Shown: one piece after another, positions 1 to 64,000 of the stretch | Position numbering within the stretch: position 1 is the first letter of the stretch | Layout of the letters: every line of letters begins with the position of its first letter | Assembly: GCF_017873555.1 (NCBI RefSeq) | Contig: NZ_JAGGKE010000002.1 | Location: forward strand, 248,001 to 312,000 | Length of the DNA stretch: 64,000 bases | Direction: 5' to 3' | Source of the DNA: Halorubrum trapanicum | GTDB lineage: Archaea > Halobacteriota > Halobacteria > Halobacteriales > Haloferacaceae | The notes under the pieces: model-generated | The model's database searches: none | What the model was told of the DNA's origin: nothing | The model's input: the letters and a program-made list of their open reading frames with translations, nothing else | Made by a program: the position numbers and the translations under genes

Positions 1-294
1 ATTCGCGGGGTCATCAGCGGGTTCACGGACAAGTACGACGTCGAACTGACGAACTTCGACGGAGAGGACGACCACGTTCACATCCTGTTCCGAGCGAAAC
101 CAACCACGGACCTCGTGAAGTTCATCAACACGGTCAAGGGCGCGACTGCTCGCCGTATCCGAAACGAGTACGAGGATGAACTGAAGACCGAACTGTGGGG
201 CGACTCGTTCTGGAACGACTCCTACTGCCTCATCTCAACAGGGCAGGTGTCGTTGGATGTGCTGAAAAAGTACGTAGAGGACCAACGCGAGTAG
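1..294 (+). CDS. tnpA: IS200/IS605 TnpA Y1 transposase, 5' truncated by window
   Basis: The last 97 codons of a Y1 HUH transposase are present in frame 1. The HUH metal-binding motif is visible as D-D-H-V-H-I-L at about residues 37-43 of the fragment. The C-terminal helix QVSLDVLKKYVEDQRE carries a tyrosine in the position expected for the catalytic nucleophile. TnpA cuts and rejoins single-stranded element ends. The stop codon is one base before the tnpB ATG, which suggests translational coupling. The fragment looks intact and functional; only the window edge removes its start. Confidence 0.9.
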   Translation: MRGVISGFTDKYDVELTNFDGEDDHVHILFRAKPTTDLVKFINTVKGATARRIRNEYEDELKTELWGDSFWNDSYCLISTGQVSLDVLKKYVEDQRE

Positions 295-295
295 A

Positions 296-1537
296 ATGTA
301 CTACGCCTACAAGTACCGTCTCAAGCCGTCCGACGCCCACCGCGAGGAGTTGGACCGCCACCGAGACATTTGTCGGCAACTGTACAACCACACGCTCTAC
401 CGCCTCAACGAGTACCAAGACGACCACGGCGAACTGCCGTCCATGACCACGCTTCGGTCGGAACTCCCCGACCTCAAGACGTGGTGGGACGGCCTCTCCG
501 ACGTGTACTCGAAGGTTCTCCAAACCGTCGTTGAACGGCTATTCGACAACCTCAAAGGCCTCTCCGCGCTCAAGGAGAACGGCTACGGCGTCGGTCAACT
601 CAAGTGGAAGCCGCCACGGGAGTTCCGCAGTTTCACGTACAGTCAGTCTGGCTTCAAGCTCGACAAGAAGGGCGGTCAGACTGTGCTGAGTCTCTCGAAA
701 CTCGCGGACATACCGATACGGCTCCACCGCGCCATCCCCGACGACGCGAAACTCAAACAGGTCACGGTCAAGAAGGAACCGACGGGTGAGTGGTTCGCTA
801 CCTTCGGCGTCCAAATGGACCGTGAACCACCCGAACCGCCTGAGAACCCCGAGAAGTGCGTCGGTATCGACGTTGGGATTCTCAAGTACGCCCACGACAC
901 CGACGGCACGGCGGTCGAGTCGCTCGACCTCTCAGACGAACGCGACCGCTTGGAGCGCGAACAACGGAAGCTCTCGCGCAAACAGCACGGGTCGAACAAC
1001 TACGAGAAGCAACGGCGTCGAGTCGCGGAGTGTCACGCCGATCTCCGACGGAAGCGCCGCGACTTCCTGCACAAGCTCTCTGCGTACTACGCTCGGGAAT
1101 ACGACCTCGTGGCGGTCGAAGACTTGAACGTGAAGGGGATGATGGAAAGTCCGTCGAACAGCCGCAACACGGCGTCTGCCGCGTGGCGGACGTTCCTCTC
1201 GTTACTCGAATACAAGTGCGAGCGTGAAGGAACGCACTTCGTCGCGGTGAACCCGAGAGGGACGACCAAGGAGTGCGCGTCGTGCGGCGTTTCGACCGAC
1301 AAGCCGTTGTGGGTCCGTGAACACTCTTGTCCCGCCTGCGGGTTTGAGGCGGACAGGGACGCGAACGCGGCGTGGAACATCCTTTCTCGCGGTCTCGAAG
1401 ATGTAGGAGTGGGATACTCCGAATCAACGCCTGTGGAGACTGCGCTCCCTGTGGATACGCCTGTATCTGCAAAGCGCGTCGTGGAAGCAGGAAGCCCTAC
1501 CCTCAAGGAGCGAACGGCGTCAGCCGTGAGCGAGTAG
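296..1537 (+). CDS. tnpB: TnpB RNA-guided nuclease of IS200/IS605 element
   Basis: This 413-residue protein has the TnpB layout: an N-terminal helix-turn-helix-like part, then a RuvC-like core split around a zinc ribbon. RuvC residues are visible: D192 in GIDVGILKYA, E275 in AVEDLNVKGM, and D355 in DRDANAAWNI. The zinc ribbon cysteines are C327/C330 and C345/C348. Length matches the family (about 400). TnpB is known to use a guide RNA (omega RNA) read from the 3' end of the element to cut DNA and help the element persist. No frameshift or missing catalytic residue is seen, so it is probably active. Its stop codon lies inside the right-end hairpin. Confidence 0.95.
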   Translation: MYYAYKYRLKPSDAHREELDRHRDICRQLYNHTLYRLNEYQDDHGELPSMTTLRSELPDLKTWWDGLSDVYSKVLQTVVERLFDNLKGLSALKENGYGVGQLKWKPPREFRSFTYSQSGFKLDKKGGQTVLSLSKLADIPIRLHRAIPDDAKLKQVTVKKEPTGEWFATFGVQMDREPPEPPENPEKCVGIDVGILKYAHDTDGTAVESLDLSDERDRLEREQRKLSRKQHGSNNYEKQRRRVAECHADLRRKRRDFLHKLSAYYAREYDLVAVEDLNVKGMMESPSNSRNTASAAWRTFLSLLEYKCEREGTHFVAVNPRGTTKECASCGVSTDKPLWVREHSCPACGFEADRDANAAWNILSRGLEDVGVGYSESTPVETALPVDTPVSAKRVVEAGSPTLKERTASAVSE

Positions 1538-1544
1538 GGTAGGG
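1495..1544 (+). repeat. IS right-end nested hairpin, likely overlapping the TnpB omega RNA 3' end
   Basis: The outer arms CCCTACCCT (1495-1503) and AGGGTAGGG (1536-1544) are perfectly complementary. Inside them ACGGC (1514-1518) and GCCGT (1523-1527) form a second hairpin. The structure begins inside tnpB and covers its stop. In IS200/IS605 elements a hairpin here is the TnpA recognition structure, and the same stretch forms the 3' scaffold of the omega RNA. The pairing is seen; the dual role is inferred from the family. Confidence 0.75.
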
Positions 1545-1589
1545 TAGTTCACGTGTTGTCGCCGACGTCGCACCCGGTCGCGTCCGTCC

Positions 1590-2159
1590 CTACTCTCCCA
1601 TTTCCGGTCGCTCCACCGCCTCCTCGGGCACGTCGTGAGTCCACCGCGGCTCTATCTCGCGGTTCGCCATCACGACGCGGTCGCCGCTGTCGGCGTCGAT
1701 CCGGGTCTTCCGCAGTTCGATGGCCGCGACGGTGCCGGTGACGCCCTTCGCCTCGACGCGGTAGCCGACGTTGAAGTCGGGGTCGCGCAGGAGGTAGACG
1801 CCCGCCACCGTGTCCTCGATCATCTCGGAGAGCGCGTAGGAGACGCCCAGCGCGATAAACCCGACGGCGGTGCCGAGACTCGCCGCGATGTCGCCCATCC
1901 CGAGTACTTTCAGGAACGTGAGCGCGACGCCGAACCACAGGAAGATCGACACGAGCGTGACGATGAGATCCCCCACCAGCTCGCGGTCACCGACGTACAC
2001 CCGGTTTATCGACGACCGGACGACCGCGAGAACGATTCGGACTGTCACGTACGCTAAGGCGAGGAAGACCAGCCCGGAGAGCAGCCGGGGAATCGCGACG
2101 GCCAGCCCCTCGAGGAAGTTCGTGAGCGACTGCGTCAGCAGCGACGGGAGCGCGGTCAT
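1590..2159 (-). CDS. Small MscS-family mechanosensitive channel protein
   Basis: The 189-residue membrane protein has three hydrophobic segments (about residues 17-40, 60-80 and 85-105) followed by a beta-rich stretch that includes GYRVEAKGVTGTVAAIELR and NREIEPRW, typical of the MscS pore helix and beta domain. It is much shorter than E. coli MscS (286) and ends soon after the beta domain, so the cytoplasmic cage is missing or minimal. MscS proteins release solutes on hypo-osmotic shock, which is relevant in a halophile. The ATG at 2159 is preferred over an upstream in-frame start at 2246 because the added 29 residues are Arg-rich and non-membrane. Confidence 0.85.
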   Translation of the reverse strand: MTALPSLLTQSLTNFLEGLAVAIPRLLSGLVFLALAYVTVRIVLAVVRSSINRVYVGDRELVGDLIVTLVSIFLWFGVALTFLKVLGMGDIAASLGTAVGFIALGVSYALSEMIEDTVAGVYLLRDPDFNVGYRVEAKGVTGTVAAIELRKTRIDADSGDRVVMANREIEPRWTHDVPEEAVERPEMGE

Positions 2160-2286
2160 AGCGCGCACGACGGCGGCCGCCGGTGAAAAACTGGCGGGGC
2201 GGAGGGGTTTTCCGTCCCGCCCCGCTCTCCGCCCGCCCCTGACCACAAGCGCAACGCCTGTAAGCGCGCGGGGAGAGGGAACTCGT

Positions 2287-3303
2287 ATGACCGTTTGCGA
2301 GGCGCCGGGGAAGGTGTACCTCTTCGGCGAACACGCCGTCGTCTACGGCGAACCGGCCGTGCCCGCGGCCATCGAGCGACGCGCGACGGTGACCGCCGAG
2401 CCGCGAGAGGACGACCACGTGCGCGTCGAGGCCGAGGACCTCTCGCTCGACGGGTTCACGGTGGAGTACGCCGGCGGCACCGGCGACCGCCCCGATGTCG
2501 ACGTGCCGACCCCCCTCGTCGAGGCCGCGATGGGGTACGTCGACGCCGCGGTCGAGCAGGCCCGGGAGGCCGCCGACGCCCCCGACGCGGGCTTCGACAT
2601 CACCGTCGAGAGCGACATCCCGCTCGGCGCGGGGCTGGGGTCGTCCGCGGCCGTGGTCGTGGCCGGCATCGACGCCGCGACGCGCGCGCTCGGCGAGCCG
2701 CTCGACCGCCGCGAACTGGCGGACCGGGCGTATCAAGCCGAGTTCGAGGTACAGGACGGGCAGGCCTCTCGCGCCGACACCTTCTGCTCGACGATGGGCG
2801 GCGCGGTCCGCGTCGAGGGCGACGACTGCGAGCCGATCGACGCGCCGAATCTCCCGTTCGTCGTCGGCTTCGACGGCGGCGCGGGCGACACCGGCGAGCT
2901 GGTCGCGGGCGTCGGCGAGCTCCGCGAGGAGTACCGGTTCGCCGCGGACACGGTGGAGTCCATCGGCGACCTCGTCCGGACCGGCGAGGAGCTGCTCGCG
3001 GACGCCGCGGCCGACGCGGAGCCGTCGCCGGCGTTGCTGGCGGAGCTGGGGGAACTGATGGACTTCAACCACGGGCTGCTCGCGGCGCTCGGCGTCTCCG
3101 CCCGGTCGCTCGACGCGATGGTGTGGGCCGCCCGAGACGCGGGCGCGCACGGGGCGAAGCTCACCGGCGCGGGCGGCGGCGGCTGTATCGTCGCGCTCGA
3201 CGAGAGCGACGCGACGGAGACCGCTCTCTCGTTCACGCAGGGCTGCGAGGAGGCGTTCCGCGCCGAGCTGGCGACCGAGGGCGTCCGGGTGGTGGAGCCG
3301 TGA
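2287..3303 (+). CDS. mvk: Mevalonate kinase
   Basis: This 338-residue GHMP kinase phosphorylates mevalonate with ATP in isoprenoid (archaeal lipid) synthesis. It starts with APGKVYLFGEHAVVYG, the N-terminal GHMP motif specific to mevalonate kinases. It has the ATP-binding loop PLGAGLGSSAAVVV near residue 115 and the C-terminal GAKLTGAGGGGC near 287. Length fits archaeal enzymes. The start at 2287 places the motif at residue 7; a much longer frame upstream is antisense to the MscS gene and is not believable. It overlaps the isopentenyl phosphate kinase gene by 4 bp (GTGA), so the two are co-translated. Confidence 0.96.
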   Translation: MTVCEAPGKVYLFGEHAVVYGEPAVPAAIERRATVTAEPREDDHVRVEAEDLSLDGFTVEYAGGTGDRPDVDVPTPLVEAAMGYVDAAVEQAREAADAPDAGFDITVESDIPLGAGLGSSAAVVVAGIDAATRALGEPLDRRELADRAYQAEFEVQDGQASRADTFCSTMGGAVRVEGDDCEPIDAPNLPFVVGFDGGAGDTGELVAGVGELREEYRFAADTVESIGDLVRTGEELLADAAADAEPSPALLAELGELMDFNHGLLAALGVSARSLDAMVWAARDAGAHGAKLTGAGGGGCIVALDESDATETALSFTQGCEEAFRAELATEGVRVVEP

Positions 3304-4127
3304 CGGGGGATGATTCGGCGGGTGAGAACGGGGGCGACGACGCCGCGGTCGACGGCCGCGACGACGCCGACGAACCCCCCGTCGTCCTCAAGCTCGGCGG
3401 GAGCCTGATCACCGAGAAGGACCGGCCCGAGACCCTCGACGACGCGGCGCTCGACGCGGCCTGCGACGCGGTCGCCGACGCGCTCGCGGCGGGCGGGATC
3501 GACCGGCTCGTCGTCGTCCACGGTGGCGGGAGCTTCGGCCATCACCACGCCAGCGAACGCGGGGTGTCGACGACCGACGGAACTCGCGACGCCGACGCGG
3601 TGGCCGCGGTCCACGGCGCGATGAAGCGGCTGAACACGCACGTGCTGGAGCGCCTGCGCGAGCGCGGCGTGCCCGCGGTCCCCGTTCACCCGCTGTCGCT
3701 CGCCGCGCGGGCCGACGGCGCGGACGGCGGGCTCGACCTCCCGCTCGGGTCGACGGCGACGCTGCTCGGCGAGGGGTTCGTCCCGGTCCTCCACGGCGAC
3801 GGCGTGGCGACGGCCGGCGACGGAGTGACGGTCGTCTCCGGCGACGAGCTGGTCGTCGAGCTCGCGAGCGGACTGGGCGCGCGCCGCGTGGGCGTCTGCT
3901 CGACGGTCCCCGGCGTCCTCGACGGCGACGGGACGGTGATAGCCGAGATAGACGCGTTCGAGGCGGTCGCCGACACGCTCGGCGCGAGCGACGCGACGGA
4001 CGTCTCTGGCGGGATGGCCGCGAAGGTGCGGGAACTGCTCGCGCTCGACGCGCCGGCGTACGTGTTCGGCGCCGACGGACTGGCCCCCTTCCTGCGCGGA
4101 GAGGACTCGGGGACGCGGATCGACTGA
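3300..4127 (+). CDS. Isopentenyl phosphate kinase
   Basis: This is an amino-acid-kinase-fold enzyme of 275 residues that phosphorylates isopentenyl phosphate to IPP, the last step of the archaeal mevalonate pathway variant. Visible motifs are VVLKLGGSLITEKD near residue 30 and the catalytic-His segment HGGGSFGHHHA near 75. DVSGGMAAKV lies near the C-terminus. The GTG start overlaps the mvk stop as GTGA. The first 25 or so residues are an acidic, low-complexity leader that is common in haloarchaeal versions. Pairing with mvk is the expected archaeal operon. Confidence 0.93.
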   Translation: MTGDDSAGENGGDDAAVDGRDDADEPPVVLKLGGSLITEKDRPETLDDAALDAACDAVADALAAGGIDRLVVVHGGGSFGHHHASERGVSTTDGTRDADAVAAVHGAMKRLNTHVLERLRERGVPAVPVHPLSLAARADGADGGLDLPLGSTATLLGEGFVPVLHGDGVATAGDGVTVVSGDELVVELASGLGARRVGVCSTVPGVLDGDGTVIAEIDAFEAVADTLGASDATDVSGGMAAKVRELLALDAPAYVFGADGLAPFLRGEDSGTRID

Positions 4128-4143
4128 TTCGGGAGAGTGCCGC

Positions 4144-5064
4144 TCAGTCGGTTCGGTCCGGGTCGACCGCGTCCGGAGCGTCCGAATCGACGGGGTCCGG
4201 GGCGTCCGAACCGACCGCGTCCGGAGCGTCCGAACCGACGACGTCTGGGTCGTCGCGGTCGCCGGCGTTCGGGTGCGTCGCGTCCGCGGAAGCGACGTTC
4301 GGCGACGACTCCTCGATCGGTTCCGTCTCCCTCACGATACACACGTGACCGCCGTCCGTCGTGTGCGTAAGCGCGAGTCGCTCGCGGACCAGGCGGTCGT
4401 CGGCGCCGTAGACGACGGCCTCGCCGCTCCAGTACCCTTCGGCGGTCACGCGAGGCAGGATCTCCTCGACGAACCGGTCGACCTCCTCGTCGGGGTAGAA
4501 CGCCCGCCAGTGTGTCCCGACGACGTCGTCGGGTGCGAGGCCGTACACCGACGCGTACGCCTCGTTAGCGAACAGGTACGTGCCGTCGGCGCCGAGGATG
4601 CCGATCGGTTCGCTCGCGGCTTCGAGCGCGGCGACGGCGCGGTCGACCTGCCGCATGAGCCGGTGTCGGTCGACCGCGTTTCGGATCCGGTTGACGAGGA
4701 CCTCGTACTGGTCGGTGCCGCCGCGCTTCTGGAGGTAGTCGGTGACGCCGGCGGAGATCGCCTCGCTCGCGACCTCCTCGCTTCCCTTCCCGGTGAAGAG
4801 GACGAACGGTAGCTCGGGGTCGATCTCGCGGACGCGTTCGAGGAGGTCGATCCCCGTCCCGTCCGGGAGGTCGTAGTCGCAGACCACCGCGTCGAACGAT
4901 TCGCCGCGGCATCGGCGCCGCGCGGCCCCGACGGTGCGAACCGCCTCGTGGCGGATGTCGGCGTCGAGTCGCTCGAAGTACGCCGCGGTGAGGTCGGCGA
5001 AGGCCTCGTCGTCTTCGACGTGGAGAACGCGAATCCGATCCCCGGACGCGGTGCGCTGGGCCAT
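4144..5064 (-). CDS. Response regulator with receiver and PAS domains, no output domain seen
   Basis: The 306-residue protein opens with a CheY-like receiver (IRVLHVEDDEAF, phosphoacceptor Asp in VVCDYDLPDGTG, and LFTGKG with the conserved switch residue). A PAS domain follows at about residues 135-240. No histidine kinase or DNA-binding domain follows. The tail is acidic and contains three 8-residue repeats of the type SDAPDAVG. Haloarchaea have many such receiver-PAS proteins that probably relay phosphate between kinases. The same reading frame continues upstream antisense to mrp, but ATG at 5064 directly precedes the receiver. It is divergent from mrp. Confidence 0.88.
   Translation of the reverse strand: MAQRTASGDRIRVLHVEDDEAFADLTAAYFERLDADIRHEAVRTVGAARRRCRGESFDAVVCDYDLPDGTGIDLLERVREIDPELPFVLFTGKGSEEVASEAISAGVTDYLQKRGGTDQYEVLVNRIRNAVDRHRLMRQVDRAVAALEAASEPIGILGADGTYLFANEAYASVYGLAPDDVVGTHWRAFYPDEEVDRFVEEILPRVTAEGYWSGEAVVYGADDRLVRERLALTHTTDGGHVCIVRETEPIEESSPNVASADATHPNAGDRDDPDVVGSDAPDAVGSDAPDPVDSDAPDAVDPDRTD
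4171..4242 (-). repeat. Three tandem 24-bp coding repeats
   Basis: Units begin at 4171, 4195 and 4219, with the core GTCCGGAGCGTCCGAA on the plus strand. They encode the SDAPDAV-type acidic repeats at the C-terminus of the response regulator. The period is a multiple of three, so copy-number change keeps the frame. Confidence 0.85.
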
Positions 5065-5154
5065 CAACGGAGGGTTTCTGACAGCCGGACATAAGAATGG
5101 TGGCGCCGCGACCGCTACAGAACCCTTATTCGACCGAGTTCCCTCCGTCCGACC

Positions 5155-6222
5155 ATGAACGAAGCGGACGTGCGAGAGCGGCTGTCGGCGGTACGAGACC
5201 CCGACCTCGGCGACGATATCGTCTCGCTCGGGCTGGTGAACGACGTCGAGATCGAGGAGTCCGAAGGCGGGACCGGAGGCGATGCGGGAGGGACGGTCCG
5301 CGTGTCGCTCGCGCTCGGCGCCCCCTTCTCGCCGAACGAGTCGGCGGTCGCCGACGACGTGCGGGAGGCGCTCGCGGACACCGGACTCGACGTGGAGCTG
5401 TCGGCGTCGATACCCGACGACCTCTCGGCGGACGAGCAGGTCCTCCCGGGCGTCCAGAACGTGATCGCGGTCGCCTCCGGGAAGGGCGGCGTCGGGAAGT
5501 CGACCGTCGCGGTGAACCTCGCGGCCGGACTTTCCGAACTCGGCGCCCGGGTGGGCCTGTTCGACGCCGACGTGTACGGGCCGAACGTGCCGCGGATGGT
5601 GTCGGCCGAGGAGCGCCCGGAGACCGACGGCGAGACGATCGTGCCCCCAGAGCGGTTCGGGGTGAAGCTGATGAGCATGGACTTCCTCACCGGCGAGGAC
5701 GACCCCGTCATCTGGCGCGGCCCGATGGTCCACAAGATCATCACCCAGCTCGTCGAGGACGTGGAGTGGGGCGAGCTGGACTACCTCGTGATGGACCTGC
5801 CGCCCGGCACCGGCGACACCCAGCTCACCATCCTCCAGACGCTGCCGCTGACCGGGGCCGTGATCGTCACGACGCCGCAGGACGTGGCGCTCGACGACGC
5901 GGTGAAGGGACTCCGCATGTTCGGCAAACACGACACGAACGTCCTCGGCATCGCGGAGAACATGGCCGGCTTCCGCTGTCCGGACTGCGGCGGGTTCCAC
6001 GAGATATTCGGCTCCGGCGGCGGGAAGGCGCTCGCGCAGGAGCACGATCTTCCCTTCCTCGGCGGGATCCCCCTCGACCCGTCCGTGCGCACCGGCGGCG
6101 ACGACGGCGAACCCGTCGTCTTGGAGGACGGCGAGACCGCGGACGCGTTCAAGGTGATAGTCGAGAACGTCGCGAACAACGCCGGCGTCGTCCGCCGTCG
6201 CGGGGTGAGCGAAGGGCAATGA
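5155..6222 (+). CDS. mrp: Mrp/NBP35-family P-loop Fe-S carrier ATPase
   Basis: The 355-residue protein has an N-terminal MIP18/DUF59 domain (about 1-90, with RDPDLGDDIVSLGLV). The C-terminal Mrp ATPase has the deviant Walker A GKGGVGKSTVAVNLA near residue 107. FDADVYGPNVPRM and VMDLPPGTGDTQLT are also typical. A C-x2-C pair (FRCPDCGG) near residue 280 is the bridging Fe-S ligand motif. The family binds and hands over [4Fe-4S] clusters. The stop overlaps the next ATG (ATGA), so it is an operon with the small downstream gene. The number of cluster-dependent enzymes nearby fits but proves nothing. Confidence 0.95.
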   Translation: MNEADVRERLSAVRDPDLGDDIVSLGLVNDVEIEESEGGTGGDAGGTVRVSLALGAPFSPNESAVADDVREALADTGLDVELSASIPDDLSADEQVLPGVQNVIAVASGKGGVGKSTVAVNLAAGLSELGARVGLFDADVYGPNVPRMVSAEERPETDGETIVPPERFGVKLMSMDFLTGEDDPVIWRGPMVHKIITQLVEDVEWGELDYLVMDLPPGTGDTQLTILQTLPLTGAVIVTTPQDVALDDAVKGLRMFGKHDTNVLGIAENMAGFRCPDCGGFHEIFGSGGGKALAQEHDLPFLGGIPLDPSVRTGGDDGEPVVLEDGETADAFKVIVENVANNAGVVRRRGVSEGQ

Positions 6223-6554
6223 CCGACGCGGACGACGAGACCGCGGACCGCGACGGCGACGACGCGAAGCGCGACGGCGACGACGAGGATCCCCTCGCGG
6301 CAGCCGGCGTCGACCCGGTAGTCCCGGACGAGGCGTCGGGCGCGGAGTTCGCCCCGGACGCGGAGGTCCGGGAGTTCATCAGGGAGGTGGCCGACGACGT
6401 GCGGGGCGACAGCTCCGAGAGCAAGCAGCTCTCGGCGGTCCTCTACCGCGTGTCGGACCTGTACGACGACGAGGAGGAGACGTCGCCGGAGGAGATATAC
6501 CTCAACGTCCGGCACATCATGCGGATCAAATCCGAAGGCGGACTGCGCCGCTGA
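6219..6554 (+). CDS. Conserved haloarchaeal hypothetical protein (111 aa)
   Basis: It is coupled to mrp by an ATGA overlap. The first 30 residues are a highly acidic tract. The rest is a compact helical domain (EVREFIREVADDVRG to IYLNVRHIMRIKSEGGL). No signal peptide, membrane segment or metal ligand is seen. I do not recognise a function. Coupling to mrp suggests, but does not show, a role with Fe-S assembly. Confidence 0.8.
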   Translation: MTDADDETADRDGDDAKRDGDDEDPLAAAGVDPVVPDEASGAEFAPDAEVREFIREVADDVRGDSSESKQLSAVLYRVSDLYDDEEETSPEEIYLNVRHIMRIKSEGGLRR

Positions 6555-6592
6555 GTCGTCGGGTACGGGGAAATCGGAGTGCTCCGCTGCGA

Positions 6593-8533
6593 TCAGTCGT
6601 CGGAATCGACCGCCGTGGAGAGGTCGATGGCGCGCTCGTCCAGCGGGGTCGCGTCGTCGACGACCGCCGCGAGACCGAGGCGTTCGAGCGTCGCCGGCGT
6701 CGGGAGGCCGCGGTCGCCCCAGCCGCGCGCCGCGTAGTACCGGTCGAGCAGCCGGTCGAACGCGTCGGCGTCGACGCCCGGCGTCCCGTCGGCCGCGGTC
6801 GAGCGGAGCGGCTCCGGGAGCGCGTCGTCCGCGCGGTCGAACCCCTCGCGGGCGTTGAACAGCCGGGTGAGCGTCCAGATCCGCTCGCCGGTCGTCGCGA
6901 GCGCGGCGACCGAGTCGGTCAGCGTGTCGCGGTCGGCGCCGCGACCCGACTCGACGCGGTCGATGTCGGCGACGGCCGGATGGGCGACCGCCGCGAGCCA
7001 CTCCGCGCCGAGATCGGTCCAGACGGTCTCGCCGACGAAGTCGTCGACGACGAGGCTCCACAGCACGGACCGGGCGTTCTGCTCGCCGACCACGTCGCCA
7101 ACCCGGTCGGCCGGGGACCGGTCCGGGCCGGCGACCGGCTCCGCGTCCTGCGGTCGCGCGCGGCGGTGGCACGCGCCGCGGTCGCTCGTCGCGTACGCGA
7201 GCGCGACGCCGACCGCCGCGCGGGGGTCGAAGCCGGGCAGCGCCATCGACTTCACCGTCGGAACGAGCGCCTCGCCGCCGAACCGGGCCGCGGCGGCGTC
7301 GACCCCGTCGGCGAGCGCGTCCGGGAGTCCCGGCTCCACGTCGAGGTCGGGCGGCGCCTCCCGGGCCGCGATCGCTTCCAGCAGGCGCCTCGCGCCCGCC
7401 GCGTCGCCGAACGAGACGGGACAGTCGACGACGCCCGCCTCCCCGGCGCGGATCGCCCACGCGACCGCGTTGCCCGCGCCGATCACGTCGAGACCGAGTC
7501 GGTCACAGACCCCGCAGAGGTCGACGATGCGGTCGAAATCGTCGATGCCGAGACCCGCGCCGAGCGTGATCGGGGCCGCACCGCGGGGGACGACCTCGCC
7601 CTCCGGAGTGTCGATCCGGAAACCGCCGGGGACGGCGGAGTCCGCGCCTCGGGCGTCGTCGGCCGCCCCCTCGTCGTCGTCCGTTGTCTCCTCGCCGTCG
7701 ACTCCCTCGCGCCTCGTCGCGCGCGCCAACGCGGCCTCGACGCCGATGTCGTCGGCGCCGTCGAAGCCGGTCCCCGTCCACCCCTCCGCGGCGAGGATCC
7801 CGACCTCGTCGGCGTAGTCGACCGTCTCGACGGTCTCGCCGGCCGCCTGCCACTCGCCCGTCGGGTCCCGGGCGTAGGCCGCGGCGTCGCGATCGCGGAG
7901 GGCGGCGAGGTCGTCCGGGACCATCGGCGAGGGGTCGCGGGCGACGACGGCCTTCAGCCGCTTCGCGCCCATCACCGCGCCGGCGCCGCCGCGACCCGCG
8001 TGGTGGGCGCCGCCGTCGCTCGCTATCGTCGCGTACGCCGCCCCGCGCTCGCCGGCCGGGCCGACGCAGGCGACGCCGGCGTCCGGGAACCGCTCGGCCG
8101 TCTCGGCGGCGTCATCGCCCCACGCGTCGCTCGGTTCGATCCGGGCGCGGCCGCCCTCGACCTCGATCCGAACCGGCCGGTCGGCGGCGCCCGTCACGAG
8201 CAGGCCGAGGCAGTCGTCGAGCGAGCCGACGAGCCGGTCGGCGAAGTCGCCGCCGGCGTACGAGTCGAGGAAGCCGCCGGTGAGCGGGGACTTCGTCACC
8301 GCGGCGTAGCGCGTCTCGCCCGGGAGGTAGCCCGCGAGCGGCCCGACGAAGAGGGCGAGGAGGTTCGCCGGGCCGGTCGGATTTGTCCCCGGAGACAGCT
8401 CCTCGTAGAGGTAGCGCGCCCCCAACCCCTTCCCGCCGACGTAGTCGCGTCGCCAGTCTCGCGGGACGCGCTCGCGGGAGGTCTCGCCCGTCGAGAGGTC
8501 GACGCGGAGGACGCGGGGGCGGCTCCGACTCAT
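6593..8533 (-). CDS. Aldehyde:ferredoxin oxidoreductase-family protein lacking cluster cysteines
   Basis: This 646-residue protein is recognisable as the AOR family from VLRVDLSTGETS, YVGGKGLGARYLYEEL and GRGGAGAVMGAKRLKAV, and from the first pterin motif D-R-L-G-L-D in CGVCDRLGLDVIGAGNA. Canonical AOR enzymes hold tungstopterin and one [4Fe-4S] cluster bound by C-x2-C-x3-C plus a late Cys. Here the region expected to hold C-x2-C-x3-C is an acidic linker without Cys. The late D-x-x-G-L-C segment reads SVLWSLVVDDF. The C-x2-C at LCGVCD sits next to the pterin motif and is not the usual site. Aldehyde oxidation by the normal mechanism is therefore doubtful. It is divergent from yqeC. Confidence 0.85.
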   Translation of the reverse strand: MSRSRPRVLRVDLSTGETSRERVPRDWRRDYVGGKGLGARYLYEELSPGTNPTGPANLLALFVGPLAGYLPGETRYAAVTKSPLTGGFLDSYAGGDFADRLVGSLDDCLGLLVTGAADRPVRIEVEGGRARIEPSDAWGDDAAETAERFPDAGVACVGPAGERGAAYATIASDGGAHHAGRGGAGAVMGAKRLKAVVARDPSPMVPDDLAALRDRDAAAYARDPTGEWQAAGETVETVDYADEVGILAAEGWTGTGFDGADDIGVEAALARATRREGVDGEETTDDDEGAADDARGADSAVPGGFRIDTPEGEVVPRGAAPITLGAGLGIDDFDRIVDLCGVCDRLGLDVIGAGNAVAWAIRAGEAGVVDCPVSFGDAAGARRLLEAIAAREAPPDLDVEPGLPDALADGVDAAAARFGGEALVPTVKSMALPGFDPRAAVGVALAYATSDRGACHRRARPQDAEPVAGPDRSPADRVGDVVGEQNARSVLWSLVVDDFVGETVWTDLGAEWLAAVAHPAVADIDRVESGRGADRDTLTDSVAALATTGERIWTLTRLFNAREGFDRADDALPEPLRSTAADGTPGVDADAFDRLLDRYYAARGWGDRGLPTPATLERLGLAAVVDDATPLDERAIDLSTAVDSDD

Positions 8534-8660
8534 TCAGACGCCCTGCGCGGCGGAGACGTATCAATCTGTTCGCCGTCGGGATCGCCCCGTGCGATCGCCG
8601 CGGTCGCGCCCCGCCGCCCCGACCGCCAGAGTGAGGCCGGCGGCGGTCGAACTGCCGGGC

Positions 8661-9392
8661 ATGGACCTGACGACCGCGCTCGACGCCCACGACGCGACCG
8701 TCTGCGTCGTCGGCGCCGGCGGCAAGAAGTCGACGCTGTTCGCGCTCGCCGACAGACTCGACCGGCCGGTCGTGACCGCGAGCGTCCGGATACCGATCTT
8801 CGACGACCGGGTCGCCGCGGTGCGCGTGACCGAGGACCCGGTCGCCGCGCTCGCCGAGGCGGGACTCGACGACTGGCCGCTCGGGCTGGTTCCCGAGCGC
8901 GAGCGGTCGGACCGGTACCTCGGGTACGACGTTGAGACGGTCGCGGAGATCGCCGACGCCGCTCCCGGCGCGACGCTCGTGAAGGCGGACGGCGCGCGCC
9001 TCCGGGAGTTCAAGGCGCCCGGCGACCACGAGCCGCAGATCCCGGCGAACGCGGACGTCGTCGTCCCGATCGCGAGCGCGCACGTCGTCGGCGAACCCCT
9101 CACCGAGGAACACGTCCACCGGCCGGAAGAGGTCGCCGCGATCACGGGCCGCGAGATCGGGTCGGAGATCCGCCCCGCCGACATCGCGACCGTCCTCGCC
9201 AGCCCGGCTGGCGGGCTGAAGGGCGTCCCGAGCGACGCGATCGCGATCCCGGTCGTGAACAAGGTCGACGACGAGGCGGACACCGCCGCGGCCCGGAAGG
9301 TCGCGAGGGAGATCCACTTCCGCGCGAACGTGCCGCGCGTCCTTCTCACGCGCCTGATCGCGGACGATCCGGTCGTCGAGGTCGTGGAGTGA
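8661..9392 (+). CDS. yqeC: YqeC-family selenium/molybdenum-hydroxylase accessory-like protein
   Basis: The 243-residue P-loop-like protein begins with CVVGAGGKKSTLFALAD, the YqeC nucleotide-binding motif. It continues with LVKADGARLREFKAPGDHEPQIP and VPIASAHVVGEPLTEEHVHRPE, both diagnostic of the family. YqeC is linked in bacteria to maturation of selenium-dependent molybdenum hydroxylases, but its reaction is not firmly established. No other selenium gene is in this window. The only molybdo/tungsto-like neighbour is the divergent AOR paralogue, 127 bp away. Start at 8661 is the ATG closest to the fold. Confidence 0.85.
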   Translation: MDLTTALDAHDATVCVVGAGGKKSTLFALADRLDRPVVTASVRIPIFDDRVAAVRVTEDPVAALAEAGLDDWPLGLVPERERSDRYLGYDVETVAEIADAAPGATLVKADGARLREFKAPGDHEPQIPANADVVVPIASAHVVGEPLTEEHVHRPEEVAAITGREIGSEIRPADIATVLASPAGGLKGVPSDAIAIPVVNKVDDEADTAAARKVAREIHFRANVPRVLLTRLIADDPVVEVVE

Positions 9393-9396
9393 GCCG

Positions 9397-9996
9397 CTAC
9401 GAGGTCCCCTCCAGAAGCTCCTCGAACGACCGCCACAGCGCCCGGTACAGCGTCCACGCGTCGACGCCGGTCCGGTCGGTCACGGCTCGGCAGGCGTCGT
9501 CGAACCGACGGTAGTCGGCGGTCGACGGCGGGTCCGGGTAGTCGCCGTCGAGTTCCCCGGCCGCGACCAGCACGGCCCACGTCCGGCGGTCGATCGCGAC
9601 GAACCGCGACGGCGCGAGGAACTGGCAGAAGCCGGACGCGACCGCGACGTCGACCCCGTCGAGCGCGGTGAGCGCGTCGAGGGCGGCGTCGACGTCGGGC
9701 GGGTCGGCGTTTTTCACACCCACCGCGTCGGCAGCCGCCTCGATGGCGTCGATCACGTCGTCGAACTCGTTGTCGCGGAACGCCTCCTCGCGCTCGCGGC
9801 GTTCGCGGTCCGGGTACTCGCCGAGGTACCGGCGGAAGTACCACCGGACGATCCACTGGGCGTCCCGTCGGCCGTACTCCTCGCCGGCGAACGTCTTCGG
9901 GACGGTCTCGACGTGCTGGCGCTCCACGTCGTACAGCGGCTCCGCCGCCGCGTACTCCCGGGCGCGGTCCCGGAGGGTCGACTCGCTCAGGTCCAT
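9397..9996 (-). CDS. Conserved haloarchaeal hypothetical protein (199 aa)
   Basis: This is a soluble, helical, acidic protein with no signal peptide. A conserved-looking core GFCQFLAPSRFVAIDRRTWAVL resembles the helix-hairpin-helix neighbourhood of DNA-glycosylase-like folds, where a 'FL.P..F...D.R' pattern recurs, but no catalytic Lys/Asp pair can be assigned. It ends convergently 4 bp from yqeC. Function is unknown. Confidence 0.75.
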   Translation of the reverse strand: MDLSESTLRDRAREYAAAEPLYDVERQHVETVPKTFAGEEYGRRDAQWIVRWYFRRYLGEYPDRERREREEAFRDNEFDDVIDAIEAAADAVGVKNADPPDVDAALDALTALDGVDVAVASGFCQFLAPSRFVAIDRRTWAVLVAAGELDGDYPDPPSTADYRRFDDACRAVTDRTGVDAWTLYRALWRSFEELLEGTS

Positions 9997-10086
9997 CGCC
10001 TCGCGGTACGGGGGTGGGACGGATGAACATTCGTCTCATTCATCCCGATCGATCGTTTCATACTGGCGTGGTGGTTGGTAGCACAC

Positions 10087-11247
10087 ATGACAGATGACCG
10101 GATCCCGGTCACCGTCCTCAGCGGCTACCTCGGCGCCGGAAAGACGACCATGGTGAACCACCTGCTCTCGAACCCCGGCGACAGACGGATCGCCGTCATC
10201 TTGAACGACATGGGCGAGGTGAATGTCGACGCGGAACTCGTCGCCCGCGAAAACGACGAGGAGGGAGTCGTCGACCTCTCGAACGGCTGTATCTGCTGTC
10301 GGCTCCAGGACGACCTGCTCTCGGAGGCCGCGGCGCTGGCCGAGTCCCGGGAGTTCGACTACCTCCTCGTCGAGTCGTCGGGCATCTCCGAGCCGATCCC
10401 GGTCGCGCGGGCGTTCACCGAGGGAACTGAGGACTCCGAGATCGACCCCACCGAGCGGTTCCGGCTCGACACGATGGTGACCGTCCTCGACACGTACGGG
10501 TTCTGGAAGGAGTTCGACGCGGGCGAGAGCCTCCCGGGCGACGGGGAGCCGGCTGCCGACCGGCCCCTCGCGGACGTGCTCGTCGAAGGGATCGAGTTCT
10601 GCGACGTGCTCGTGTTGAACAAGACGGACATGGTCCCCGACGACGTGCTCGACGAGATCGAGTCGGTCGCCGACCGGCTCGGGCCCCGCGCGAGGCGGAT
10701 CCGAACGAGCTACTCCGCGGTCGACCCCGGCGACGTGCTCGACACGGGGCGGTTCGACTTCGAGACGGCCAAGCGGTCGCCGGGGTGGAAGCGCGAAATC
10801 GCCGAGAGCGAGGGCGATGCGGGAGATGAGGGTACGGAGGAGGGAGCGGGCCACGCGCACGATCACGACCACGTCGAGGGCGCCGCCGCGGCCCACGGCG
10901 TCGACTCGTTCGTTTACCGCTCCGCCGACGCGCTCGACCCGGAGCCGTTCGCGAACTGGCTGGACGACTGGGACGGCGCGGTCGTGCGGGCGAAAGGGGT
11001 GGCGAACGTCGCGGGCACCGACGAGGTGATCGGCGTGAGTCAGGCCGGTCCCTCGGTACAGGCGGGCCCCATCGGCGAGTGGGACCCGGACGACGACCGC
11101 CGGACGCGGCTCGTGTTCATCGGCAGCGAGATGGACGAGGCGAGGATTCGCGGCGAACTCGACGATCTGGCGACCACCGGCGGGGGGACGGCGGCCGACG
11201 GGGAAACCGCGCCCGAGGAGGCGGCGGCCGACGCGTTCCCGCTGTGA
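10087..11247 (+). CDS. COG0523 (CobW/ZNG1-like) metallochaperone GTPase
   Basis: This is a 386-residue G3E GTPase. Walker A is VLSGYLGAGKTTMVNHLL (residues 8-25). The metal-binding C-x-C-C motif is in SNGCICCRL, and NKTD is the guanine specificity motif. A His-rich linker (HAHDHDHVEG) near residue 257 is typical for metal delivery. The C-terminal domain follows from about residue 275. The family inserts Zn, Co or other metals into client enzymes; the metal here cannot be told from sequence. ATG at 10087 was chosen over TTG at 10075. It is divergent from the hypothetical gene that starts at 9996. Confidence 0.92.
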   Translation: MTDDRIPVTVLSGYLGAGKTTMVNHLLSNPGDRRIAVILNDMGEVNVDAELVARENDEEGVVDLSNGCICCRLQDDLLSEAAALAESREFDYLLVESSGISEPIPVARAFTEGTEDSEIDPTERFRLDTMVTVLDTYGFWKEFDAGESLPGDGEPAADRPLADVLVEGIEFCDVLVLNKTDMVPDDVLDEIESVADRLGPRARRIRTSYSAVDPGDVLDTGRFDFETAKRSPGWKREIAESEGDAGDEGTEEGAGHAHDHDHVEGAAAAHGVDSFVYRSADALDPEPFANWLDDWDGAVVRAKGVANVAGTDEVIGVSQAGPSVQAGPIGEWDPDDDRRTRLVFIGSEMDEARIRGELDDLATTGGGTAADGETAPEEAAADAFPL

Positions 11248-11257
11248 GGCCGGCGCG

Positions 11258-11410
11258 TCAGATCCCGAGCTCCGCCTGTAGGTCGTCCCACTCGTCGTGG
11301 AACCCGTGGGTGGACTCGGTCTCGGCGCCGACCGCCGACTGGTAGACGTCGTCGTACTTCAGCAGCTGGCCCCACTCGTCGTGGAACGCCCAGTTGCAGT
11401 ACTTACACAT
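11258..11410 (-). CDS. Small protein with C-x2-C and a duplicated FHDEW motif (50 aa)
   Basis: The 50-codon frame starts MCKYCNWAFHDEWGQLLKYD, giving one C-x2-C knuckle, and ends FHDEWDDLQAELGI. The segment FHDEW(G/D)(Q/D)L occurs twice, so the protein may be an internal duplication. It lies 10 bp after the COG0523 gene on the opposite strand. Codon use is normal for the chromosome (G/C third positions). No function is known to me. Two C-x2-C proteins may pair to bind a metal, but this is inference. Confidence 0.7.
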   Translation of the reverse strand: MCKYCNWAFHDEWGQLLKYDDVYQSAVGAETESTHGFHDEWDDLQAELGI

Positions 11411-11562
11411 ACGAGCCACCACGAGAGGGAGCGACATACCGGTTTCGGCGGGAGAGACGAGCGGACGGCTCGAAGCCGCCGCGCGTCCCGAACGCCGACA
11501 GAGTGAACCTCGTCCGTGTCGTACGGTACCTATCGACGCGGATCGACCGCGGCGGGAACCTC

Positions 11563-11730
11563 ATGGTCACGTATAGACGCGGCGGACACGTTCACGGCGG
11601 CGACGAGGCGGTCGAGCGCACCTGCGACCTCTGCGAGTGGCACTGCGTCGCCGACGGGTATCCGGAACTGGTGTCGCGGTACCAGTCGCATCTCCGGGCG
11701 GAACACCCGAAGGCGTGGCTCCGGGCCTGA
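11563..11730 (+). CDS. Small C2H2-like zinc-finger protein (55 aa)
   Basis: The protein has one C-x2-C (CDLCEW) and a following H-x4-H (SHLRAEH) after a loop of about 18 residues, as in small haloarchaeal zinc-finger proteins. ATG at 11563 is preferred; a GTG at 11503 would add 20 residues of no clear character. The role is unknown; DNA or RNA binding is plausible. It stands alone between divergent and convergent neighbours. Confidence 0.7.
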   Translation: MVTYRRGGHVHGGDEAVERTCDLCEWHCVADGYPELVSRYQSHLRAEHPKAWLRA

Positions 11731-11790
11731 TCGTCGTCGCGGGCAGAAAAAGTCCGGACGGCGGCGTGGCGATGCCTCGGCGTCGGGGGT

Positions 11791-12960
11791 TCAGGGTTCG
11801 AGCAGGACCTTCGTGACGCCCTCCTCGCGGGCGTCGAACGCCTCGTACATCCCGGGCGCCTCCTCGAGGTCGACGCGGTGCGAGACGACCCAGCTCGGGT
11901 CGGCGCGCCCCTCGATGATCATGTCGCGGAGGTACCGGTTGTACTCCTTCACGTTACACTGGCCCGTGCCGCACTTGAGGCCCTTCTCGAAGAACTTCCC
12001 GAAGTCGATGCCGAGGCGCCCCTGCGCGGCCATGTCGTCGGGCGCCCCCGGATCCTCGGGCACGTACAGGCCGGGGATTCCCAGCTCGCCGGTCGGTCGG
12101 ACCACGCGGATGAGGTTGTTGATCACGACCGCCGGGTTCTCCTTGGCCGGCTGGTAGGAGTAGTCCTCGGTGTCGGTGTCGACGTCGTCCGGGTCGGTCG
12201 CCTGGTACCCGACCGCGTCGACGCCCTTGTCGACCATCCCGCCGTGTTCCTCGATGATCTGGTCGACCGGGTCGCCCTCGGAGAAGTCGATCGCGTGGGC
12301 GTCGCAGTGCTCCTCCGCGAGCTCCAGTCGGCTCGGTACCTGGTCGACGACGTAGATCTCGGCCGCACCCTTGATCTTGGCGCTGTAGGCGGCCATCAGC
12401 CCGACCGGGCCGGCGCCGAAGATGGCGACGGACTCGCCGGACTCGAGGTTGGCCAGCTCGGTGCCGTGCCACCCCGTCGGGAAGATGTCCGCGAGCAGCG
12501 AGAACGCGTCCTCGTGTTCGCGCCCCTCGGGCAGCTTCAACGCGTTGTGGTCGGCGTAGGGGACTCGCAGCTTCTCGGCCTGTCCGCCCGGATACGGTCC
12601 CATCGCGACGTAGCCGTACGCCCCGCCGGCGAAGCCCGGATTGACGTTGGTACAGAAGCCGGTGTACCCCTCCTCGCAGTTCTGACAGAAGCCGCAGGAG
12701 ACGTTGAAGGGCATGACGACGCGGTCGCCCTCCTCCAGCGTCGACACCGCCTCGCCGACCTCGCTGACGATCCCCATGTTCTCGTGGCCGAACACGATCC
12801 CCTCCTCGGCCGCGGTCCGCCCCTCGTACATGTGGAGGTCGGAGCCGCAGATACACGAGGTCGTGATGTCGACGACGACGTCGTTCGGGTGTTCGATCTC
12901 CGGCTCGTCCACGTCTTCGATGGCCACGTCGTACGGGCCTTGATAGACAACTGCTTTCAT
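11791..12960 (-). CDS. Glutathione-independent formaldehyde dehydrogenase (Zn-dependent medium-chain ADH)
   Basis: This is a 389-residue zinc alcohol dehydrogenase. The catalytic zinc ligands are C38 (in CICGSD), H59 and E60 (FGHEN). The structural zinc ligands are C89, C92, C95 and C103. The NAD fold is marked by IFGAGPVGLMAAYSA near residue 180. The insert MGPYPGGQAEKLRVP and the extended C-terminal half match the Pseudomonas-type formaldehyde dehydrogenase and dismutase group. The likely reaction is formaldehyde + NAD+ to formate. Its divergent neighbour is formate dehydrogenase, giving a two-step route to CO2. Substrate is inferred; other alcohols or aldehydes are possible. Confidence 0.88.
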   Translation of the reverse strand: MKAVVYQGPYDVAIEDVDEPEIEHPNDVVVDITTSCICGSDLHMYEGRTAAEEGIVFGHENMGIVSEVGEAVSTLEEGDRVVMPFNVSCGFCQNCEEGYTGFCTNVNPGFAGGAYGYVAMGPYPGGQAEKLRVPYADHNALKLPEGREHEDAFSLLADIFPTGWHGTELANLESGESVAIFGAGPVGLMAAYSAKIKGAAEIYVVDQVPSRLELAEEHCDAHAIDFSEGDPVDQIIEEHGGMVDKGVDAVGYQATDPDDVDTDTEDYSYQPAKENPAVVINNLIRVVRPTGELGIPGLYVPEDPGAPDDMAAQGRLGIDFGKFFEKGLKCGTGQCNVKEYNRYLRDMIIEGRADPSWVVSHRVDLEEAPGMYEAFDAREEGVTKVLLEP

Positions 12961-13165
12961 GTTGGTTCCGGTTGTATCGTGTTAACAAATCATAGTAAAT
13001 GTTTTTCCATTATAATTACGGTTAACAATACTGAAACGTCGACTGTTAACAGGAGTCGGGGGGTGACCGCCTGCGCCTGCTCCGGATCCGGTGGAACCAC
13101 CGACACACTCATTGACTGCGACGATAGATCGTGTGGTATGTGCGCACACGGGGGCGGTGAGACCG
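12961..13165. promoter_or_regulatory. Divergent promoter region with three GTTAAC boxes
   Basis: The region is AT-rich compared with everything around it and lies between the formaldehyde and formate dehydrogenase genes. GTTAAC occurs at 12981-12986, 13021-13026 and 13045-13050. The first and third are full TGTTAACA palindromes. Spacings are 40 and 24 bp. A hexamer of this AT content three times in 70 bp of a high-GC genome is unlikely by chance, so these are probable operators for a shared regulator. The regulator is not identified. Confidence 0.6.
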
Positions 13166-15349
13166 ATGTCCAGTGAGCCGGACGACGCGACGAAGACGAT
13201 CTGTCCGTACTGCGGGGTCGGCTGCGGGATCCGCGTGCTGGAGGGCGACGAGCCGGGCGAGATGCGCTTCATGCCGTGGGGCGACGCGCCGGTGAACGAG
13301 GGGAGCGTCTGCATCAAGGGCGGGGCGGCGACGCAGGTCGTCGACCACGAGGACCGACTGACCGAACCGCTGATCAAAGAGAACGGGGAGTTCCGCGAGG
13401 CGACCTGGGAGGAGGCGCTCGACCGCGTCGTCGACGAGATGGAGGGGATCCGAGAGGAGCACGGTCCCGACGGGATGGGATTCTTCGGCTCCTCGAAGAC
13501 GTTCAACGAGGAGAACTACCTCATCCAGAAGCTGGCGCGGCGGTACGGCACCAATCAGGTCGACAACTGCACGCGGATGTGCCACGCCTCCACCGTCTGG
13601 GCGCTCCGGACCAGCCTCGGGATGGGCGCGATGACGAACAGCATGGCCGACCTGGAGGACTCCGCGGACGTGCTGTGGATCCAGGGGGCGAACCCGGGCG
13701 AGCAGCACCCGATCGCTAACAGCCAGTACTTCCGGCAGGCCGTCCTGGAGGGCGCGACCGTCATCCAGGTCGACCCGCACGCGAACAAGACCACCCGGTC
13801 GTTCGAGATCGACGACACCGACCGGCACATGCACCTCCAGCTGAAGCCGGGAACCGACATTCCCCTCCTGAACGTCGTTCTCAAGACGATCTTAGAGCGC
13901 CACGAGGAAGATCCGGACGCGGGCTGGATCGACGAGGCGTTCGTCGCGGAGCGAACCAAGGGGATCGACCACCTGAAGGAGACGCTCGCAGACTTCGACA
14001 AGGAGGCGGCCGCCGAGGAGTGCGGCGTGCCGCTGGCGGACATCGAAGCCGCCGCCGAGAAGTACGCGATGGCGAACGACGCCGCGGTCTTCACCGGGAT
14101 GGGGATGAGCCAGCACACCTGCGGCGTCGACAACGTCCAAAACGAGATCAACCTCGCGCTGATCACGGGGAACCTCGGCCGCCCGGGAACCGGCGTCAAC
14201 CCCCTACGCGGGCAGAACAACGTCCAGGGCACCTGCGACGTGGGCGCGATGCCGAACGTCCTCCCGGGGTACCAGCTCGTCGACGACGACGAGGCCCGCG
14301 AGTCCGTCGAGGACGTGTGGGGCTTCGAGATCCCCGACGAACCCGGACTGACGAACGTCGAGATCTCCCACGCGATCGGCGACACCGTCCACGGCCTGTA
14401 CGTCATGGGCGAGAACCCGATCATGAGCGAGCCGGACGGCAACCGGACCGAGAAGCGGTTCCGCGAGGATCTGGACTTCATGGTGGTCCAGGACATCTTC
14501 ATGACCGAGACCGCAGAGCTGGCGGACGTCGTCCTCCCCGCGACGACGTGGGCCGAGCGCGACGGCACCGTCACCAACACGGACCGCCGCGTCCAGCGCA
14601 TGCGCGGCGTCCACAAGGTCCACGAGAACACCCGCCACGACCTCGATATCCTCTGTGAGGTGGGGACGCGGCTGTTCGACGGCAGCGAGGAACGGAGTTC
14701 CTCGGAGAACCGGGCGAAGCCCGGTGGAGCCTTCGAGTTCGACGGGCCCGAGGAGGTGTTCGAGGAGCTGCGCGAGGTCTGTCCGATCATGCACGGGATG
14801 ACCTACGACGCGCTCGGCGAGACGGGGCTTCACTGGCCCTGCTACGAGGAGGGCGACGAGGGCGACCCGTTCCTCTACGAGGACACCTTCGAGACCGAGG
14901 ACGGTCTCGGCCGCATCGAGGGCGTCGTCCACCAGGAGCCGAAGGAGGTCCCCGACGAGGAGTACCCGCTCGTGTTGACCACGGCGCGGCTCGAAGAGCA
15001 CTACAACACCGGGACGATGAGCCGCCGGTCGCCCACGCTCTCGAAGCAGCACCCGGAGAACTTCGTCGACGTCCACCCGAACGACGCCGAGCGGTACGGC
15101 ATCGAGGACGGCGACGACGTGGTATTGAAGTCCAGACGCGGCGAGATCACCGTCCGCGCGGACGTGACCGAGGACATCAAGGAGGGCGTCGTCTGGACCA
15201 CGCCGCACTTCGCGGCCGCCTCCGCGAACCGCCTCACAAACGACGTGCTCGACGAGCGCGCCAAGATCCCCGAGTACAAGGCCGCGTCCGCAGAGATCGA
15301 GGTCGACATCGAGACCGCGGGCGACGACGCGGCGTCCGCCGACGACTGA
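13166..15349 (+). CDS. Formate dehydrogenase alpha subunit (Mo/W-bis-MGD, Cys type)
   Basis: The 727-residue enzyme starts with a [4Fe-4S] site, C13-x2-C16-x3-C20 with C49 (SVCIKGG). The Mo/W ligand is Cys139 followed by His140 in NCTRMCHAS, aligning with Sec140-His141 of E. coli FdhF; the codon is TGC, so there is no selenocysteine. The rest is the three-part molybdopterin fold and a C-terminal MGD-binding beta barrel (PLVLTTARLEEHYNTGTMSR). No beta or gamma subunit is adjacent, so the electron acceptor is unknown. ATG at 13166 puts the Fe-S motif close to the N-terminus. A short palindromic in-frame insertion lies at 14686-14725. Confidence 0.93.
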   Translation: MSSEPDDATKTICPYCGVGCGIRVLEGDEPGEMRFMPWGDAPVNEGSVCIKGGAATQVVDHEDRLTEPLIKENGEFREATWEEALDRVVDEMEGIREEHGPDGMGFFGSSKTFNEENYLIQKLARRYGTNQVDNCTRMCHASTVWALRTSLGMGAMTNSMADLEDSADVLWIQGANPGEQHPIANSQYFRQAVLEGATVIQVDPHANKTTRSFEIDDTDRHMHLQLKPGTDIPLLNVVLKTILERHEEDPDAGWIDEAFVAERTKGIDHLKETLADFDKEAAAEECGVPLADIEAAAEKYAMANDAAVFTGMGMSQHTCGVDNVQNEINLALITGNLGRPGTGVNPLRGQNNVQGTCDVGAMPNVLPGYQLVDDDEARESVEDVWGFEIPDEPGLTNVEISHAIGDTVHGLYVMGENPIMSEPDGNRTEKRFREDLDFMVVQDIFMTETAELADVVLPATTWAERDGTVTNTDRRVQRMRGVHKVHENTRHDLDILCEVGTRLFDGSEERSSSENRAKPGGAFEFDGPEEVFEELREVCPIMHGMTYDALGETGLHWPCYEEGDEGDPFLYEDTFETEDGLGRIEGVVHQEPKEVPDEEYPLVLTTARLEEHYNTGTMSRRSPTLSKQHPENFVDVHPNDAERYGIEDGDDVVLKSRRGEITVRADVTEDIKEGVVWTTPHFAAASANRLTNDVLDERAKIPEYKAASAEIEVDIETAGDDAASADD
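14686..14725 (+). repeat. Two tandem perfect hairpins inside the formate dehydrogenase gene
   Basis: CGAGGAAC-GGA-GTTCCTCG (14686-14704) is an 8-bp perfect inverted repeat with a 3-base loop. ACCGGGC-GAA-GCCCGGT (14709-14725) is a 7-bp one, also with a 3-base loop. Both lie in frame and encode a Ser/Arg/Lys-rich stretch (EERSSSENRAKPGG) unlike the acidic protein around it. It looks like a small palindromic insertion tolerated in a surface loop. Confidence 0.75.
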
Positions 15350-15364
15350 GCGGGGTCAGCTCTT

Positions 15365-15832
15365 TTACACGCTCTCTTCCAGCACCGCGCGGTCGCCGTG
15401 TCGGACGACGACGCGGTCCGAGACTGACGCCTCGATGAAGTCGACCGCGACCGAGTACCGGTGTTCCTGCGCCACGTCCGGGCAGGCGTTCCCCTCCCAC
15501 TCCGGGTCGTTTCTGGTCTCGACGCGGAGCGAGAGCGTTCCCTCGTCGAGCGCGGCGTCGATCAGGGCGGGCCGGTAACACTCCCGCGCGCCGTCGAGGA
15601 TCCGCCCCGCGACGACCAAGCGCGGCGGGGCGGCGTCGAGGTCGCGACGCAGTTCGGCGGCGTCGACGGGACCGTGATCGGGACCCGGCCGGTCACCGTC
15701 GTACTCGCGGCGGAACGTCACCTCGGCGCCGTCGACCGTCGTCGGGTCCTCGCTCCACGGCGGCGTGGGACACCCCGCGAGCGAGGCGGTGCCGACGGCG
15801 GCCGCGGACGCGAGGAGGGCGCGGCGTCGCAT
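15365..15832 (-). CDS. Predicted Tat-exported lipoprotein (155 aa)
   Basis: The N-terminus MRRRALLASAAAVGTASLAGC has an Arg-rich start, a hydrophobic core and a lipobox (SLAGC), the pattern of haloarchaeal Tat lipoproteins. The mature part has two more cysteines (ECYRP, NACPD) that could form a disulfide. No known domain is recognised. GTG at 15844 would add four residues; ATG at 15832 fits the signal better. Gene ends meet those of formate dehydrogenase convergently. Confidence 0.8.
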   Translation of the reverse strand: MRRRALLASAAAVGTASLAGCPTPPWSEDPTTVDGAEVTFRREYDGDRPGPDHGPVDAAELRRDLDAAPPRLVVAGRILDGARECYRPALIDAALDEGTLSLRVETRNDPEWEGNACPDVAQEHRYSVAVDFIEASVSDRVVVRHGDRAVLEESV

Positions 15833-15889
15833 GTCGCGGGCCACGCGGAGCGCGGTGAAGTGTCTTGTGCGGTCCCGCCCGTATCGGGA

Positions 15890-18322
15890 TCAGTCGTCGC
15901 CGGGTGCGGTCTCGCCGTCGCCTTCCGCGCCGCCGTCGGCCGCAGTCGCGGCGTCGACGGCGGCTTCAGCGTCGGCCGCGTCCCTCTCTCCGTTTCCGCC
16001 GAACTCGAACTCGGTGGTCTCGGCGTCGTCGAGGTCGGCGATATCCGCCTCGGCGGCCGGCTCCTCGCGCGCCTCGAACTCGTCGGCGAGCGTCCGGAGC
16101 TCGTCTGCGCGCGTCGACAGCGACTCCGCGCTCGCGGATATCTGGCCGATCGCGGCGGTCTGCTCCTCGGCGGCGGCGGAGACGTTCTGCGCCTCGCTCG
16201 CGGTCTCCACGCTCACCTCGGCGACCTCGTCGATCATCGAGACGGCCTCTTGGGTCGACTCCGCCTGCTGGTCGGTGGCGTCGTTGATCGACTGGACCCC
16301 CGCGTTGGCGTCCTCGACGTCCGCGACGATCGATTCGAGCGTCTCAACGGTCTCCTCGACGACCGCCCGGCCGGCCTCGACGTCGTCCTCCATCGAGAAC
16401 AGCCCGTCCGCGACCGACTCGGTGGACCCCTCGACGCCCGCGATCAGCTCCTCGACCTCGGTGGTCGCCTCCGCGGTCTCCTCCGCGAGCTCTTTCACCT
16501 CGCGGGCGACGACCGCGAACCCCTCGCCGGCCTCGCCCGCGCGGGCGGCCTCGATGGAGGCGTTGAGCGCGAGGATGTTCGTCTGCTCGGCGATGTCGTC
16601 GATGAGTTCGACAACCTCGCCGATGCGCTCGACCTCGTCGCGTAAGTCGCGCATCTCCGCGACGGTCTGGCCGACCTCGTCGTCGATCCGGTCCATGCGG
16701 TCGATCGCCTCGCCGGCCTCCTCCCGGCCCGCCTCGCCCGCTTCGGCGGTCGCGGCCGACCGCTCCGCCAGCTCGTTCGTCGAGGAGGCGACCTCCTCGA
16801 CGGTGGCCGAGAGGTCGTCCAGCTCGGCGGCCGCGGTCGCGAGCGTCTCCTCCTGCCGCTCCGTGCCGACCGAGATCTCCTCGACGCTCTCGGCGACGTC
16901 GACGCTCGTCGACTCGACCTCCGCGGCGGAGCCGGTCACCTCGGCGCTCCGTTCGCCGACCGTCTCGGCGGCGTCCTGAATGTCGACGACGAGCGCCTCC
17001 AGCCGGTCGAGCGTCTCGTTGAGCGACTCCGCGATGGCCGTCATCGCCTCGCTCTCGCTCTCCGGGTCGAGCCGGCGGGTGAGGTCGCCGTCGGCGACCG
17101 CGTCGATCGTCGCCTCGTACTCGTCGGCCTTCGTCTCCAAGTGCTCGGAGAGCGACTCCGCCTCCTCGCGGGCCGCGGCGGCCTCGTCGGCGGACTCCTC
17201 GATCGCCTCGATCTGCTCGCGCATCGTCTCGCGGATGCGGTCGAAGAGCGCGGAGAGCTGCCCGAACTCGTCGGCCCGGTCGCGGTCGATCTCGACGTCC
17301 AGCTCGCCCGCCTCGATCGCCTCGGCGTATCCCCGCAGGTCGTCGACGGATCCGCTCACGTCGCGGACGACGAACGCGCCCACCGCGAGCAGGCCGACGA
17401 CCGAGATGGCGATCAGGAGCAGCACGCTCTGGGTCACGTCGCCGACGGTGCCGTACACCTCGCCTTCCGGGGCCGCGACGACGACCGCCCAGGACTTCCC
17501 TTCGATGGGCGCGGTCGCCGTGGCGATCGCCGACCCGTTCACGACCTCCTGTTCGGCGTCGGTGACGTCGGCCGCGACCGGCTCGGTGACGTCGGTTTCC
17601 AGATGCGACAGCTCCTCCGCCAGGAAGTAGTCGTTCAAGATCGCGTCGCTGTTCGACGCCAGCGCGACCTGTCCGGTGCGGGTGGAGACGACCTGCATGT
17701 TGCCGCCGTCGACGGGAGCGGTCAGGAGCGAACCGCGCTCGGACAGGTCGACGGTGATCACGATCGCCCGACCGGGCACGTTGTTGATCGGGCTGACGAA
17801 GCCGAGCCGGTTCTCGCCGTCCGCCTTGTACGGATCGAAGGAGCGGACCTCGTTCGCGTTGGCGAACGCCGCCGGTCCGACCGCCCACGGTCGTTCGTCC
17901 TCGGAGAACGTCGTTCCCTCCGTCGTCGGCGAGGTGCTCACGGTGACCTCGTTCGTTACCATGTCGTAGTAGTGGACGTCGACCACGTACTCCGGGAGCA
18001 TGTCGGCGTTCTGCCGGAGTTCGTCGCGGATCCGTCCCTCGCTGGACGACTGGACGCCGGAGGCCGACGAGACCCGGAGCGCGTACCCGTTCATGTCTTC
18101 GACGAACCCGTCGATCCCCTCGGCCTCTCGTTCGGCGGCGCTCATCATCGTCTCCCGCGCGTCGGACTCGACGCTCGCTTGGACCTGGTCCACGGCGAGC
18201 GCGCCCGTCCCGAGCAACACGGCCGACACGATAACCACCGCGGCTGCGATTTTGAAGAGATACCGGCTGCGGAGTCGATCGGAGAGACGTCGGAGGACGC
18301 TACCTCGGTCGTCAGCGGACAT
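15890..18322 (-). CDS. Methyl-accepting chemotaxis/transducer protein
   Basis: This is an 810-residue transducer. The first membrane segment is at about 24-45 ([20 protein letters not shown]). A dCache-like extracellular sensor covers about 46-300 ([34 protein letters not shown]). The second membrane segment is near 303-325, followed by tandem HAMP segments to about 450. A long coiled-coil signalling domain has the hairpin tip [18 protein letters not shown]. The acidic tail shows it is not fused to a kinase. Ligand is unknown; dCache domains often bind amino acids or organic acids. No che genes are near. Confidence 0.94.
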
Positions 18323-18529
18323 GATTCGCAGTTTCTACAGTCATTAATAAACGTCGGTAGCCAGATATCAAATGTGGTAGTTGAGGATCGGCGAGCCGAT
18401 CGAGTGGCGCGTTCGACGGCGCAAATCGGAGTCGAACTGAACGGTTGGCGGGACCGAGCCGCGGGGTCGGCGGGACCGATCGACCGCCCCATCCGAAACC
18501 ACTATCCCCGATCCGGCGGATCGGTCGGT

Positions 18530-18847
18530 ATGGACTGGCCACACGACCCCGACGGCGAGCAGGGGAGCGAGGGCATGCGGCAGTACGGCCACGCCGTGCT
18601 CGCGAAGAAGATCGACGAGGAGGAGGACTTCCCGCTTTCGGCCGCGGAGTACGTCGAGCAGTACGGCGACCACCCGATCCGGATCGACTTCGAGACGGTC
18701 GTCTCCGTCGAGGAGATCTTCGAGAACGTCGAGCAGGAGGAGTTCGCGGACTTCGTCGAGTTCCACCAGGAACTCGGGCGGGCGATGCGCGAGAACGGCT
18801 ACTGGTTCTACGAGGGCGCAGAGCAGTTCGTCGAAGAGAGCGTCTGA
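18530..18847 (+). CDS. DUF5785-type small haloarchaeal protein (105 aa)
   Basis: This is an acidic soluble protein. It starts MDWPHDPDGEQGSEGMRQYG, followed by the hydrophilic helices AVLAKKIDEEEDFPLSAAEYV and FADFVEFHQELGRAMRENG. The pattern is familiar from a haloarchaea-only family without assigned function. No metal site or membrane segment is visible. It is divergent from the transducer gene, sharing a 207-bp AT-richer promoter region. Confidence 0.8.
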   Translation: MDWPHDPDGEQGSEGMRQYGHAVLAKKIDEEEDFPLSAAEYVEQYGDHPIRIDFETVVSVEEIFENVEQEEFADFVEFHQELGRAMRENGYWFYEGAEQFVEESV

Positions 18848-18917
18848 CTCCGTCGGCGGTTCGACGCCGGTCTTCGGGGATCGTGCCGAACGCGGAGGTG
18901 GAGCGGGGAGAATTGCT

Positions 18918-19361
18918 CTACAGCGATTTTCTCAGACAGGTCGCCGTCGCCGGGCACAGCTCGTCGAACTGCGTCGTCTGTCGGATATCCGCCGGGACCT
19001 CGCCCCGCGGCGTCTCCGCGTATCCGCGAGCCGCGAAGAACTCGGACGCGGTCGTCGTCAGGAGGTACAGCGCGTCGACGCCGTCGGCCCGCGCCTCGGA
19101 TTCGAGCGCGTCACAGAGCGCCGCCCCGTAGCCGCGACCGCGCTTCGAGCGTTCGACGACGACCGACCGGAGGAGACCGTGGCTCCCGTACACTTCGACG
19201 CCGCCGACGCCGATTCGCTCGTCCCCGTCGCGGGCGACGTAGAAGGCGTCGGGAGCGGACCGAACGTCCTCCGAGGGAAGTCCGTTTTCCGCCAGCAGCG
19301 CCTCGACGTACCCGAGCGAGTCGTCGTCCGCCTCTCTGAGCGTGAGCGACGTGTCGTTCAT
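18918..19361 (-). CDS. arsN2: GNAT acetyltransferase, ArsN2-like
   Basis: The 147-residue N-acetyltransferase has the acetyl-CoA loop ERSKRGRGYGAALCDALE (motif A, R/Q-x-x-G-x-G/A). The late segment SEFFAARGYAETPRGEVPADIRQ and the C-terminal LCPATATC are the pattern of the ArsN2 subgroup, which is linked with arsenic resistance operons. No ars genes are next to it, so the substrate is unproven. Confidence 0.8.
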   Translation of the reverse strand: MNDTSLTLREADDDSLGYVEALLAENGLPSEDVRSAPDAFYVARDGDERIGVGGVEVYGSHGLLRSVVVERSKRGRGYGAALCDALESEARADGVDALYLLTTTASEFFAARGYAETPRGEVPADIRQTTQFDELCPATATCLRKSL

Positions 19362-19473
19362 CCTCGGACCGGACTGAGGAACCGCGTCGGTATCATACCT
19401 CCGGCGGCCCGGTGGGCGACCGGGCGCACTGTGCGTCCGCGCGAACGGCGTGTCGAGTCCGCGACCCTCGACC

Positions 19474-19485
19474 CTTTAAGAGCGC
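19474..19485 (+). promoter_or_regulatory. TATA box of dgcN
   Basis: CTTTAAGAGCGC lies about 27 bp before the ATG at 19505. The spacing fits a leaderless haloarchaeal transcript. The same TTTAAGAGCGC string precedes the FEN-1 gene. Confidence 0.6.
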
Positions 19486-19504
19486 GCGGAGCGAGCGACC
19501 CACC

Positions 19505-20596
19505 ATGGACCACGAGCGGATCGCCGTCCTCGCCCACGAGAAGTTCCCCGACCGCGCGAAGACCGCGCTCGGTGTGCTGCGCTACGGCGACCAGGAGGTG
19601 TGCGGCGTCCTCGACCGCGACCGCGCCGGCGACCGCGTCCGCGATCACGTCCCGGACGTCGCCGACGCGCCGATCGTCGAGTCGTTCGCGGACGCGCACG
19701 CGGCGGCCGACGGCGACCTCGACGCCCTCTACATCGGGATCGCGCCGATCGGCGGCGGCTTCGACGAGTCGTGGCGCGCGGACGTCGAAGACGCGATCGA
19801 GGCCGGCTGCGACGTGGTGAGCGGCCTCCACTACTTCCTGAACGAGGACGACGAGCTGGCCGCGCTGGCCGACGACCACGGCGTCGACCTCGTCGACGTG
19901 CGGGAGCCGGACGACGACCTCACGGTCGCGACGGGCGCCTCGGGCGACGTCGACGCCGACGTGCTGCTCACGGTCGGCACCGACTGCTCGGTCGGGAAGA
20001 TGACCGCGTCGCTGGAGATCGTCGCGGCCGCCCGCGAGCGCGGGATCGACGCCGCGTTCGTCCCCACCGGACAGACCGGGATCATGATCGCCGGGTGGGG
20101 GAACCCGATCGACCGCGTCGTCGCCGACTTCGCCGCGGGCGCGGTCGAGGAGATGCTCGTCGCGGTCGGCGACGACCACGACCTGCTCGTCGTCGAGGGA
20201 CAGGGCAGCATCGTCCACCCCGCCTACTCCGCGGTCACCTGCGGCATCCTCCACGGATCGATGGCCGACGGACTCGTCCTCTGTCACGCCGCGGGCCGCG
20301 AGGCCGTCCACGGCTACGAGTCGTTCGACCTCCCGCCGATCGCCGACTACGTCGACCGCTACGAGGACCTGGCGGCGCCCGTCCGCGAGACGAGCGTCGT
20401 CGCGGGCGCGCTCAACACGAAGGACGTGGCCGACGACGAGGCGGCGACCGAAGCCGTCGCGTCCTTCGCCGACGAGACCGGCGTGCCCGCGACCGACCCG
20501 GTGCGCCACGGCGCGGGCGCCATCGTCGACGCGGCCCTCGACGCGGGACTCGGCGGGAGCGACGGTCAGAGGGAATCGGAGGCAAACGCCGAATGA
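19505..20596 (+). CDS. dgcN: DUF1611 protein, D-glutamate N-acetyltransferase DgcN type
   Basis: This 363-residue protein has a Rossmann-like N-terminal domain (about 1-145) and a P-loop domain with LTVGTDCSVGKMTASLEI near residue 155, then PTGQTGIMIAGWG and VEGQGSIVHPAYS. This is the DUF1611 arrangement. DgcN is reported to acetylate D-glutamate in a pathway described for marine bacteria and halophilic archaea. The ATGA overlap with dgcA, the racemase partner, strongly supports this role over older annotations. Confidence 0.88.
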   Translation: MDHERIAVLAHEKFPDRAKTALGVLRYGDQEVCGVLDRDRAGDRVRDHVPDVADAPIVESFADAHAAADGDLDALYIGIAPIGGGFDESWRADVEDAIEAGCDVVSGLHYFLNEDDELAALADDHGVDLVDVREPDDDLTVATGASGDVDADVLLTVGTDCSVGKMTASLEIVAAARERGIDAAFVPTGQTGIMIAGWGNPIDRVVADFAAGAVEEMLVAVGDDHDLLVVEGQGSIVHPAYSAVTCGILHGSMADGLVLCHAAGREAVHGYESFDLPPIADYVDRYEDLAAPVRETSVVAGALNTKDVADDEAATEAVASFADETGVPATDPVRHGAGAIVDAALDAGLGGSDGQRESEANAE

Positions 20597-21639
20597 GCCT
20601 CGGAACCGAGTTCGAGCGGGTCTCATTGCCGCTCGAAAACCCGTTCACCATCTCCCGGGGGACCCAGACGGAGGCCGAGAACGTGGTCGTCCGGGTGACG
20701 GACGACGCGGGGATGACCGGGGTCGGCGGCGCGGCGCCGTCGGCCCACTACGGCGAGACCGCCGACACCGTCGAAGCGGTGCTGCCGGACCTGCTCGACG
20801 CGGTCGAGCGCGTCGGCGACCCCCACGCGCTCCACGCGATCGAGACCGAACTGCGGGCGGTCGTGAACGGCAACCCCGCCGCCCGCTGTGCCGTTTCGAT
20901 CGCCGTCCACGACCTCGCGGCGAAGCGGCTCGGCGTCCCCCTCCACCGCCTGTGGGGACTCGACCCGAGCGACGCGCCGAAGACGTCGTTCACGATCGGA
21001 CTCGACGAGACGGACCGCGTGCGCGAGAAGGCGGCCGACGCCGTCGAGGCGGGACACTCCGTGCTGAAGATCAAGCTCGGCACCGACCGCGACCGGGAGC
21101 TGATCGACGCGGTCCGCGACGCCGCGCCCGACGCGCGGCTGCGCGTCGACGCCAACGAGGCGTGGACGCCGAAGGAGGCGGTGACGAAGAGCGCGTGGCT
21201 CGCCGACCGCGACGTGGAGTTCGTCGAACAGCCCGTCCCGGCCGACGACCCCGAGGGGCTCCGATACGTCTACGAGCGGTCGGCGCTACCGATCGCCGCC
21301 GACGAGTCCTGCGTGACCGCCGCGGACGTGCCCGCGATCGCTGACCGCTGTGACATCGCGAACCTGAAGTTGATGAAGACCGGGAGCCTCTCGGAGGCGC
21401 GCCGGCTGATCGCTGCCGCCCGGGCGCACGGGCTGGAGGTGATGTGCGGCTGTATGATCGAGTCGAACGCCTCCATCGCGGCGGCCGCGCAGCTCGCGCC
21501 GCTGTTGGACTACGCCGACCTCGACGGCTCCCTGCTGCTCGCCGAGGACCCGTACGAGGGTGTCGACCTCCCGAACGGCGAGATCCGGCTCGACGAGCAG
21601 GACCGCGCGGGGACCGGCGCGCGACCCCGGTCGGAGTAA
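20593..21639 (+). CDS. dgcA: Enolase-superfamily racemase/epimerase, DgcA type
   Basis: This is a 348-residue muconate-lactonizing/dipeptide-epimerase-type enzyme. The catalytic K-x-K is in VLKIKLG near residue 160. Metal ligands are in RVDANEAW, VEQPVP and ADESC, and the opposite-face lysine is in NLKLMKTG. Members are often named L-Ala-D/L-Glu epimerase. With an overlapping dgcN the better call is N-acetyl-D-glutamate racemase. A deacetylase completing the route is not in the window. Confidence 0.88.
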   Translation: MSLGTEFERVSLPLENPFTISRGTQTEAENVVVRVTDDAGMTGVGGAAPSAHYGETADTVEAVLPDLLDAVERVGDPHALHAIETELRAVVNGNPAARCAVSIAVHDLAAKRLGVPLHRLWGLDPSDAPKTSFTIGLDETDRVREKAADAVEAGHSVLKIKLGTDRDRELIDAVRDAAPDARLRVDANEAWTPKEAVTKSAWLADRDVEFVEQPVPADDPEGLRYVYERSALPIAADESCVTAADVPAIADRCDIANLKLMKTGSLSEARRLIAAARAHGLEVMCGCMIESNASIAAAAQLAPLLDYADLDGSLLLAEDPYEGVDLPNGEIRLDEQDRAGTGARPRSE

Positions 21640-21685
21640 GAAACGAAAGCGGGGACGGGAGCGAGGACCACCGTCCGGGGCGGCG

Positions 21686-22573
21686 TCAGTTCCGCTGCTC
21701 GTCGGCGTCGGCCTCGGACTCCTCTAACTCGACGTCGAGCTCCTCGTCGACGCTGTCCTCCGAGCTACCGTCAAGGTCGGCTTCGAGGTCGTCGCCGTCG
21801 ATCTCCGCTTCGATGTCGGAGAGCTCGGCGTCGACCTCCTCGTCGCTGACATCGACGTCGCCGTTCGACGACTCGCCCTTGCCGAGTTCTCCCTTGAGCG
21901 TCTCCAGCTCGGCGTCGACCTCGCTGTTCGTCGAGAGGCCTTCCAGCTCCCGGTCGATGCTGTCCTTATCGGAGAGGGCGTCCTCGAACGCGCCGGAGTC
22001 CTCCAGCTCGTCCATCGCCTCCGAGCGCGCCTCCATCTCCTCGGTCCGCTCCTCGGCGCGCTCGATGGAGCGGCTCACGTCCTCCATCTCGTCGCCGACA
22101 CCGGTCATCGCCTCCGAGACGCGAGTGGACGCCTCGGCCGCCTCGTAGCGGGCCTTCATCGTCTCCTTCTTCGTCCGGAACTCCTCGATGCGGTTCTGGA
22201 GCTTGTTCTTCTTCTCGACGAGCTGTTCCTGCGTGTTGTTCAGGTCGGCGATCTGGCCTTCAAGCTCCTCGATCTGGGCCATCTTCGACTTCTTCTTTTC
22301 GAGGGCCTTCCGCGCGAGGTCGTCGCGGTCCTGCTGGACCGCCTCGCGGGCCTGCCGGTTGTGCTTTTCGACGTTCTCCTCGAGCTTGCGCTTTTGGATC
22401 TCCAGGCGCTTCTTCTGGGTCGTCAGGTCGGCGATCCCCTGTTTGACGTCCTGAAGCTCGTCGCGCATCTGTTCGTACGAGTAGTCGAGCGATTCGGTCG
22501 GGTCTTCCGCCCGGTTGAGGAGGGCGTTCACCTTCGAGCGGATGACGTAGGAGGCGCGCGAGAGGATTCCCAT
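21686..22573 (-). CDS. pspA: PspA/IM30-family membrane-stress protein
   Basis: The 295-residue protein starts MGILSRASYVIRSKVNALLNRAEDP, the amphipathic helix and linker of PspA/Vipp1. Long coiled-coil helices run to about residue 190. After that there is an acidic low-complexity tail of some 100 residues, longer than in bacteria. ESCRT-III-like PspA proteins form rods on damaged membranes. The start at 22573 is fixed by the conserved N-terminus; an in-frame codon seven residues upstream is less likely. Confidence 0.92.
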   Translation of the reverse strand: MGILSRASYVIRSKVNALLNRAEDPTESLDYSYEQMRDELQDVKQGIADLTTQKKRLEIQKRKLEENVEKHNRQAREAVQQDRDDLARKALEKKKSKMAQIEELEGQIADLNNTQEQLVEKKNKLQNRIEEFRTKKETMKARYEAAEASTRVSEAMTGVGDEMEDVSRSIERAEERTEEMEARSEAMDELEDSGAFEDALSDKDSIDRELEGLSTNSEVDAELETLKGELGKGESSNGDVDVSDEEVDAELSDIEAEIDGDDLEADLDGSSEDSVDEELDVELEESEADADEQRN

Positions 22574-22741
22574 ACCACCTCGTACGCGTTCCACCCGTTA
22601 AAACCTCATGCGGTTCGCGGCGGAGAGACGCGGTCCGCGGTGGGAACGCGAGGCGGTGTCCGTGGGTGACGGTCGACGACGGACGAGCGCCCCGGTGGCG
22701 CTTCCTGAAGGCTTATGCGGGGCGTCGGTGTAGCCCCGCGC

Positions 22742-23710
22742 ATGGAGATCGGCGTGCTAACGGTTCCCCTCGGCGGCGAACCGATCGGCGACGCGGTCGC
22801 GTACCTCGACGATATCGGCGTCGACGCCGTCGAACTCGGCGTCGGCGGGTGGCCCGGCGAGGACCACGTCGCCCGCGAGACGCTCCTCGACGACGGGGCG
22901 GCGCGCGAGGACCTGCGCGAGCTGCTCGACGACCACGGACTCCGGATCTCCGCGCTCGCGACGCACAACAACCCGCTTCACCCCGACGAGGAGCGGGCCG
23001 CGGCGGCCGACCGCGAGCTGCGCGAGGCGATCGAGCTGGCCGACCTGCTCGGTGTCGAGATGGTCACCTGCTTTTCGGGACTCCCCGCGGGCGCGCCCGG
23101 CGACTCGACGCCGAACTGGGTCACGGCGCCGTGGCCGACCGAGCACGCCGACGCGCTCGACTACCAGTGGGACGAGGTCGCGGTTCCCTACTGGAGCGAC
23201 CTGGCGAAGCACGCCGACCACCACGGCGTCGACGTCGCCATCGAGATGCACCCGAACATGCTGGTGTACGAGCCGACGGGCATGCTCGCGCTCCGGGAGG
23301 CGACCAACGAGCGGATCGGCGCCAACTTCGACCCGTCGCACCTCTACTGGCAGGGGATCGACGTGTCCGAGGCGATCCGGTTCCTCGGCGAGCGCGACGC
23401 GATCCACCACGTCCACGCGAAGGACACCAAGGTGTACGACGCGAACGCGCGCGTGAAGGGTGTCCTCGACACGACGGGCTACGCCGCGGAGGCCGAGCGC
23501 TCGTGGCTGTTCCGCTCGATCGGCTACGGCCACGGCGAGGACCACTGGAAGGACGTGGTCTCGACGCTCCGGATGGTCGGCTACGAGGGCGCGCTGTCGA
23601 TCGAACACGAGGACTCGCTGACCTCCGCGCGCGAGGGGTTAGAGAAGGCCGTCGACGTGCTCGACCGCGCCGTCTTCGAGACCCGACCTGGCGACGCGTA
23701 CTGGGCGTAG
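22742..23710 (+). CDS. Sugar phosphate isomerase/epimerase-family TIM barrel protein
   Basis: The 322-residue AP-endonuclease-2-like barrel has metal-site segments AIEMHPNML, NFDPSHLYWQG, IHHVHAKDTKVY and SIEHEDSL. These supply the Glu/Asp/His/Glu cluster of the family. Close bacterial relatives act in inositol or sugar catabolism, often beside Gfo/Idh/MocA dehydrogenases. Such a gene lies 0.9 kb downstream, separated by an antisense RCK gene. ATG at 22742 was chosen over 22715. Confidence 0.88.
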   Translation: MEIGVLTVPLGGEPIGDAVAYLDDIGVDAVELGVGGWPGEDHVARETLLDDGAAREDLRELLDDHGLRISALATHNNPLHPDEERAAAADRELREAIELADLLGVEMVTCFSGLPAGAPGDSTPNWVTAPWPTEHADALDYQWDEVAVPYWSDLAKHADHHGVDVAIEMHPNMLVYEPTGMLALREATNERIGANFDPSHLYWQGIDVSEAIRFLGERDAIHHVHAKDTKVYDANARVKGVLDTTGYAAEAERSWLFRSIGYGHGEDHWKDVVSTLRMVGYEGALSIEHEDSLTSAREGLEKAVDVLDRAVFETRPGDAYWA

Positions 23711-23719
23711 TACCCCCGG

Positions 23720-24487
23720 TCACAGCGAGTCGCTCACGTCCTCGCCGCTCAGCACCTCCGGGATGACGACCTCGTCGGCACCGGCCCGGCGCGCGACCGA
23801 CGTGTAGTCGTCGTCGCCGACGCGGACGACGAGCCGCACGTCAGGGGCGATGCCGCTCGCGGTGATGGCGATCTGGATGTTCGCGTTCGAGTCGTCGATG
23901 GCGGCGACAACGGCGTCGGCGTCGCGGATCGCCGCCTCGTGGAGCATCGCCTCGTTCCTGGCGTCGCCCTCGACGGGGAACACCGACTCCGTGTCGATGC
24001 GTTCGAAGGTGTCCCTGTCGCGCTCGATGGCGACGACCGGTCGCCCCTGTTCGCGAAGTCGCCTGGCGACGGTCCGCCCGAACAGGCCGTAGCCGCAGAT
24101 GATCACGTGGTCGTCGAGTTCGTCGATGGCTCGTTTGGTCTGCATTCGTTCTAATCCCTCTCGCATCCGTCCGCCGAACGCCGTCGTCAGAACCGTCTCG
24201 CCGATCCAGACCCCGGCGAGGACCAGCGATCCGAAGACGACCGTGGCGAACGCCTTCACTTCCCGGCCGTCGCTGGCGCGGGCCTGATAGTGGACGCTGA
24301 TGCTCGCCGGGTCGATCAGCCAGAACGCCGCCTCGATCGGTCCGATCCCCGCGAGCGAGACGAATCCGCCGATCCCGCCGCCGACGACCAGCAGGAAGAC
24401 GGCGACCGGCCTGAGCGCCCGCCGAGCCAGCGACCCTCCGAGCGTGCGTCCGGTGACTGACACGACTGTGGGTTCACGCGGTGACAC
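23720..24487 (-). CDS. Two-TM potassium-channel-like protein with RCK (TrkA-N) domain, no selectivity filter
   Basis: The N-terminal part holds two membrane segments (about residues 20-40 and 70-95). The cytoplasmic RCK domain follows, with DDHVIICGYGLFGRTVARRL (Rossmann GxGxxG) and ERDRDTFERI. The loop between the helices reads AAFWLIDPASISVHYQ, in the place where K+ channels have T-V-G-Y-G-D. A normal K+ filter is absent. The C-terminal ends at the Rossmann domain, so RCK-C is missing. GTG at 24487 is the best start; GTG 24463 is possible. Function may be sensing, not conduction. Confidence 0.8.
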   Translation of the reverse strand: MSPREPTVVSVTGRTLGGSLARRALRPVAVFLLVVGGGIGGFVSLAGIGPIEAAFWLIDPASISVHYQARASDGREVKAFATVVFGSLVLAGVWIGETVLTTAFGGRMREGLERMQTKRAIDELDDHVIICGYGLFGRTVARRLREQGRPVVAIERDRDTFERIDTESVFPVEGDARNEAMLHEAAIRDADAVVAAIDDSNANIQIAITASGIAPDVRLVVRVGDDDYTSVARRAGADEVVIPEVLSGEDVSDSL

Positions 24488-24575
24488 ATGAATATCACGG
24501 TGCGTGTGAACAATGATCACATACCCTCCGAGGGACGTGAGAACAGCTAAGCCGGTGCCGGCAGAACGGCGACGT

Positions 24576-25700
24576 ATGGCGCTTAATATCGGCGTCTTGG
24601 GGTATCGGTTTATGGGCAGGGCACACGCGAACGCGCTCGCGCGACTCCCGATGTTCTTCCCGGACGCGCCAGAGGTCGAGCGGCACACGCTCGTCGGGCG
24701 CGACGAGGGGGCGCTCGCGGACGCGGCCGACCGGTTCGGCTTCGCGCACACCGCGACCGACTGGGAAGACGCGATCGACGAGGTGGACGTCTTCTACAAC
24801 CTCGGGCCGAACCACGTCCACGCGGAGCCGTCGATCGCGGCCCTCGAAGCCGGTGTTCCCGTCCTCTGTGAGAAGCCGCTCGCGCCGACCCTGGAGGAGG
24901 CCGCGGCGATGCGCGACGCCGCGGCCGCGGCGACCGTGCCGGCGGGCGCCGCGTTCAACTACCGGTTCGTCCCCGCGATCCGGTACGCGAAGGGGCTGAT
25001 CGAGGACGGCGAACTGGGCGAGATCCGGCAGGTCCGCGGGCGGTACCTCCAGGACTGGCTCGTCGACCCCGAGGCGCCGTGGGCGTGGCGGATGGACGCC
25101 GAGATGGCCGGCTCCGGCGCGCTCGGCGACCTGGGCGCGCACACGATCGACCTCGCGAACTTCCTCGTCGGCGACGCGGTCGGCGGGATAGAACGCCTTT
25201 CGGGACAGCTGACGACGTTCGTCGACGAGCGCCCCGTCTACGACGAGGACGGGGAGGTAGCCGAGTACCGCGACGTGACGGTCGACGACGCCTACGGCGC
25301 GCAGGTCGCCTACGAGTCGGGCGCGACGGGGAGCTTCGAGGCCAGCCGCGTCGCCGAGGGGCACAAGAACGACCACGCGATCGCGGTCCACGGCTCGAAG
25401 GGGAGCGTGAAGTTCTCCTTAGAGCGGCTGAACGAACTGGCGGTGCTCCGCGAGGGGAACCGCGGCTACGAGACGGTGTTGGTCACAGAGGAGTCGGACC
25501 CGTACGTCGACCACTGGTGGCCGCCCGGTCACGTGATCGGGTGGGAACACACGTTCGTCCACGAGAACTACGAGTTTCTCTCGGCGGTCGCCGAGGGCGG
25601 GACGTTCGAGCCGTCGTTCGCTGCCGGGTACGACGTCCAGCGCGTGCTGGCGGCGATCGAGCGCGCCGACGAGCGCGGCGAGTGGGTCTCCGTCGAGTAG
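24576..25700 (+). CDS. Gfo/Idh/MocA-family oxidoreductase
   Basis: The 374-residue NAD(P)-dependent sugar dehydrogenase-type protein has the Rossmann motif IGVLGYRFMGRAHANAL at the start. The family signature CEKPLAPTLEEA lies near residue 100, and GALGDLGAHTIDLANFL with the catalytic His near 190. It probably oxidises a sugar or cyclitol. The TIM-barrel isomerase at 22742 is on the same strand and is the likely pathway partner. The exact substrate cannot be told. Confidence 0.9.
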   Translation: MALNIGVLGYRFMGRAHANALARLPMFFPDAPEVERHTLVGRDEGALADAADRFGFAHTATDWEDAIDEVDVFYNLGPNHVHAEPSIAALEAGVPVLCEKPLAPTLEEAAAMRDAAAAATVPAGAAFNYRFVPAIRYAKGLIEDGELGEIRQVRGRYLQDWLVDPEAPWAWRMDAEMAGSGALGDLGAHTIDLANFLVGDAVGGIERLSGQLTTFVDERPVYDEDGEVAEYRDVTVDDAYGAQVAYESGATGSFEASRVAEGHKNDHAIAVHGSKGSVKFSLERLNELAVLREGNRGYETVLVTEESDPYVDHWWPPGHVIGWEHTFVHENYEFLSAVAEGGTFEPSFAAGYDVQRVLAAIERADERGEWVSVE

Positions 25701-25743
25701 CGGTCGCGGGCGGGCGTTCGCCCACGACCGCCTCGGCCCGGCG

Positions 25744-26211
25744 TCAGGCGCCGATGCCGCCGCCGGGCGTCCCCCCGCCGTTCTCCTCGCTCCACTCCTG
25801 GATCGCGGAGTCCTCGCCGTCGTAGCTGCCGAGCGTCTCGCGGGTGTCGAACGCGACCGGCTCCCAGACAACCTCGAAGTTCTCGTTGCCGGTGGCGTTG
25901 GGTATGGGGACCCGGTCGCCCGGTTGGACAACGCCGTCACCGGGCCACGCGCCGAACTGGACGTTTCCGTCGGGGTCCTCGCCGCGGACGTACAGCTCCT
26001 CGGCGGGAACCGGATCGGGACCGAGCGCGACGACGACGAGTTCGCCGTTCTCCTGTGCCCCCTCGAACTCGGCGTCCGGCGGGGCGACGCCGTCGATGAG
26101 ACCGAACACCGCCGCGCCGACGAGCGCCAGCAGCAGCACGACGATTCCGACGAGCAGTCCCGTCCCCGCCAGCGGGGTGAACCCTCGCTCGTCGCTTCGG
26201 AACGCGGCCAT
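25744..26211 (-). CDS. Type IV pilin-like protein
   Basis: The 155-residue protein has a class III signal: a short charged leader (MAAFRSDERGF) followed directly by a long hydrophobic helix (LLVGIVVLLLALVGAAVFGLI). This is the form processed by the archaeal prepilin peptidase. The remainder is beta-rich and acidic, with a Gly-rich end (NGGGTPGGGIG). It is likely an adhesion pilin subunit. It stands alone and is divergent from the Yip1-like gene. Confidence 0.82.
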   Translation of the reverse strand: MAAFRSDERGFTPLAGTGLLVGIVVLLLALVGAAVFGLIDGVAPPDAEFEGAQENGELVVVALGPDPVPAEELYVRGEDPDGNVQFGAWPGDGVVQPGDRVPIPNATGNENFEVVWEPVAFDTRETLGSYDGEDSAIQEWSEENGGGTPGGGIGA

Positions 26212-26257
26212 TCGACCGTCAGTCAGACGGCACCGGTATAAGGGTTTGCGCGCCGCG

Positions 26258-26271
26258 TATCAGCGCTGATA
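26258..26271. promoter_or_regulatory. Perfect 14-bp palindrome TATCAGCGCTGATA
   Basis: It lies in the divergent intergenic region between the pilin gene (start 26211) and the Yip1-like gene (start 26381). A TATA-like GGTATAAGG for the pilin is about 20 bp to its left. It is a plausible dimeric operator; the binding protein is unknown. Confidence 0.5.
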
Positions 26272-26380
26272 AGTTTGAGTGGTCGGAGCCGACGCGCCCG
26301 GACCGAACCGGACGGACGTTCGCGGACCGAACCGGAAACGGGTTATTTCGCGCGGCCGAACCCCGCCCGTGACGTCTCGG

Positions 26381-26989
26381 ATGAGCGATTCGACGGGCGG
26401 TCGCCCGCGCGGGCTTCGCGGCATCGCGCGCACCTGGGTCGAGGTGCTCGTCCGACCGCGACGGGCGTTCGCGAACGGGATCACGCCCGGCGATCAGGCG
26501 CCCGCGCTGACGTTCGCCGTCGCAGTCGCCGCGGCGTTCACGCTCGGGGCGATAGCGACGGACCCCGGAGCGGTGCCGGGCGTCGTCCCCTCGTCGCCGG
26601 CGCTGTCCGGTCTCGTCGTCTTCCTCGTCGCGGTCGCGCTGGCGGCGCCGGTCGGACTCCACCTCACGGCCGCGGTCGCGACCCTCTCGGTCGTGCTCGC
26701 GAGCCTCGAACTCGCGGGCGGGATCGGGTTCCGCGACCGCGGCGGCGTGAGCGAGACCGTTCAGGCCGTCGCGTACGCCAGCTCCCCGATGGCGCTGGCC
26801 GGACCGGCTGTTCCCGAACTCAGGGTCGTCTGCGGCGCGTACGCCGCGGTCCTGCTGTTTGTCGGGTTCCGGGCGGTCCACGGGCTGGGACCGGTCCGGA
26901 CCGTCGTCGCCGCGCTTCCGCCGGCCGCGCTCGGCTACGGCGTGGGGTACCGCGTCGTGGCCGCGGCGCGGACGCTGTTCGTCGCGTGA
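26381..26989 (+). CDS. Yip1-domain-like integral membrane protein
   Basis: The 202-residue protein has a short N-terminal region containing VEVLVRPRRAFANGI, typical of haloarchaeal YIP1-family proteins, and about five hydrophobic segments after it. The family is widespread in haloarchaea with no proven function. ATG at 26381 is chosen; the longer upstream frame reads through degenerate repeats. Confidence 0.8.
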   Translation: MSDSTGGRPRGLRGIARTWVEVLVRPRRAFANGITPGDQAPALTFAVAVAAAFTLGAIATDPGAVPGVVPSSPALSGLVVFLVAVALAAPVGLHLTAAVATLSVVLASLELAGGIGFRDRGGVSETVQAVAYASSPMALAGPAVPELRVVCGAYAAVLLFVGFRAVHGLGPVRTVVAALPPAALGYGVGYRVVAAARTLFVA

Positions 26990-27063
26990 CGCGCCGGCCG
27001 CTCGCGGCGCCCCCAGCGGGCTTTCGACAACCGTTTTAGGCCCGAGACACTCGGTGTACTCAA

Positions 27064-29220
27064 ATGGGATCCTGTATCATCTGTGGCACCGACGTCGGGG
27101 GCGGTCGCGTCTGCGACTCGCACCAGGAAGACGTCGTGTTCGACTTCCGGGGCGACTCCCCGGACGGTCTCGTTCCGAGCCGGTTCTACCGAGGCGTCGT
27201 CGACGGGTACGCCGAGTTCGGCGTGTTCGTCGACCTCGCGCCGGGGGTCACCGGACTGTTACACCGCTCCGAGCTCGACCGCCGGCTCGACAGCCTCGAC
27301 TGGGAGCCGGGCGACGAGGTGTTCGTCCAGGTGAAGGGCGTCCGCGACAACGGCAACGTCGACCTCGGCTGGTCGATCCGACAGGCCGACCGCGAGTTCC
27401 GCGGCGTCCTCGTTCAGGAGTCCTCCGGGGAACGCCTCCTCGACGAGGAGCCGAGCGAGGGCGACGACAGCGAGGAAACGGAAGAGACCGTCGAATCCGA
27501 GGACCAGGGCGCCGTGGAAGACGAGACCGAGGAGTCGACCGACGACACCGGGTCCGAAGAGTCGGCTGACGACGACACCGTCGAAGCCGACCCGAACCCC
27601 GAGCCGACCGGCGAAGGCGATACGGAGTCCGTCGAGGTCGACGCCGCGTCCGCCGAGGAGGAGTCCGTCGAGGTCGACGCCGCGTCCGCCGGGGGCGACG
27701 AGGAACCCGACGCGGACCGCGAGCGCGTCTCGATCACGACGCTCGGAGACGCGGTCGGCGAGTCGATCCGGATCGAGGGCGAGGTCGTCGGCGTCCGCCA
27801 GACCGGCGGCCCGACGGTGTTCGAGGTCAGCGACGAGACGGGCGCGGTCGACGTGGCCGCCTTCGTCGAGCCGGGCGTCCGGGCGCACCCGGACGTCGAG
27901 GTCGGCGACGCGGTGCGGGTCGACGGCGAGGTCGAGAGCCACCGCGGCGACATCCAGGTCGAGTCCGAGGCGCTCGTCCTCCTCGACGGCGAGGAGGCCG
28001 AGGCGGTCCGCCGCCGCATCGCCGAGGCGCTCACCGACGAGGCGCGCCCCGAGGGCCTCCAGCCGCTGGCCGGCGACGAGACGGTCGCCGAACTCGCGGA
28101 CGGCCTCCTCGACGCGGCCGAGGCGGTCCGGCGCGCGGTCCTCGAATCGCGGCCGATCGTCGTCCGGCACCCGGCGACCGCCGACGGCTACGTCGCGGGC
28201 GCCGCGGTCGAACGCGCCGTCCTCCCGCTGATCCGCGACGAGCACGCGAAGAGCGACGCCGAGTACCACTACTTCACCCGCCGCCCGCTCGACGAGCCGG
28301 TGTACGGGATGGACGCGGCCACCAACGACGCGACTCGGATGCTCCAGGACCGCGACCGCCACGACGAGAAGCTCCCGCTGTTCCTGCTGGTGGGCACCGG
28401 TTCGACGACCGAGTCCGCCGACGGCATCGACCTGCTGTCGGTGTACGGGGTCGACGCGGTCGTCGTCGACGCCGCGGTCGCGGACCCCGAGACGCGTGAC
28501 GCGGTCGACACGCTCGTCTCGCCGGAGCTGGCCGACGTCGACGGCGACGAGACGCTCTCGACGGGCGCGCTCGTCGCCTCGCTGGCGTCCGCGATCAACG
28601 ACGAGGTCCGCGCGGACCTCCGGCACCTACCCGCGGTGGGTTACTGGGCGGACGCCCCCGAGCGGTACGTCGACCTCGCGCGCGACGCGGGCTACGACGC
28701 CGAGCGCGTCGCGGAGCTCCGCGAGGCGGTCGCGCTGGAGGCGTACTACCAGTCGTACCAGGACAAGCGCGAACTGATCGCGGACCTGCTGTTCTCGGAC
28801 GGCGGCAACCTCGCGGCGCACGTCTCCGAGCAGTTCCGCGAGAAGCTGGAGACCGAGATCGAGACCGCGGACGCGAACGTCGTGACGGAGGCGGTCGACG
28901 GCGTCGAGTTCGCGCTGCTCGACACGGACGGCTACACCCACCGGTACGACTTCCCGCCGACGCCGCTCCTCTTGGACGACCTCCACCGGCGGCGCGCCGA
29001 CGGCGAGCCGTTCGCGACGGTCGGCGTCGGCACCGACGAGCTGTACGTGCGCACGACCGCGGGCGTGTCGGTCCGCGACGTCGCCGACCGCGCGGCCGAG
29101 ATCGCGCCGAACGCGGATATCGCCACCGCCGGCGTCCGGGAGGGGAAAATCGAGTTCCTCTCGGGCGAGCGCGACGCCGTCGAGGACGCCGTCGTCGCCG
29201 CCGTCGCCGAGGCGTTCTGA
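27064..29220 (+). CDS. RecJ-like (COG1107-type) protein: Zn finger, S1, OB fold, DHH-like domain without DHH
   Basis: The 718-residue protein begins with a small zinc site (CIICGTDV and VCDSH). An S1 domain covers about 25-105 (GVVDGYAEFGVFVDLAPGVTG). An acidic linker (about 110-215) contains a 36-bp repeat. Then comes an OB fold (about 220-305). The rest is RecJ/DHH-like, beginning VVRHPATADGYVAGAA, where only D of the first motif is kept. The strand expected to carry the DHH triad reads VVVDAAVADPE. Loss of the His pair argues against normal metal-dependent nuclease action. It may be a structural DNA or RNA repair partner. Confidence 0.82.
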   Translation: MGSCIICGTDVGGGRVCDSHQEDVVFDFRGDSPDGLVPSRFYRGVVDGYAEFGVFVDLAPGVTGLLHRSELDRRLDSLDWEPGDEVFVQVKGVRDNGNVDLGWSIRQADREFRGVLVQESSGERLLDEEPSEGDDSEETEETVESEDQGAVEDETEESTDDTGSEESADDDTVEADPNPEPTGEGDTESVEVDAASAEEESVEVDAASAGGDEEPDADRERVSITTLGDAVGESIRIEGEVVGVRQTGGPTVFEVSDETGAVDVAAFVEPGVRAHPDVEVGDAVRVDGEVESHRGDIQVESEALVLLDGEEAEAVRRRIAEALTDEARPEGLQPLAGDETVAELADGLLDAAEAVRRAVLESRPIVVRHPATADGYVAGAAVERAVLPLIRDEHAKSDAEYHYFTRRPLDEPVYGMDAATNDATRMLQDRDRHDEKLPLFLLVGTGSTTESADGIDLLSVYGVDAVVVDAAVADPETRDAVDTLVSPELADVDGDETLSTGALVASLASAINDEVRADLRHLPAVGYWADAPERYVDLARDAGYDAERVAELREAVALEAYYQSYQDKRELIADLLFSDGGNLAAHVSEQFREKLETEIETADANVVTEAVDGVEFALLDTDGYTHRYDFPPTPLLLDDLHRRRADGEPFATVGVGTDELYVRTTAGVSVRDVADRAAEIAPNADIATAGVREGKIEFLSGERDAVEDAVVAAVAEAF
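27625..27690 (+). repeat. Two-copy 36-bp direct repeat in the acidic linker
   Basis: Thirty identical bases starting GAGTCCGTCGAGGTCGACGC occur at 27625 and 27661. They encode ESVEVDAASA twice. The unit is in frame and lies in a disordered linker. Confidence 0.85.
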
Positions 29221-29301
29221 GGCGTCCGGTCGCCGAACGTTCCGGCCGGGAACGGACTGGAACCGCGTCGATCCCCGCGAGAGGGGATGCGCGGTAGTTC
29301 T

Positions 29302-29321
29302 TTTTCGCTCGCGGGCGAAAA
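29302..29321. promoter_or_regulatory. Hairpin before DoxX gene, possible terminator or operator
   Basis: TTTTCGC (29302-29308) and GCGAAAA (29315-29321) are perfect complements with a 6-base loop. It lies 81 bp after the RecJ-like stop and 70 bp before the DoxX start. There is no T-run after it, so a terminator role is uncertain. Confidence 0.4.
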
Positions 29322-29391
29322 CTGAGAGGCATCGGACCGGGCGGTAGATTATTGCTGATGTATGGTATCTTCCCGCGTGGGTGTCATACTC

Positions 29392-29973
29392 ATGGCAACA
29401 CAACCCTCTGAACGGACGCTCCGCGCGGAGCTACTCGGCCGCAACGTGGAGTTCAACTACTCGGAGACGTGGCTGGCGTACTCGATGCTCGGTCTCCGGG
29501 TGGTGATGGCGTGGGTGTTCCTCCAGGCCGGGTTAGAGAAGCTGTTCGAGGGCGGTCTCGCCGACCCGCTCGCGTGGAGTTCGGTCGGGTTCCTCCAGAA
29601 CGCGGTGGCCGACGCCAACCCGCTTCAGGGGCTGTTCCTCTTCTTCGCGGAGTACGCCGCGATCATCGACCCGATGGTGGTGTTCGGACAGATACTGATC
29701 GGACTGGCGCTGCTTTTCGGCGTCCTCTTCCGGTTCGCGGCGCTGATGGGCGCGATCATGATGTCGATGTTCTGGACCGCCGCGTGGCAGGGCGGGCTCA
29801 CGGCCGGGTTCCCGATGGAGAACGGCTACTTCATCAACAGCTCCTTCGTCTACATGCTGCTGCTGTTCGGGCTCGGCGCGTGGGGTGCCGGGCGGATTCT
29901 CGGGGTCGATCGGGCGTTAGAGGAGACGGAACTGGTGAGGAACGCCCCGGGGCTGCGGTATCTGCTGGGTTGA
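29392..29973 (+). CDS. DoxX-family membrane protein
   Basis: This 193-residue protein has four hydrophobic helices. The first DoxX segment is SMLGLRVVMAWVFLQAGLEKL, with the typical R..g..f...G..K pattern. Later segments are VVFGQILIGLALLFGVLFRF and SFVYMLLLFGLGAWGAGRIL. DoxX/DoxD proteins are linked with quinone-dependent sulfur or redox stress chemistry, but the reaction here is unknown. An ATG at 29362 could add ten residues. The gene is monocistronic. Confidence 0.85.
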   Translation: MATQPSERTLRAELLGRNVEFNYSETWLAYSMLGLRVVMAWVFLQAGLEKLFEGGLADPLAWSSVGFLQNAVADANPLQGLFLFFAEYAAIIDPMVVFGQILIGLALLFGVLFRFAALMGAIMMSMFWTAAWQGGLTAGFPMENGYFINSSFVYMLLLFGLGAWGAGRILGVDRALEETELVRNAPGLRYLLG

Positions 29974-30031
29974 TGGACCCGAGCGGCGACCCGACGTGAG
30001 ACGTTTTTGCGTCGACCGATCGCCTGCCCGC

Positions 30032-30688
30032 TCAGCGACGCGTGAACGGTCCGGGCGGGAGGATGAGGTCGTCAAGTTCGGGGCGCTGTTTCACGTTGAA
30101 CACGACCGACAGCTCGTCGGTCAGCGGGTAGCCGTTACAGGAGAGCCGGAAGCCGCGCTCGGCGAGGTCGTCGGGCATGATGTGGTCGGTCGGCTGCGAG
30201 AGCTCGCCCTCCGCGAGGTACACCGCGCAGTTCGCGCAGGCGCCGCCGCGACACGAGAAGGGCCACGCGAAGCCGCTGCGCTCGGCCGCCTCAAGCAGGC
30301 TCTCGTCGGGGTGGACGAGCAGCCGACCGTGGGCGTCGGGGTCGAGGTCGGCGTGGGAGGCCTTCCGGAACAGCTCGTCGTCGTCGAGCGACCAGCCGTA
30401 GTCGACGACGGCCTCGTAGTCGAGGAACTCGACGCGGGTCGATCGCGGTTCTCTGGCGTCTGATCCCTCCGCGAGGTCGACGTCCGCGGGGTCGACTCCC
30501 TCGCCGTCCCCGTCGCCGTTGCGGTCGCGTTCCGACAGCTCCCGGTAGGCGCGGCGGACGAGCTGAAACTCCTCGATCGAACCCCCCTGATCGGGATGGG
30601 CGCGCTTCACGCGTTCGCGGTAGGCCCGTTCGATCGCCTCGTCGTCGGCGTCCTCGTCGACGTCTAACACCTCGAACGGGGAGACCAT
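30032..30688 (-). CDS. J-domain fused to plant-type [2Fe-2S] ferredoxin
   Basis: The 218-residue protein begins with a J domain (about 1-55; PFEVLDVDEDADDEAIERAY and the HPD triad in KRAHPDQGG). A short acidic linker follows, then a haloarchaeal ferredoxin domain whose cluster ligands are C-x5-C-x2-C in FSCRGGACANC plus a distal Cys in RLSCNGYPL. J domains stimulate DnaK. The fusion may deliver the chaperone to redox or Fe-S clients, or act in cluster assembly. ATG at 30688 puts the J domain at the N-terminus. Confidence 0.9.
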   Translation of the reverse strand: MVSPFEVLDVDEDADDEAIERAYRERVKRAHPDQGGSIEEFQLVRRAYRELSERDRNGDGDGEGVDPADVDLAEGSDAREPRSTRVEFLDYEAVVDYGWSLDDDELFRKASHADLDPDAHGRLLVHPDESLLEAAERSGFAWPFSCRGGACANCAVYLAEGELSQPTDHIMPDDLAERGFRLSCNGYPLTDELSVVFNVKQRPELDDLILPPGPFTRR

Positions 30689-30804
30689 CCGGTTACGCTC
30701 CGTACGCGCGTGAGACACATAAACTGCCCAGAAGTCGGCAGGCGGGTCGGCCGGACGAACCGCCGGCCCACCGCGGGCGAGCGAACGCCGCGGACCGGTG
30801 GGCG

Positions 30805-30815
30805 TTTAAGAGCGC
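30805..30815 (+). promoter_or_regulatory. TATA box of FEN-1 gene
   Basis: TTTAAGAGCGC lies 30 bp before the ATG at 30835, fitting a leaderless transcript. The string is identical to the one before dgcN. Confidence 0.6.
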
Positions 30816-30834
30816 CGCGCCCCAGTGACCGGTA

Positions 30835-31812
30835 ATGGGAAACGCCGACCTGCGCGACCTCGCGTCGATCCGCGACGTCGCCTTCGCGGAGATCGAGGGG
30901 AGCGTCGTCGCCGTCGACGCGCACAACTGGCTGTACCGCTACCTCACGACGACGGTGAAGTGGACCGCAGACGAGAAGTACACCACCGCCGACGGCGTCG
31001 AGGTCGCGAACCTGATCGGCGTCGTTCAGGGGCTCCCGAAGTTCTTCGAGCACGACCTGATCCCCGTGATGGTGTTCGACGGCGCCGTCACCGACCTGAA
31101 GGCCGACGAGGTGGCCGAGCGCCGCGAGAAGCGCGAGGCGGCCGAGGAGCGGCGGGCCGCCGCCGAGGAGCGCGGCGACGCGGTCGAGGCCGCGCGCCTG
31201 GAGGCCCGCACGCAGCGGCTCACCGACACGATACAGGAGACGACCCGGGAACTGCTGGAACTGCTCGACGTGCCGGTCGTCGAGGCGCCCGCGGAGGGGG
31301 AAGCGCAGTGCGCGCACATGGCCGCGACCGGGACCGTCGACCACGCCGGCAGCGAGGACTACGACACCCTGCTTTTCGGCGCGCCGACGACGCTCCGCCA
31401 GCTGACGAGCAAGGGCGACCCGGAGCTGATGGATCTGGCGGCGACGCTCGAAGACCTCGACCTCGACCGGCAGGGGCTCGTCGACGTCGCGATGCTCTGT
31501 GGCACCGACTTCAACGAGGGGGTCCGGGGGATCGGCCCGAAGACCGCGGTGACGGCGGTGAAGGAACACGGCGACCTGTGGGGCGTCCTGGCGGCCCGCG
31601 ACGCCGAGATCCCGAACGCCGAGGCGATCCGCGAGCTGTTCATGGACCCGCCGGCGGCAGACGTCGCGGTCGACGCCGACGTGAACCCCGACGTCGAGGC
31701 CGCCCGCGAGTACGTCGTCGACGAGTGGGGGGTCGCCGCAGACGAGGTCGAACGCGGGTTCGAGCGCATCGCGGAGTCGCAGGTCCAGACCGGGCTGGAC
31801 CGGTGGACCTGA
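30835..31812 (+). CDS. fen: Flap endonuclease FEN-1
   Basis: This 325-residue XPG/FEN nuclease has N-domain Asp in [20 protein letters not shown], the I-domain [11 protein letters not shown] and [13 protein letters not shown]. The helix-hairpin-helix region is [20 protein letters not shown]. The C-terminal [10 protein letters not shown] resembles a PCNA-interacting box. It removes 5' flaps in Okazaki fragment maturation and repair. Length and motifs are complete. Confidence 0.96.
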
Positions 31813-31997
31813 TCGGGAGCGATCGGTGAACCCGACCGGGCGCGAGCGGTGGATCCAACGGGAGGACTCAGGGCGGGTTCCGGCGGCCGTCCGCCGGTGC
31901 GACCGCCGCGAACACACCTTTTATTTCCTCGTCGTCAGAAGGGTGAATCACACCTGTCGCGGGCCGGAACCCGAGCGGACCGCGGCGACCCTGACCA

Positions 31998-32381
31998 ATG
32001 AGCTTCGACGTTCCCGACGACAGACGGTACCTGGAATCGCACGAGTGGGCGACGACCGGCGGCGACACCGTTCGGATCGGCGTCTCCGACTTCGCGCAGG
32101 ACGAGCTGGGCGACGTGGTGTTCGTCGAACTCCCCGAGGTCGGCGACGAGATCGCCGCCGGCGAGGCGTTCGGCGTCGTCGAGTCGATCAAGGCCGTCTC
32201 GGACCTGTACGCGCCCGTTTCCGGCGAGGTCGTCGCGGTCAACGAGGCGCTGTTCGACCGCCCGGAGCTGGTCAACGAGGACCCGTACGGCGACGGGTGG
32301 CTGCTCGAAGTCGACCCCGCCGAGGGCGGCGACGCCGACGGGCTGCTCGACGCCGACGCGTACGACGACCAGATCGCTTGA
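31998..32381 (+). CDS. gcvH: Glycine cleavage system H protein
   Basis: This is a 127-residue lipoyl carrier. The lipoyl lysine is K65 in [20 protein letters not shown], the standard H-protein context. It carries the aminomethyl group between the P and T proteins. It is the first gene of a gcvH-gcvPA-gcvPB run; gcvT is not in the window. A TTTTATT at about 31919 is a likely TATA box, implying a leader of about 50 nt. Confidence 0.95.
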
Positions 32382-32445
32382 TCACCGGATCGACGCGGGG
32401 AACGGACCGCGGACTCCGACCGACACACCCACCCGACACACGACC

Positions 32446-32556
32446 ATGACCACGCCACCTTCCGACGCCGCTTCACTCGCGAACCGACGGGCCGCGACCG
32501 GACGGGCCGCGGACGAACGACCGAGAGACTGCGGACGAGACGGGCCGAACCGATGA
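32446..32556 (+). CDS. Possible 36-aa leader ORF coupled to gcvPA
   Basis: An ATG-started frame of 36 Arg/Ala-rich codons ends in a TGA that overlaps the gcvPA ATG (ATGA). It fills most of the 171-bp gap between gcvH and gcvPA. Composition is basic (nine Arg), unlike the acidic proteome, so it may be a translational-coupling device instead of a functional protein, or chance. Confidence 0.3.
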
Positions 32557-33881
32557 GCCGGGCGAACGGGACCCCGTACGCGCCCCACACCGACGAGGAG
32601 ACCGCGGCGATGTTGGCGGCGATCGGCGTCGACGACGAGGAGGCGCTGTTCGACATCCCCGAGGCGGTCGCGTTCGACGGCGACTTCGGTATCGAACCGC
32701 GCACCGAACGCGGGATCCGCGACGAGTGCACCCGAATCTTGAACCGTAACGACGACCTCACGGAGTTCCTCGGGCGCGGCCACTACGGCCACTACGTGCC
32801 GAGCGTCGTCGACCACCTCGCGGACCGCGCGGAGTTCCTCACGAGCTACACCCAGTACCAGCCGGAGGTGTCACAGGGGTTCCTCCAGGCGCTCTTCGAG
32901 TACCAGTCGATGCTGGTGGAGCTGACCGGACTCGACGTCGCGAACTGTTCGATGTACGACGCCGCAACCGCGCTCGGCGAGGCCGCGACGCTCGCCGACC
33001 GCGTCCGCGCCACCTCGGGCGACACCGTCCTCGTCCCCGAACAGCTCCGCGAGGGGAAGCGGGCGGTGCTGGAGAACTACTGCGCGGGCGCCGACCTGAG
33101 CGTCGAGACGTACCCGATGGCGGACGGGACCGCCGACGTCGATCGGCTCGCCGACCGCGCGGGCGACGACGTCGTCATGCTGTACGCCGAGAGTCCGACC
33201 GTCCGCGGCTGCGTGGAGGAGCGTCTGGCGGCGATCGGCGAGGTCGCCGACGACACCGACGCGCTGTTCGCGCTCGGCTCCGACGTCGTCGCGCTGTCGG
33301 TGTTGGAGTCGCCGTCGGAAGTCGGCGCCGACGTCGTCGTCGGCGAGGCCGGCGCGCTCGGCCTGCCGACCAGCTACGGGATGGGGCTGGGGATCTTCGC
33401 CTGCCGCGACGAGTTCCTGCGACAGGTCCCCGGCCGGCTCGTCGGCGCGAGCGAGGACGCGAACGGCGACCGCGCGTACACGCTGACGCTCCAGACGCGC
33501 GAGCAACACATCCGCAAGGAGCGCGCCACCTCGAACATCTGCACGAACCAGGCGTGGGTCGCGCTCCGCGCGGCGATCCACGCGGCGACGCTCGGGCCGG
33601 ACGGTCTCGTCGACCTCGCGAACGACTGCGTCCGCGAGGCCGAGGCGCTGGCGGCCCGGATCGACGACCGCTCCGGCGCGGCCGCCCCCGTCCACGACCG
33701 CCACCACTTCCGGGAGTTCGCGGTGCGGGTCGACCAGCCCGCGCCGGCCGTCGCCGAGGACCTGGAGGCGGAGGGGTTCGCGGTCCACGCGATCGGCGAT
33801 CACCTGCTTCAGGTGTGCGTCACCGACCTGAACGCCGGACGGACCGACGGGCTCGTCGCGGCCTTCGAGGGGGTGCTGTAG
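32553..33881 (+). CDS. gcvPA: Glycine dehydrogenase (decarboxylating) subunit 1
   Basis: The 442-residue fold-type-I PLP protein is the N-terminal half equivalent of P protein ([54 protein letters not shown]). In the split form this subunit pairs with gcvPB, which bears the PLP lysine. It abuts gcvPB with no spacer. Confidence 0.95.
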
Positions 33882-35312
33882 ATGATCCACGACCAGGCGA
33901 ACTACGAGCGCGAGGGCGAGGACGTCCGCGAGCCGCTGCTCTCGGAGAAGGGGCAGGAGACGGTCGACGTGCGCGGGGACTCCCCGCTCCCCGACGAGTT
34001 GACCCGCGAGGAGCTGACGCTGCCGAACCCCTCGGAGCCGGAGACGGCGCGCCACTACACTCGGCTCTCGCAGATGAACTGGGCGATCGACTCGGGACCG
34101 TACCCGTTGGGGAGCTGCACGATGAAGTACAACCCCAAGTTCACCGAGGACGTGGCGGCCGACCCGAACGCCGCGGTCCACCCCGACCGCTCCGCGCGCT
34201 CGGCGCAGGGAATCTTAGAGCTTCAGTACCGGCTTCAGGAGGTCCTCTCCGAAATCGGGGGGATGGACGCCGTCACGCTCCAGCCGCCCGCGGGCGCCGC
34301 CGGCGAGCTGACGGGGATCCTCGTCGCGAAGGCGTACCACGAACACCACGGGAACGACCGCTCGGAGGTCGTGATCCCGGCGTCGGCCCACGGGACGAAC
34401 TTCGCGACCGCCGCGACCGCGGGCTACGACGTGGTCGAACTCCCCTCCGGCGAGGACGGGCGCGTCGATCTGGAGGCCCTGGAGGCGGCCGTGGGCGACG
34501 ACACCGCCGCCCTGATGTTGACGAACCCGAACACCGTCGGCCTCTTCGAGCGCGACATCACCGAGATCGCGGAGATCGTCCACGACGCCGGCGGGCTGCT
34601 CTACTACGACGGCGCGAACCTCAACGCGCTGCTCGGCCGCGGCCGCCCCGGCGACATGGGGTTCGACGTGATGCACTACAACGTCCACAAGACGTTCGCG
34701 ACCCCCCACGGCGGCGGCGGTCCCGGCGCCGGGCCGGTCGGCGTCGTCGACGAACTGGCGCCGTTCCTCCCGACGCCGCGGGTGCGCGAGGCGGCGGAGG
34801 GGGCGGGGTACGAGCGCTTCGAGCCGGATCACACGATCGGCAAGGTACACGGGTTCGCCGGCAACTGGCTCGTGTTGATCAAGGCGTACGCGTACATCGC
34901 CCGCCTCGGCAACGAGGGGCTGTCGGACGCGGCCGCGAAGGCCGTGCTCAACGCGAACTACCTCGCGGAGCGGCTCGACCTCGACGTTCCCTTCGGTCCC
35001 TTCCACCACGAGTTCGCGGCGACCGCGGGCGACCGCGACGCGGCCGACGTCGCCAAGCGCATGCTGGACTTCGGCGTCCACCCGCCGACGACGAAGTGGC
35101 CGGAGATGGTGCCGGAAGCGATGCTGACGGAGCCGACCGAGATCGAGGGGCGGTCCTCGCTCGACGACCTCGCGGAGGCGTTCAACCTCGCGTACGCCGA
35201 CAGCGACGAGGCGCTCGACTCCGCGCCGACCCGGACCGCCGCCGCCCGGATCGACCAGGTCGGCGCCGCGCGGGACCCGCGGCTCTCGTGGCAGGCGCTC
35301 GACGAGGAATAG
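33882..35312 (+). CDS. gcvPB: Glycine dehydrogenase (decarboxylating) subunit 2
   Basis: The 476-residue PLP subunit carries the Schiff-base lysine in MHYNVHKTFATPHGGGGPG near residue 275. DSGPYPLGSCTMKYNPK near the N-terminus and DFGVHPPTTKWPEMVPEAML near the end are family hallmarks. It decarboxylates glycine and loads the H protein. The start follows the gcvPA stop directly. Confidence 0.96.
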   Translation: MIHDQANYEREGEDVREPLLSEKGQETVDVRGDSPLPDELTREELTLPNPSEPETARHYTRLSQMNWAIDSGPYPLGSCTMKYNPKFTEDVAADPNAAVHPDRSARSAQGILELQYRLQEVLSEIGGMDAVTLQPPAGAAGELTGILVAKAYHEHHGNDRSEVVIPASAHGTNFATAATAGYDVVELPSGEDGRVDLEALEAAVGDDTAALMLTNPNTVGLFERDITEIAEIVHDAGGLLYYDGANLNALLGRGRPGDMGFDVMHYNVHKTFATPHGGGGPGAGPVGVVDELAPFLPTPRVREAAEGAGYERFEPDHTIGKVHGFAGNWLVLIKAYAYIARLGNEGLSDAAAKAVLNANYLAERLDLDVPFGPFHHEFAATAGDRDAADVAKRMLDFGVHPPTTKWPEMVPEAMLTEPTEIEGRSSLDDLAEAFNLAYADSDEALDSAPTRTAAARIDQVGAARDPRLSWQALDEE

Positions 35313-35345
35313 GGCGCCCAAATCCGAGAGGCCCGGTCGACCGAC

Positions 35346-36200
35346 TCAGGGTTCGGTCGCGGCCGACCGCACCGGCTCCTCGCCGTCCGTGTCGCTCGCG
35401 TCGAACTCGCCGGGGTCGCGGTCGTCGGCATCGAAATCCCCGGTATCGAGGGGGGTCGCGTCCGGGTTCGGACCGTCGGCGGTCGCGGCGTCCTCGGCGT
35501 CCGACGCCGGGTCGAACGGTCCCGCGCCGTCGACGAACCGCCGCATCACCCGTCCCTCGGCGCGGTGGAGCGTCTCGCTACAGGTCGACTTCGCGATCCC
35601 GTTCGCCTCGGCCAGTTCCGTGAGCGTACACCGGCGCGGGGTGTCGTAGTACCCCGACCGGACCGCCTCGAAGACGAGTTCGCGCTGCGCCTCGGTGAGC
35701 GTCCGGTCCGGGTCGTCGCCGCCGGTCGCGGCGACGCCGACCGTCACCCCGTCGCCCGCGAGCCGGCGGCCGAACGCCTCGATGCGATCGCGGTCGCCGA
35801 CGACCGTCACGGTCGCGCGGCCGTCGACGACCTCGACCGCCGACTCGATCGGCAGTCCGACCGCGCGCGCGGCCGGGAGATACGCGGGGGTGTCGCCGAC
35901 CACGCGGAGCGTGCGGACGTCGCCGCGGCGCTCGACGGCCGTCGCGCGAGCGACGCGGTCGTGGTCGCGGAGCGCGTCCTCGACGCGGTCCCGATCCGTG
36001 CCGGCGACGAGGACGGTCGCGACCGTCCTCGTCGCGTCGTCCGCCGCCGCGTTCGGATCGCCGACGGGGGCCTCCGCCGGGCCGTCACCGTCGACCGCGA
36101 TCGTCTCGTCGACCCGGAGCGTCGCCGAGGAGACGGTTCGGGAGACGTCCCCGAGCCACGACCCGGTCGGGAGGTCGAGTCGCAGTGCGGTCCGACTCAT
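35346..36200 (-). CDS. Bat-type helix-turn-helix (HTH-10) transcriptional regulator
   Basis: The 284-residue protein has an N-terminal sensor-like region (about 1-165). An HTH-10 domain follows from about 175 (LTEAQRELVFEAVRSGYYDTPRRC, TLTELAEANGIAKSTCSETL). The tail after that is acidic and disordered. HTH-10 proteins regulate haloarchaeal metabolism and bop genes. It is divergent from thrC and convergent with gcvPB; a role for either is only positional inference. Confidence 0.9.
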   Translation of the reverse strand: MSRTALRLDLPTGSWLGDVSRTVSSATLRVDETIAVDGDGPAEAPVGDPNAAADDATRTVATVLVAGTDRDRVEDALRDHDRVARATAVERRGDVRTLRVVGDTPAYLPAARAVGLPIESAVEVVDGRATVTVVGDRDRIEAFGRRLAGDGVTVGVAATGGDDPDRTLTEAQRELVFEAVRSGYYDTPRRCTLTELAEANGIAKSTCSETLHRAEGRVMRRFVDGAGPFDPASDAEDAATADGPNPDATPLDTGDFDADDRDPGEFDASDTDGEEPVRSAATEP

Positions 36201-36430
36201 CGCCTCCACCTCGATTCCCCCGGCGGACCGGCCGCCCCGACGGTCGCTGATACACACATCTCTCGTGACCGTACGGTCTCGGTCCTCCTCCGCGTGCCCC
36301 TTCATACGTTTCGAACCTAAATACCCCGGCGCGGATCGGCCCGTGCCGCCCGCCGCGACCGCGGGACCGAAGAAACGACCCGCCCGCCGCGACCGCAGGA
36401 CCGAAGTCCCCGGCGCGCGAGCGCGGTCGC

Positions 36431-37657
36431 ATGGAGACGACAGACGCGTTCATCGGCCTGACCTGCGTCGACTGCGGGGAGACGTTCGACGCGGAGACGG
36501 CGACACACCGCTGTCCCGACTGCGACGGCATCCTCGACCCCGACTACGACTACGACCGCGTTGAGCTGACCCCGGAGACGCTCGACTCGCGTCCCGACGG
36601 GTCGATGTGGCGGTACGCGGAGCTGCTCCCGTTCCCGGCCGAGACGGCGGTGTCGCTCGGGGAGGGCGCGACGCCGCTCGTGGAGTGCCCGGCGCTGGCG
36701 GACGCGATGGGCGTCGGGCGCGTCCTCCTGAAAGACGAGGGCGCGAATCCCACGGGGACGTTCAAGGACCGCGGGCAGGCGGCCGCGATGACGGCGGCGC
36801 GCGAGCACGGCGCGAGCGAGGTCGCGCTGAACAGCGCCGGCAACGCGGGGCAGGCGGCCGCGGCGTACGCGGCCCGGGCGGACTTAGCGGCGCACGTGTT
36901 CCTCCCCTCGCGGGCGGGGTTCACCCAGAAGGCGATGACGGAGGTCCACGGCGCCGACCTCACCGTCACCGACCCCATCGACGGGAACTCGCAGATCGGC
37001 GACGCCGGGACGGCCTACGCCGAGGCGATGGACGACCACCCGGAGTGGTACTCGACGAAGACGTTCGTCACCCCGTACCGCCACGAGGGGAAGAAGACGA
37101 TGGCGCTGGAGCTGCTGGCGCAGCTCGACTGGGAGGCGCCCGACGCGGTCGTCTACCCGACCGGCGGCGGCGTCGGGCTGGTGGGAATGCACAAGGCCGC
37201 CCGGGAGGCCAGAGATCTTGGGTGGACCGACGAGCTGGTCCCGATGTACGCCGCGCAGGCCGCGGGCTGTGCGCCGGTCGTTGACGCCTACGAGTCGGGC
37301 GCGGAGCGGCACGAGCCGCTCGACGACGACGAGGTCGACACGGCCTGTAACGGGATCGCGATCCCGGATCCCGGCGCGAGTCACCTCATCCTGAAGGCGA
37401 TCCGCGAGTCCGACGGCGGGGCGGTGGCGACGACGGACCGGGAGATCCTCGACGCCGCCATCGACGTGGCGCGGGCGGAGGGGCTTGAGGTCGGTGCGAC
37501 CTGCGCGGCCGCGGTCTCCGGCGCGTTCGCGCTCGCGGAGTCGGGCGAGTTCGGTCCCGACGACACGGTCGTCCTGCTGAACACCGGCGCCGGCAACAAG
37601 GACGTGGACGCGCTGCGCGCGCACCTCGGGGAGCGGGAGGCCGAGGCGGGAGAGTAG
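36431..37657 (+). CDS. thrC: Threonine synthase
   Basis: The 408-residue PLP enzyme has an N-terminal zinc ribbon (LTCVDCGE and RCPDCDG). The PLP lysine lies in PTGTFKDRGQAAAM near residue 115. Phosphate-binding glycine loop is PTGGGVGLVGMHKA near 240. It converts O-phosphohomoserine to threonine. Length is normal. A related threonine dehydratase or cysteate synthase role is less likely given the ribbon. Confidence 0.93.
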   Translation: METTDAFIGLTCVDCGETFDAETATHRCPDCDGILDPDYDYDRVELTPETLDSRPDGSMWRYAELLPFPAETAVSLGEGATPLVECPALADAMGVGRVLLKDEGANPTGTFKDRGQAAAMTAAREHGASEVALNSAGNAGQAAAAYAARADLAAHVFLPSRAGFTQKAMTEVHGADLTVTDPIDGNSQIGDAGTAYAEAMDDHPEWYSTKTFVTPYRHEGKKTMALELLAQLDWEAPDAVVYPTGGGVGLVGMHKAAREARDLGWTDELVPMYAAQAAGCAPVVDAYESGAERHEPLDDDEVDTACNGIAIPDPGASHLILKAIRESDGGAVATTDREILDAAIDVARAEGLEVGATCAAAVSGAFALAESGEFGPDDTVVLLNTGAGNKDVDALRAHLGEREAEAGE

Positions 37658-37742
37658 GCGACAACGGAGCGGGCGACTGCGGACGCGGCCGAGGAGGAGC
37701 CGAACCGGAACCACTACGGCGGGGGGTCGCCACCCCTCGCGC

Positions 37743-38648
37743 ATGGAACTCGGCGTCATCGGACTCGGGCGGATGGGGCAGATCGTCGCGAACCGGTCGC
37801 TGGAGGCGGGCCACGACGTGGTCGCGTTCGACCTCTCGGCGGAGGCGACCGCGGAGGCGGCGGCGGCGGGCGCGGAGCCGGCCGACTCGGTGGCGGACCT
37901 CTGCGACCGGTTGGGTGAGGAAAGGCGCATCTGGCTGATGGTGCCCGCGGGCGACGCGGTCGACGCCACGCTCGCGGACCTGGAACCCCACCTCGATTCC
38001 GACGACGTGGTCGTCGACGGCGGGAACTCCCACTTCGAGGCGTCGACCCGCCGCGCCGAGGGGACGGACGCCGCCTACCTCGACTGCGGCACCTCCGGCG
38101 GCCCCGCCAGCGCCGAGGCGGGCTTCTCGCTGATGGTCGGGGGTCCGGCGTGGGCCTACGAGGCGATGGTCCCCGTCTTCGACGCGGTGGCGACCGGGCC
38201 GGACGGCCACGACCGCATGGGCGAGTCGGGCGCGGGCCACTACGTGAAGATGGTCCACAACGGCGTCGAGTACGCGCTGATGCAGGCGTACGGCGAGGGG
38301 TTCGAGCTGCTCACGGACGGGCGCTACGAACTCGACATGGAGTCGGTCGCGCGCACCTGGAACAACGGCGCCGTGATCCGGTCGTGGCTGCTGGAGCTGT
38401 GCGAGGAGGCGTTCCGCGAAGAGGGGTCGGACCTCGGCGACGTGGCCGACCGCGTCGCGGGCGGGTCGACGGGCACGTGGACGGTCCAGGAGGCGCTCGA
38501 ACAGGAGGTTCCCGTGCCGATCATCTATCAGGCGCTCGCGGAGCGGTTCGACTCCCGGAACGAGGGCCGCTTCTCGCGCCGACTGGCGAACCGGCTCCGG
38601 TACGGGTTCGGCCGTCACGAGGTTGCGCGGCGCTCCGACGGGGAGTAG
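37743..38648 (+). CDS. gnd: 6-phosphogluconate dehydrogenase, short (YqeC/Gnd-II) type
   Basis: This 301-residue enzyme has NAD(P) motif IGLGRMGQ at residue 5, substrate loop DCGTSGGPASAEAGF near 118 and catalytic Lys-His-Asn in HYVKMVHNGVEYALMQ near 165. The short form is the decarboxylating enzyme of haloarchaea, which run an oxidative pentose phosphate pathway. Cofactor preference cannot be set from sequence. Note that the YqeC name here is unrelated to the yqeC gene at 8661. Confidence 0.92.
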   Translation: MELGVIGLGRMGQIVANRSLEAGHDVVAFDLSAEATAEAAAAGAEPADSVADLCDRLGEERRIWLMVPAGDAVDATLADLEPHLDSDDVVVDGGNSHFEASTRRAEGTDAAYLDCGTSGGPASAEAGFSLMVGGPAWAYEAMVPVFDAVATGPDGHDRMGESGAGHYVKMVHNGVEYALMQAYGEGFELLTDGRYELDMESVARTWNNGAVIRSWLLELCEEAFREEGSDLGDVADRVAGGSTGTWTVQEALEQEVPVPIIYQALAERFDSRNEGRFSRRLANRLRYGFGRHEVARRSDGE

Positions 38649-38710
38649 GAGCGAGCGAAGTGGGTGGAGCGGGCGGAGCGAGTGGAGCAGGCGGAGCGGG
38701 CCGAGCGGGG
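38649..38710. repeat. Degenerate 9-bp GGCGGAGCG-type tract
   Basis: About six imperfect copies of (G/T)GGAGC(G/A)(G/A)(G/T) follow the gnd stop. It is purine-rich on the plus strand and has no conserved period beyond nine bases. It is probably replication slippage. Confidence 0.55.
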
Positions 38711-38784
38711 TAAGCGGACGACGAGAACGGTTCCTTCGTCTGATTATCAGGATCTATCACGTCCGAGAAAGGCTTATGTACGGT

Positions 38785-38803
38785 CGTGGTAGAGTATACC
38801 ACG
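38785..38803. promoter_or_regulatory. Palindrome CGTGGTA-n5-TACCACG at DUF5802 promoter
   Basis: A perfect 7-bp inverted repeat with a 5-base spacer ends 6 bp before the ATG at 38810. A TATA-like TTATGTA is about 35 bp before the ATG, so the palindrome would overlap the transcription start. This is where an archaeal repressor would bind. Confidence 0.5.
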
Positions 38804-38809
38804 CATAGA

Positions 38810-39154
38810 ATGTTCGAGCGATTCTCGAGCGGCTACTACCTGGGGGAACTGTACGTGGAACCCCACGGCGGCGAGCGCGCCGTCATCCGGCGGGCGGACC
38901 ACGAACACGTCAACGAACAGCTGTACGCGGACGGCGAGGGCGTCGAGCGACTCGACGCCCCGCTCGTGATGAAAGTCGACGGCGGCCATATCCCGGTCGG
39001 CGGCGACGACGACGTCCCGAGCGGCACGCTTGCGATCCCTCAGGAACTCGCCGACGAGACGCTCCCGGACCGGCGGAACGTGCTGTTGGCGGACGCGGAC
39101 CGCGCCGAGAAGCTCCTGCGCTGGGAGGGGTGGGAGCCGTACGTGAACGCGTAG
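38810..39154 (+). CDS. DUF5802-type haloarchaeal protein (114 aa)
   Basis: It starts MFERFSSGYYLGELYVEP, the family signature. It is a soluble beta-rich acidic protein with VIRRADHEHVNEQLYADGEGVERLD. Function is unknown. ATG 38810 matches the family start; a start at 38786 would cover the operator. Confidence 0.82.
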   Translation: MFERFSSGYYLGELYVEPHGGERAVIRRADHEHVNEQLYADGEGVERLDAPLVMKVDGGHIPVGGDDDVPSGTLAIPQELADETLPDRRNVLLADADRAEKLLRWEGWEPYVNA

Positions 39155-39201
39155 TACTACTTGATTGCCCCTGTGTTCCGTAATTTCGTCGTCGTGACCG
39201 G

Positions 39202-39511
39202 TTATTTATAAGTGGTTGTCCGTGAGTCGGCGACGACCACCCCCAAAGCCCCAGCCGGGAGGCGGGCGCACGCTCGTTGCGCGCTTCAGTCGCTCGCTTC
39301 GCTCGCTCCTTCCAGTGCTTACGTCGCCTGCGCCCGCCTCCCGGCTGCCCCTTTGAGTCCCACCCCGCACAGCACCGCGACCGCTCCTCACGCCTCCCCA
39401 GCCTCGTCGGTGGTCCTCCGCTTCGCTCCGGACCACCGACTCCCTCGCGCGTGCTCCTCACGCCCTTCGGGCGTTCGGAGGCACGCGCCACCGCACATCG
39501 TTCGTTTATAA
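39202..39511 (+). ncRNA. Structured non-coding repeat element, copy 1
   Basis: This stretch of a 421-bp gene-free gap begins with TTATTTATAA and ends with TTTATAA. Stem 1 is a perfect 18-bp pairing (39253-39270 with 39329-39346) around a 58-base loop ending GTGCTTACGTCGCC. It is flanked by CAAAGCCCC and GCCCCTTTGAGTCCC. Stem 2 is 11 bp (39406-39416/39430-39440) with loop TCCGCTTCGCTCC. Stem 3 is 8 bp (39447-39454/39481-39488) capped by ACGCCC-TTC-GGGCGT. Copy 2 at 58101-58512 keeps loops and spacers and changes stems in a compensatory way. It has no coding character. TATA-like ends suggest a transcript, but this is not proven. Confidence 0.7.
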
Positions 39512-39575
39512 GCGGTATCAATATCGTCCTCGCCACAGACGCACCTTTTAGGTCGCGGGAGGTCGCGGATTCGGT

Positions 39576-40484
39576 ATGATCGACAGGCTGCTCGGGCGCG
39601 CCGAGCTGAAAGAGCGGATCGAGGAGCTGGAAGAGGAGAAGCGCCACCTCGAACGCCGCGCCGAGGCCGAAGAGGAGCGCCGCTCCGACGCGGTCGCCGA
39701 CCGCCAGCGCGCCGAGGTGCGCGTCAACGAGCTGGAACACCGGATCGAGTCGCTCGAAGAGCGGCTGGAGCGCGCCGAGGGGACCGAGGAATCGGTCGAG
39801 TTTCGGCGGGTGAGCGACCGCAGCGGCGCGCGACTGGTCGACGCGCTCGACCGCTTTCGGAGCGTCGAGAGCGACGACCCCGAGGGGCTGCTCACGGCGT
39901 ATGTCCCGGACGCCGACTCGGTCCCGGCGACCGTCTCGGACTGGTTCGGCGACCGCACGGAGCTGGTCCGGCGCGCCGCGCCCGCGGTCGCCCTCGCCGA
40001 CGACACCGGCGCGGTGAGCGTCGCGCTGACGCCGCCGATCGAACCCGAACCGTTCGACCGGTGGAGCGACCGGTTCCGGCTCGACGACGCGTGGTTCCGC
40101 CCGACCGGCCGGTTCGCGTTCGCCGTGGTCCGCTCGGACACCTTCGCCGTCGGCACCTACGAGGGCGACGAGCGGGTCGACTTCGAGGGGTTCGCGAGCG
40201 ACGTGAAGGAGACCCACTCGAAGGGCGGCTTCTCGCAGGGGCGCTTCGAGCGCCGCCGCGAGGGGCAGATCGACGATCACCTGAAGAAGGCGAACGAGGC
40301 GCTCGCGGCGGTCGCCGCGGAGGACGAGGTCGACCGCGTGATCGCCGTCGGCGAGCGCAGCGTCCTCGGTCGGGTGCGCGACCGCGCCGACGTCACCGAC
40401 GTCTCGGACGCGACGGGTAAGCCGAAGGCGGCGCTCGACGACGCGTTCCGCGACTTCTGGCGGGTTCGCCTCCGCGCGATCTGA
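39576..40484 (+). CDS. Vms1/VLRF1-family peptidyl-tRNA hydrolase-like protein
   Basis: The 302-residue protein has an N-terminal coiled coil (about 5-70, KERIEELEEEKRHLERR) and a release-factor-like domain with HSKGGFSQGRFERRREGQI near residue 215. The G-G-F-S-Q loop with following RFERRRE matches the VLRF1 fold of yeast Vms1 and ANKZF1, which free nascent chains from stalled large subunits. A TATA-like TTTTAGG lies about 28 bp upstream. Activity is inferred from the family. Confidence 0.85.
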   Translation: MIDRLLGRAELKERIEELEEEKRHLERRAEAEEERRSDAVADRQRAEVRVNELEHRIESLEERLERAEGTEESVEFRRVSDRSGARLVDALDRFRSVESDDPEGLLTAYVPDADSVPATVSDWFGDRTELVRRAAPAVALADDTGAVSVALTPPIEPEPFDRWSDRFRLDDAWFRPTGRFAFAVVRSDTFAVGTYEGDERVDFEGFASDVKETHSKGGFSQGRFERRREGQIDDHLKKANEALAAVAAEDEVDRVIAVGERSVLGRVRDRADVTDVSDATGKPKAALDDAFRDFWRVRLRAI

Positions 40485-40511
40485 GCGGAGCGAGAAGCGA
40501 TCCGTCCCGAG

Positions 40512-40934
40512 TCAGAACGGCGACTCGGGACCTTCGTCGGCGTCCCCGGCGTCGGATCCGTCGTCCGGTTCGTCGGACTCGGTCAGCTCGCCGATCGCCT
40601 TCTCCCACGCCTCGATGCCGCCGCGGAGGCTCTCGACGCGCGCGTTCTGCGTCCCCTCGTAGCTACCGATCAGTTGGGCCGCCTGCTGGCTGGCGACGCC
40701 GTGCGGACAGACGGTGACGATCCGGTCTGCCCCTTCCAGTTCCGCGACCCGACTCGTCAGCTCCGGGAACGGGATACACTCGCTGCCGGGGAGGTGCCCG
40801 CGGTCGAACGCCCGCAGGTCACGGATGTCGACGACGCGGAGCGATTCGGCTTCGTCGTCGGGGTCGCCGGCGGAGCCGTCGGCGCGCTCCTCGAGCAGCG
40901 CCGACAGCTCCTCGGGGTCGATTTCGCCGTCCAT
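40512..40934 (-). CDS. Rhodanese-domain protein
   Basis: The 140-residue single rhodanese domain has RVVDIRDLRAFDRGHLPGSECIPF and active-site Cys in TVCPHGVASQQAA. It probably moves sulfane sulfur. The start overlaps the stop of the upstream cupin gene by one base, so the two are co-transcribed. The tail is acidic. Confidence 0.9.
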   Translation of the reverse strand: MDGEIDPEELSALLEERADGSAGDPDDEAESLRVVDIRDLRAFDRGHLPGSECIPFPELTSRVAELEGADRIVTVCPHGVASQQAAQLIGSYEGTQNARVESLRGGIEAWEKAIGELTESDEPDDGSDAGDADEGPESPF

Positions 40935-41260
40935 CAGGGGAGGGGAGCGATGCTGGCCGTGAGCACGGCTCGGTCGTCGGTGTCGTTGCGCGCGCCGTGG
41001 ATCGCGCCCCGCTCGTTTTCCACCACCGCGGGCGCCGCGAGCGCCGCCTCGTGGTCGTCGCGGACCACCGTCGGCTCTCCCTCCAACACGTGGAACACGT
41101 TCGTGGCGTCGGCGTGTTCGTGGGCGTCGACGGCCGCGTCCGGGCCGAGGACGAACGCCTTCACGAGCACGTCGTCGGTGACGACGAGCTCCGCGGTCTC
41201 GACCTCGCCGGGTGCCGGGTCGAGACCGGAGACCGCCGCCGCGTAGCTGTCGAGCGTCAT
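40934..41260 (-). CDS. Small cupin-domain protein
   Basis: The 108-residue beta-barrel protein has cupin motif 1 as VDAHEHADATNVFHVLEGEPTV, with His-x-His and a later Glu as likely metal ligands. Motif 2 is weak (RGAIHGARND). Substrate is unknown. It is upstream of and overlapping the rhodanese gene, which suggests a sulfur- or thiol-linked role. Confidence 0.85.
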   Translation of the reverse strand: MTLDSYAAAVSGLDPAPGEVETAELVVTDDVLVKAFVLGPDAAVDAHEHADATNVFHVLEGEPTVVRDDHEAALAAPAVVENERGAIHGARNDTDDRAVLTASIAPLP

Positions 41261-41317
41261 ACTCGTCTCTCGCGCGGCACGGGGAAAAGTCGCGCGCTCG
41301 GGACCGGAAACGGAGCC

Positions 41318-41380
41318 GGTCGGGACGAATCCGGGGGCGGTCGGGACGAATCCGGGGGCGGTCGGGACGAATCCGGGACC
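41318..41380. repeat. Three tandem 21-bp repeats
   Basis: Units of GGTCGGGACGAATCCGGGGG start at 41318, 41339 and 41360; the last is slightly changed. They lie between the cupin start and the cobalamin adenosyltransferase stop. There are no spacers, so this is not a CRISPR. Confidence 0.9.
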
Positions 41381-41385
41381 GGGAA

Positions 41386-41919
41386 TCAGTACGAGGGCGA
41401 CTCCTCCGGCTCGCCGTCCCGCGCGTTGACGACCCGACCGAGCGTGAACAGGAGGTCGGAGAGCCGGTTGAGGTAGGTGACGACGGCCTCGTTTATCGGC
41501 TCCGAGCGCGCGAGGTCGACGACCCGGCGTTCGGCGCGTCGCACGACGGTGCGCGCGTGGTGGAGCGCCGCACCCGCCTCGCCGCCGCCGGGCAGGATGA
41601 ACGACCGGAGCGGTTCCAGCTCCTCGTCGAACGCGTCGATGTGCTCCTCTAACTCCTCGGTGTGGTCGCTCTCGACCTGCGGGTCGTCCGGGTCGGGGTC
41701 CGGGTTCGCGAGGTCCGCCTGAACGACGTGGAGGTGGTTCTGAACCGTCTCCAGGAGGTCGTCGACATCGTCGTGGCCCGTCGGGCGGACCGTCCCGAGT
41801 AGCGCGTTCGCCTCGTCGACGGAACCGTACGCCTCGATGCGGTGGCTCGACTTCGAGACGCGGCTCATGTCCCGGAGGTCGGTCTCGCCCTCGTCGCCGC
41901 GGCCGGTGTAGATGCTCAT
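41386..41919 (-). CDS. Cob(I)alamin adenosyltransferase, PduO type
   Basis: The 177-residue enzyme has the ATP loop MSIYTGRGDEGETDL at the N-terminus, KSSHRIEAYGSVDEANA near residue 25, and the C-terminal NRLSDLLFTLGRVVN. It forms adenosylcobalamin. Its ATG overlaps the glutaredoxin stop by 4 bp. The frame extends further upstream, but only antisense. Confidence 0.93.
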   Translation of the reverse strand: MSIYTGRGDEGETDLRDMSRVSKSSHRIEAYGSVDEANALLGTVRPTGHDDVDDLLETVQNHLHVVQADLANPDPDPDDPQVESDHTEELEEHIDAFDEELEPLRSFILPGGGEAGAALHHARTVVRRAERRVVDLARSEPINEAVVTYLNRLSDLLFTLGRVVNARDGEPEESPSY

Positions 41920-42155
41920 GCGAGGGTCCTCTCGACGTACTCGACGATGTTCGCGCTCTCGGCCATCGTCACGCCGCGCTCCGCGTCGACGAGGACGGGG
42001 ACGCCACGCTGGCCGCTGACGCGCTTGACCTCGTTCCGCTCGGAGTGGAGCGCTTCCACCCACTCGGTCTCGTACTCGACGCCCGCGTCGTCTAGGGCGT
42101 CGGCGACCTTCTCGCACCACGGACACCCGTCGAGGGCGTACAGTCGAACGCTCAT
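41916..42155 (-). CDS. Glutaredoxin-like protein
   Basis: The 79-residue thioredoxin-fold protein has the active site C-P-W-C in LYALDGCPWCEKVADALDD. The cis-Pro segment QRGVPVLVD and C-terminal NIVEYVERTL are normal for glutaredoxin or the GST N-domain. It is co-translated with PduO (ATGA). Confidence 0.9.
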   Translation of the reverse strand: MSVRLYALDGCPWCEKVADALDDAGVEYETEWVEALHSERNEVKRVSGQRGVPVLVDAERGVTMAESANIVEYVERTLA

Positions 42156-42234
42156 ACCGATCGATCCGTCCGCGGCGTCAAGAAGGTGTGCGTCCGGCTC
42201 ACCCTCGGTCACCGGGGGAGTCGTCCCGGCCGGT

Positions 42235-42633
42235 TCAGAGGTCGTGGTACGACTCCATCCCGGCCCGGTGTTCCTCCGGGATCGGCGCCGGCTCGCCGGT
42301 GTCGGGGTCGAGCGAGACGAGCGTCGCCTCGGCCTCCGCGGCGACGGCGTCGCCGACCCGGACCTCGTGGGTCATCGTCGCGCTCGATCGCCCGAGGTCG
42401 GCCACGTCGACGGTGACGGTGACCTCGCCGTCGGCGAGTTCGACCGGGCGCCGGAAGTCGATCGAGATCGACGCCAGCACGGTCGACGCCCGCGAGATGT
42501 CGGCGTCGAGGACGTCGCGGAAGTACCGCGTCCGCGCCTGCTCGATGTACGTCGCGTAGACGGCGTTGTTGACGTGGCCCATCGCGTCGATGTCGCGGAA
42601 CCGCACGTCGATGTCCGCGGTGTACGTTCCCAT
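42235..42633 (-). CDS. Hotdog-fold acyl-CoA thioesterase
   Basis: This 132-residue protein begins DIDVRFRDIDAMGHVNNAVYATYIEQAR, the 4-hydroxybenzoyl-CoA-thioesterase/YbgC active-site region with catalytic Asp. It hydrolyses an acyl-CoA of unknown chain type. The frame runs on upstream through the 26-bp tandem repeats, but ATG 42633 precedes the domain directly. Confidence 0.9.
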   Translation of the reverse strand: MGTYTADIDVRFRDIDAMGHVNNAVYATYIEQARTRYFRDVLDADISRASTVLASISIDFRRPVELADGEVTVTVDVADLGRSSATMTHEVRVGDAVAAEAEATLVSLDPDTGEPAPIPEEHRAGMESYHDL

Positions 42634-42665
42634 ATCCGACCCACTAACGGCGATCGTATGTAGGC

Positions 42666-42755
42666 GTCGGGATCGGAAGGACGCCGGACACGTCGGGATC
42701 GGAAGGACGCCGGACACGTCGGGATCGGAAGGACGCCGGACACGTCGGGATCGAC
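42666..42755. repeat. Three and a half tandem 26-bp repeats
   Basis: Units GTCGGGATCGGAAGGACGCC(GGACAC) begin at 42666, 42692 and 42718, and a partial copy begins at 42744. They are exact copies. They sit between the divergent thioesterase and Lrp genes, so they may affect either promoter. The period is not a multiple of three, so a coding origin is unlikely. Confidence 0.92.
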
Positions 42756-42796
42756 GGCGACGGACGCGTCGGAACCGGGCCGACGAGCTGCCAACG

Positions 42797-42804
42797 TATA
42801 AAAA
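42797..42804 (+). promoter_or_regulatory. TATA box of Lrp-family gene
   Basis: TATAAAAA lies 31 bp before the ATG at 42828, which gives a leaderless or nearly leaderless transcript. Confidence 0.7.
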
Positions 42805-42827
42805 CGACACGCGCCAACTAAGGGGGT

Positions 42828-43307
42828 ATGGACAACGGAGCGATCGACGACGTCGACAGGGCGATCCTGTACGCGCTGCAGGCCGACGCCCGAAACACGT
42901 CGTCCGGGGACATCGCGGAGCGGACCGGAACCTCCGACAGCACCGTCCGCAAGCGGATCGGGCGCCTCGAGTCCGACGGCGTGATCAAGGGGTACAGCGC
43001 CAACGTCGACTACCAGCGGTCGGGGTATCCGCTCCGGATGCTGCTCTACTGCACCGCGTCGATACCGGAGCGCGGCGAACTGATCCCCGACATCCTGGAG
43101 ATCGACGGCGTCGTGTCGGTCCAGGAGCTGGTGACCGGCGAACAGAACCTCCTCGTGACCGTCGTCGGCGAGTCGGACAACGACATCACGCCCGTGGCGC
43201 AGGCGCTCCTCGACATGGGCGTCACCGTCGCCGACGAGGTCCTCGTGCGGACCCACGAGACGACCCCCTTCGGGAGGTTCGACACCGAGGGGCGCGACGA
43301 CGGATAG
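42828..43307 (+). CDS. Lrp/AsnC-family transcriptional regulator
   Basis: The 159-residue protein has an N-terminal winged HTH (DDVDRAILYALQADARNT, GDIAERTGTSDSTVRKRIGRLE) and a RAM/AsnC effector domain from about 65 (YPLRMLLYCTASIPERGEL). It probably senses an amino acid. Gene targets are unknown; autoregulation is common in this family. Confidence 0.93.
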   Translation: MDNGAIDDVDRAILYALQADARNTSSGDIAERTGTSDSTVRKRIGRLESDGVIKGYSANVDYQRSGYPLRMLLYCTASIPERGELIPDILEIDGVVSVQELVTGEQNLLVTVVGESDNDITPVAQALLDMGVTVADEVLVRTHETTPFGRFDTEGRDDG

Positions 43308-43369
43308 CGACTCGCTAATTCCCTAACGGGTCGGCCCCATACCTTTAAAAAACAAGTACAAACCACGGT

Positions 43370-43747
43370 ATGCGATTTTTCACCAGGACCGTCATTACGG
43401 GCGTAGTCATCGGCTCGGCGGTTGGTATTATCGCAGGCGAACTCATCGGCCCGGACGGGTGGGCGCTCGGCGGAGCGGTAGCGGGTGGGGCCATCGGCAG
43501 GAGAAGTACCGATCTCGCGGAATCGATAGTCGAGAGTTCGAAGGCCGGTGTACTCACTGCCGTCGTGTTCGCGGCGGTTTTCGGATTCGGTAGCGGTGTA
43601 CGCGCCGCGATCGATACAGGGAGTCCGGAATTACTGGCACAGGGTCTGGGACCGTTCTTTTCGATCGCACTTATATACGGATTCGGTTGTTTCATCGCCG
43701 CCGCCGCCACCGGCGCGATTGTTCACGTCGTCCAAAATTCGAGATAG
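43370..43747 (+). CDS. Hypothetical glycine-rich membrane protein (125 aa)
   Basis: There are three to four hydrophobic segments (TVITGVVIGSAVGIIAGELIG, GALGGAV-type Gly zipper, VLTAVVFAAVFGFGSG, SIALIYGFGCFIAAAATGAI). GC and codon use are visibly lower than in neighbours (ATT, TTA, ATA codons), which suggests recent transfer. Function is unknown. Confidence 0.7.
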   Translation: MRFFTRTVITGVVIGSAVGIIAGELIGPDGWALGGAVAGGAIGRRSTDLAESIVESSKAGVLTAVVFAAVFGFGSGVRAAIDTGSPELLAQGLGPFFSIALIYGFGCFIAAAATGAIVHVVQNSR

Positions 43748-44047
43748 GTAGTGGATACACAACGCTCATCGATCGCCCGTTTCAGGCGAGAATCTATCTG
43801 AAGAAGCGGATTCCAACGGAGCCACGTAGACGGGGCGTTTCGTGACGTGGGTCGTGGTGTGTCGCCGAGAGGCTGACCTGCCGGTCGGAACGCCGATAAA
43901 CATAACGTTCTATAATCAGGTTCTTTCGAACGTTTTGTGAATACAGACAGTTTTAATAGACATTATGTTCTCAAAACTGGGTAGAGACGACCGAAATCGG
44001 AGTCCGGGGCGATGCGGGTTCCGAGCGGTCGTGCGAAGAGTCGAACG
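43748..44047. other. 300-bp AT-richer intergenic region upstream of dabB
   Basis: No gene is seen. GC is lower than the window average, continuous with the hypothetical membrane gene to the left. It contains the 7-bp inverted repeat at 43904-43934 and several TTAATA/TATAAT stretches that could hold the dab promoter. Confidence 0.6.
43904..43934. promoter_or_regulatory. Inverted repeat AACGTTC-n17-GAACGTT upstream of dabB
   Basis: Perfect 7-bp arms at 43904-43910 and 43928-43934 flank an AT-rich core with TATAATC. The arm AACGTT is itself palindromic, so two dimer sites may be present. It is about 115 bp before dabB. Confidence 0.45.
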
Positions 44048-45529
44048 ATGTCAGGACGCACCTCGAAGCCGACGGTCGGAGCGCTCCGGGAGACGGGCGA
44101 GTCGTCGTCCGTCCCCGCGGTATTGACGTGGCTCGCGTGGTCGCTGTTCGCCGCGAGCGTCGCCGCGCTCGTCGCCCGAGTCCGACTCGGGGGGGCGTGG
44201 GAGATCCCCGGCGCGGTCGCCGTCGACGGGCTGACCGTCCTGCTGTGGGTTGTTGTCACCTTCTTCAGCGGGATCGTTCACAGCTACTCGCGCCGCTACA
44301 TGGCCGGGAGCGCCCACGTGACCGACTTCTTCCTCGGGGTCTTCGCGTTCACGCTCGCCGTGATGGCGCTCGTCGCGGCCGACCACGTCGCGCTGTTCTG
44401 GCTGTGCTGGCTGGCGATGGGGCTGCTGATGGCGCGGCTCATCGGGACCGTCGACGGCTGGCCGCAGGCGCGGGCGGCCGCGAGCGTCGCTCGGCGGTCC
44501 TTCCTCGCGAGCAGCGCGCTCCTCGGCGTCGCGCTCGCGGCGCTGTGGTGGGCGACGGGCGCGACGACGGTCTCCGGCGTCGCCGCGAGCGCCGACGGTC
44601 TCGGCGGCCCCGCGTGGGTCGTCGCCGCGGTCGCGCTCGTCCTCGCGGCGATGCTCCAGTCGGCGCTCGTCCCGTTCCACGGCTGGCTGCTCTCCTCGAT
44701 GACCGCCCCGACGCCCGCCTCGGCGCTGATGCACGCCGGGTTCGTCAACGCGGGGGGCGTCCTGTTGACCCGCTTCGCCCCGGTCGTGACCGTCGACGCC
44801 GCGCTCATGCTCGGCGTCGTGGCCGTGGGGGCGACCAGCGCCCTGCTGGGCAAGCTGCTCAAGACGGTCCAGCCGGACGTGAAAAGCGAACTGGGCTGTT
44901 CGACGGTCGGACAGATGGGGTTCATGATCATGCAGGCCGGTCTCGGCTTCTTCGGGGCCGCGATCACGCACCTGATCGTCCACGGCTTCTACAAGGCGTA
45001 CCACTTCCTCAGCGCGGGCGAGGAGGTCGAGCACGCGGTCCCGACCGAGGAGGCCCACTCCGAGACGAGCGCCGTCGGCGCGGTCGTCGTGCTGGCGACC
45101 GGACTGGCGGGCGGCGCGACGTTCGCGGTCCTCACTGGGAAGGGCACGAGCGTCGACAGCGGACTGCTGCTCGCGGCGCTCGTCGCGCTCACGACGCTCC
45201 ACGCGGCCCGGAGCGCCCTCCGGCAGACCGCGCTGTCGCCGGCGGCCCGCTACGGCGCGATCCCGCTGGTCTTCCTGCCGGCCATCGCGGGCTACGCGCT
45301 CGTCTACGAGGCCGTTTCGAGCGTCCTCGCCGGGGTGCCGATGGTCTCCGCGCCGACCGAACTGACCGCGCTCCACGCGCTCGTCGCCGTCGCCTTCCTC
45401 GCGGCGTACGTCGCGATCGAGACCGGCGTCCACGAGCGGAGCGAGCGCCTCTACGTCGCGTTGCTGAACGCGGGGCAACCCGCCCCGGAGACGGTGTTGA
45501 CCGCCACGGAGGAATACGATGAGCACTGA
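44048..45529 (+). CDS. dabB: DAB inorganic carbon transporter, membrane subunit DabB
   Basis: The 493-residue multi-helix protein is of the proton-translocating NuoL/MrpA type. FHGWLLSSMTAPTPASALMHAG near residue 220 holds the conserved NuoL-like lysine/His segment region, and KLLKTVQPDVKSELGCSTV and HLIVHGFYKAYHFLSAGE follow. DabB couples cation movement to DabA. The two genes overlap by 11 bp. ATG at 44048 was taken; 44012 would add twelve basic residues. Confidence 0.92.
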   Translation: MSGRTSKPTVGALRETGESSSVPAVLTWLAWSLFAASVAALVARVRLGGAWEIPGAVAVDGLTVLLWVVVTFFSGIVHSYSRRYMAGSAHVTDFFLGVFAFTLAVMALVAADHVALFWLCWLAMGLLMARLIGTVDGWPQARAAASVARRSFLASSALLGVALAALWWATGATTVSGVAASADGLGGPAWVVAAVALVLAAMLQSALVPFHGWLLSSMTAPTPASALMHAGFVNAGGVLLTRFAPVVTVDAALMLGVVAVGATSALLGKLLKTVQPDVKSELGCSTVGQMGFMIMQAGLGFFGAAITHLIVHGFYKAYHFLSAGEEVEHAVPTEEAHSETSAVGAVVVLATGLAGGATFAVLTGKGTSVDSGLLLAALVALTTLHAARSALRQTALSPAARYGAIPLVFLPAIAGYALVYEAVSSVLAGVPMVSAPTELTALHALVAVAFLAAYVAIETGVHERSERLYVALLNAGQPAPETVLTATEEYDEH

Positions 45530-48011
45530 ACGCGCCATCAGAGAGAGCATCGACGAAGCCGCGACCACCGTCGGTTCGGTCTGGCCGATCCACTCGTTCG
45601 TGACGGCCAACCCGCTTTCCGGCTTTGAGGACGAACCGTTCGCCGAGGCCGTGCCTCGGGCGGCAGACCTCCTCGGCGGTCGCGGCTATCCGAGTCCGGA
45701 GACGTTCCGGGCGGCCCTCGACGACGGCCGGATCGACCCGGAACTGCTCGACGCGGAGCTGGCCGAGCGGGGGTACGATGACGACCCCGAGACGCTGCTG
45801 GAGCGGATGGAGACCGGCGGCGAGACGACGGATCCGACCGGCGGCGAGCGCGGAGGGCCGTCCGGCGACGGCGAGACCGAGGACCCGGAGGCCGAACGGG
45901 TCGACCGCGTGCTCGCGAAGTGGCTGTCGGCGTTCCTCGACGAGGGGCAGGCGGAGTGGTCGATGCCGAACCGGGAGGACGGGTTCTACGACGCCTTCCG
46001 GTCGGTGGTCCCGTACGACGACGAGATACCCGACGAGGGCGTCGTGGCCGACCTCCCGGCGTCGCCGATCGAGGCCGTCGAGTCCGTGTTGGCGCCGTAC
46101 CCCGAGGGGCGGTGGAACTCCGTCTTCGAGGCGCAGTTCGCCGCGCTCCCCGGCTGGACCGGGCTGATCAAGCGCCGCGCCGCGGACGGCGGCGCGTGGC
46201 AGGCCGCGCACCCGATCACCCTCGAAGGGTACCTCGCGGTCCGGATCGCCTTACTCGACGCCTTCGACGCCGACGTCTCCCCCTCGTCCGATCCGGGCGA
46301 CGCGGAGACCGAGACGACAGTCGAACTGGCGGACGCGTTCCTGAGCGCGTGGGAGGCGAGCTACCGCGGCGAGCTGGTCGAGCGGGTCGCCGCCGAGAGC
46401 GAGGCCCGCGCCGAGGCGAGCGACGCCCGCGCCGACGGCGGCGCGTCGGCGCGGCCGGACGCGCAGCTGGTCTTCTGTATCGACACGCGCTCGGAGGTCA
46501 TTCGGCGTCACGTCGAGGCGACCGGCGACTACGAGACCCACGGGTACGCCGGCTTCTTCGGCGTCCCGATGGAGTACCGGGGGTACGACGCCGACGTGTC
46601 CGTCGACGCCTGTCCCCCCATCGTCGACGCGCAACACCGGGTTTCCGAGGTGCCGACCGACGAGGACGCGCGGGCCAGTCGCGACCGCTGGACGGACTTC
46701 CGCGAGGCCGCCGGCGAGGTGATCGAGACGCTGAAGTCCAACCCCGCCACCGCGTTCAGCTTCGTCGAGGGCGCCGGGAGCGGATACGGGGTCGCGCTCG
46801 CGGCGCGCACGCTCGTTCCCGGACGGGTGGCCGACCTGCTCGCCGCGGCCGACGACTCGGCGCCCGACGACCACGAGTTCTGCGAGCCGGGCGTTCACCG
46901 GCGTGACGGCTCCGGCGAGGGGCTTCCGGCGGGGTTGACCCGCGACGAGAAGGTCGAGTACGCCGCGACCGCCTTCGATCTGATGGGCGTAGAGGAGTTC
47001 GGTCGCCTCGTCGTCTTCACCGGGCACGCGGCCGAGACGGCCAACAACCCCTACGACTCCAGCCTGGACTGCGGCGCCTGCGCCGGCAATCCCGGCGGGC
47101 CGAACGCCCGCGCTCTCGCCGCGATCTGTAACGACCCCGAGGTCAGGGCGGATCTGCGCGAGCGCGGCCACGACGTGCCCGACGACACGCTCTTCCTCGC
47201 CGCGGAACACAACACGACGACCGACGAGATCGAGCTGTACGACGGCGACGTGCCCGACTCGCACGCCGCGGACCTCGCTCGGCTGCGCGCGGACCTCGAC
47301 GCGGCACGCGAGAACGCGACCGCCGAACGGGTCGGGGACGCGGACGACGACTCGGCGACTCACGGCGACGCGACGGGCGTCGAGGAGGCGGAACGCCGCG
47401 CCGGCGACTGGGCCGAGACGCGCCCGGAGTGGGGGTTGGCCGGTAACGCCGGGTTCGTCGTCGGTCCCCGCGAGCTGACGAGCGACCTCGACCTCGACGG
47501 GCGCGCCTTCCTCCACTCGTACGACTGGGCGACCGACCCCGACGGCGACGCGCTCGAAGCGATCCTCACCGGCCCGATGGTCGTCACCCAGTGGATCAAC
47601 GCGCAGTACTACTTCTCGACGGTCGATAACGCGGCGTACGGGAGCGGGTCGAAGGTGACCCACAACCCGGTCGGGAACGTCGGCGTCTATCAGGGCAACG
47701 GCGGGGACCTGATGACCGGGCTACCGCTCCAGTCGGTCATGGCCGCCGCCGACGAGCCGTACCACCAGCCGCTCCGCCTCTCGACGGTCCTCCACGCGCC
47801 GGTCGACCGCGTCACCGAGGTCTTGGCCGACAACGAGGCGGTGGCCGAACTGCTTGACAACGACTGGCTCTCGCTGACGGTCGTCGACCCGACGCAGGGG
47901 CACCGCGCGTTCCACTACGAGGAAGAGCTGGAGTGGACGCCGCTGTCCGAGTCCGAGCGGACCGAACCGCCGGCCGAGGCGCCGACCGCTCCCGCCGTCG
48001 CGGACGACTGA
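45519..48011 (+). CDS. dabA: DAB inorganic carbon transporter, zinc subunit DabA (DUF2309)
   Basis: This 830-residue protein has the carbonic-anhydrase-like zinc ligands of DabA: Cys and Asp in LVFCIDTRSEVIRRH near residue 325, and His and Cys in FTGHAAETANNPYDSSLDCGAC near 505. IHSFVTANPLSGFED near the N-terminus and GVYQGNGGDLMTGLPLQS near the end are family signatures. DabAB is thought to hydrate CO2 directionally to bicarbonate at the membrane. Acidic inserts are haloadaptive. Best known from autotrophs; here the use is probably anaplerotic carbon. Confidence 0.93.
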   Translation: MSTERAIRESIDEAATTVGSVWPIHSFVTANPLSGFEDEPFAEAVPRAADLLGGRGYPSPETFRAALDDGRIDPELLDAELAERGYDDDPETLLERMETGGETTDPTGGERGGPSGDGETEDPEAERVDRVLAKWLSAFLDEGQAEWSMPNREDGFYDAFRSVVPYDDEIPDEGVVADLPASPIEAVESVLAPYPEGRWNSVFEAQFAALPGWTGLIKRRAADGGAWQAAHPITLEGYLAVRIALLDAFDADVSPSSDPGDAETETTVELADAFLSAWEASYRGELVERVAAESEARAEASDARADGGASARPDAQLVFCIDTRSEVIRRHVEATGDYETHGYAGFFGVPMEYRGYDADVSVDACPPIVDAQHRVSEVPTDEDARASRDRWTDFREAAGEVIETLKSNPATAFSFVEGAGSGYGVALAARTLVPGRVADLLAAADDSAPDDHEFCEPGVHRRDGSGEGLPAGLTRDEKVEYAATAFDLMGVEEFGRLVVFTGHAAETANNPYDSSLDCGACAGNPGGPNARALAAICNDPEVRADLRERGHDVPDDTLFLAAEHNTTTDEIELYDGDVPDSHAADLARLRADLDAARENATAERVGDADDDSATHGDATGVEEAERRAGDWAETRPEWGLAGNAGFVVGPRELTSDLDLDGRAFLHSYDWATDPDGDALEAILTGPMVVTQWINAQYYFSTVDNAAYGSGSKVTHNPVGNVGVYQGNGGDLMTGLPLQSVMAAADEPYHQPLRLSTVLHAPVDRVTEVLADNEAVAELLDNDWLSLTVVDPTQGHRAFHYEEELEWTPLSESERTEPPAEAPTAPAVADD

Positions 48012-48123
48012 GTCCGCATTTCGGGTGCCCGAGACCACCGCTTGCGGTCCCGGGCGCCGCGCACGGTATCAATACTGATTGTCGCGGGACAACCCCTATT
48101 CGGTTCGCTCGGCTCTCGGCGGT

Positions 48124-49530
48124 ATGAGGAGCGAACGGCCCGTTGACCTGCTGTACGTCAACGACGACGACCAGCTTCGAGAGCTGGTCTCCACGCAGCT
48201 ACGCAACGAGAGCGACCGGCTCCGGATCGAGACGGCGGACTCCGCCGTCGAGGGAGAGCGGCTGCTGGAGGCGGAGGCGATCGACTGCGTGCTCTGCGAT
48301 CACCACATGCCGGACGTGACCGGGGTCGAATTTCTGAAGCGCGTTCGCGAGGAGCGTCCGGATCTCCCCTTCCTGCTCTTCACGAACACCGGGACCGAAG
48401 CCGTCGCGAGCGAGAGCATCGAGGCCGGCGTCACGGACTACGTCGTCCAGGACACCGTCGAGAACCAGGCCCCGCTGCTCGCTCGGAAGATCGTCACCTA
48501 CGTCGAACACCGGCGGGCGCAGCGGGAGCGGGACCGGACGAACGAGCGGCTCCGCGAGATCGCCGCCGTGACCGACCAGGTGTGGTGGGTCTTCTCCCCG
48601 ACGTGGGACGAGCTGCGGTTCATCAACGACGGTCACGAGGCGATCTTCGGGCAGCCGCCGGCGGAGCTTCGGGACGATCCGACGACGTTCCTCGACCGGA
48701 TACACGGAGACGACGTGGACCGCGTTCGGCAGGCGATGGAGTCGTGCTCGAAGGGGACGCCGCAGGTGGTCGAGTACAGGGTCGAGAAGTCCGACGCGGT
48801 GCGGCTCTGGATCGAATCGCGGTGCAAGCCCATCACCAACGAGGACGGTGAGACCACCTCGCTCGTCGGGCTGACGCGCGACATCACCGACCGGAAGCTG
48901 TACCAGCGGGAGCTGACCGAGACGGTCGACCAGCTGGAGGAGTTCACCACGACGGTGTCGCACGACCTCCGGAATCCGTTGAACGTCGCGGCCGGCAACC
49001 TCAGCCTCGCGGCCTCGGAGAGCGACGACGACCGCATCGACACGGCGCTGAACGCCGTCACGCGCATGAGCGAGCTCATCGACGAGCTGCTGGCGCTCGC
49101 GAAGGAGGGCAAGACGCTCGGCGATCGGCACGACGTTCCGTACGAAGAGATCGTCGCGAAGAGCTACGAGAACGTCCGGGCACCGGAAAGCACTCTACGC
49201 GTTACGGGGAGCGTCACGCTGTCGTGCGACTCCGCGCGACTCACCGAGGCGGTCGAGAACATCGTCCGCAACGCCGTCGAACACGGCGGCAGCGACGTCA
49301 CGCTCACCGCCGGCGTACTGCCCGACGAGAGCGGCGTGTTCATCGAAGACGACGGACCCGGCGTTCCGCCCGAGGAGCGCGAACGTGTCTTCGAGAAGGG
49401 ACACACGACTCGGGAGGACGGCAGCGGGTTCGGACTCGCGATCGTCGAACGGATCGTCGACGCGCACGGCTGGGAGATCCGCGTCGCCGACCACGCGGCC
49501 AGCGGCGCCCGCTTCGAGATCGTAACCTGA
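48124..49530 (+). CDS. Receiver-PAS-histidine kinase hybrid
   Basis: The 468-residue protein runs receiver (1-120; Asp in VLCDHHMPDVTG), PAS/PAC (about 140-265; WWVFSPTWDELRFINDGHEAI, LVGLTRDITDRK), HisKA (TTVSHDLRNPLN) and HATPase (ENIVRNAVEHGG, EDDGPGVPPEE, GSGFGLAIVERI). The phosphoacceptor His is in SHDLRNP. It is soluble. The sensor input and partner are unknown. It follows dabA in the same direction with 112 bp between. Confidence 0.94.
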   Translation: MRSERPVDLLYVNDDDQLRELVSTQLRNESDRLRIETADSAVEGERLLEAEAIDCVLCDHHMPDVTGVEFLKRVREERPDLPFLLFTNTGTEAVASESIEAGVTDYVVQDTVENQAPLLARKIVTYVEHRRAQRERDRTNERLREIAAVTDQVWWVFSPTWDELRFINDGHEAIFGQPPAELRDDPTTFLDRIHGDDVDRVRQAMESCSKGTPQVVEYRVEKSDAVRLWIESRCKPITNEDGETTSLVGLTRDITDRKLYQRELTETVDQLEEFTTTVSHDLRNPLNVAAGNLSLAASESDDDRIDTALNAVTRMSELIDELLALAKEGKTLGDRHDVPYEEIVAKSYENVRAPESTLRVTGSVTLSCDSARLTEAVENIVRNAVEHGGSDVTLTAGVLPDESGVFIEDDGPGVPPEERERVFEKGHTTREDGSGFGLAIVERIVDAHGWEIRVADHAASGARFEIVT

Positions 49531-49565
49531 AACCGAGGGACGGAACCGAACCGACCGGGGACGAT

Positions 49566-49910
49566 TCAGACGCCCGGGACGCCGAACGCGCTGATGCTGA
49601 GGTCGAGAACGCCGTTCAGGACTGCGATGACGACCAGCGCGGCGGCCCACGCGACCAGCCCCATGATCGCCGCGTCCTTCCAGCCGCCGGGATACCGCCA
49701 CTTGATCACCCACACCCACGCGATCAGCGCGACCAGCGACCCGATCAGGGGGATCAGCGACCCGATCGCCCACGCGAGGGCGCCGAAGAGCGCCGTGACC
49801 ACCGCGTGCGAGTAGTCGTCGACGCCCGCGACGACGCGGCCGCTAATGTAAATCCCTAATCCACCGACCAACAGCGCGACGACGAACGAGACGATAGCTC
49901 CCAGTACCAT
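49566..49910 (-). CDS. Hypothetical membrane protein (114 aa)
   Basis: Three to four hydrophobic segments are present (MVLGAIVSFVVALLVGGLGIY, VVTALFGALAWAIGSLIPL, LVALIAWVWVIKWRYPGGW, AAIMGLVAWAAALVVIAVL). The pattern is common in small haloarchaeal integral proteins. There is no recognised motif. It ends convergent with the kinase gene. Confidence 0.8.
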   Translation of the reverse strand: MVLGAIVSFVVALLVGGLGIYISGRVVAGVDDYSHAVVTALFGALAWAIGSLIPLIGSLVALIAWVWVIKWRYPGGWKDAAIMGLVAWAAALVVIAVLNGVLDLSISAFGVPGV

Positions 49911-50025
49911 ACACCGTCCCGTCTCGACTCAGAGGGATATAACAGGGGGACAGACTCCCCTCGGATGACACGTACCGGAGAGTCGTCCGGACGGGAGTGT
50001 GATATCGAACCGCGGTGAATCCAGC

Positions 50026-50700
50026 TCAGTACAGCAGCTCGTCGTCGTTCTCGATCATGTACAGCGACCGGGCGGCGATGTTGACCGCGTGGTCGCCGAC
50101 CCGTTCGAGGTCGCGGATCGTGAGCAGGAGCCGCGAGACGTTCTGCATCGTCGCCTCCACGTCCTCGTCGTCGCGCAGCTCGTCGCGCTCGATCAGGTCG
50201 CGGACGACGAGGTCGCTCGCGGCCTCGCAGGCGGCGTCGACGTCGTCGTCCGCCTCGGCGACGGCGTAACACCGGTCGGAGTCCGACTCCGCGTACGCCG
50301 CCATCGCCTCGTCGAGCATCGCCAGCGTGTCGTCGCCGATGCGCTGGACGTCGACGTCGGGGAACACCTCGCGGTCGGCCCGCTTGGCGTACTCCCCGAG
50401 GTTCGTCGCGAGGTCAGCGATCCGTTCGAGGTCGGTGATAATCTTGAACGACGCCGCGATGAACCGCAGGTCGCCGGCGACCGGCTGCTGGAGCGCGATG
50501 AGGTCCGTACACTGCCCCTCCAGTTCGAGGTAGAGGTCGTTGATCTCGGCGTCGCCGGTGATCACTTCCTCGCCAAGTTCCCCGTCCTGCCGTTCGAGGG
50601 CGTCGAGTCCCATGCGGAGGCGCTCGGCGACCACTTCGCTCATGTAGAGGACGTCGTCGCGGAGTCCTTCCAGTTTTGTCTGGTACTGTTCGCGTGGCAT
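50026..50700 (-). CDS. phoU: PhoU-family phosphate regulator
   Basis: The 224-residue protein is two three-helix bundles (TKLEGLRDDVLYMSEVV; AGDLRFIAASFKIITDLERIADLATNLGE; LLTIRDLERVGDHAVNIAARSLYM). The E/D-x-x-R-x-x-D metal-cluster motifs appear in both halves. PhoU links phosphate uptake to signalling; no pst genes are adjacent. ATG 50700 precedes the first bundle. It is divergent from the solute-binding gene. Confidence 0.93.
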   Translation of the reverse strand: MPREQYQTKLEGLRDDVLYMSEVVAERLRMGLDALERQDGELGEEVITGDAEINDLYLELEGQCTDLIALQQPVAGDLRFIAASFKIITDLERIADLATNLGEYAKRADREVFPDVDVQRIGDDTLAMLDEAMAAYAESDSDRCYAVAEADDDVDAACEAASDLVVRDLIERDELRDDEDVEATMQNVSRLLLTIRDLERVGDHAVNIAARSLYMIENDDELLY

Positions 50701-50843
50701 CGTGTTGGCGTATCCGCCACGCCCGACGCACAAAAACACGTCGGCGGCCGCGGAGTACCGGACGGAATCTCCGGTGATCCGACGTACGGTCGAACGCTGC
50801 CCGTGTGTCCGGTGACTTATAGGGCGGGGCGAAACTGACCAGC

Positions 50844-52496
50844 ATGTCACGGAAACTCGATCCGTCGCGGCGGCGCGTCCTGCGCGGCCTCGCGACCGGG
50901 GTGACCGCCGGGGCTATCGCGGGCTGTGCCGGCCGCGGCTCCGACGGCACCGGCAACGGAACGGACGGGAACTCGAACGGAACCGACGACGGGACCGGGA
51001 GCGCCGAGCCGGTCGCCGGCGGGGAACTGGTGTACTCACAGCAGGTGTCGCCGATCGAGTTCGACCCGATCGTCGTCAACGACATCTACTCGCAGCAGGT
51101 GTGTTCGCAGGTGTTCGAGCCGCTGTACGCCTACGACGAGAGCACCAACCCGGTTCCGCACCTCGCGAGCGAGGAGCCGACCGTCGAACGCGACGGGACG
51201 CGGTACGTCGTCGAACTGCGAGACGGGCCGCGCTTCCAGAACGGCGACCCGGTCACCGCTGAAGACGTCCGGTACTCGCTTCTCGCGCCGGTCGAGGAGG
51301 AGACCGCCAACGCGCCGGACGTGGAGATGATAGACACCGTCGAGGTCGTCGACGACCGGACGGTCCAGATCGACCTCCAGTACGGGTACGGCCCGTTCTA
51401 CACGCTCGCGCTGACGCGGAGCGTGGTCCCCGAGTCGGTCCGGGAGGCGGACAAGGACGCGTTCAACCTCGAATCGCCGGTCGGCTCGGGACCGTTCGAG
51501 TTCGACGACTGGACGGAAGGCGAGTTCGTCGACCTGGTGAAGTGGGACGACTACTGGGGCGATCCGGAGCCGTACCTGGACCGCCTCCGCTTCGAACCCG
51601 TCGAGGAGAGCACGACGCGCGTCGTCTCCTTAGAGACCGGCGAGTCGGACGTCGCGGACGGGATCACGCCGCAGACGTGGGAGACGGTTCGGAACGCGGA
51701 CAACATGTCGCTCCAGTCGGAGCCGGGCATCTCCTACTACTACATCGCGTTCAACTGTAACGAGGGACCGACCGCCGACCCGCAGGTCCGCGAGGCGATC
51801 GATTACGCCGTCTCGATGGACCAAGCGGTCTCGAACTTCATCGAACCGGCTGGCGAGCGCAACTACGCGCCGGTGCCGCTCCCGGTCGCGGACTCGTGGG
51901 ACTTCCCGGTCGACGACTGGGCGGACATCGGCCACGACCGCGACGTCGACCGCGCCGGGGAGCTGCTCGCGGACGCGGGCGTGCCCGAGGACTACAACTT
52001 CCGGATCATCGTCCCGCCGGACGACCTCCGCGAACAGATCGGCATCTCGGTCTCGAACGGGCTGAACGAGGCCGGCTACGAGGCGGAGGTGCGCCGGTAC
52101 GACTGGGGAACCTTCCTCGACACCTACGACACCGGCAACGAGGACGACTACAACATGTACGCGCTGGGCTGGCTCGGCGGTCCCGACCCCGACTCGTACG
52201 TGTACAACCTGTTCCACGACGGCCAGATCGGCGCCACCAACGGGACCTACTACGAGAACGACGAGCTCATGGACGAGATCATCGAGGCGCGCCGCGCCAG
52301 CGACATCGACGAGCGGCGCGATCTCTACGAGTCGATCATCCCGACGGTGCTCGAAGACCGGGTTCACCTCCCCAGCTACAGCCTGCGCGTCTCCATCGGC
52401 GTCCGCGACCACGTCAACGACTTCGTCGCCCACCCGCGCTCGCAGTACAACCCGCGGGTCGTGAGCGACTACAACAACGTGTGGCTCGACCAGTAG
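50844..52496 (+). CDS. ABC-type peptide/solute-binding lipoprotein (SBP family 5)
   Basis: The 550-residue exported lipoprotein has a Tat-type signal (SRRRVLRGLATG) and a lipobox AIAGCAG. An acidic Gly/Asn/Asp linker tethers the domain. SBP5 segments follow: GGELVYSQQ, LASEEPTVERDGTRYVVELRDG, and NMYALGWLGGPDPDSYVYNLF. It probably binds an oligopeptide or similar. No permease or ATPase genes are adjacent, so its transporter is elsewhere. Confidence 0.92.
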   Translation: MSRKLDPSRRRVLRGLATGVTAGAIAGCAGRGSDGTGNGTDGNSNGTDDGTGSAEPVAGGELVYSQQVSPIEFDPIVVNDIYSQQVCSQVFEPLYAYDESTNPVPHLASEEPTVERDGTRYVVELRDGPRFQNGDPVTAEDVRYSLLAPVEEETANAPDVEMIDTVEVVDDRTVQIDLQYGYGPFYTLALTRSVVPESVREADKDAFNLESPVGSGPFEFDDWTEGEFVDLVKWDDYWGDPEPYLDRLRFEPVEESTTRVVSLETGESDVADGITPQTWETVRNADNMSLQSEPGISYYYIAFNCNEGPTADPQVREAIDYAVSMDQAVSNFIEPAGERNYAPVPLPVADSWDFPVDDWADIGHDRDVDRAGELLADAGVPEDYNFRIIVPPDDLREQIGISVSNGLNEAGYEAEVRRYDWGTFLDTYDTGNEDDYNMYALGWLGGPDPDSYVYNLFHDGQIGATNGTYYENDELMDEIIEARRASDIDERRDLYESIIPTVLEDRVHLPSYSLRVSIGVRDHVNDFVAHPRSQYNPRVVSDYNNVWLDQ

Positions 52497-52565
52497 CGAA
52501 CTGGATCATCCAGTAACCGGGACTCGGTCGAAGCGTTCAAACCCCGCCGCGACGACGACTCGGAC

Positions 52566-52700
52566 ATGCCGAACATGGAAGACGTGGTTCTCGACGAGAA
52601 CGAGGAGGCGCTCGCGCCCGCGGTCGTGATCGCGACGGTCGCGCTCCTCGCGGTGTTCGTCGTCGGGGTTCTGGTCTCGGTCGTCGGACTCGTCGCCTGA
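52566..52700 (+). CDS. Small single-pass membrane protein (44 aa)
   Basis: The frame MPNMEDVVLDENEEALAP is followed by one long hydrophobic stretch to the stop. The amino terminus is acidic, so the tail-anchored form is likely. Third-position GC is normal for a gene here. It lies between the solute-binding protein and carbonic anhydrase genes. Function is unknown. Confidence 0.65.
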   Translation: MPNMEDVVLDENEEALAPAVVIATVALLAVFVVGVLVSVVGLVA

Positions 52701-52793
52701 CCGGCCCGCCGTTTCGACGGCGACGAGCGGTCCCGGACCGAAGGCGCAGTTCACGGCCCCGACGCTTTTGGTTCCCCGCCGGGTGTGAGTGGT

Positions 52794-53591
52794 ATGGACC
52801 GGCGGATACTCGCGGATCTCCTCGACCGCAACGACGATCACGTCGCTGCGCTCGCGCCCGGCGCCTTCGACCGCCACCGCGACGACCAGCGTCCCGGGGT
52901 GGTCTCCGTCTGCTGTTCCGACTCGCGCGTCTCTCAGGAGGGGATGTTCGCCGTCGACGAGCCGGGATTCCTCTTCACCTCCGGTGCCATCGGCAACAGC
53001 GTCAGCGCCCTCGTCGACGGCGAGCGCGTCCTCGACGGGAGCGTGGCGTACCCGCTCCGCCACACCCACACCGAGGTCCTCGCCGTGGTCGGCCACACCG
53101 GCTGCGGCGCGGTCGGCGCCGCGCTCGCGGCGGCCCGCACCGGCGAGTTCCCGGCCGAGCCGGGCGTCCGCGCCGACGTGGAGGCGCTGCTGCCGATCGT
53201 CGAGTCCGGACTGGCCGACCCGGCCGTCGTCGGCGAAGGCGACGAGGGAGCGACCGACGACGCGACGGCCGACGATTGGACGGCCGACGATGCGCCGGTC
53301 GACGACGCGTCGGGTAGCGATGAGACGGCCGATGATGCGGACGGTGCTGCCGCTTCCTCGGTTCGCGACCGGCTCGTCGAGTACAACGTCCACGAGCAGG
53401 TCGCGTTCGCCCGCGAGAGCGAGGAGGCGGCCGACGCGACGGTGTACGGCTTCGTCTACGACCTCCACGGCGTCTACGGCGACCGCGACGGCGCCGTCTA
53501 CCTCGTCAACGCCGACGGCGAGCGGGACCCCGCGGCGCTGCGCGAACTCGTGGGCGACGCCCACGCGGACCACGTGACGACGCTGCTGTAG
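52794..53591 (+). CDS. Beta-class carbonic anhydrase
   Basis: The 265-residue enzyme has zinc ligands in SVCCSDSRVSQEGMF (Cys, with Asp-Arg dyad) and in VVGHTGCGAVGAAL (His, Cys). Between about 155 and 200 is an acidic low-complexity insert (repeats of TADD/VDD) not found in usual enzymes. The dab genes are 5 kb to the left in the same orientation, and a link in CO2/bicarbonate balance is likely. ATG 52794 was chosen over GTG 52785. Confidence 0.93.
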   Translation: MDRRILADLLDRNDDHVAALAPGAFDRHRDDQRPGVVSVCCSDSRVSQEGMFAVDEPGFLFTSGAIGNSVSALVDGERVLDGSVAYPLRHTHTEVLAVVGHTGCGAVGAALAAARTGEFPAEPGVRADVEALLPIVESGLADPAVVGEGDEGATDDATADDWTADDAPVDDASGSDETADDADGAAASSVRDRLVEYNVHEQVAFARESEEAADATVYGFVYDLHGVYGDRDGAVYLVNADGERDPAALRELVGDAHADHVTTLL

Positions 53592-53683
53592 CGGCCGAGC
53601 GTCTCAGACGTGCGTCCCGACGCTCGCTCGGCCGGGGACCGCATCCGACAACCGTTTCACCGCGACGCCCGAACGGGGTTCAA

Positions 53684-54946
53684 ATGGACCGACGCGTCCT
53701 GTTCGCGACGCTCATCCTGCTGGCCGGCGGCGCGACCGGCGTCGGCGTGGCGCTGTTCGCGTTCGTCGGCGTCGACGACGCCACCACGGAGACCACCGTT
53801 GTCTGGGAGTCCGAACCGGCGGCCGGCGACGACGGCAGCGGCGCCGTGGTCGCGACCGTCGACGGAGACCCGCTGCTCCTTCAGCCGGCGGTCGAGAACG
53901 GCTCCCGGGTCGTCCGCGCGACGGTCGCGGGAAGCGACGAGACCGCCTGGACGGTCCCGATCTCCGGGCCGGACGCGGAGCGCAGTGGCGGCGACTCGGA
54001 CGGAAGCGGCGGCGACGCGAACGGGAGCGACGGCGGGCCCGTCGGCGTCAGCGGACTCACGGCGGGGACGCTCACCGGCGACCCGGTCGTGGCGCTCACG
54101 ACGACGTCCGGGGAGATCGTCGCCGTCGACGCGGCCGCGGGCGCGGAGCGGTTCTCGGTCGACCTCGGCGGTACCGGCGGGCTTCGACCCGCAATCGGCG
54201 ACCTCACCGGCGACGGGAGTCGGGAAGTCGCGGCGGTCGCGACCGACGGGACCGTCCGCGTCGTCGACCGCGAGGGCGACCCCGTCGCCGAGACCTCGCT
54301 GTCGGGCGACGTCAATCGCCGACCCCTCATCGTCGAACCGGACACCGAGGCCGGTTCCCGGGGGGGACTCGCGGTGTTGACGACCGCGGGGAACCCCGCG
54401 ACGGTCCACATGCTCGACGCGAGCGGCGAGGCGCGCTGGACGACGACGCCGAACGTGAACTCCCTGAGTTGGGCCGCCGCGGACAGCCGAGACGGCCCGG
54501 TGCTGGCGCTCGGCGGATCGAACGGCAACCTGGAGACTATCGAGGCGAGCGACGGGTCGGACCGGTACGAGGTCGGGCTTCAGGACCTCCCGGTCGCCGT
54601 CGGCGACGCGGACCCCGGCAGAGTGTACGTGGGCGGCTCGGGGAGCGTGTGGGCCGTCGACCTCCTCGACGGCGAGGTCGTCTGGAAACAGCAGTACGGC
54701 GCGTCGACGCGGATCAACGAGCCGCGGATGGGCGACGTCGACGGGAACGGCGAACTCGCACCGGTCGCGGTCAACCGCGCCGGCGAGGCGCTCGCGATGA
54801 CCCAGAGCGGCGAGGTGATCGCTCGGGGCGGCCCGGCCGAGGTCGTCGCCTACGGCGGCCCGCTGTTCGCCGACGTCACGGGGGACGGCGGCGACGAGGT
54901 GATCGTGGTCGCGGACGACGGGACCGCGATCGCGGTCGACACCTGA
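53684..54946 (+). CDS. Membrane-anchored beta-propeller (PQQ/FG-GAP-like) protein
   Basis: The 420-residue protein has one N-terminal membrane segment (LFATLILLAGGATGVGVALFAFVG), then repeats of the types GDLTGDGSREVAAVATDGT, VRVVDREGDPVAE and SVWAVDLLDGEVVWKQQYG. The repeats have Asp-rich FG-GAP and PQQ-like blades. It is probably extracellular and may bind calcium. A Gly/Ser/Asp linker sits near residue 105. The function is unknown. Confidence 0.85.
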   Translation: MDRRVLFATLILLAGGATGVGVALFAFVGVDDATTETTVVWESEPAAGDDGSGAVVATVDGDPLLLQPAVENGSRVVRATVAGSDETAWTVPISGPDAERSGGDSDGSGGDANGSDGGPVGVSGLTAGTLTGDPVVALTTTSGEIVAVDAAAGAERFSVDLGGTGGLRPAIGDLTGDGSREVAAVATDGTVRVVDREGDPVAETSLSGDVNRRPLIVEPDTEAGSRGGLAVLTTAGNPATVHMLDASGEARWTTTPNVNSLSWAAADSRDGPVLALGGSNGNLETIEASDGSDRYEVGLQDLPVAVGDADPGRVYVGGSGSVWAVDLLDGEVVWKQQYGASTRINEPRMGDVDGNGELAPVAVNRAGEALAMTQSGEVIARGGPAEVVAYGGPLFADVTGDGGDEVIVVADDGTAIAVDT

Positions 54947-54970
54947 GCCGCCGGCGAACCTGTCCGTCTG

Positions 54971-55066
54971 TTTATAAGCGTGAGAGTGGAGAAGATCAGC
55001 CGACTGCGTGGGATCCGAGGACGGTATTCACCGGAAACGCGGTGTGTCGACTGAGCGAAAGCTCAG
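54971..55066 (+). ncRNA. Candidate small RNA with two GNRA-like hairpins
   Basis: TTTATAA at 54971 is a good TATA box with no coding frame after it. About 55-90 bases downstream are two hairpins: CACCG-GAAACG-CGGTG (55029-55044) and CTGAGC-GAAA-GCTCAG (55051-55066), the second with a GNRA tetraloop. It lies in the 175-bp gap between the propeller gene and ndk. The hairpin could also be a terminator for either gene. Confidence 0.35.
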
Positions 55067-55121
55067 CGGAGAAGCGGGCGGAGCGTCTCGGCGGAAAAAT
55101 CCGGAACCCGGAACGGCCGCG

Positions 55122-55601
55122 TCAGTGGTCTTCTTCCTCGTACACCCACGCCGCGGTGTCGAGGTCGTAGTCGACGAGCTCCTCGTCGTCGAAGAACAGG
55201 TCGATCTCGCGCTCGTTCGCGCCCTCGTCCTCGTGGTCCGACGCGTGGATCACGTTGTGGCCGAGATCGAGTCCGAAGTCGCCGCGGATCGTGCCCGGGG
55301 CGGACTCGGCGGGGTCGGTCTCGCCGACCATCGCGCGGACCTGTCGGGTCGCGTCCGCGCCCTCCCACACCATCGCGAAGACGGGACCGGAGGTGATGAA
55401 CTCGACGAGACCGTCGAAGAACGGCTTGTCCTCGTGTTCGCCGTAGTGCTCCTTCGCGAGCGCCTCGTCGAGCTGGACGAACTTCCCGGCGACGAGCTTG
55501 AGCCCGCGGTCCTCGAAGCGAGAGACGATCTCGCCGATGAGTCCGCGCTGGACGCCGTCGGGCTTGACCATCACGAAGGTCCGCTCGTCGTGGTGGCTCA
55601 C
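55122..55601 (-). CDS. ndk: Nucleoside diphosphate kinase
   Basis: The 159-residue enzyme has [18 protein letters not shown] at the N-terminus and the phospho-His in GHNVIHASD near residue 120. The C-terminus has an acidic extension. It converts NDPs to NTPs. GTG start overlaps the L24e stop (GTGA), so it is the last gene of the L7Ae-S28e-L24e-Ndk operon. Confidence 0.96.
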
Positions 55602-55792
55602 TGGTCGTCGCCTCCCGCGCGGTGGCCCTCCTCGGTCCACTCGACGTCTCGCGCCTCGCGGCCGAGGAAGTAGTTCTTCTCCGCCTTCGAGTCGACGAAG
55701 TGGAGGATCTGTCCGTCCTTCTTCACGTACATCGTGCCCGTGCCGGGCTCGATCTCCTCACCGCTGTAATCGCAGGTGCGTGTCTCGACCAT
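55598..55792 (-). CDS. rpl24e: Ribosomal protein L24e, zinc cysteines mostly lost
   Basis: The 64-residue protein matches L24e along its length ([35 protein letters not shown]). Zinc-binding L24e has C-x2-C and C-x3-C. Here they read C-D-Y-S and V-D-S-K-A, so only one Cys remains. It is a probable zinc-free form. It is third in the operon. Confidence 0.93.
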
Positions 55793-55795
55793 TGG

Positions 55796-56020
55796 TTATC
55801 GGCCTCCGATGGAGTCGGCGTCGCGCTGGGTCTCCCGCAGCTGGAGCACGTCGCCCAGACGGACGGGACCCAGGACGTTCCGGGTGATGATCCGTCCCTG
55901 GTTCGATCCCTCCTGGATGCGGCACTTGACCTGCATGGCCTCGCCGTGCATCCCGGTCTTGCCGACGACCTCGATGACCTCCGCGGTCGTCGAGTCGCCG
56001 GTGCCCTCTTCTGCGCTCAT
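55796..56020 (-). CDS. rps28e: Ribosomal protein S28e
   Basis: The 74-residue protein has the family core [38 protein letters not shown] and [12 protein letters not shown] at the C-terminus. It is a small-subunit protein, second in the operon, three bases before L24e. The N-terminal extension is acidic. Confidence 0.96.
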
Positions 56021-56026
56021 GGGAGG

Positions 56027-56389
56027 TTATCGAAGCTCCGCGACCTTCTCGCCGATGTCCTCGACGTCGTCGTCGGCGTCGCCGGCGTCGACGACGGCGG
56101 CGGCGGCCGAGCCGACTTCGAGACCGGCGGCCTGGCCGACCTCGTCCTGCGTGTCGACGAAGGCGACCGGAATCCCCTTCTCCTCGGCGAGTTCGGGGAG
56201 GTGCATCACGATCTCCTCGGGGGAGACGTCCTCGGCGACGATGACGAGATCCGCGTTGCCGCGCTCGACGGCCTTCGTGGTCTCGTTGGTTCCTTTCTTC
56301 ACTGTACCGGTGTCTCGGGCGACCTCGAGTGCCTCAAGCGATCGCTCGGCGAGGTCGGCTGGGGTGTCGTAGTCTACGTAAACGGGCAT
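56027..56389 (-). CDS. rpl7ae: Ribosomal protein L7Ae
   Basis: The 120-residue K-turn-binding protein has [38 protein letters not shown] and the loop region [19 protein letters not shown]. It binds K-turns in 23S rRNA, box C/D, H/ACA and RNase P RNAs. It is the first gene of the operon, so its own leader may be its regulatory target. Confidence 0.97.
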
Positions 56390-56421
56390 ATGTTGTTCAC
56401 CTATCCTCCGCGCGGGCTCGC

Positions 56422-56465
56422 GTGCCCGTACCGTGGTCGGTCCCTAACGGCACGGCACATCATCA
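56422..56465 (-). promoter_or_regulatory. Leader hairpin and C-box-like TGATGA before rpl7ae
   Basis: On the minus strand TGATGA (56460-56465) is followed by GTGCCGTGCC (56449-56458), which pairs with GGTACGGGCAC (56422-56432) with one bulge and one wobble. The loop contains two GA steps. L7Ae is known in some archaea to bind a K-turn in its own leader. A full K-turn cannot be shown by eye here. The wider 289-bp gap also has a TATA-like CTTTTATGG near 56505. Confidence 0.35.
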
Positions 56466-56678
56466 ACCCCGCAGAGGCTGTGAAGCGACGTAGTCCGGAC
56501 ATCCATAAAAGCGCTTTCAATGTCCTGCGCGTGTGCGAGCAGGGATCACGGGTCGGAATCTCGGAGGAGGACGCGAGGCGGGGGCAGAGCGACGAACAGC
56601 GACGCGGTCCCGCGGGCGTCGAGGCCGGTCGAACTCCGCGCTTTTTAAGCCCGCCACGCGCCTCCCGTCCGACATCGA

Positions 56679-58082
56679 ATGGTCTGTCTCGTCCACTACT
56701 CCGACATCGAGAACGTCTTCGACGCCCCCGAGCGGGCGGCCCGCCTCGCCGGCCGGATCCGGGCGCTCTCGGGTCCCGACGCCGCGGTCGTCGCCACCGG
56801 CGACACGACCGCGCCGGGCGTCCTCTCGCTGGTCGCGACCGGGAGGCAGGTCCTCGACTTCTACGAGGCGACCGACACCGTCCTCGACACCTTCGGCAAC
56901 CACGAGTTCGACTACGGGCCGGACGCGCTCCGCAGCCTCGTCGCCGACGCGCCCGCGACGTTCGTCTCCGCGAACGTCCGCGACGAGGACGGCGACCCGT
57001 TCGGCCGCGACGAGGGCGTCGTCCCGTGGACCACCCTAGAGGTCGACGGCGAGCGAGTCGGGGTCGTCGGCGTCACCGATCCCGCCACCGACTCGCTGAA
57101 CCCGATGGCCGCCGAACTCGCCTTCGACGACCCCGTCGACGCCGCCCGAGAGGCGCTCGCGGAGATGCGCGCCGCGCACGCGGAGGAGACCGAAGACCTC
57201 GATCACGTCGTCGTCCTCTCGCACCTCGGCGCGGGCGACGACGACCTCGCGCGCGAACTCGACGTCGACGCGGTCCTCGGCGGTCACGTCCACAGCCGCC
57301 GGAACGAGGTCGTCGCGGAGACGCTGCTCGTCCGGCCCGGCGTCAACGGCGAGGCGGTGGCCGAGATCGATCTCGACGCCGAACCCCCGACCGTGACGCT
57401 CCACGAGCCGGAGGGGGCCGCCCCCGCGCCCGGGCTGGCGGACGCCCTCGCCGAGCGGATGGCCGCGGCCGACCTCGACGAGACCGTCGACGTCGTCGAC
57501 GAGCCGATCGAGCGATCGGGAGACGTGGTCCACGGCGGGGAGTGTCGGGTCGGCAACTTCGTCGCGGACGCGTTCCGGTGGGTCCACGGCGCCGACGTGG
57601 GGCTGTCGAACGCCGGCGGCCTCCGGCAGGGCGACCCGTGGGCGGGCGACGTGACGAAGGCGGACCTAATCTCTCTGATCCCGTTCGAGGAGCCGGTCGC
57701 GCTCGCCTCCGTCACCGGCGCGGAACTCGGCGACGTGCTCCGGGAGATGGCCGCGCCCGACGTGGACTTCGGCGAGGACGACTGGTGGCACGGCCACGTC
57801 TCGAACGCCCGCGTCGTCTGGGACGACGACGCCGAACTCATTCTGGAGGCGACCGTCGGCGGCGAGCCCATCGACGCCGACGCGCGCTACACGGTCGCGG
57901 TCTCGGAGTACCTCCTCCACTCCGAACACGAGTTCCCGACCCTCGGCGAGCGTCACCGGGTCGACGAAGCGGGCATCCAGTACGAGGTGCTGGCCGAGTA
58001 CGCCCGCGAACACGGCATCGACCCCGCAATCGAGGGCCGGATCGAGATCCGGAACCGCGCCGCCGCGGCCGACGACGACTGA
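56679..58082 (+). CDS. Metallophosphatase/5'-nucleotidase family protein
   Basis: The 467-residue protein has the calcineurin-like domain first (VHYSDIENVFD; VVATGDTT; TFGNHEFDYG; VVLSHLGAG; VLGGHVHSR). The C-terminal 5'-nucleotidase domain follows (CRVGNFVADAFRWVHGADVGLSNAGGLR, LISLIPFEEPV). There is no signal peptide, so it is probably cytoplasmic, unlike UshA. A TATA-like TTTTTAAG is about 36 bp upstream. Confidence 0.93.
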   Translation: MVCLVHYSDIENVFDAPERAARLAGRIRALSGPDAAVVATGDTTAPGVLSLVATGRQVLDFYEATDTVLDTFGNHEFDYGPDALRSLVADAPATFVSANVRDEDGDPFGRDEGVVPWTTLEVDGERVGVVGVTDPATDSLNPMAAELAFDDPVDAAREALAEMRAAHAEETEDLDHVVVLSHLGAGDDDLARELDVDAVLGGHVHSRRNEVVAETLLVRPGVNGEAVAEIDLDAEPPTVTLHEPEGAAPAPGLADALAERMAAADLDETVDVVDEPIERSGDVVHGGECRVGNFVADAFRWVHGADVGLSNAGGLRQGDPWAGDVTKADLISLIPFEEPVALASVTGAELGDVLREMAAPDVDFGEDDWWHGHVSNARVVWDDDAELILEATVGGEPIDADARYTVAVSEYLLHSEHEFPTLGERHRVDEAGIQYEVLAEYAREHGIDPAIEGRIEIRNRAAAADDD

Positions 58083-58100
58083 CGCGACCGCGATGGCGAC

Positions 58101-58512
58101 TTATTTATAAACTGACGCGGTGGCGCGTGCCTGCGAGCGGCCGCCGAAGGCGGTCGCGAGCCAGCACGCGCGAGGGAGTCGGTGGCCCGGAGCGAAGCGG
58201 AGGGCCACCGACGAGGCTGGGGAGGCGTGAGGTGCGGTCCCGCGAGCGACCGGAGGGAGCGAGCGGGAGCACGGAAGTCGCAGCCCGCGCAGCGAACGCA
58301 GTGAGCGAGCAGGACCGTCTTCCGGCGGTCGCTGTGCGGGGCGGGGTGGGGCGGGACTCAAAGGGGCAGTCGCGAGGACACCGTAGGCGACGTAAGCACC
58401 GCAACGAGGGAGCGGAGCGACCGAGTGAGGAGCGCAGCGAGCGTACGGTGTCCCCGCGACTGGGGCTTTGGCGGTGTTCGCCGTCGATCCACCAGCAACT
58501 GTTTATAAATAA
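58101..58512 (-). ncRNA. Structured non-coding repeat element, copy 2 (reverse orientation)
   Basis: It fills most of a 489-bp gene-free gap and reads on the minus strand when aligned with copy 1 (39202). Both ends carry TTATTTATAA pointing inward (58101-58110 and 58503-58512). Stem 1 pairs 58444-58461 with 58368-58385 (18 bp, one G-U), with the same 58-base loop length. Stem 2 is 58178-58188/58202-58212 with the identical 13-base loop. Stem 3 is 58123-58130/58164-58171 with an inner CCGCC-TTC-GGCGG. GCCCCTTTGAGTCCC, CTCACGCCTCCCCAGCCTC and TCCCTC spacers are identical to copy 1. About 90 extra bases between stems 1 and 2 are unique to this copy. Confidence 0.7.
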
Positions 58513-58571
58513 CAGCCAATGGCATATAAACGAAGACCGCCAGAACTCACGAACTCCGCAGCATCCCGGTC

Positions 58572-59465
58572 TCAGTCCAAGTTCACGTCGACGTCGCGCT
58601 GGAGACCGGCCGCCTTCACCGTGTTGTACAGGAGCATCGCGCGCGTCATCGGCCCGACGCCGCCGGGCACGGGCGTGATCGCTCCCGCCACTTCGCTCGC
58701 CGACTCGTACTCCACGTCGCCCACGAGTTCGTACCCCTTCTCGGTGTCCGCGTCGACGCGGTTGATCCCCACGTCGATCACCGTCGCGCCCTCTTTCAAC
58801 ATCGAGCCGTCGACGAACTCCGGGATGCCGGCGGCCGCGACGACGATGTCCGCGCCCGCCAGCTTCCCCGCCAAGTCCTCGGTCCGGGAGTGACACACCG
58901 TCGTCGTCGCGTTCCCGACCGGACTCTTCTGGATCAGCAGGTTCGCCATCGGCTTGCCGACGATGTCGGAGCGACCGACGACGACCGCGTCCGCGCCCTC
59001 CGTCTCCACGTCGTAGGCGTCGAGCAGCTTCTGGACGCCGTGAGGCGTACACGGCTTGAACCGGGCGTCGCCCGCGACGAGGCGGCCGACGTTCTCCGGG
59101 TGGAAGCCGTCAACGTCCTTCTCGGGGTCGATCCGCCGGAAGACGGTCCGCTTGTCGACGTGGTCCGGCAGCGGAAGCTGGACCAGAATGCCGTGAACGT
59201 CGTCGCGGTCGTTGAGGTCGTCTATCGTCTCGTACAGCTCGGTCGCTGGCGCGTCGGGGTCGATCTCGACGTGGAAGCTCTCGATGCCGACCTCTTCGCA
59301 GTCGCGCTGTTTCATCGAGACGTACGTCTCGCTCGCGGGGTCGTCGCTCATTAGCACCGTGGCCAGCCCCGGCTCGACGCCGGCGTCGGAGAGCCGCGCC
59401 ACCTCGTCGGCGACCGCGTCGCGCACGTCGGCCGCGACCGCCTCCCCGTCGATGATCTCGGTCAT
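58572..59465 (-). CDS. folD: Methylenetetrahydrofolate dehydrogenase/cyclohydrolase
   Basis: The 297-residue bifunctional enzyme has catalytic Lys in ETYVSMKQRDCEEVG near residue 52, HGILVQLPLPDH near 95, PEKDVDGFHPENVGRL, nucleotide loop VVVGRSDIVGKPMANLL, and C-terminal TPVPGGVGPMTRAML. It interconverts C1-tetrahydrofolates and would use the glycine cleavage product. ATG at 59465 is clear. Confidence 0.97.
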   Translation of the reverse strand: MTEIIDGEAVAADVRDAVADEVARLSDAGVEPGLATVLMSDDPASETYVSMKQRDCEEVGIESFHVEIDPDAPATELYETIDDLNDRDDVHGILVQLPLPDHVDKRTVFRRIDPEKDVDGFHPENVGRLVAGDARFKPCTPHGVQKLLDAYDVETEGADAVVVGRSDIVGKPMANLLIQKSPVGNATTTVCHSRTEDLAGKLAGADIVVAAAGIPEFVDGSMLKEGATVIDVGINRVDADTEKGYELVGDVEYESASEVAGAITPVPGGVGPMTRAMLLYNTVKAAGLQRDVDVNLD

Positions 59466-59572
59466 GCGAGAACCGCGGCGGTCCCGAGGTAAAAGTGACG
59501 CGGGATCGTGGTCATCGCACGTACGATTCTTCCATTTCGATGCGAGAACGCGGATCGTTATCCCGCGAGCGG

Positions 59573-60367
59573 CTACTCCGGGAACAGCTCTTCCTCGCGC
59601 TCGACGGCGTCGATGGCGGCGACCTCCGCGTCGGTCAGTTCGAGGTCGGCCGCCGCGAGGTTCGCGCGGAGGTGCTCCTCGCTCGACGCCTTCGGGATCG
59701 CGACCACCGGCTCCTTCGCGGTCGCCCACGCGATCGCGACCGCCTCGGGCGTCGTCCCGTGCGCGTCCGCGACCTCGACGACGGCGTCCACCTCGCGGAC
59801 CCGACCGCCGGCGAGCGGCGAGTAGGCGACGACCGGATAGCCGTGTTCGCGGGCGTGATCCAGGAGGGCCGGCCGGTAGAATAGCGGGTGGAGTTCGGTC
59901 TGGTGGGCCGCCGGGGGCCGACCGAGGACGTCGATCGCGCGGTCGAGATCCGGGATCTCGAAGTTCGAGACGCCGACGTTCCGGACCGGACCCGCGTCGA
60001 CCAGCCGGTCGAGCGCGGACAGAGTCGCCTCCGGGTCGTAGTCGCCGCGCGGCCGGTGGACGTACAGGAGATCGATCGCGTCGACGCCGAGCCGGTCCGC
60101 GCTCTCGCGGGCCGCGGGCGCGACCGCGTCGGCCGCGAGGTCGTCGATCCACAGCTTGGTCGCGACCGTCACGTCGTCGCGGTCGATCCTCTCGCCCGCG
60201 ACGCCGCCGTCGCCGGTCGACCGCGCGGCGAGCCCCTCGCCGACGACCGCCTCGTTGTCGTAGATCCGGGCGGTGTCGAGGTGGCGGTAGCCGACGTCGA
60301 GCGCGGTGGCGACCGCGTCGGGGTCGTCGATCTCCATCGTTCCGAGACCGACGGACGGGAGTTCCAT
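59573..60367 (-). CDS. Aldo/keto reductase
   Basis: The 264-residue TIM barrel has GLGTMEI, the catalytic Tyr in DTARIYDNE near residue 45, Lys in VTVATKLW near 75, and YVHRPRGDYDP near 110. VGVSNFEIPDLD and AIPKASSEEHLRANL (NADP phosphate loop) follow. The substrate is unknown; it is a general aldehyde or ketone reductase. The upstream frame is longer, but the barrel starts at ATG 60367. Confidence 0.92.
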   Translation of the reverse strand: MELPSVGLGTMEIDDPDAVATALDVGYRHLDTARIYDNEAVVGEGLAARSTGDGGVAGERIDRDDVTVATKLWIDDLAADAVAPAARESADRLGVDAIDLLYVHRPRGDYDPEATLSALDRLVDAGPVRNVGVSNFEIPDLDRAIDVLGRPPAAHQTELHPLFYRPALLDHAREHGYPVVAYSPLAGGRVREVDAVVEVADAHGTTPEAVAIAWATAKEPVVAIPKASSEEHLRANLAAADLELTDAEVAAIDAVEREEELFPE

Positions 60368-60577
60368 GCGCCCGGGTTCGCGCCGGGGAACAAAAGCCTC
60401 CCGTCGTGGAGAGGGGATGACGTGTCCGCGCCTCGGTCTGCCGAGACTCACGGCAGCATTTACGGGAGCGGCTCTCGTACGGTCGTTCATGTCCGTTGCC
60501 CCTCCCCGTCCCCGTCGGCCCGTCGTCGACCGCGCGTCCCTCTCGCCCCTCGCGTCTCCGCTCGGAGCCGACGCCGC

Positions 60578-61120
60578 ATGACCCGCACCGGGACGTGGTC
60601 GTTCGCGACGACCGCGGGACGCGTCGAGGTCGCGCCCGACGAGATACGGGTTCGGCGGCGAGTCGGTCGCACGTGCCGCGAGGTCGCTCGGAGCCTCGCG
60701 AGCGGTCGGCTCCCTTCGGTCGGACGGGATGTGGGATGGTCCGGCGTCGGCGCCGCGATCAGCGCGCTCGGGATGCTACTGGAGTGGACCGGCGAACCCG
60801 GAACCGGCGTCGGCGTCGCGGCGTTCGGTCTCGCGACGGCGTTCGCCGGGGTCGGCGTCTCGGCGCTCCAGAACGCCCGGACCGAGATTCGCCTCCGAGA
60901 CGTCCGACACGTCGCCTTCAGGAAGGGCGACGTGGTCGTCGTTCACGAGAGCGAGGACGGCGGCGCCGCCGAGACGGCGCTCAGCCCGCGGTCGCCGGCG
61001 GCCCGAAACGACGCCGCGCTCGCGTTTCGGCTCCGCGGCGTCGACCTCCGCGGCGCCGACGACGCCGAGGGAGTCTCCCGGACCGCCGTCGACGCCCCCG
61101 CGACCGAACTCGTCACGTAA
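60578..61120 (+). CDS. Hypothetical protein with two membrane segments (180 aa)
   Basis: The N-terminus is a beta-like segment (TWSFATTAGRVEVAPDEIRVRR), followed by two adjacent hydrophobic helices (VGWSGVGAAISALGMLLEW and VGVAAFGLATAFAGVGVSAL), then a PH-like beta-rich end (TEIRLRDVRHVAFRKGDVVVV). This order resembles membrane-associated PH-like proteins, but no family is recognised. ATG 60578 is the first plausible start. Confidence 0.7.
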   Translation: MTRTGTWSFATTAGRVEVAPDEIRVRRRVGRTCREVARSLASGRLPSVGRDVGWSGVGAAISALGMLLEWTGEPGTGVGVAAFGLATAFAGVGVSALQNARTEIRLRDVRHVAFRKGDVVVVHESEDGGAAETALSPRSPAARNDAALAFRLRGVDLRGADDAEGVSRTAVDAPATELVT

Positions 61121-61190
61121 GCCGGACCCGTCGCCTAAGGCGAGGGGATCGGCGCGGAAGTCGGTCCCGTCGCGTGAGTCGCCGCGAAGG

Positions 61191-61982
61191 TCACCGCGTC
61201 AGCGAGGTCGTCCGCTCGACGACCTCGTACCCCTGCGCCGCGAGCGCGTCGGCGTAGTACCGGTCCGCGACCCAGCCCTGCGGGATCCGACGGATGTCGA
61301 ACCGCCGCGTCGGCCGCAGCTCGAGGTCGACGACGCTCCCGCCGTCGGCCGCCTCGCGGACCGTCGCCGCGTACGACCCCCACGGGCGGCCGTCCGCCCT
61401 CCCCTCGATTTCGACCGTCGCAGCCCGCGGGCGTTCGGTCCCGCTCCCGTCCCCATCGGTCGCGTCGTCGTCAGCGAACGCGTCTCCCTCGGTCGCCTCG
61501 ACGGAGAGGTCTATCTCGGCCGTCTCGAGTCCGAAGAGGTACGAGAACGCGTACGTCGCGCTCGCGTCGGACGCGCCCGCGCCGCCGTCCGCGTCGGAGT
61601 CGGTCGCGTCGCCGACCGAACCGTCGTTCCGAACCTCGTCGGCGACGGCCCACTGGAAGGCGAGGACCGGCGGCGTCGGCGACGCGAACTCCCGGACGAC
61701 GGTCTCGGGCGTCGCGTCCGTTCGGAGCCGGACCGAGCCGCACCGTCGGGAGACCGGGAGGCGGAGCGCGACGAGGAGGACGACGCCGACCGCCACGCCG
61801 GGCCAGAACGAGAGCGCGGCGACCGCCGCGAGGAACGCGCCGGTGACGAGCAGCGCGAGGGTCCAACTGACGAGGCGCTCGGCGCGGCGGTACCGAGAGG
61901 CGACGGCGTCGAGTGCCGCCCGGTCGACGCGCCCCGAGTCGTTGAGGGCGAAGCGGTCGGGGCCGGTGGAGGGTTCGGACAC
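61191..61982 (-). CDS. Hypothetical membrane-anchored protein (263 aa)
   Basis: Two hydrophobic helices near residues 38-75 (LVSWTLALLVTGAFLAAVAAL, FWPGVAVGVVLLVALRL) are followed by a long soluble domain with an acidic insert (DGGAGASDASAT and TEGDAFADDDATDGDGS). C-terminal segments SVVDLELRPTRRFDIRRIP and YYADALAAQGYEVVERTTS look beta-alpha. No known motif is seen. Confidence 0.72.
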   Translation of the reverse strand: MSEPSTGPDRFALNDSGRVDRAALDAVASRYRRAERLVSWTLALLVTGAFLAAVAALSFWPGVAVGVVLLVALRLPVSRRCGSVRLRTDATPETVVREFASPTPPVLAFQWAVADEVRNDGSVGDATDSDADGGAGASDASATYAFSYLFGLETAEIDLSVEATEGDAFADDDATDGDGSGTERPRAATVEIEGRADGRPWGSYAATVREAADGGSVVDLELRPTRRFDIRRIPQGWVADRYYADALAAQGYEVVERTTSLTR

Positions 61983-62089
61983 GCTCCGAACTCGTCGAGA
62001 CCGCCAATCAGGATTTCGGTCGCGTTCGTGGCGGAGGCGCGCTCACGTGCGGCGAAACGCCTACGGCCCGTCGGCGAGACCCGTCGCCC

Positions 62090-62890
62090 GTGTCCCGGCC
62101 CTCTACCCGGACCCTCCTCGCCGGTTTCGGCGGCGGGACGGTCCACCTCGCGGCCGTCGAACTGGCGTTCCGAGCGCTCGGTCACGCGCCGCCCGAGCGG
62201 TGGCCGCTCGCGGATCCCGGCCGCGCGATCGGTCTCTTCGCGGTCGGCTTCCTCGTCGCGATCGCAACCGCGCACACGCGGCTGTACTCGCCCGCGGTCG
62301 GTCTCCCGGTCGCGCTCGGGTGGGCGACCGTCCGCGACGCGGCGGCGCCCTCGCCAGAGTGGTCCGAGGTCGGCGGGTTCCTCGTGGTCGACCGCACCGT
62401 GTTCCTCTCGGCGTACGCCGGCGGCTGGGTCGTCGTCGCCGGACTGCTCGCCGTCGCGGCCGGCGCGGAGTTCGGGCTGCGCCACCGATACGGACTCGCC
62501 GCGGACCGGATCCGAAATCTCCCGCCGGCGCCGACCCGCCTCCGCGACGCCGCGCTCGTCGGACTCGCGGTCGGCGGGGTCTTCGGCGCGGCCGCGACGG
62601 CGCGCGTCGCCGCGTTCGGCGTCTCCCCGTCGACCGCGGTCCCGGTGATGGCCGCGACGACCACGCTCGCGGCCGCGGTGCCGGTCGCCGCGGCGACGGC
62701 CCGAGGGCTGATCGGACCGGTCGCCTGCTTCGCGCTGCTCGCCCCGTCGATCGCGTGGGGCGCGATCACCGGCGCGGAGGGCGGGCCGGTCGGCCTGCTC
62801 CTGCTGGGTCTGATCGCGGTCGCGCTCGTTCTCGTCGCACTCGCGGAAGGCGCGGTCCGGCGTCGGCTCGATCGGCTTCCCACGGAGTGA
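62090..62890 (+). CDS. Hypothetical polytopic membrane protein (266 aa)
   Basis: About six to seven hydrophobic segments are spread over the whole length. It starts with GTG (SRPSTRTLLAGFGGG). No transporter signature is seen. It follows a divergent hypothetical gene at 61982; the 107-bp gap may hold both promoters. Confidence 0.72.
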   Translation: MSRPSTRTLLAGFGGGTVHLAAVELAFRALGHAPPERWPLADPGRAIGLFAVGFLVAIATAHTRLYSPAVGLPVALGWATVRDAAAPSPEWSEVGGFLVVDRTVFLSAYAGGWVVVAGLLAVAAGAEFGLRHRYGLAADRIRNLPPAPTRLRDAALVGLAVGGVFGAAATARVAAFGVSPSTAVPVMAATTTLAAAVPVAAATARGLIGPVACFALLAPSIAWGAITGAEGGPVGLLLLGLIAVALVLVALAEGAVRRRLDRLPTE

Positions 62891-62917
62891 GACGGTCCGA
62901 GCCGGGGGAGTACGGTC

Positions 62918-63601
62918 TCAGACCGGCTCCTCGTCGTCGGTCGAGGACCGCCCGCAGATGCTCACGAGGTCGTGGAGGTCGTCGATCTCGTAGGTCGGGT
63001 GGCAGGCGAGTTCCGTCGACCGTCGATGGGGGCGGCGGACGAACGCGGAGTCGATGCCGGCGTTGTCGGCCGCGCGGACGTCCGACTCGTTGTCGCCGAC
63101 GAACAGCGCCGTCTCGGCGCCGAGGTCTTCGAGGGCGCGCTCGATGTAGTAGGGAGAGGGCTTCTTCCGCGAGAGGCTGGCCACCGAGGGCTCGCGACCG
63201 TACGCGACCTCGAAGTGGCCCGCCAGCCCGAAGTGGTCGAGGAGGGCGTCGACGGTCGCCTGCTGGTTCGAGGAGACGACGCCGAGCGAGGCGTCGAGCG
63301 CGCGGAGGGCGTCGACGTCGTCGTACGGGGTCTTCCGTCCCTTCCGGGCGGCGTCGATCTGCGCCGCGGCCGCGGTCTCGTCTCTCACCCGCCAGAACTC
63401 CGTCGGGTCCACGCCGTAGCGCTCGCAGATGTCGGTCAGCGTCGCGGGGTCGACGCCGACGGCGACGTCGTCGACGTGGGCGAGGTCCGGGTCCTCGACG
63501 CCGAGGCTCACGAACGCGTCCCAGGCGGCCTCGCGGAGCGTGTCGAACGGCGTCCGCCCGACCAACACCCCGTCGTTGTCGAGGACGACGGCGTCGTACA
63601 C
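62918..63601 (-). CDS. HAD-superfamily hydrolase
   Basis: The 227-residue phosphatase-type protein has motif I AVVLDNDGVLVGRTP, where the first Asp is the nucleophile. Motif II is VVSSNQQAT, the lysine is in SRKKPSPYYI, and motif IV is FVGDNESDVRAA. It resembles phosphoglycolate phosphatase-like proteins. The GTG at 63601 is preferred to a TTG at 63628 because motif I then begins near residue 5. Confidence 0.88.
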   Translation of the reverse strand: MYDAVVLDNDGVLVGRTPFDTLREAAWDAFVSLGVEDPDLAHVDDVAVGVDPATLTDICERYGVDPTEFWRVRDETAAAAQIDAARKGRKTPYDDVDALRALDASLGVVSSNQQATVDALLDHFGLAGHFEVAYGREPSVASLSRKKPSPYYIERALEDLGAETALFVGDNESDVRAADNAGIDSAFVRRPHRRSTELACHPTYEIDDLHDLVSICGRSSTDDEEPV

Positions 63602-63680
63602 GCCTTTCCGTGGGTGGGTAACGGGCAAAAAGGTTTCACACGTCGAGACGGCGGTGCCTCGGTGTCGTGAGACCGGAGCC

Positions 63681-63821
63681 TCACACGCCGAACAGCCGGA
63701 GGAAAAGCCCGGCGAGCAGCGCGATCGTGCCGACGATCACGCCGATGAACGGGATGGGGACCGGCAGCGGAATCACGATCAGCGCGACGCCGACGGCGAT
63801 CAGCGCGGTCGAGAGTTTCAC
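63681..63821 (-). CDS. Small hydrophobic membrane protein (46 aa)
   Basis: A GTG-started frame begins KLSTALIAVGVALIVIPLPV and contains two hydrophobic stretches around a PVPIPF turn. Third-position GC is high, and the pattern is familiar among tiny haloarchaeal membrane proteins. Function is unknown. It is upstream of the HAD gene on the same strand. Confidence 0.6.
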   Translation of the reverse strand: MKLSTALIAVGVALIVIPLPVPIPFIGVIVGTIALLAGLFLRLFGV

Positions 63822-63946
63822 GTCCCGACTTCGTCGGCGACGCGGAAATACCTTCAGGCGGATTCCGTCCGTCGGACGACGAGTCCGGGCGCGCGCAAGA
63901 CTCCCGCACTTTCAATACCCGGCCGGTCGAAGACTCAGATTGGACC

Positions 63947-64000
63947 ATGAACATCTCTGATATCGCAGTGTCGGAATACGTCGAGGTCGACGTCGACGAG
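63947..64000 (+). CDS. Start of a protein, probably CBS-domain, 3' truncated by window
   Basis: The 18 visible codons begin MNISDIAVSEYVEVDVDE. This N-terminus is typical of haloarchaeal CBS-domain proteins, where it forms the first strand and helix. Too little is visible for certainty. Confidence 0.45.
   Translation, partial: MNISDIAVSEYVEVDVDE

Follow-up and report, generated by a model that had tools for sequence, protein, structure and literature searches.

A high-copy, structured interspersed repeat of Halorubrum with covarying and exchangeable hairpins

The window, a stretch of 64,000 nucleotides from Halorubrum trapanicum analysed as a whole, holds two intergenic copies of a repeat, ~260–310 bp in length, whose stem differences are compensated. 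The question raised is what kind of element this is, and whether its pairing is kept for an RNA or for the DNA itself. The first-pass annotation took the two for a pair. They are two of ~130 interspersed copies, and the repeat is also present in a distant genus.

Architecture of the element

Both copies were found at the positions first proposed (Table 1). In stem 1, eight of 18 positions distinguish the arm AGCCGGGAGGCGGGCGCA from its counterpart AGTCGCGGGGACACCGTA; on the 3' arms, TGCGCCCGCCTCCCGGCT and TACGGTGTCCTCGCGACT, seven of the eight changes are fully compensated and one gives a G-T pair. Stem 2 has a single T-A to C-G change and a 13-base loop identical in both copies. Spacers are identical. 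These details agree with the first description, and so, overall, does the end-to-end alignment, except that the linker of copy 2 also contains a hairpin insert of ~99 nt. The non-coding nature of the repeat is accepted: the lengths of the copies show no preference modulo 3 (23:21:19), and a coding repeat was rejected.

Table 1. Positions of the two copies and their parts in the window.
Feature	Position	Strand	Remarks
Copy 1, whole repeat	39202..39511	+ (orientation of the first-pass annotation)	Probable folded strand R = minus; R1 82.7 bits
Copy 1, left AT box TTTATAA	39205..39211	.	~26–27 nt ahead of conserved GAACACC start in typical copies
Copy 1, CAAAG, P1 outer arm	39244..39248	+	Pairs with CTTTG 39351–39355; paired in 60/60 copies
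Copy 1, invariant CCC(C) opposite CCCC	39249..39252	+	3x3 internal loop, GGG/GGG on R; 60/60
Copy 1, P1 (stem 1)	39253..39346	+	Covarying outer helix, then 2-bp steps between conserved TC/CT mismatches; as read on R, tandem G.A mismatches, tip GNA
Copy 1, conserved GCCCCTTTGAGTCCC	39347..39361	+	
Copy 1, 19-nt core CTCACGCCTCCCCAGCCTC	39387..39405	+	Near-invariant across genera
Copy 1, P2 (stem 2)	39406..39440	+	Exchangeable hairpin cassette
Copy 1, P3 (stem 3)	39447..39488	+	
Copy 1, right AT box TTTATAA	39505..39511	.	
Copy 2, whole repeat	58101..58512	-	Probable folded strand R = plus; R1 74.7 bits
Copy 2, left AT box TTTATAAA	58502..58509	.	
Copy 2, P1	58368..58461	-	
Copy 2, conserved GCCCCTTTGAGTCCC	58353..58367	-	
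Copy 2, optional linker hairpin insert	58232..58330 (about)	-	Present in several other copies too
Copy 2, 19-nt core	58213..58231	-	
Copy 2, P2	58178..58212	-	
Copy 2, P3	58123..58171	-	
Copy 2, right AT box TTTATAAA	58104..58111	.	

Element body ~260 bp, composed of the P1 hairpin, a conserved linker, a 19-nt core, the P2 hairpin and the P3 hairpin. The full order on the + strand is one to four 57-bp units, P1, GCCCCTTTGAGTCCC, linker, 19-nt core, P2, TCCCTCGC, P3, ACCGCA and AT box. The 57-bp tandem unit (n = 1–4 ahead of P1) reads from an AT box to GAACACCKCCAAAGCCCCAGCCG. Examined for the terminal inverted repeats of a MITE, the conserved ends have only GCGGTG in common, and AT boxes stand at both ends in direct orientation. 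A TTATAA lies 45 nt or less from the right end in 69/144 copies vs 0/684 control windows; 106 of the 123 TTTATAA/TTATAAA sites in 381 kb are at the element. The palindromic TTTATAAA is present at both ends of copy 2, which are its only two occurrences in the window.

The overall architecture is common to Halorubrum and the distant genus. Small twin-hairpin inserts are optional and lie within P1, P2, P3 or the linker; perfect ones (e.g. GCGAGGGACCGAAGGTCCCTCTGGCAGCCGGCGCGTAGCGCCGGCGAC) are seen in P1/P2/P3 of copies L017, L023, L039, L052, L053, L066 and others. These nested inserts probably constitute another family of small mobile repeats. Several copies, L014, L044, L065, L080 and L090 among them, carry an inverted P1 interior. 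In four copies from Halorussus litoreus and the distant genus (L184, L275, L278, L279) the core is split into two halves, inverted relative to each other and flanking a GGCAGTAGCTAGC...GCTAGCTACTGCC palindrome, and the 5' half is unlike that of Halorubrum.

Distribution and genomic place

The 19-mer CTCACGCCTCCCCAGCCTC has two matches in the window vs 0.03 expected. In the window's own 3.08 Mb genome it matches 68+67 times at up to 3 mismatches (~130 copies, one per ~23 kb); the reversed-pattern control gives 4+2. All 35 Halorubrum genomes examined by DNA search match, with at least 12 matches each. A pattern scan finds the element in Halorubrum species and, in low numbers, in Halobellus captivus, Halorussus litoreus and an uncultured haloarchaeon. 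Across 194 genomes of the order the core is counted 16–178 times in Halorubrum, up to 104 times in one distant genus, and 0–3 times in the other genera sampled from the family of Halorubrum. From the named match to Halorussus litoreus, the distant genus is probably Halorussus. A cross-genus covariance model covering the 3' half recovers both window copies (82.7 and 74.7 bits) and matches 51/145 genomes at E ≤ 1e-5. In Rfam no match reaches the curated gathering score in the window, and at a relaxed threshold the best chance match on the element has E = 4.7. The motifs were not found in the literature searched, in line with the first-pass statement that no named family was known. Contigs C3, C5, C9 and C10 of genome G000 have copies within ~150 bp of their ends, and short-read assemblies break at the repeat. 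One copy (L079, G000:C20, ~23.95 kb) has long C runs in the P2 region, likely an assembly or sequencing artefact.

Copy 1 is flanked by a DUF5802 gene and a VLRF1-type release-factor-like gene. Copy 2 neighbours a 5'-nucleotidase gene (56679–58082), to which its R strand (plus) is sense; its other neighbour is presumably folD. Upstream of the VLRF1-like gene the element is present in ~20/30 species, position and orientation kept, and behind the 5'-nucleotidase gene in ~8/30. At 38650–38720, just 3' of a gene, a purine-rich stretch of GGAGCGAGCGAAGTGGGTGGAGC-like repeats resembles the P1 tips in style and is not a copy.

Occurrence across distant genera, together with presence and absence at sites, argues for past mobility. 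Matches to the element were limited to three plasmid records, with no phage record among them, which is odd for mobile DNA; a phage or plasmid origin was rejected on these near-zero counts. In the window's genome, element motifs lie within 1.5 kb of TnpB at 0/13 loci, and an IS605/omega-RNA origin is rejected; a stand-alone Y1 transposase was not found there, since 4/4 Y1 matches adjoin TnpB. An IS200/IS605-type pair, TnpA then TnpB, occupies the window's left edge (1–1400).

Covariation and turnover of the hairpins

Selection on pairing, not on sequence, had been proposed from two copies. In an alignment of 60 copies covariation is far above controls, and 31 of 45 predicted pairs are changed on both sides. 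In the named 40-pair structure 96.6% of cells are paired, vs 84.7% in shuffles and 31–42% in slid controls, and 26/40 pairs are changed on both sides. Double-change cells number 275 vs 82 shuffled; because the copies are related, the shuffle count is not a probability, and the slide control is stronger. In a cross-genus alignment the core and TCCCTCGC are invariant, and P2 pairs are changed on both sides at all four positions. The inner part of P1 on + consists of covarying 2-bp steps, with the T.C/C.T mismatches between them kept in 85–97% of copies; the CCC/CCC internal loop is kept in 60/60. Because of the level of pairing, the double-sided changes and the low pairing of slid controls, the structured family is real: a high-copy family, no earlier description of which was found in Rfam or the literature searched. 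Within these alignments the hairpins are shown to be kept while their sequence is rewritten. Strong covariation alone is not proof of a functional RNA.

Orthologous copies are no closer than random ones (P1 0.574 vs 0.591, P2 0.479 vs 0.478), so copies swap whole hairpins with one another. Paralogues within the genome are more alike, and for 16/77 P2 hairpins of other species an identical hairpin is present in the window's genome. In one genome P1 differs in all 63 complete copies; thus nothing points to a recent burst. Sites persist while hairpins swap, and this, rather than stepwise compensation alone, is the explanation adopted for the contrast between the window copies. The compensation between them had been offered as proof of selection. 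The pairing is indeed kept in the 60-copy family, but the changes are largely whole-hairpin exchange and turnover, and two-copy compensation is therefore by itself no proof of RNA-level selection. At some other sites the element is shortened, with the junction at CCCCAGCC. A single TTTATAAA is retained at two 5'-nucleotidase loci that lack the element. Neither a clean empty site nor a target duplication, as looked for in comparison with MITEs, was found; in the one case of precise absence the element has been deleted and a remnant is left.

The folded strand and its interpretation

On R, the minus strand relative to the first-pass orientation, the P1 mismatches and CCC/CCC read as tandem G.A pairs and GGG/GGG. 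Tips were scored in P1 (from alignment columns) and P3. P1 tips on R are 37 GNA and 10 GNNA (47/54 short tips), middle bases free. P3 tips are GNA/GNNA 48 times on R vs 7 on + (p = 1e-8, optimistic as the copies are related). None of the 23 four-base GNNA tips of P1 and P3 is GNRA (RNA type). In DNA mini-hairpins of extraordinary stability, the published rule is a GNA or GNNA loop with G-C closure (PMC4686876). Because of the tandem G.A pairs, the GNA/GNNA tips and the absence of GNRA, R is probably the folded strand, and the loop rules, as read from sequence, point more to DNA than to RNA. The strands are not told apart by their whole-strand fold z-scores (-6.06 vs -6.31). A wobble test in stem 1, in which A.C on + (G.U on R) exceeds G.T by 33:6 in this genome and 39:22 elsewhere, is not relied on because one column carries much of it, probably by exchange with the tandem units; a looser wobble test gave mixed counts.

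The reading tentatively favoured is a modular, non-autonomous, BOX/REP-like interspersed repeat of putative function, selected for the fold of a single strand, more probably as ssDNA than as RNA. The selected object would be the fold of R, with its tandem G.A steps and GNA/GNNA tips. A factor may read this fold, through its structure and the conserved single-stranded motifs, once the strand is exposed as ssDNA during replication, repair or transposition, analogous to the reading of REP hairpins by RAYT transposases. Such a factor would spread the element, or would once have spread it; recombination between copies would keep swapping hairpin cassettes. The element lies in gaps poor in genes, mostly right behind stop codons, and would be tolerated there. 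A further-reaching form of this reading, itself rather unlikely, is that the ~130 copies are a genome-wide set of structure-read ssDNA sites in an archaeon. A host or selfish factor would then recognise the R fold by its tandem G.A pairs, GNA/GNNA tips, GGG/GGG loop and invariant 19-nt core, and the stems would be freely rewritten and exchanged, as at attC or REP sites, but with a new architecture and a putative enzyme.

A 3'-UTR or intergenic RNA element on R, folding in read-through mRNA from the adjacent upstream gene and ending, capping or stabilising it or insulating convergent genes, is a possible, though rather unlikely, alternative. In Halorubrum R is sense to the tail-side gene in 54/81 cases (p = 0.004), whose stop codon lies at a median of 55–62 nt from the element, and gaps holding the element are convergent vs divergent 30:12. 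These figures depend on heuristic gene calls, however, the distant genus has no orientation bias toward the tail-side gene (10:9), and enrichment 3' of stop codons is also expected of tolerated parasites, as argued for BOX (PMC3049150). R folds more stably than + in 70/70, yet shuffled R is also much lower; the difference is compositional, and fold energy was rejected as a strand test. Tandem G.A pairs are an RNA motif too, but GNRA tips are missing. It is improbable that the repeats are a family of small RNA genes on +, each transcribed from a TATA promoter in its left unit. TTATAA starts 47 nt ahead of P1 in 67 of the 98 copies possessing it, conservation jumps at purines (GAACACC) 26–27 nt past the box centre, a spacing usual in archaea, and the tail has an AT box 3' of P3. 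This promoter-like spacing suits a + strand RNA, against the R/ssDNA reading. Roughly half of the copies nevertheless lack the left AT box, as do the Halobellus and Halorussus-type copies examined, TTTATAAA is palindromic and stands at the opposite end also, and the inner P1 mismatches on + are T.C, with no stabilising motif.

A protein-bound dsDNA site for chromosome organisation or replication at ~20-kb intervals would agree with a chromosomal element, near-absent from plasmids, at its observed density. It is very unlikely: conserved hairpin pairing would be needless for it, copies along a complete chromosome (complete exact list) are not polar in orientation, and their spacing is irregular. 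Least credible is derivation from IS200/IS605 transposon ends in the manner of the Haloquadratum PATEs; PATEs likewise lack clear inverted termini and have several palindromes, non-coding length, nested small insertions and ~100–200 copies (PMC3119063), but element motifs are at the ends of 0/13 TnpB and 0/4 TnpA loci in the window's genome.

The kinds nearest to the element are BOX, REP/BIME and PATE, and on the features tested it joins none of them. Integron attC sites likewise have variable stem sequence and a conserved fold, and one of their strands is read as a hairpin, as may be so here; the element differs in being chromosomal and dispersed. BOX repeats of Streptococcus pneumoniae are modular (A-Bn-C) with variable internal units like this element, with about a hundred intergenic copies, a strong predicted fold, convergent-gene enrichment and slow turnover (PMC3049150). 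The comparison covered architecture. The host here is a GC-rich archaeon; unlike BOX, the element has a tandem unit outside the fold, and its stems are rewritten and exchanged, which was not found described for BOX. REP/BIME sequences with RAYT are likewise high-copy intergenic hairpins, and a known case is read as ssDNA (PMC3733652), but REP is a 20–40 bp palindrome and the element has ~260 bp and three hairpins. The GTAG/CGTC tag of REP is not present at the conserved ends. REP/RAYT also has a dedicated Y1 transposase, and the window's genome has none without TnpB. PATEs and SMRs of Haloquadratum walsbyi are, like the element, transposase-free, palindromic and heterogeneous; PATEs have ~180 copies and are invaded by other small repeats (PMC3119063), whereas for the element no link to IS605 ends was found at 13 TnpB loci. 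Mini-hairpins of the d(GCGAAGC) type share the GNA/GNNA loop and G-C closure of the R tips (PMC4686876), and are described in synthetic oligonucleotides, whereas in the element they are deduced from sequence.

The element would be among the commonest repeats in a haloarchaeal genus that is widely studied, unmatched in Rfam and the literature searched. It provides ~130 natural replicates per genome of a conserved fold with rewritten sequence. Hairpin exchange among dispersed copies in prokaryotic genomes thereby becomes testable, as does compensatory change driven by ssDNA structure as against RNA.
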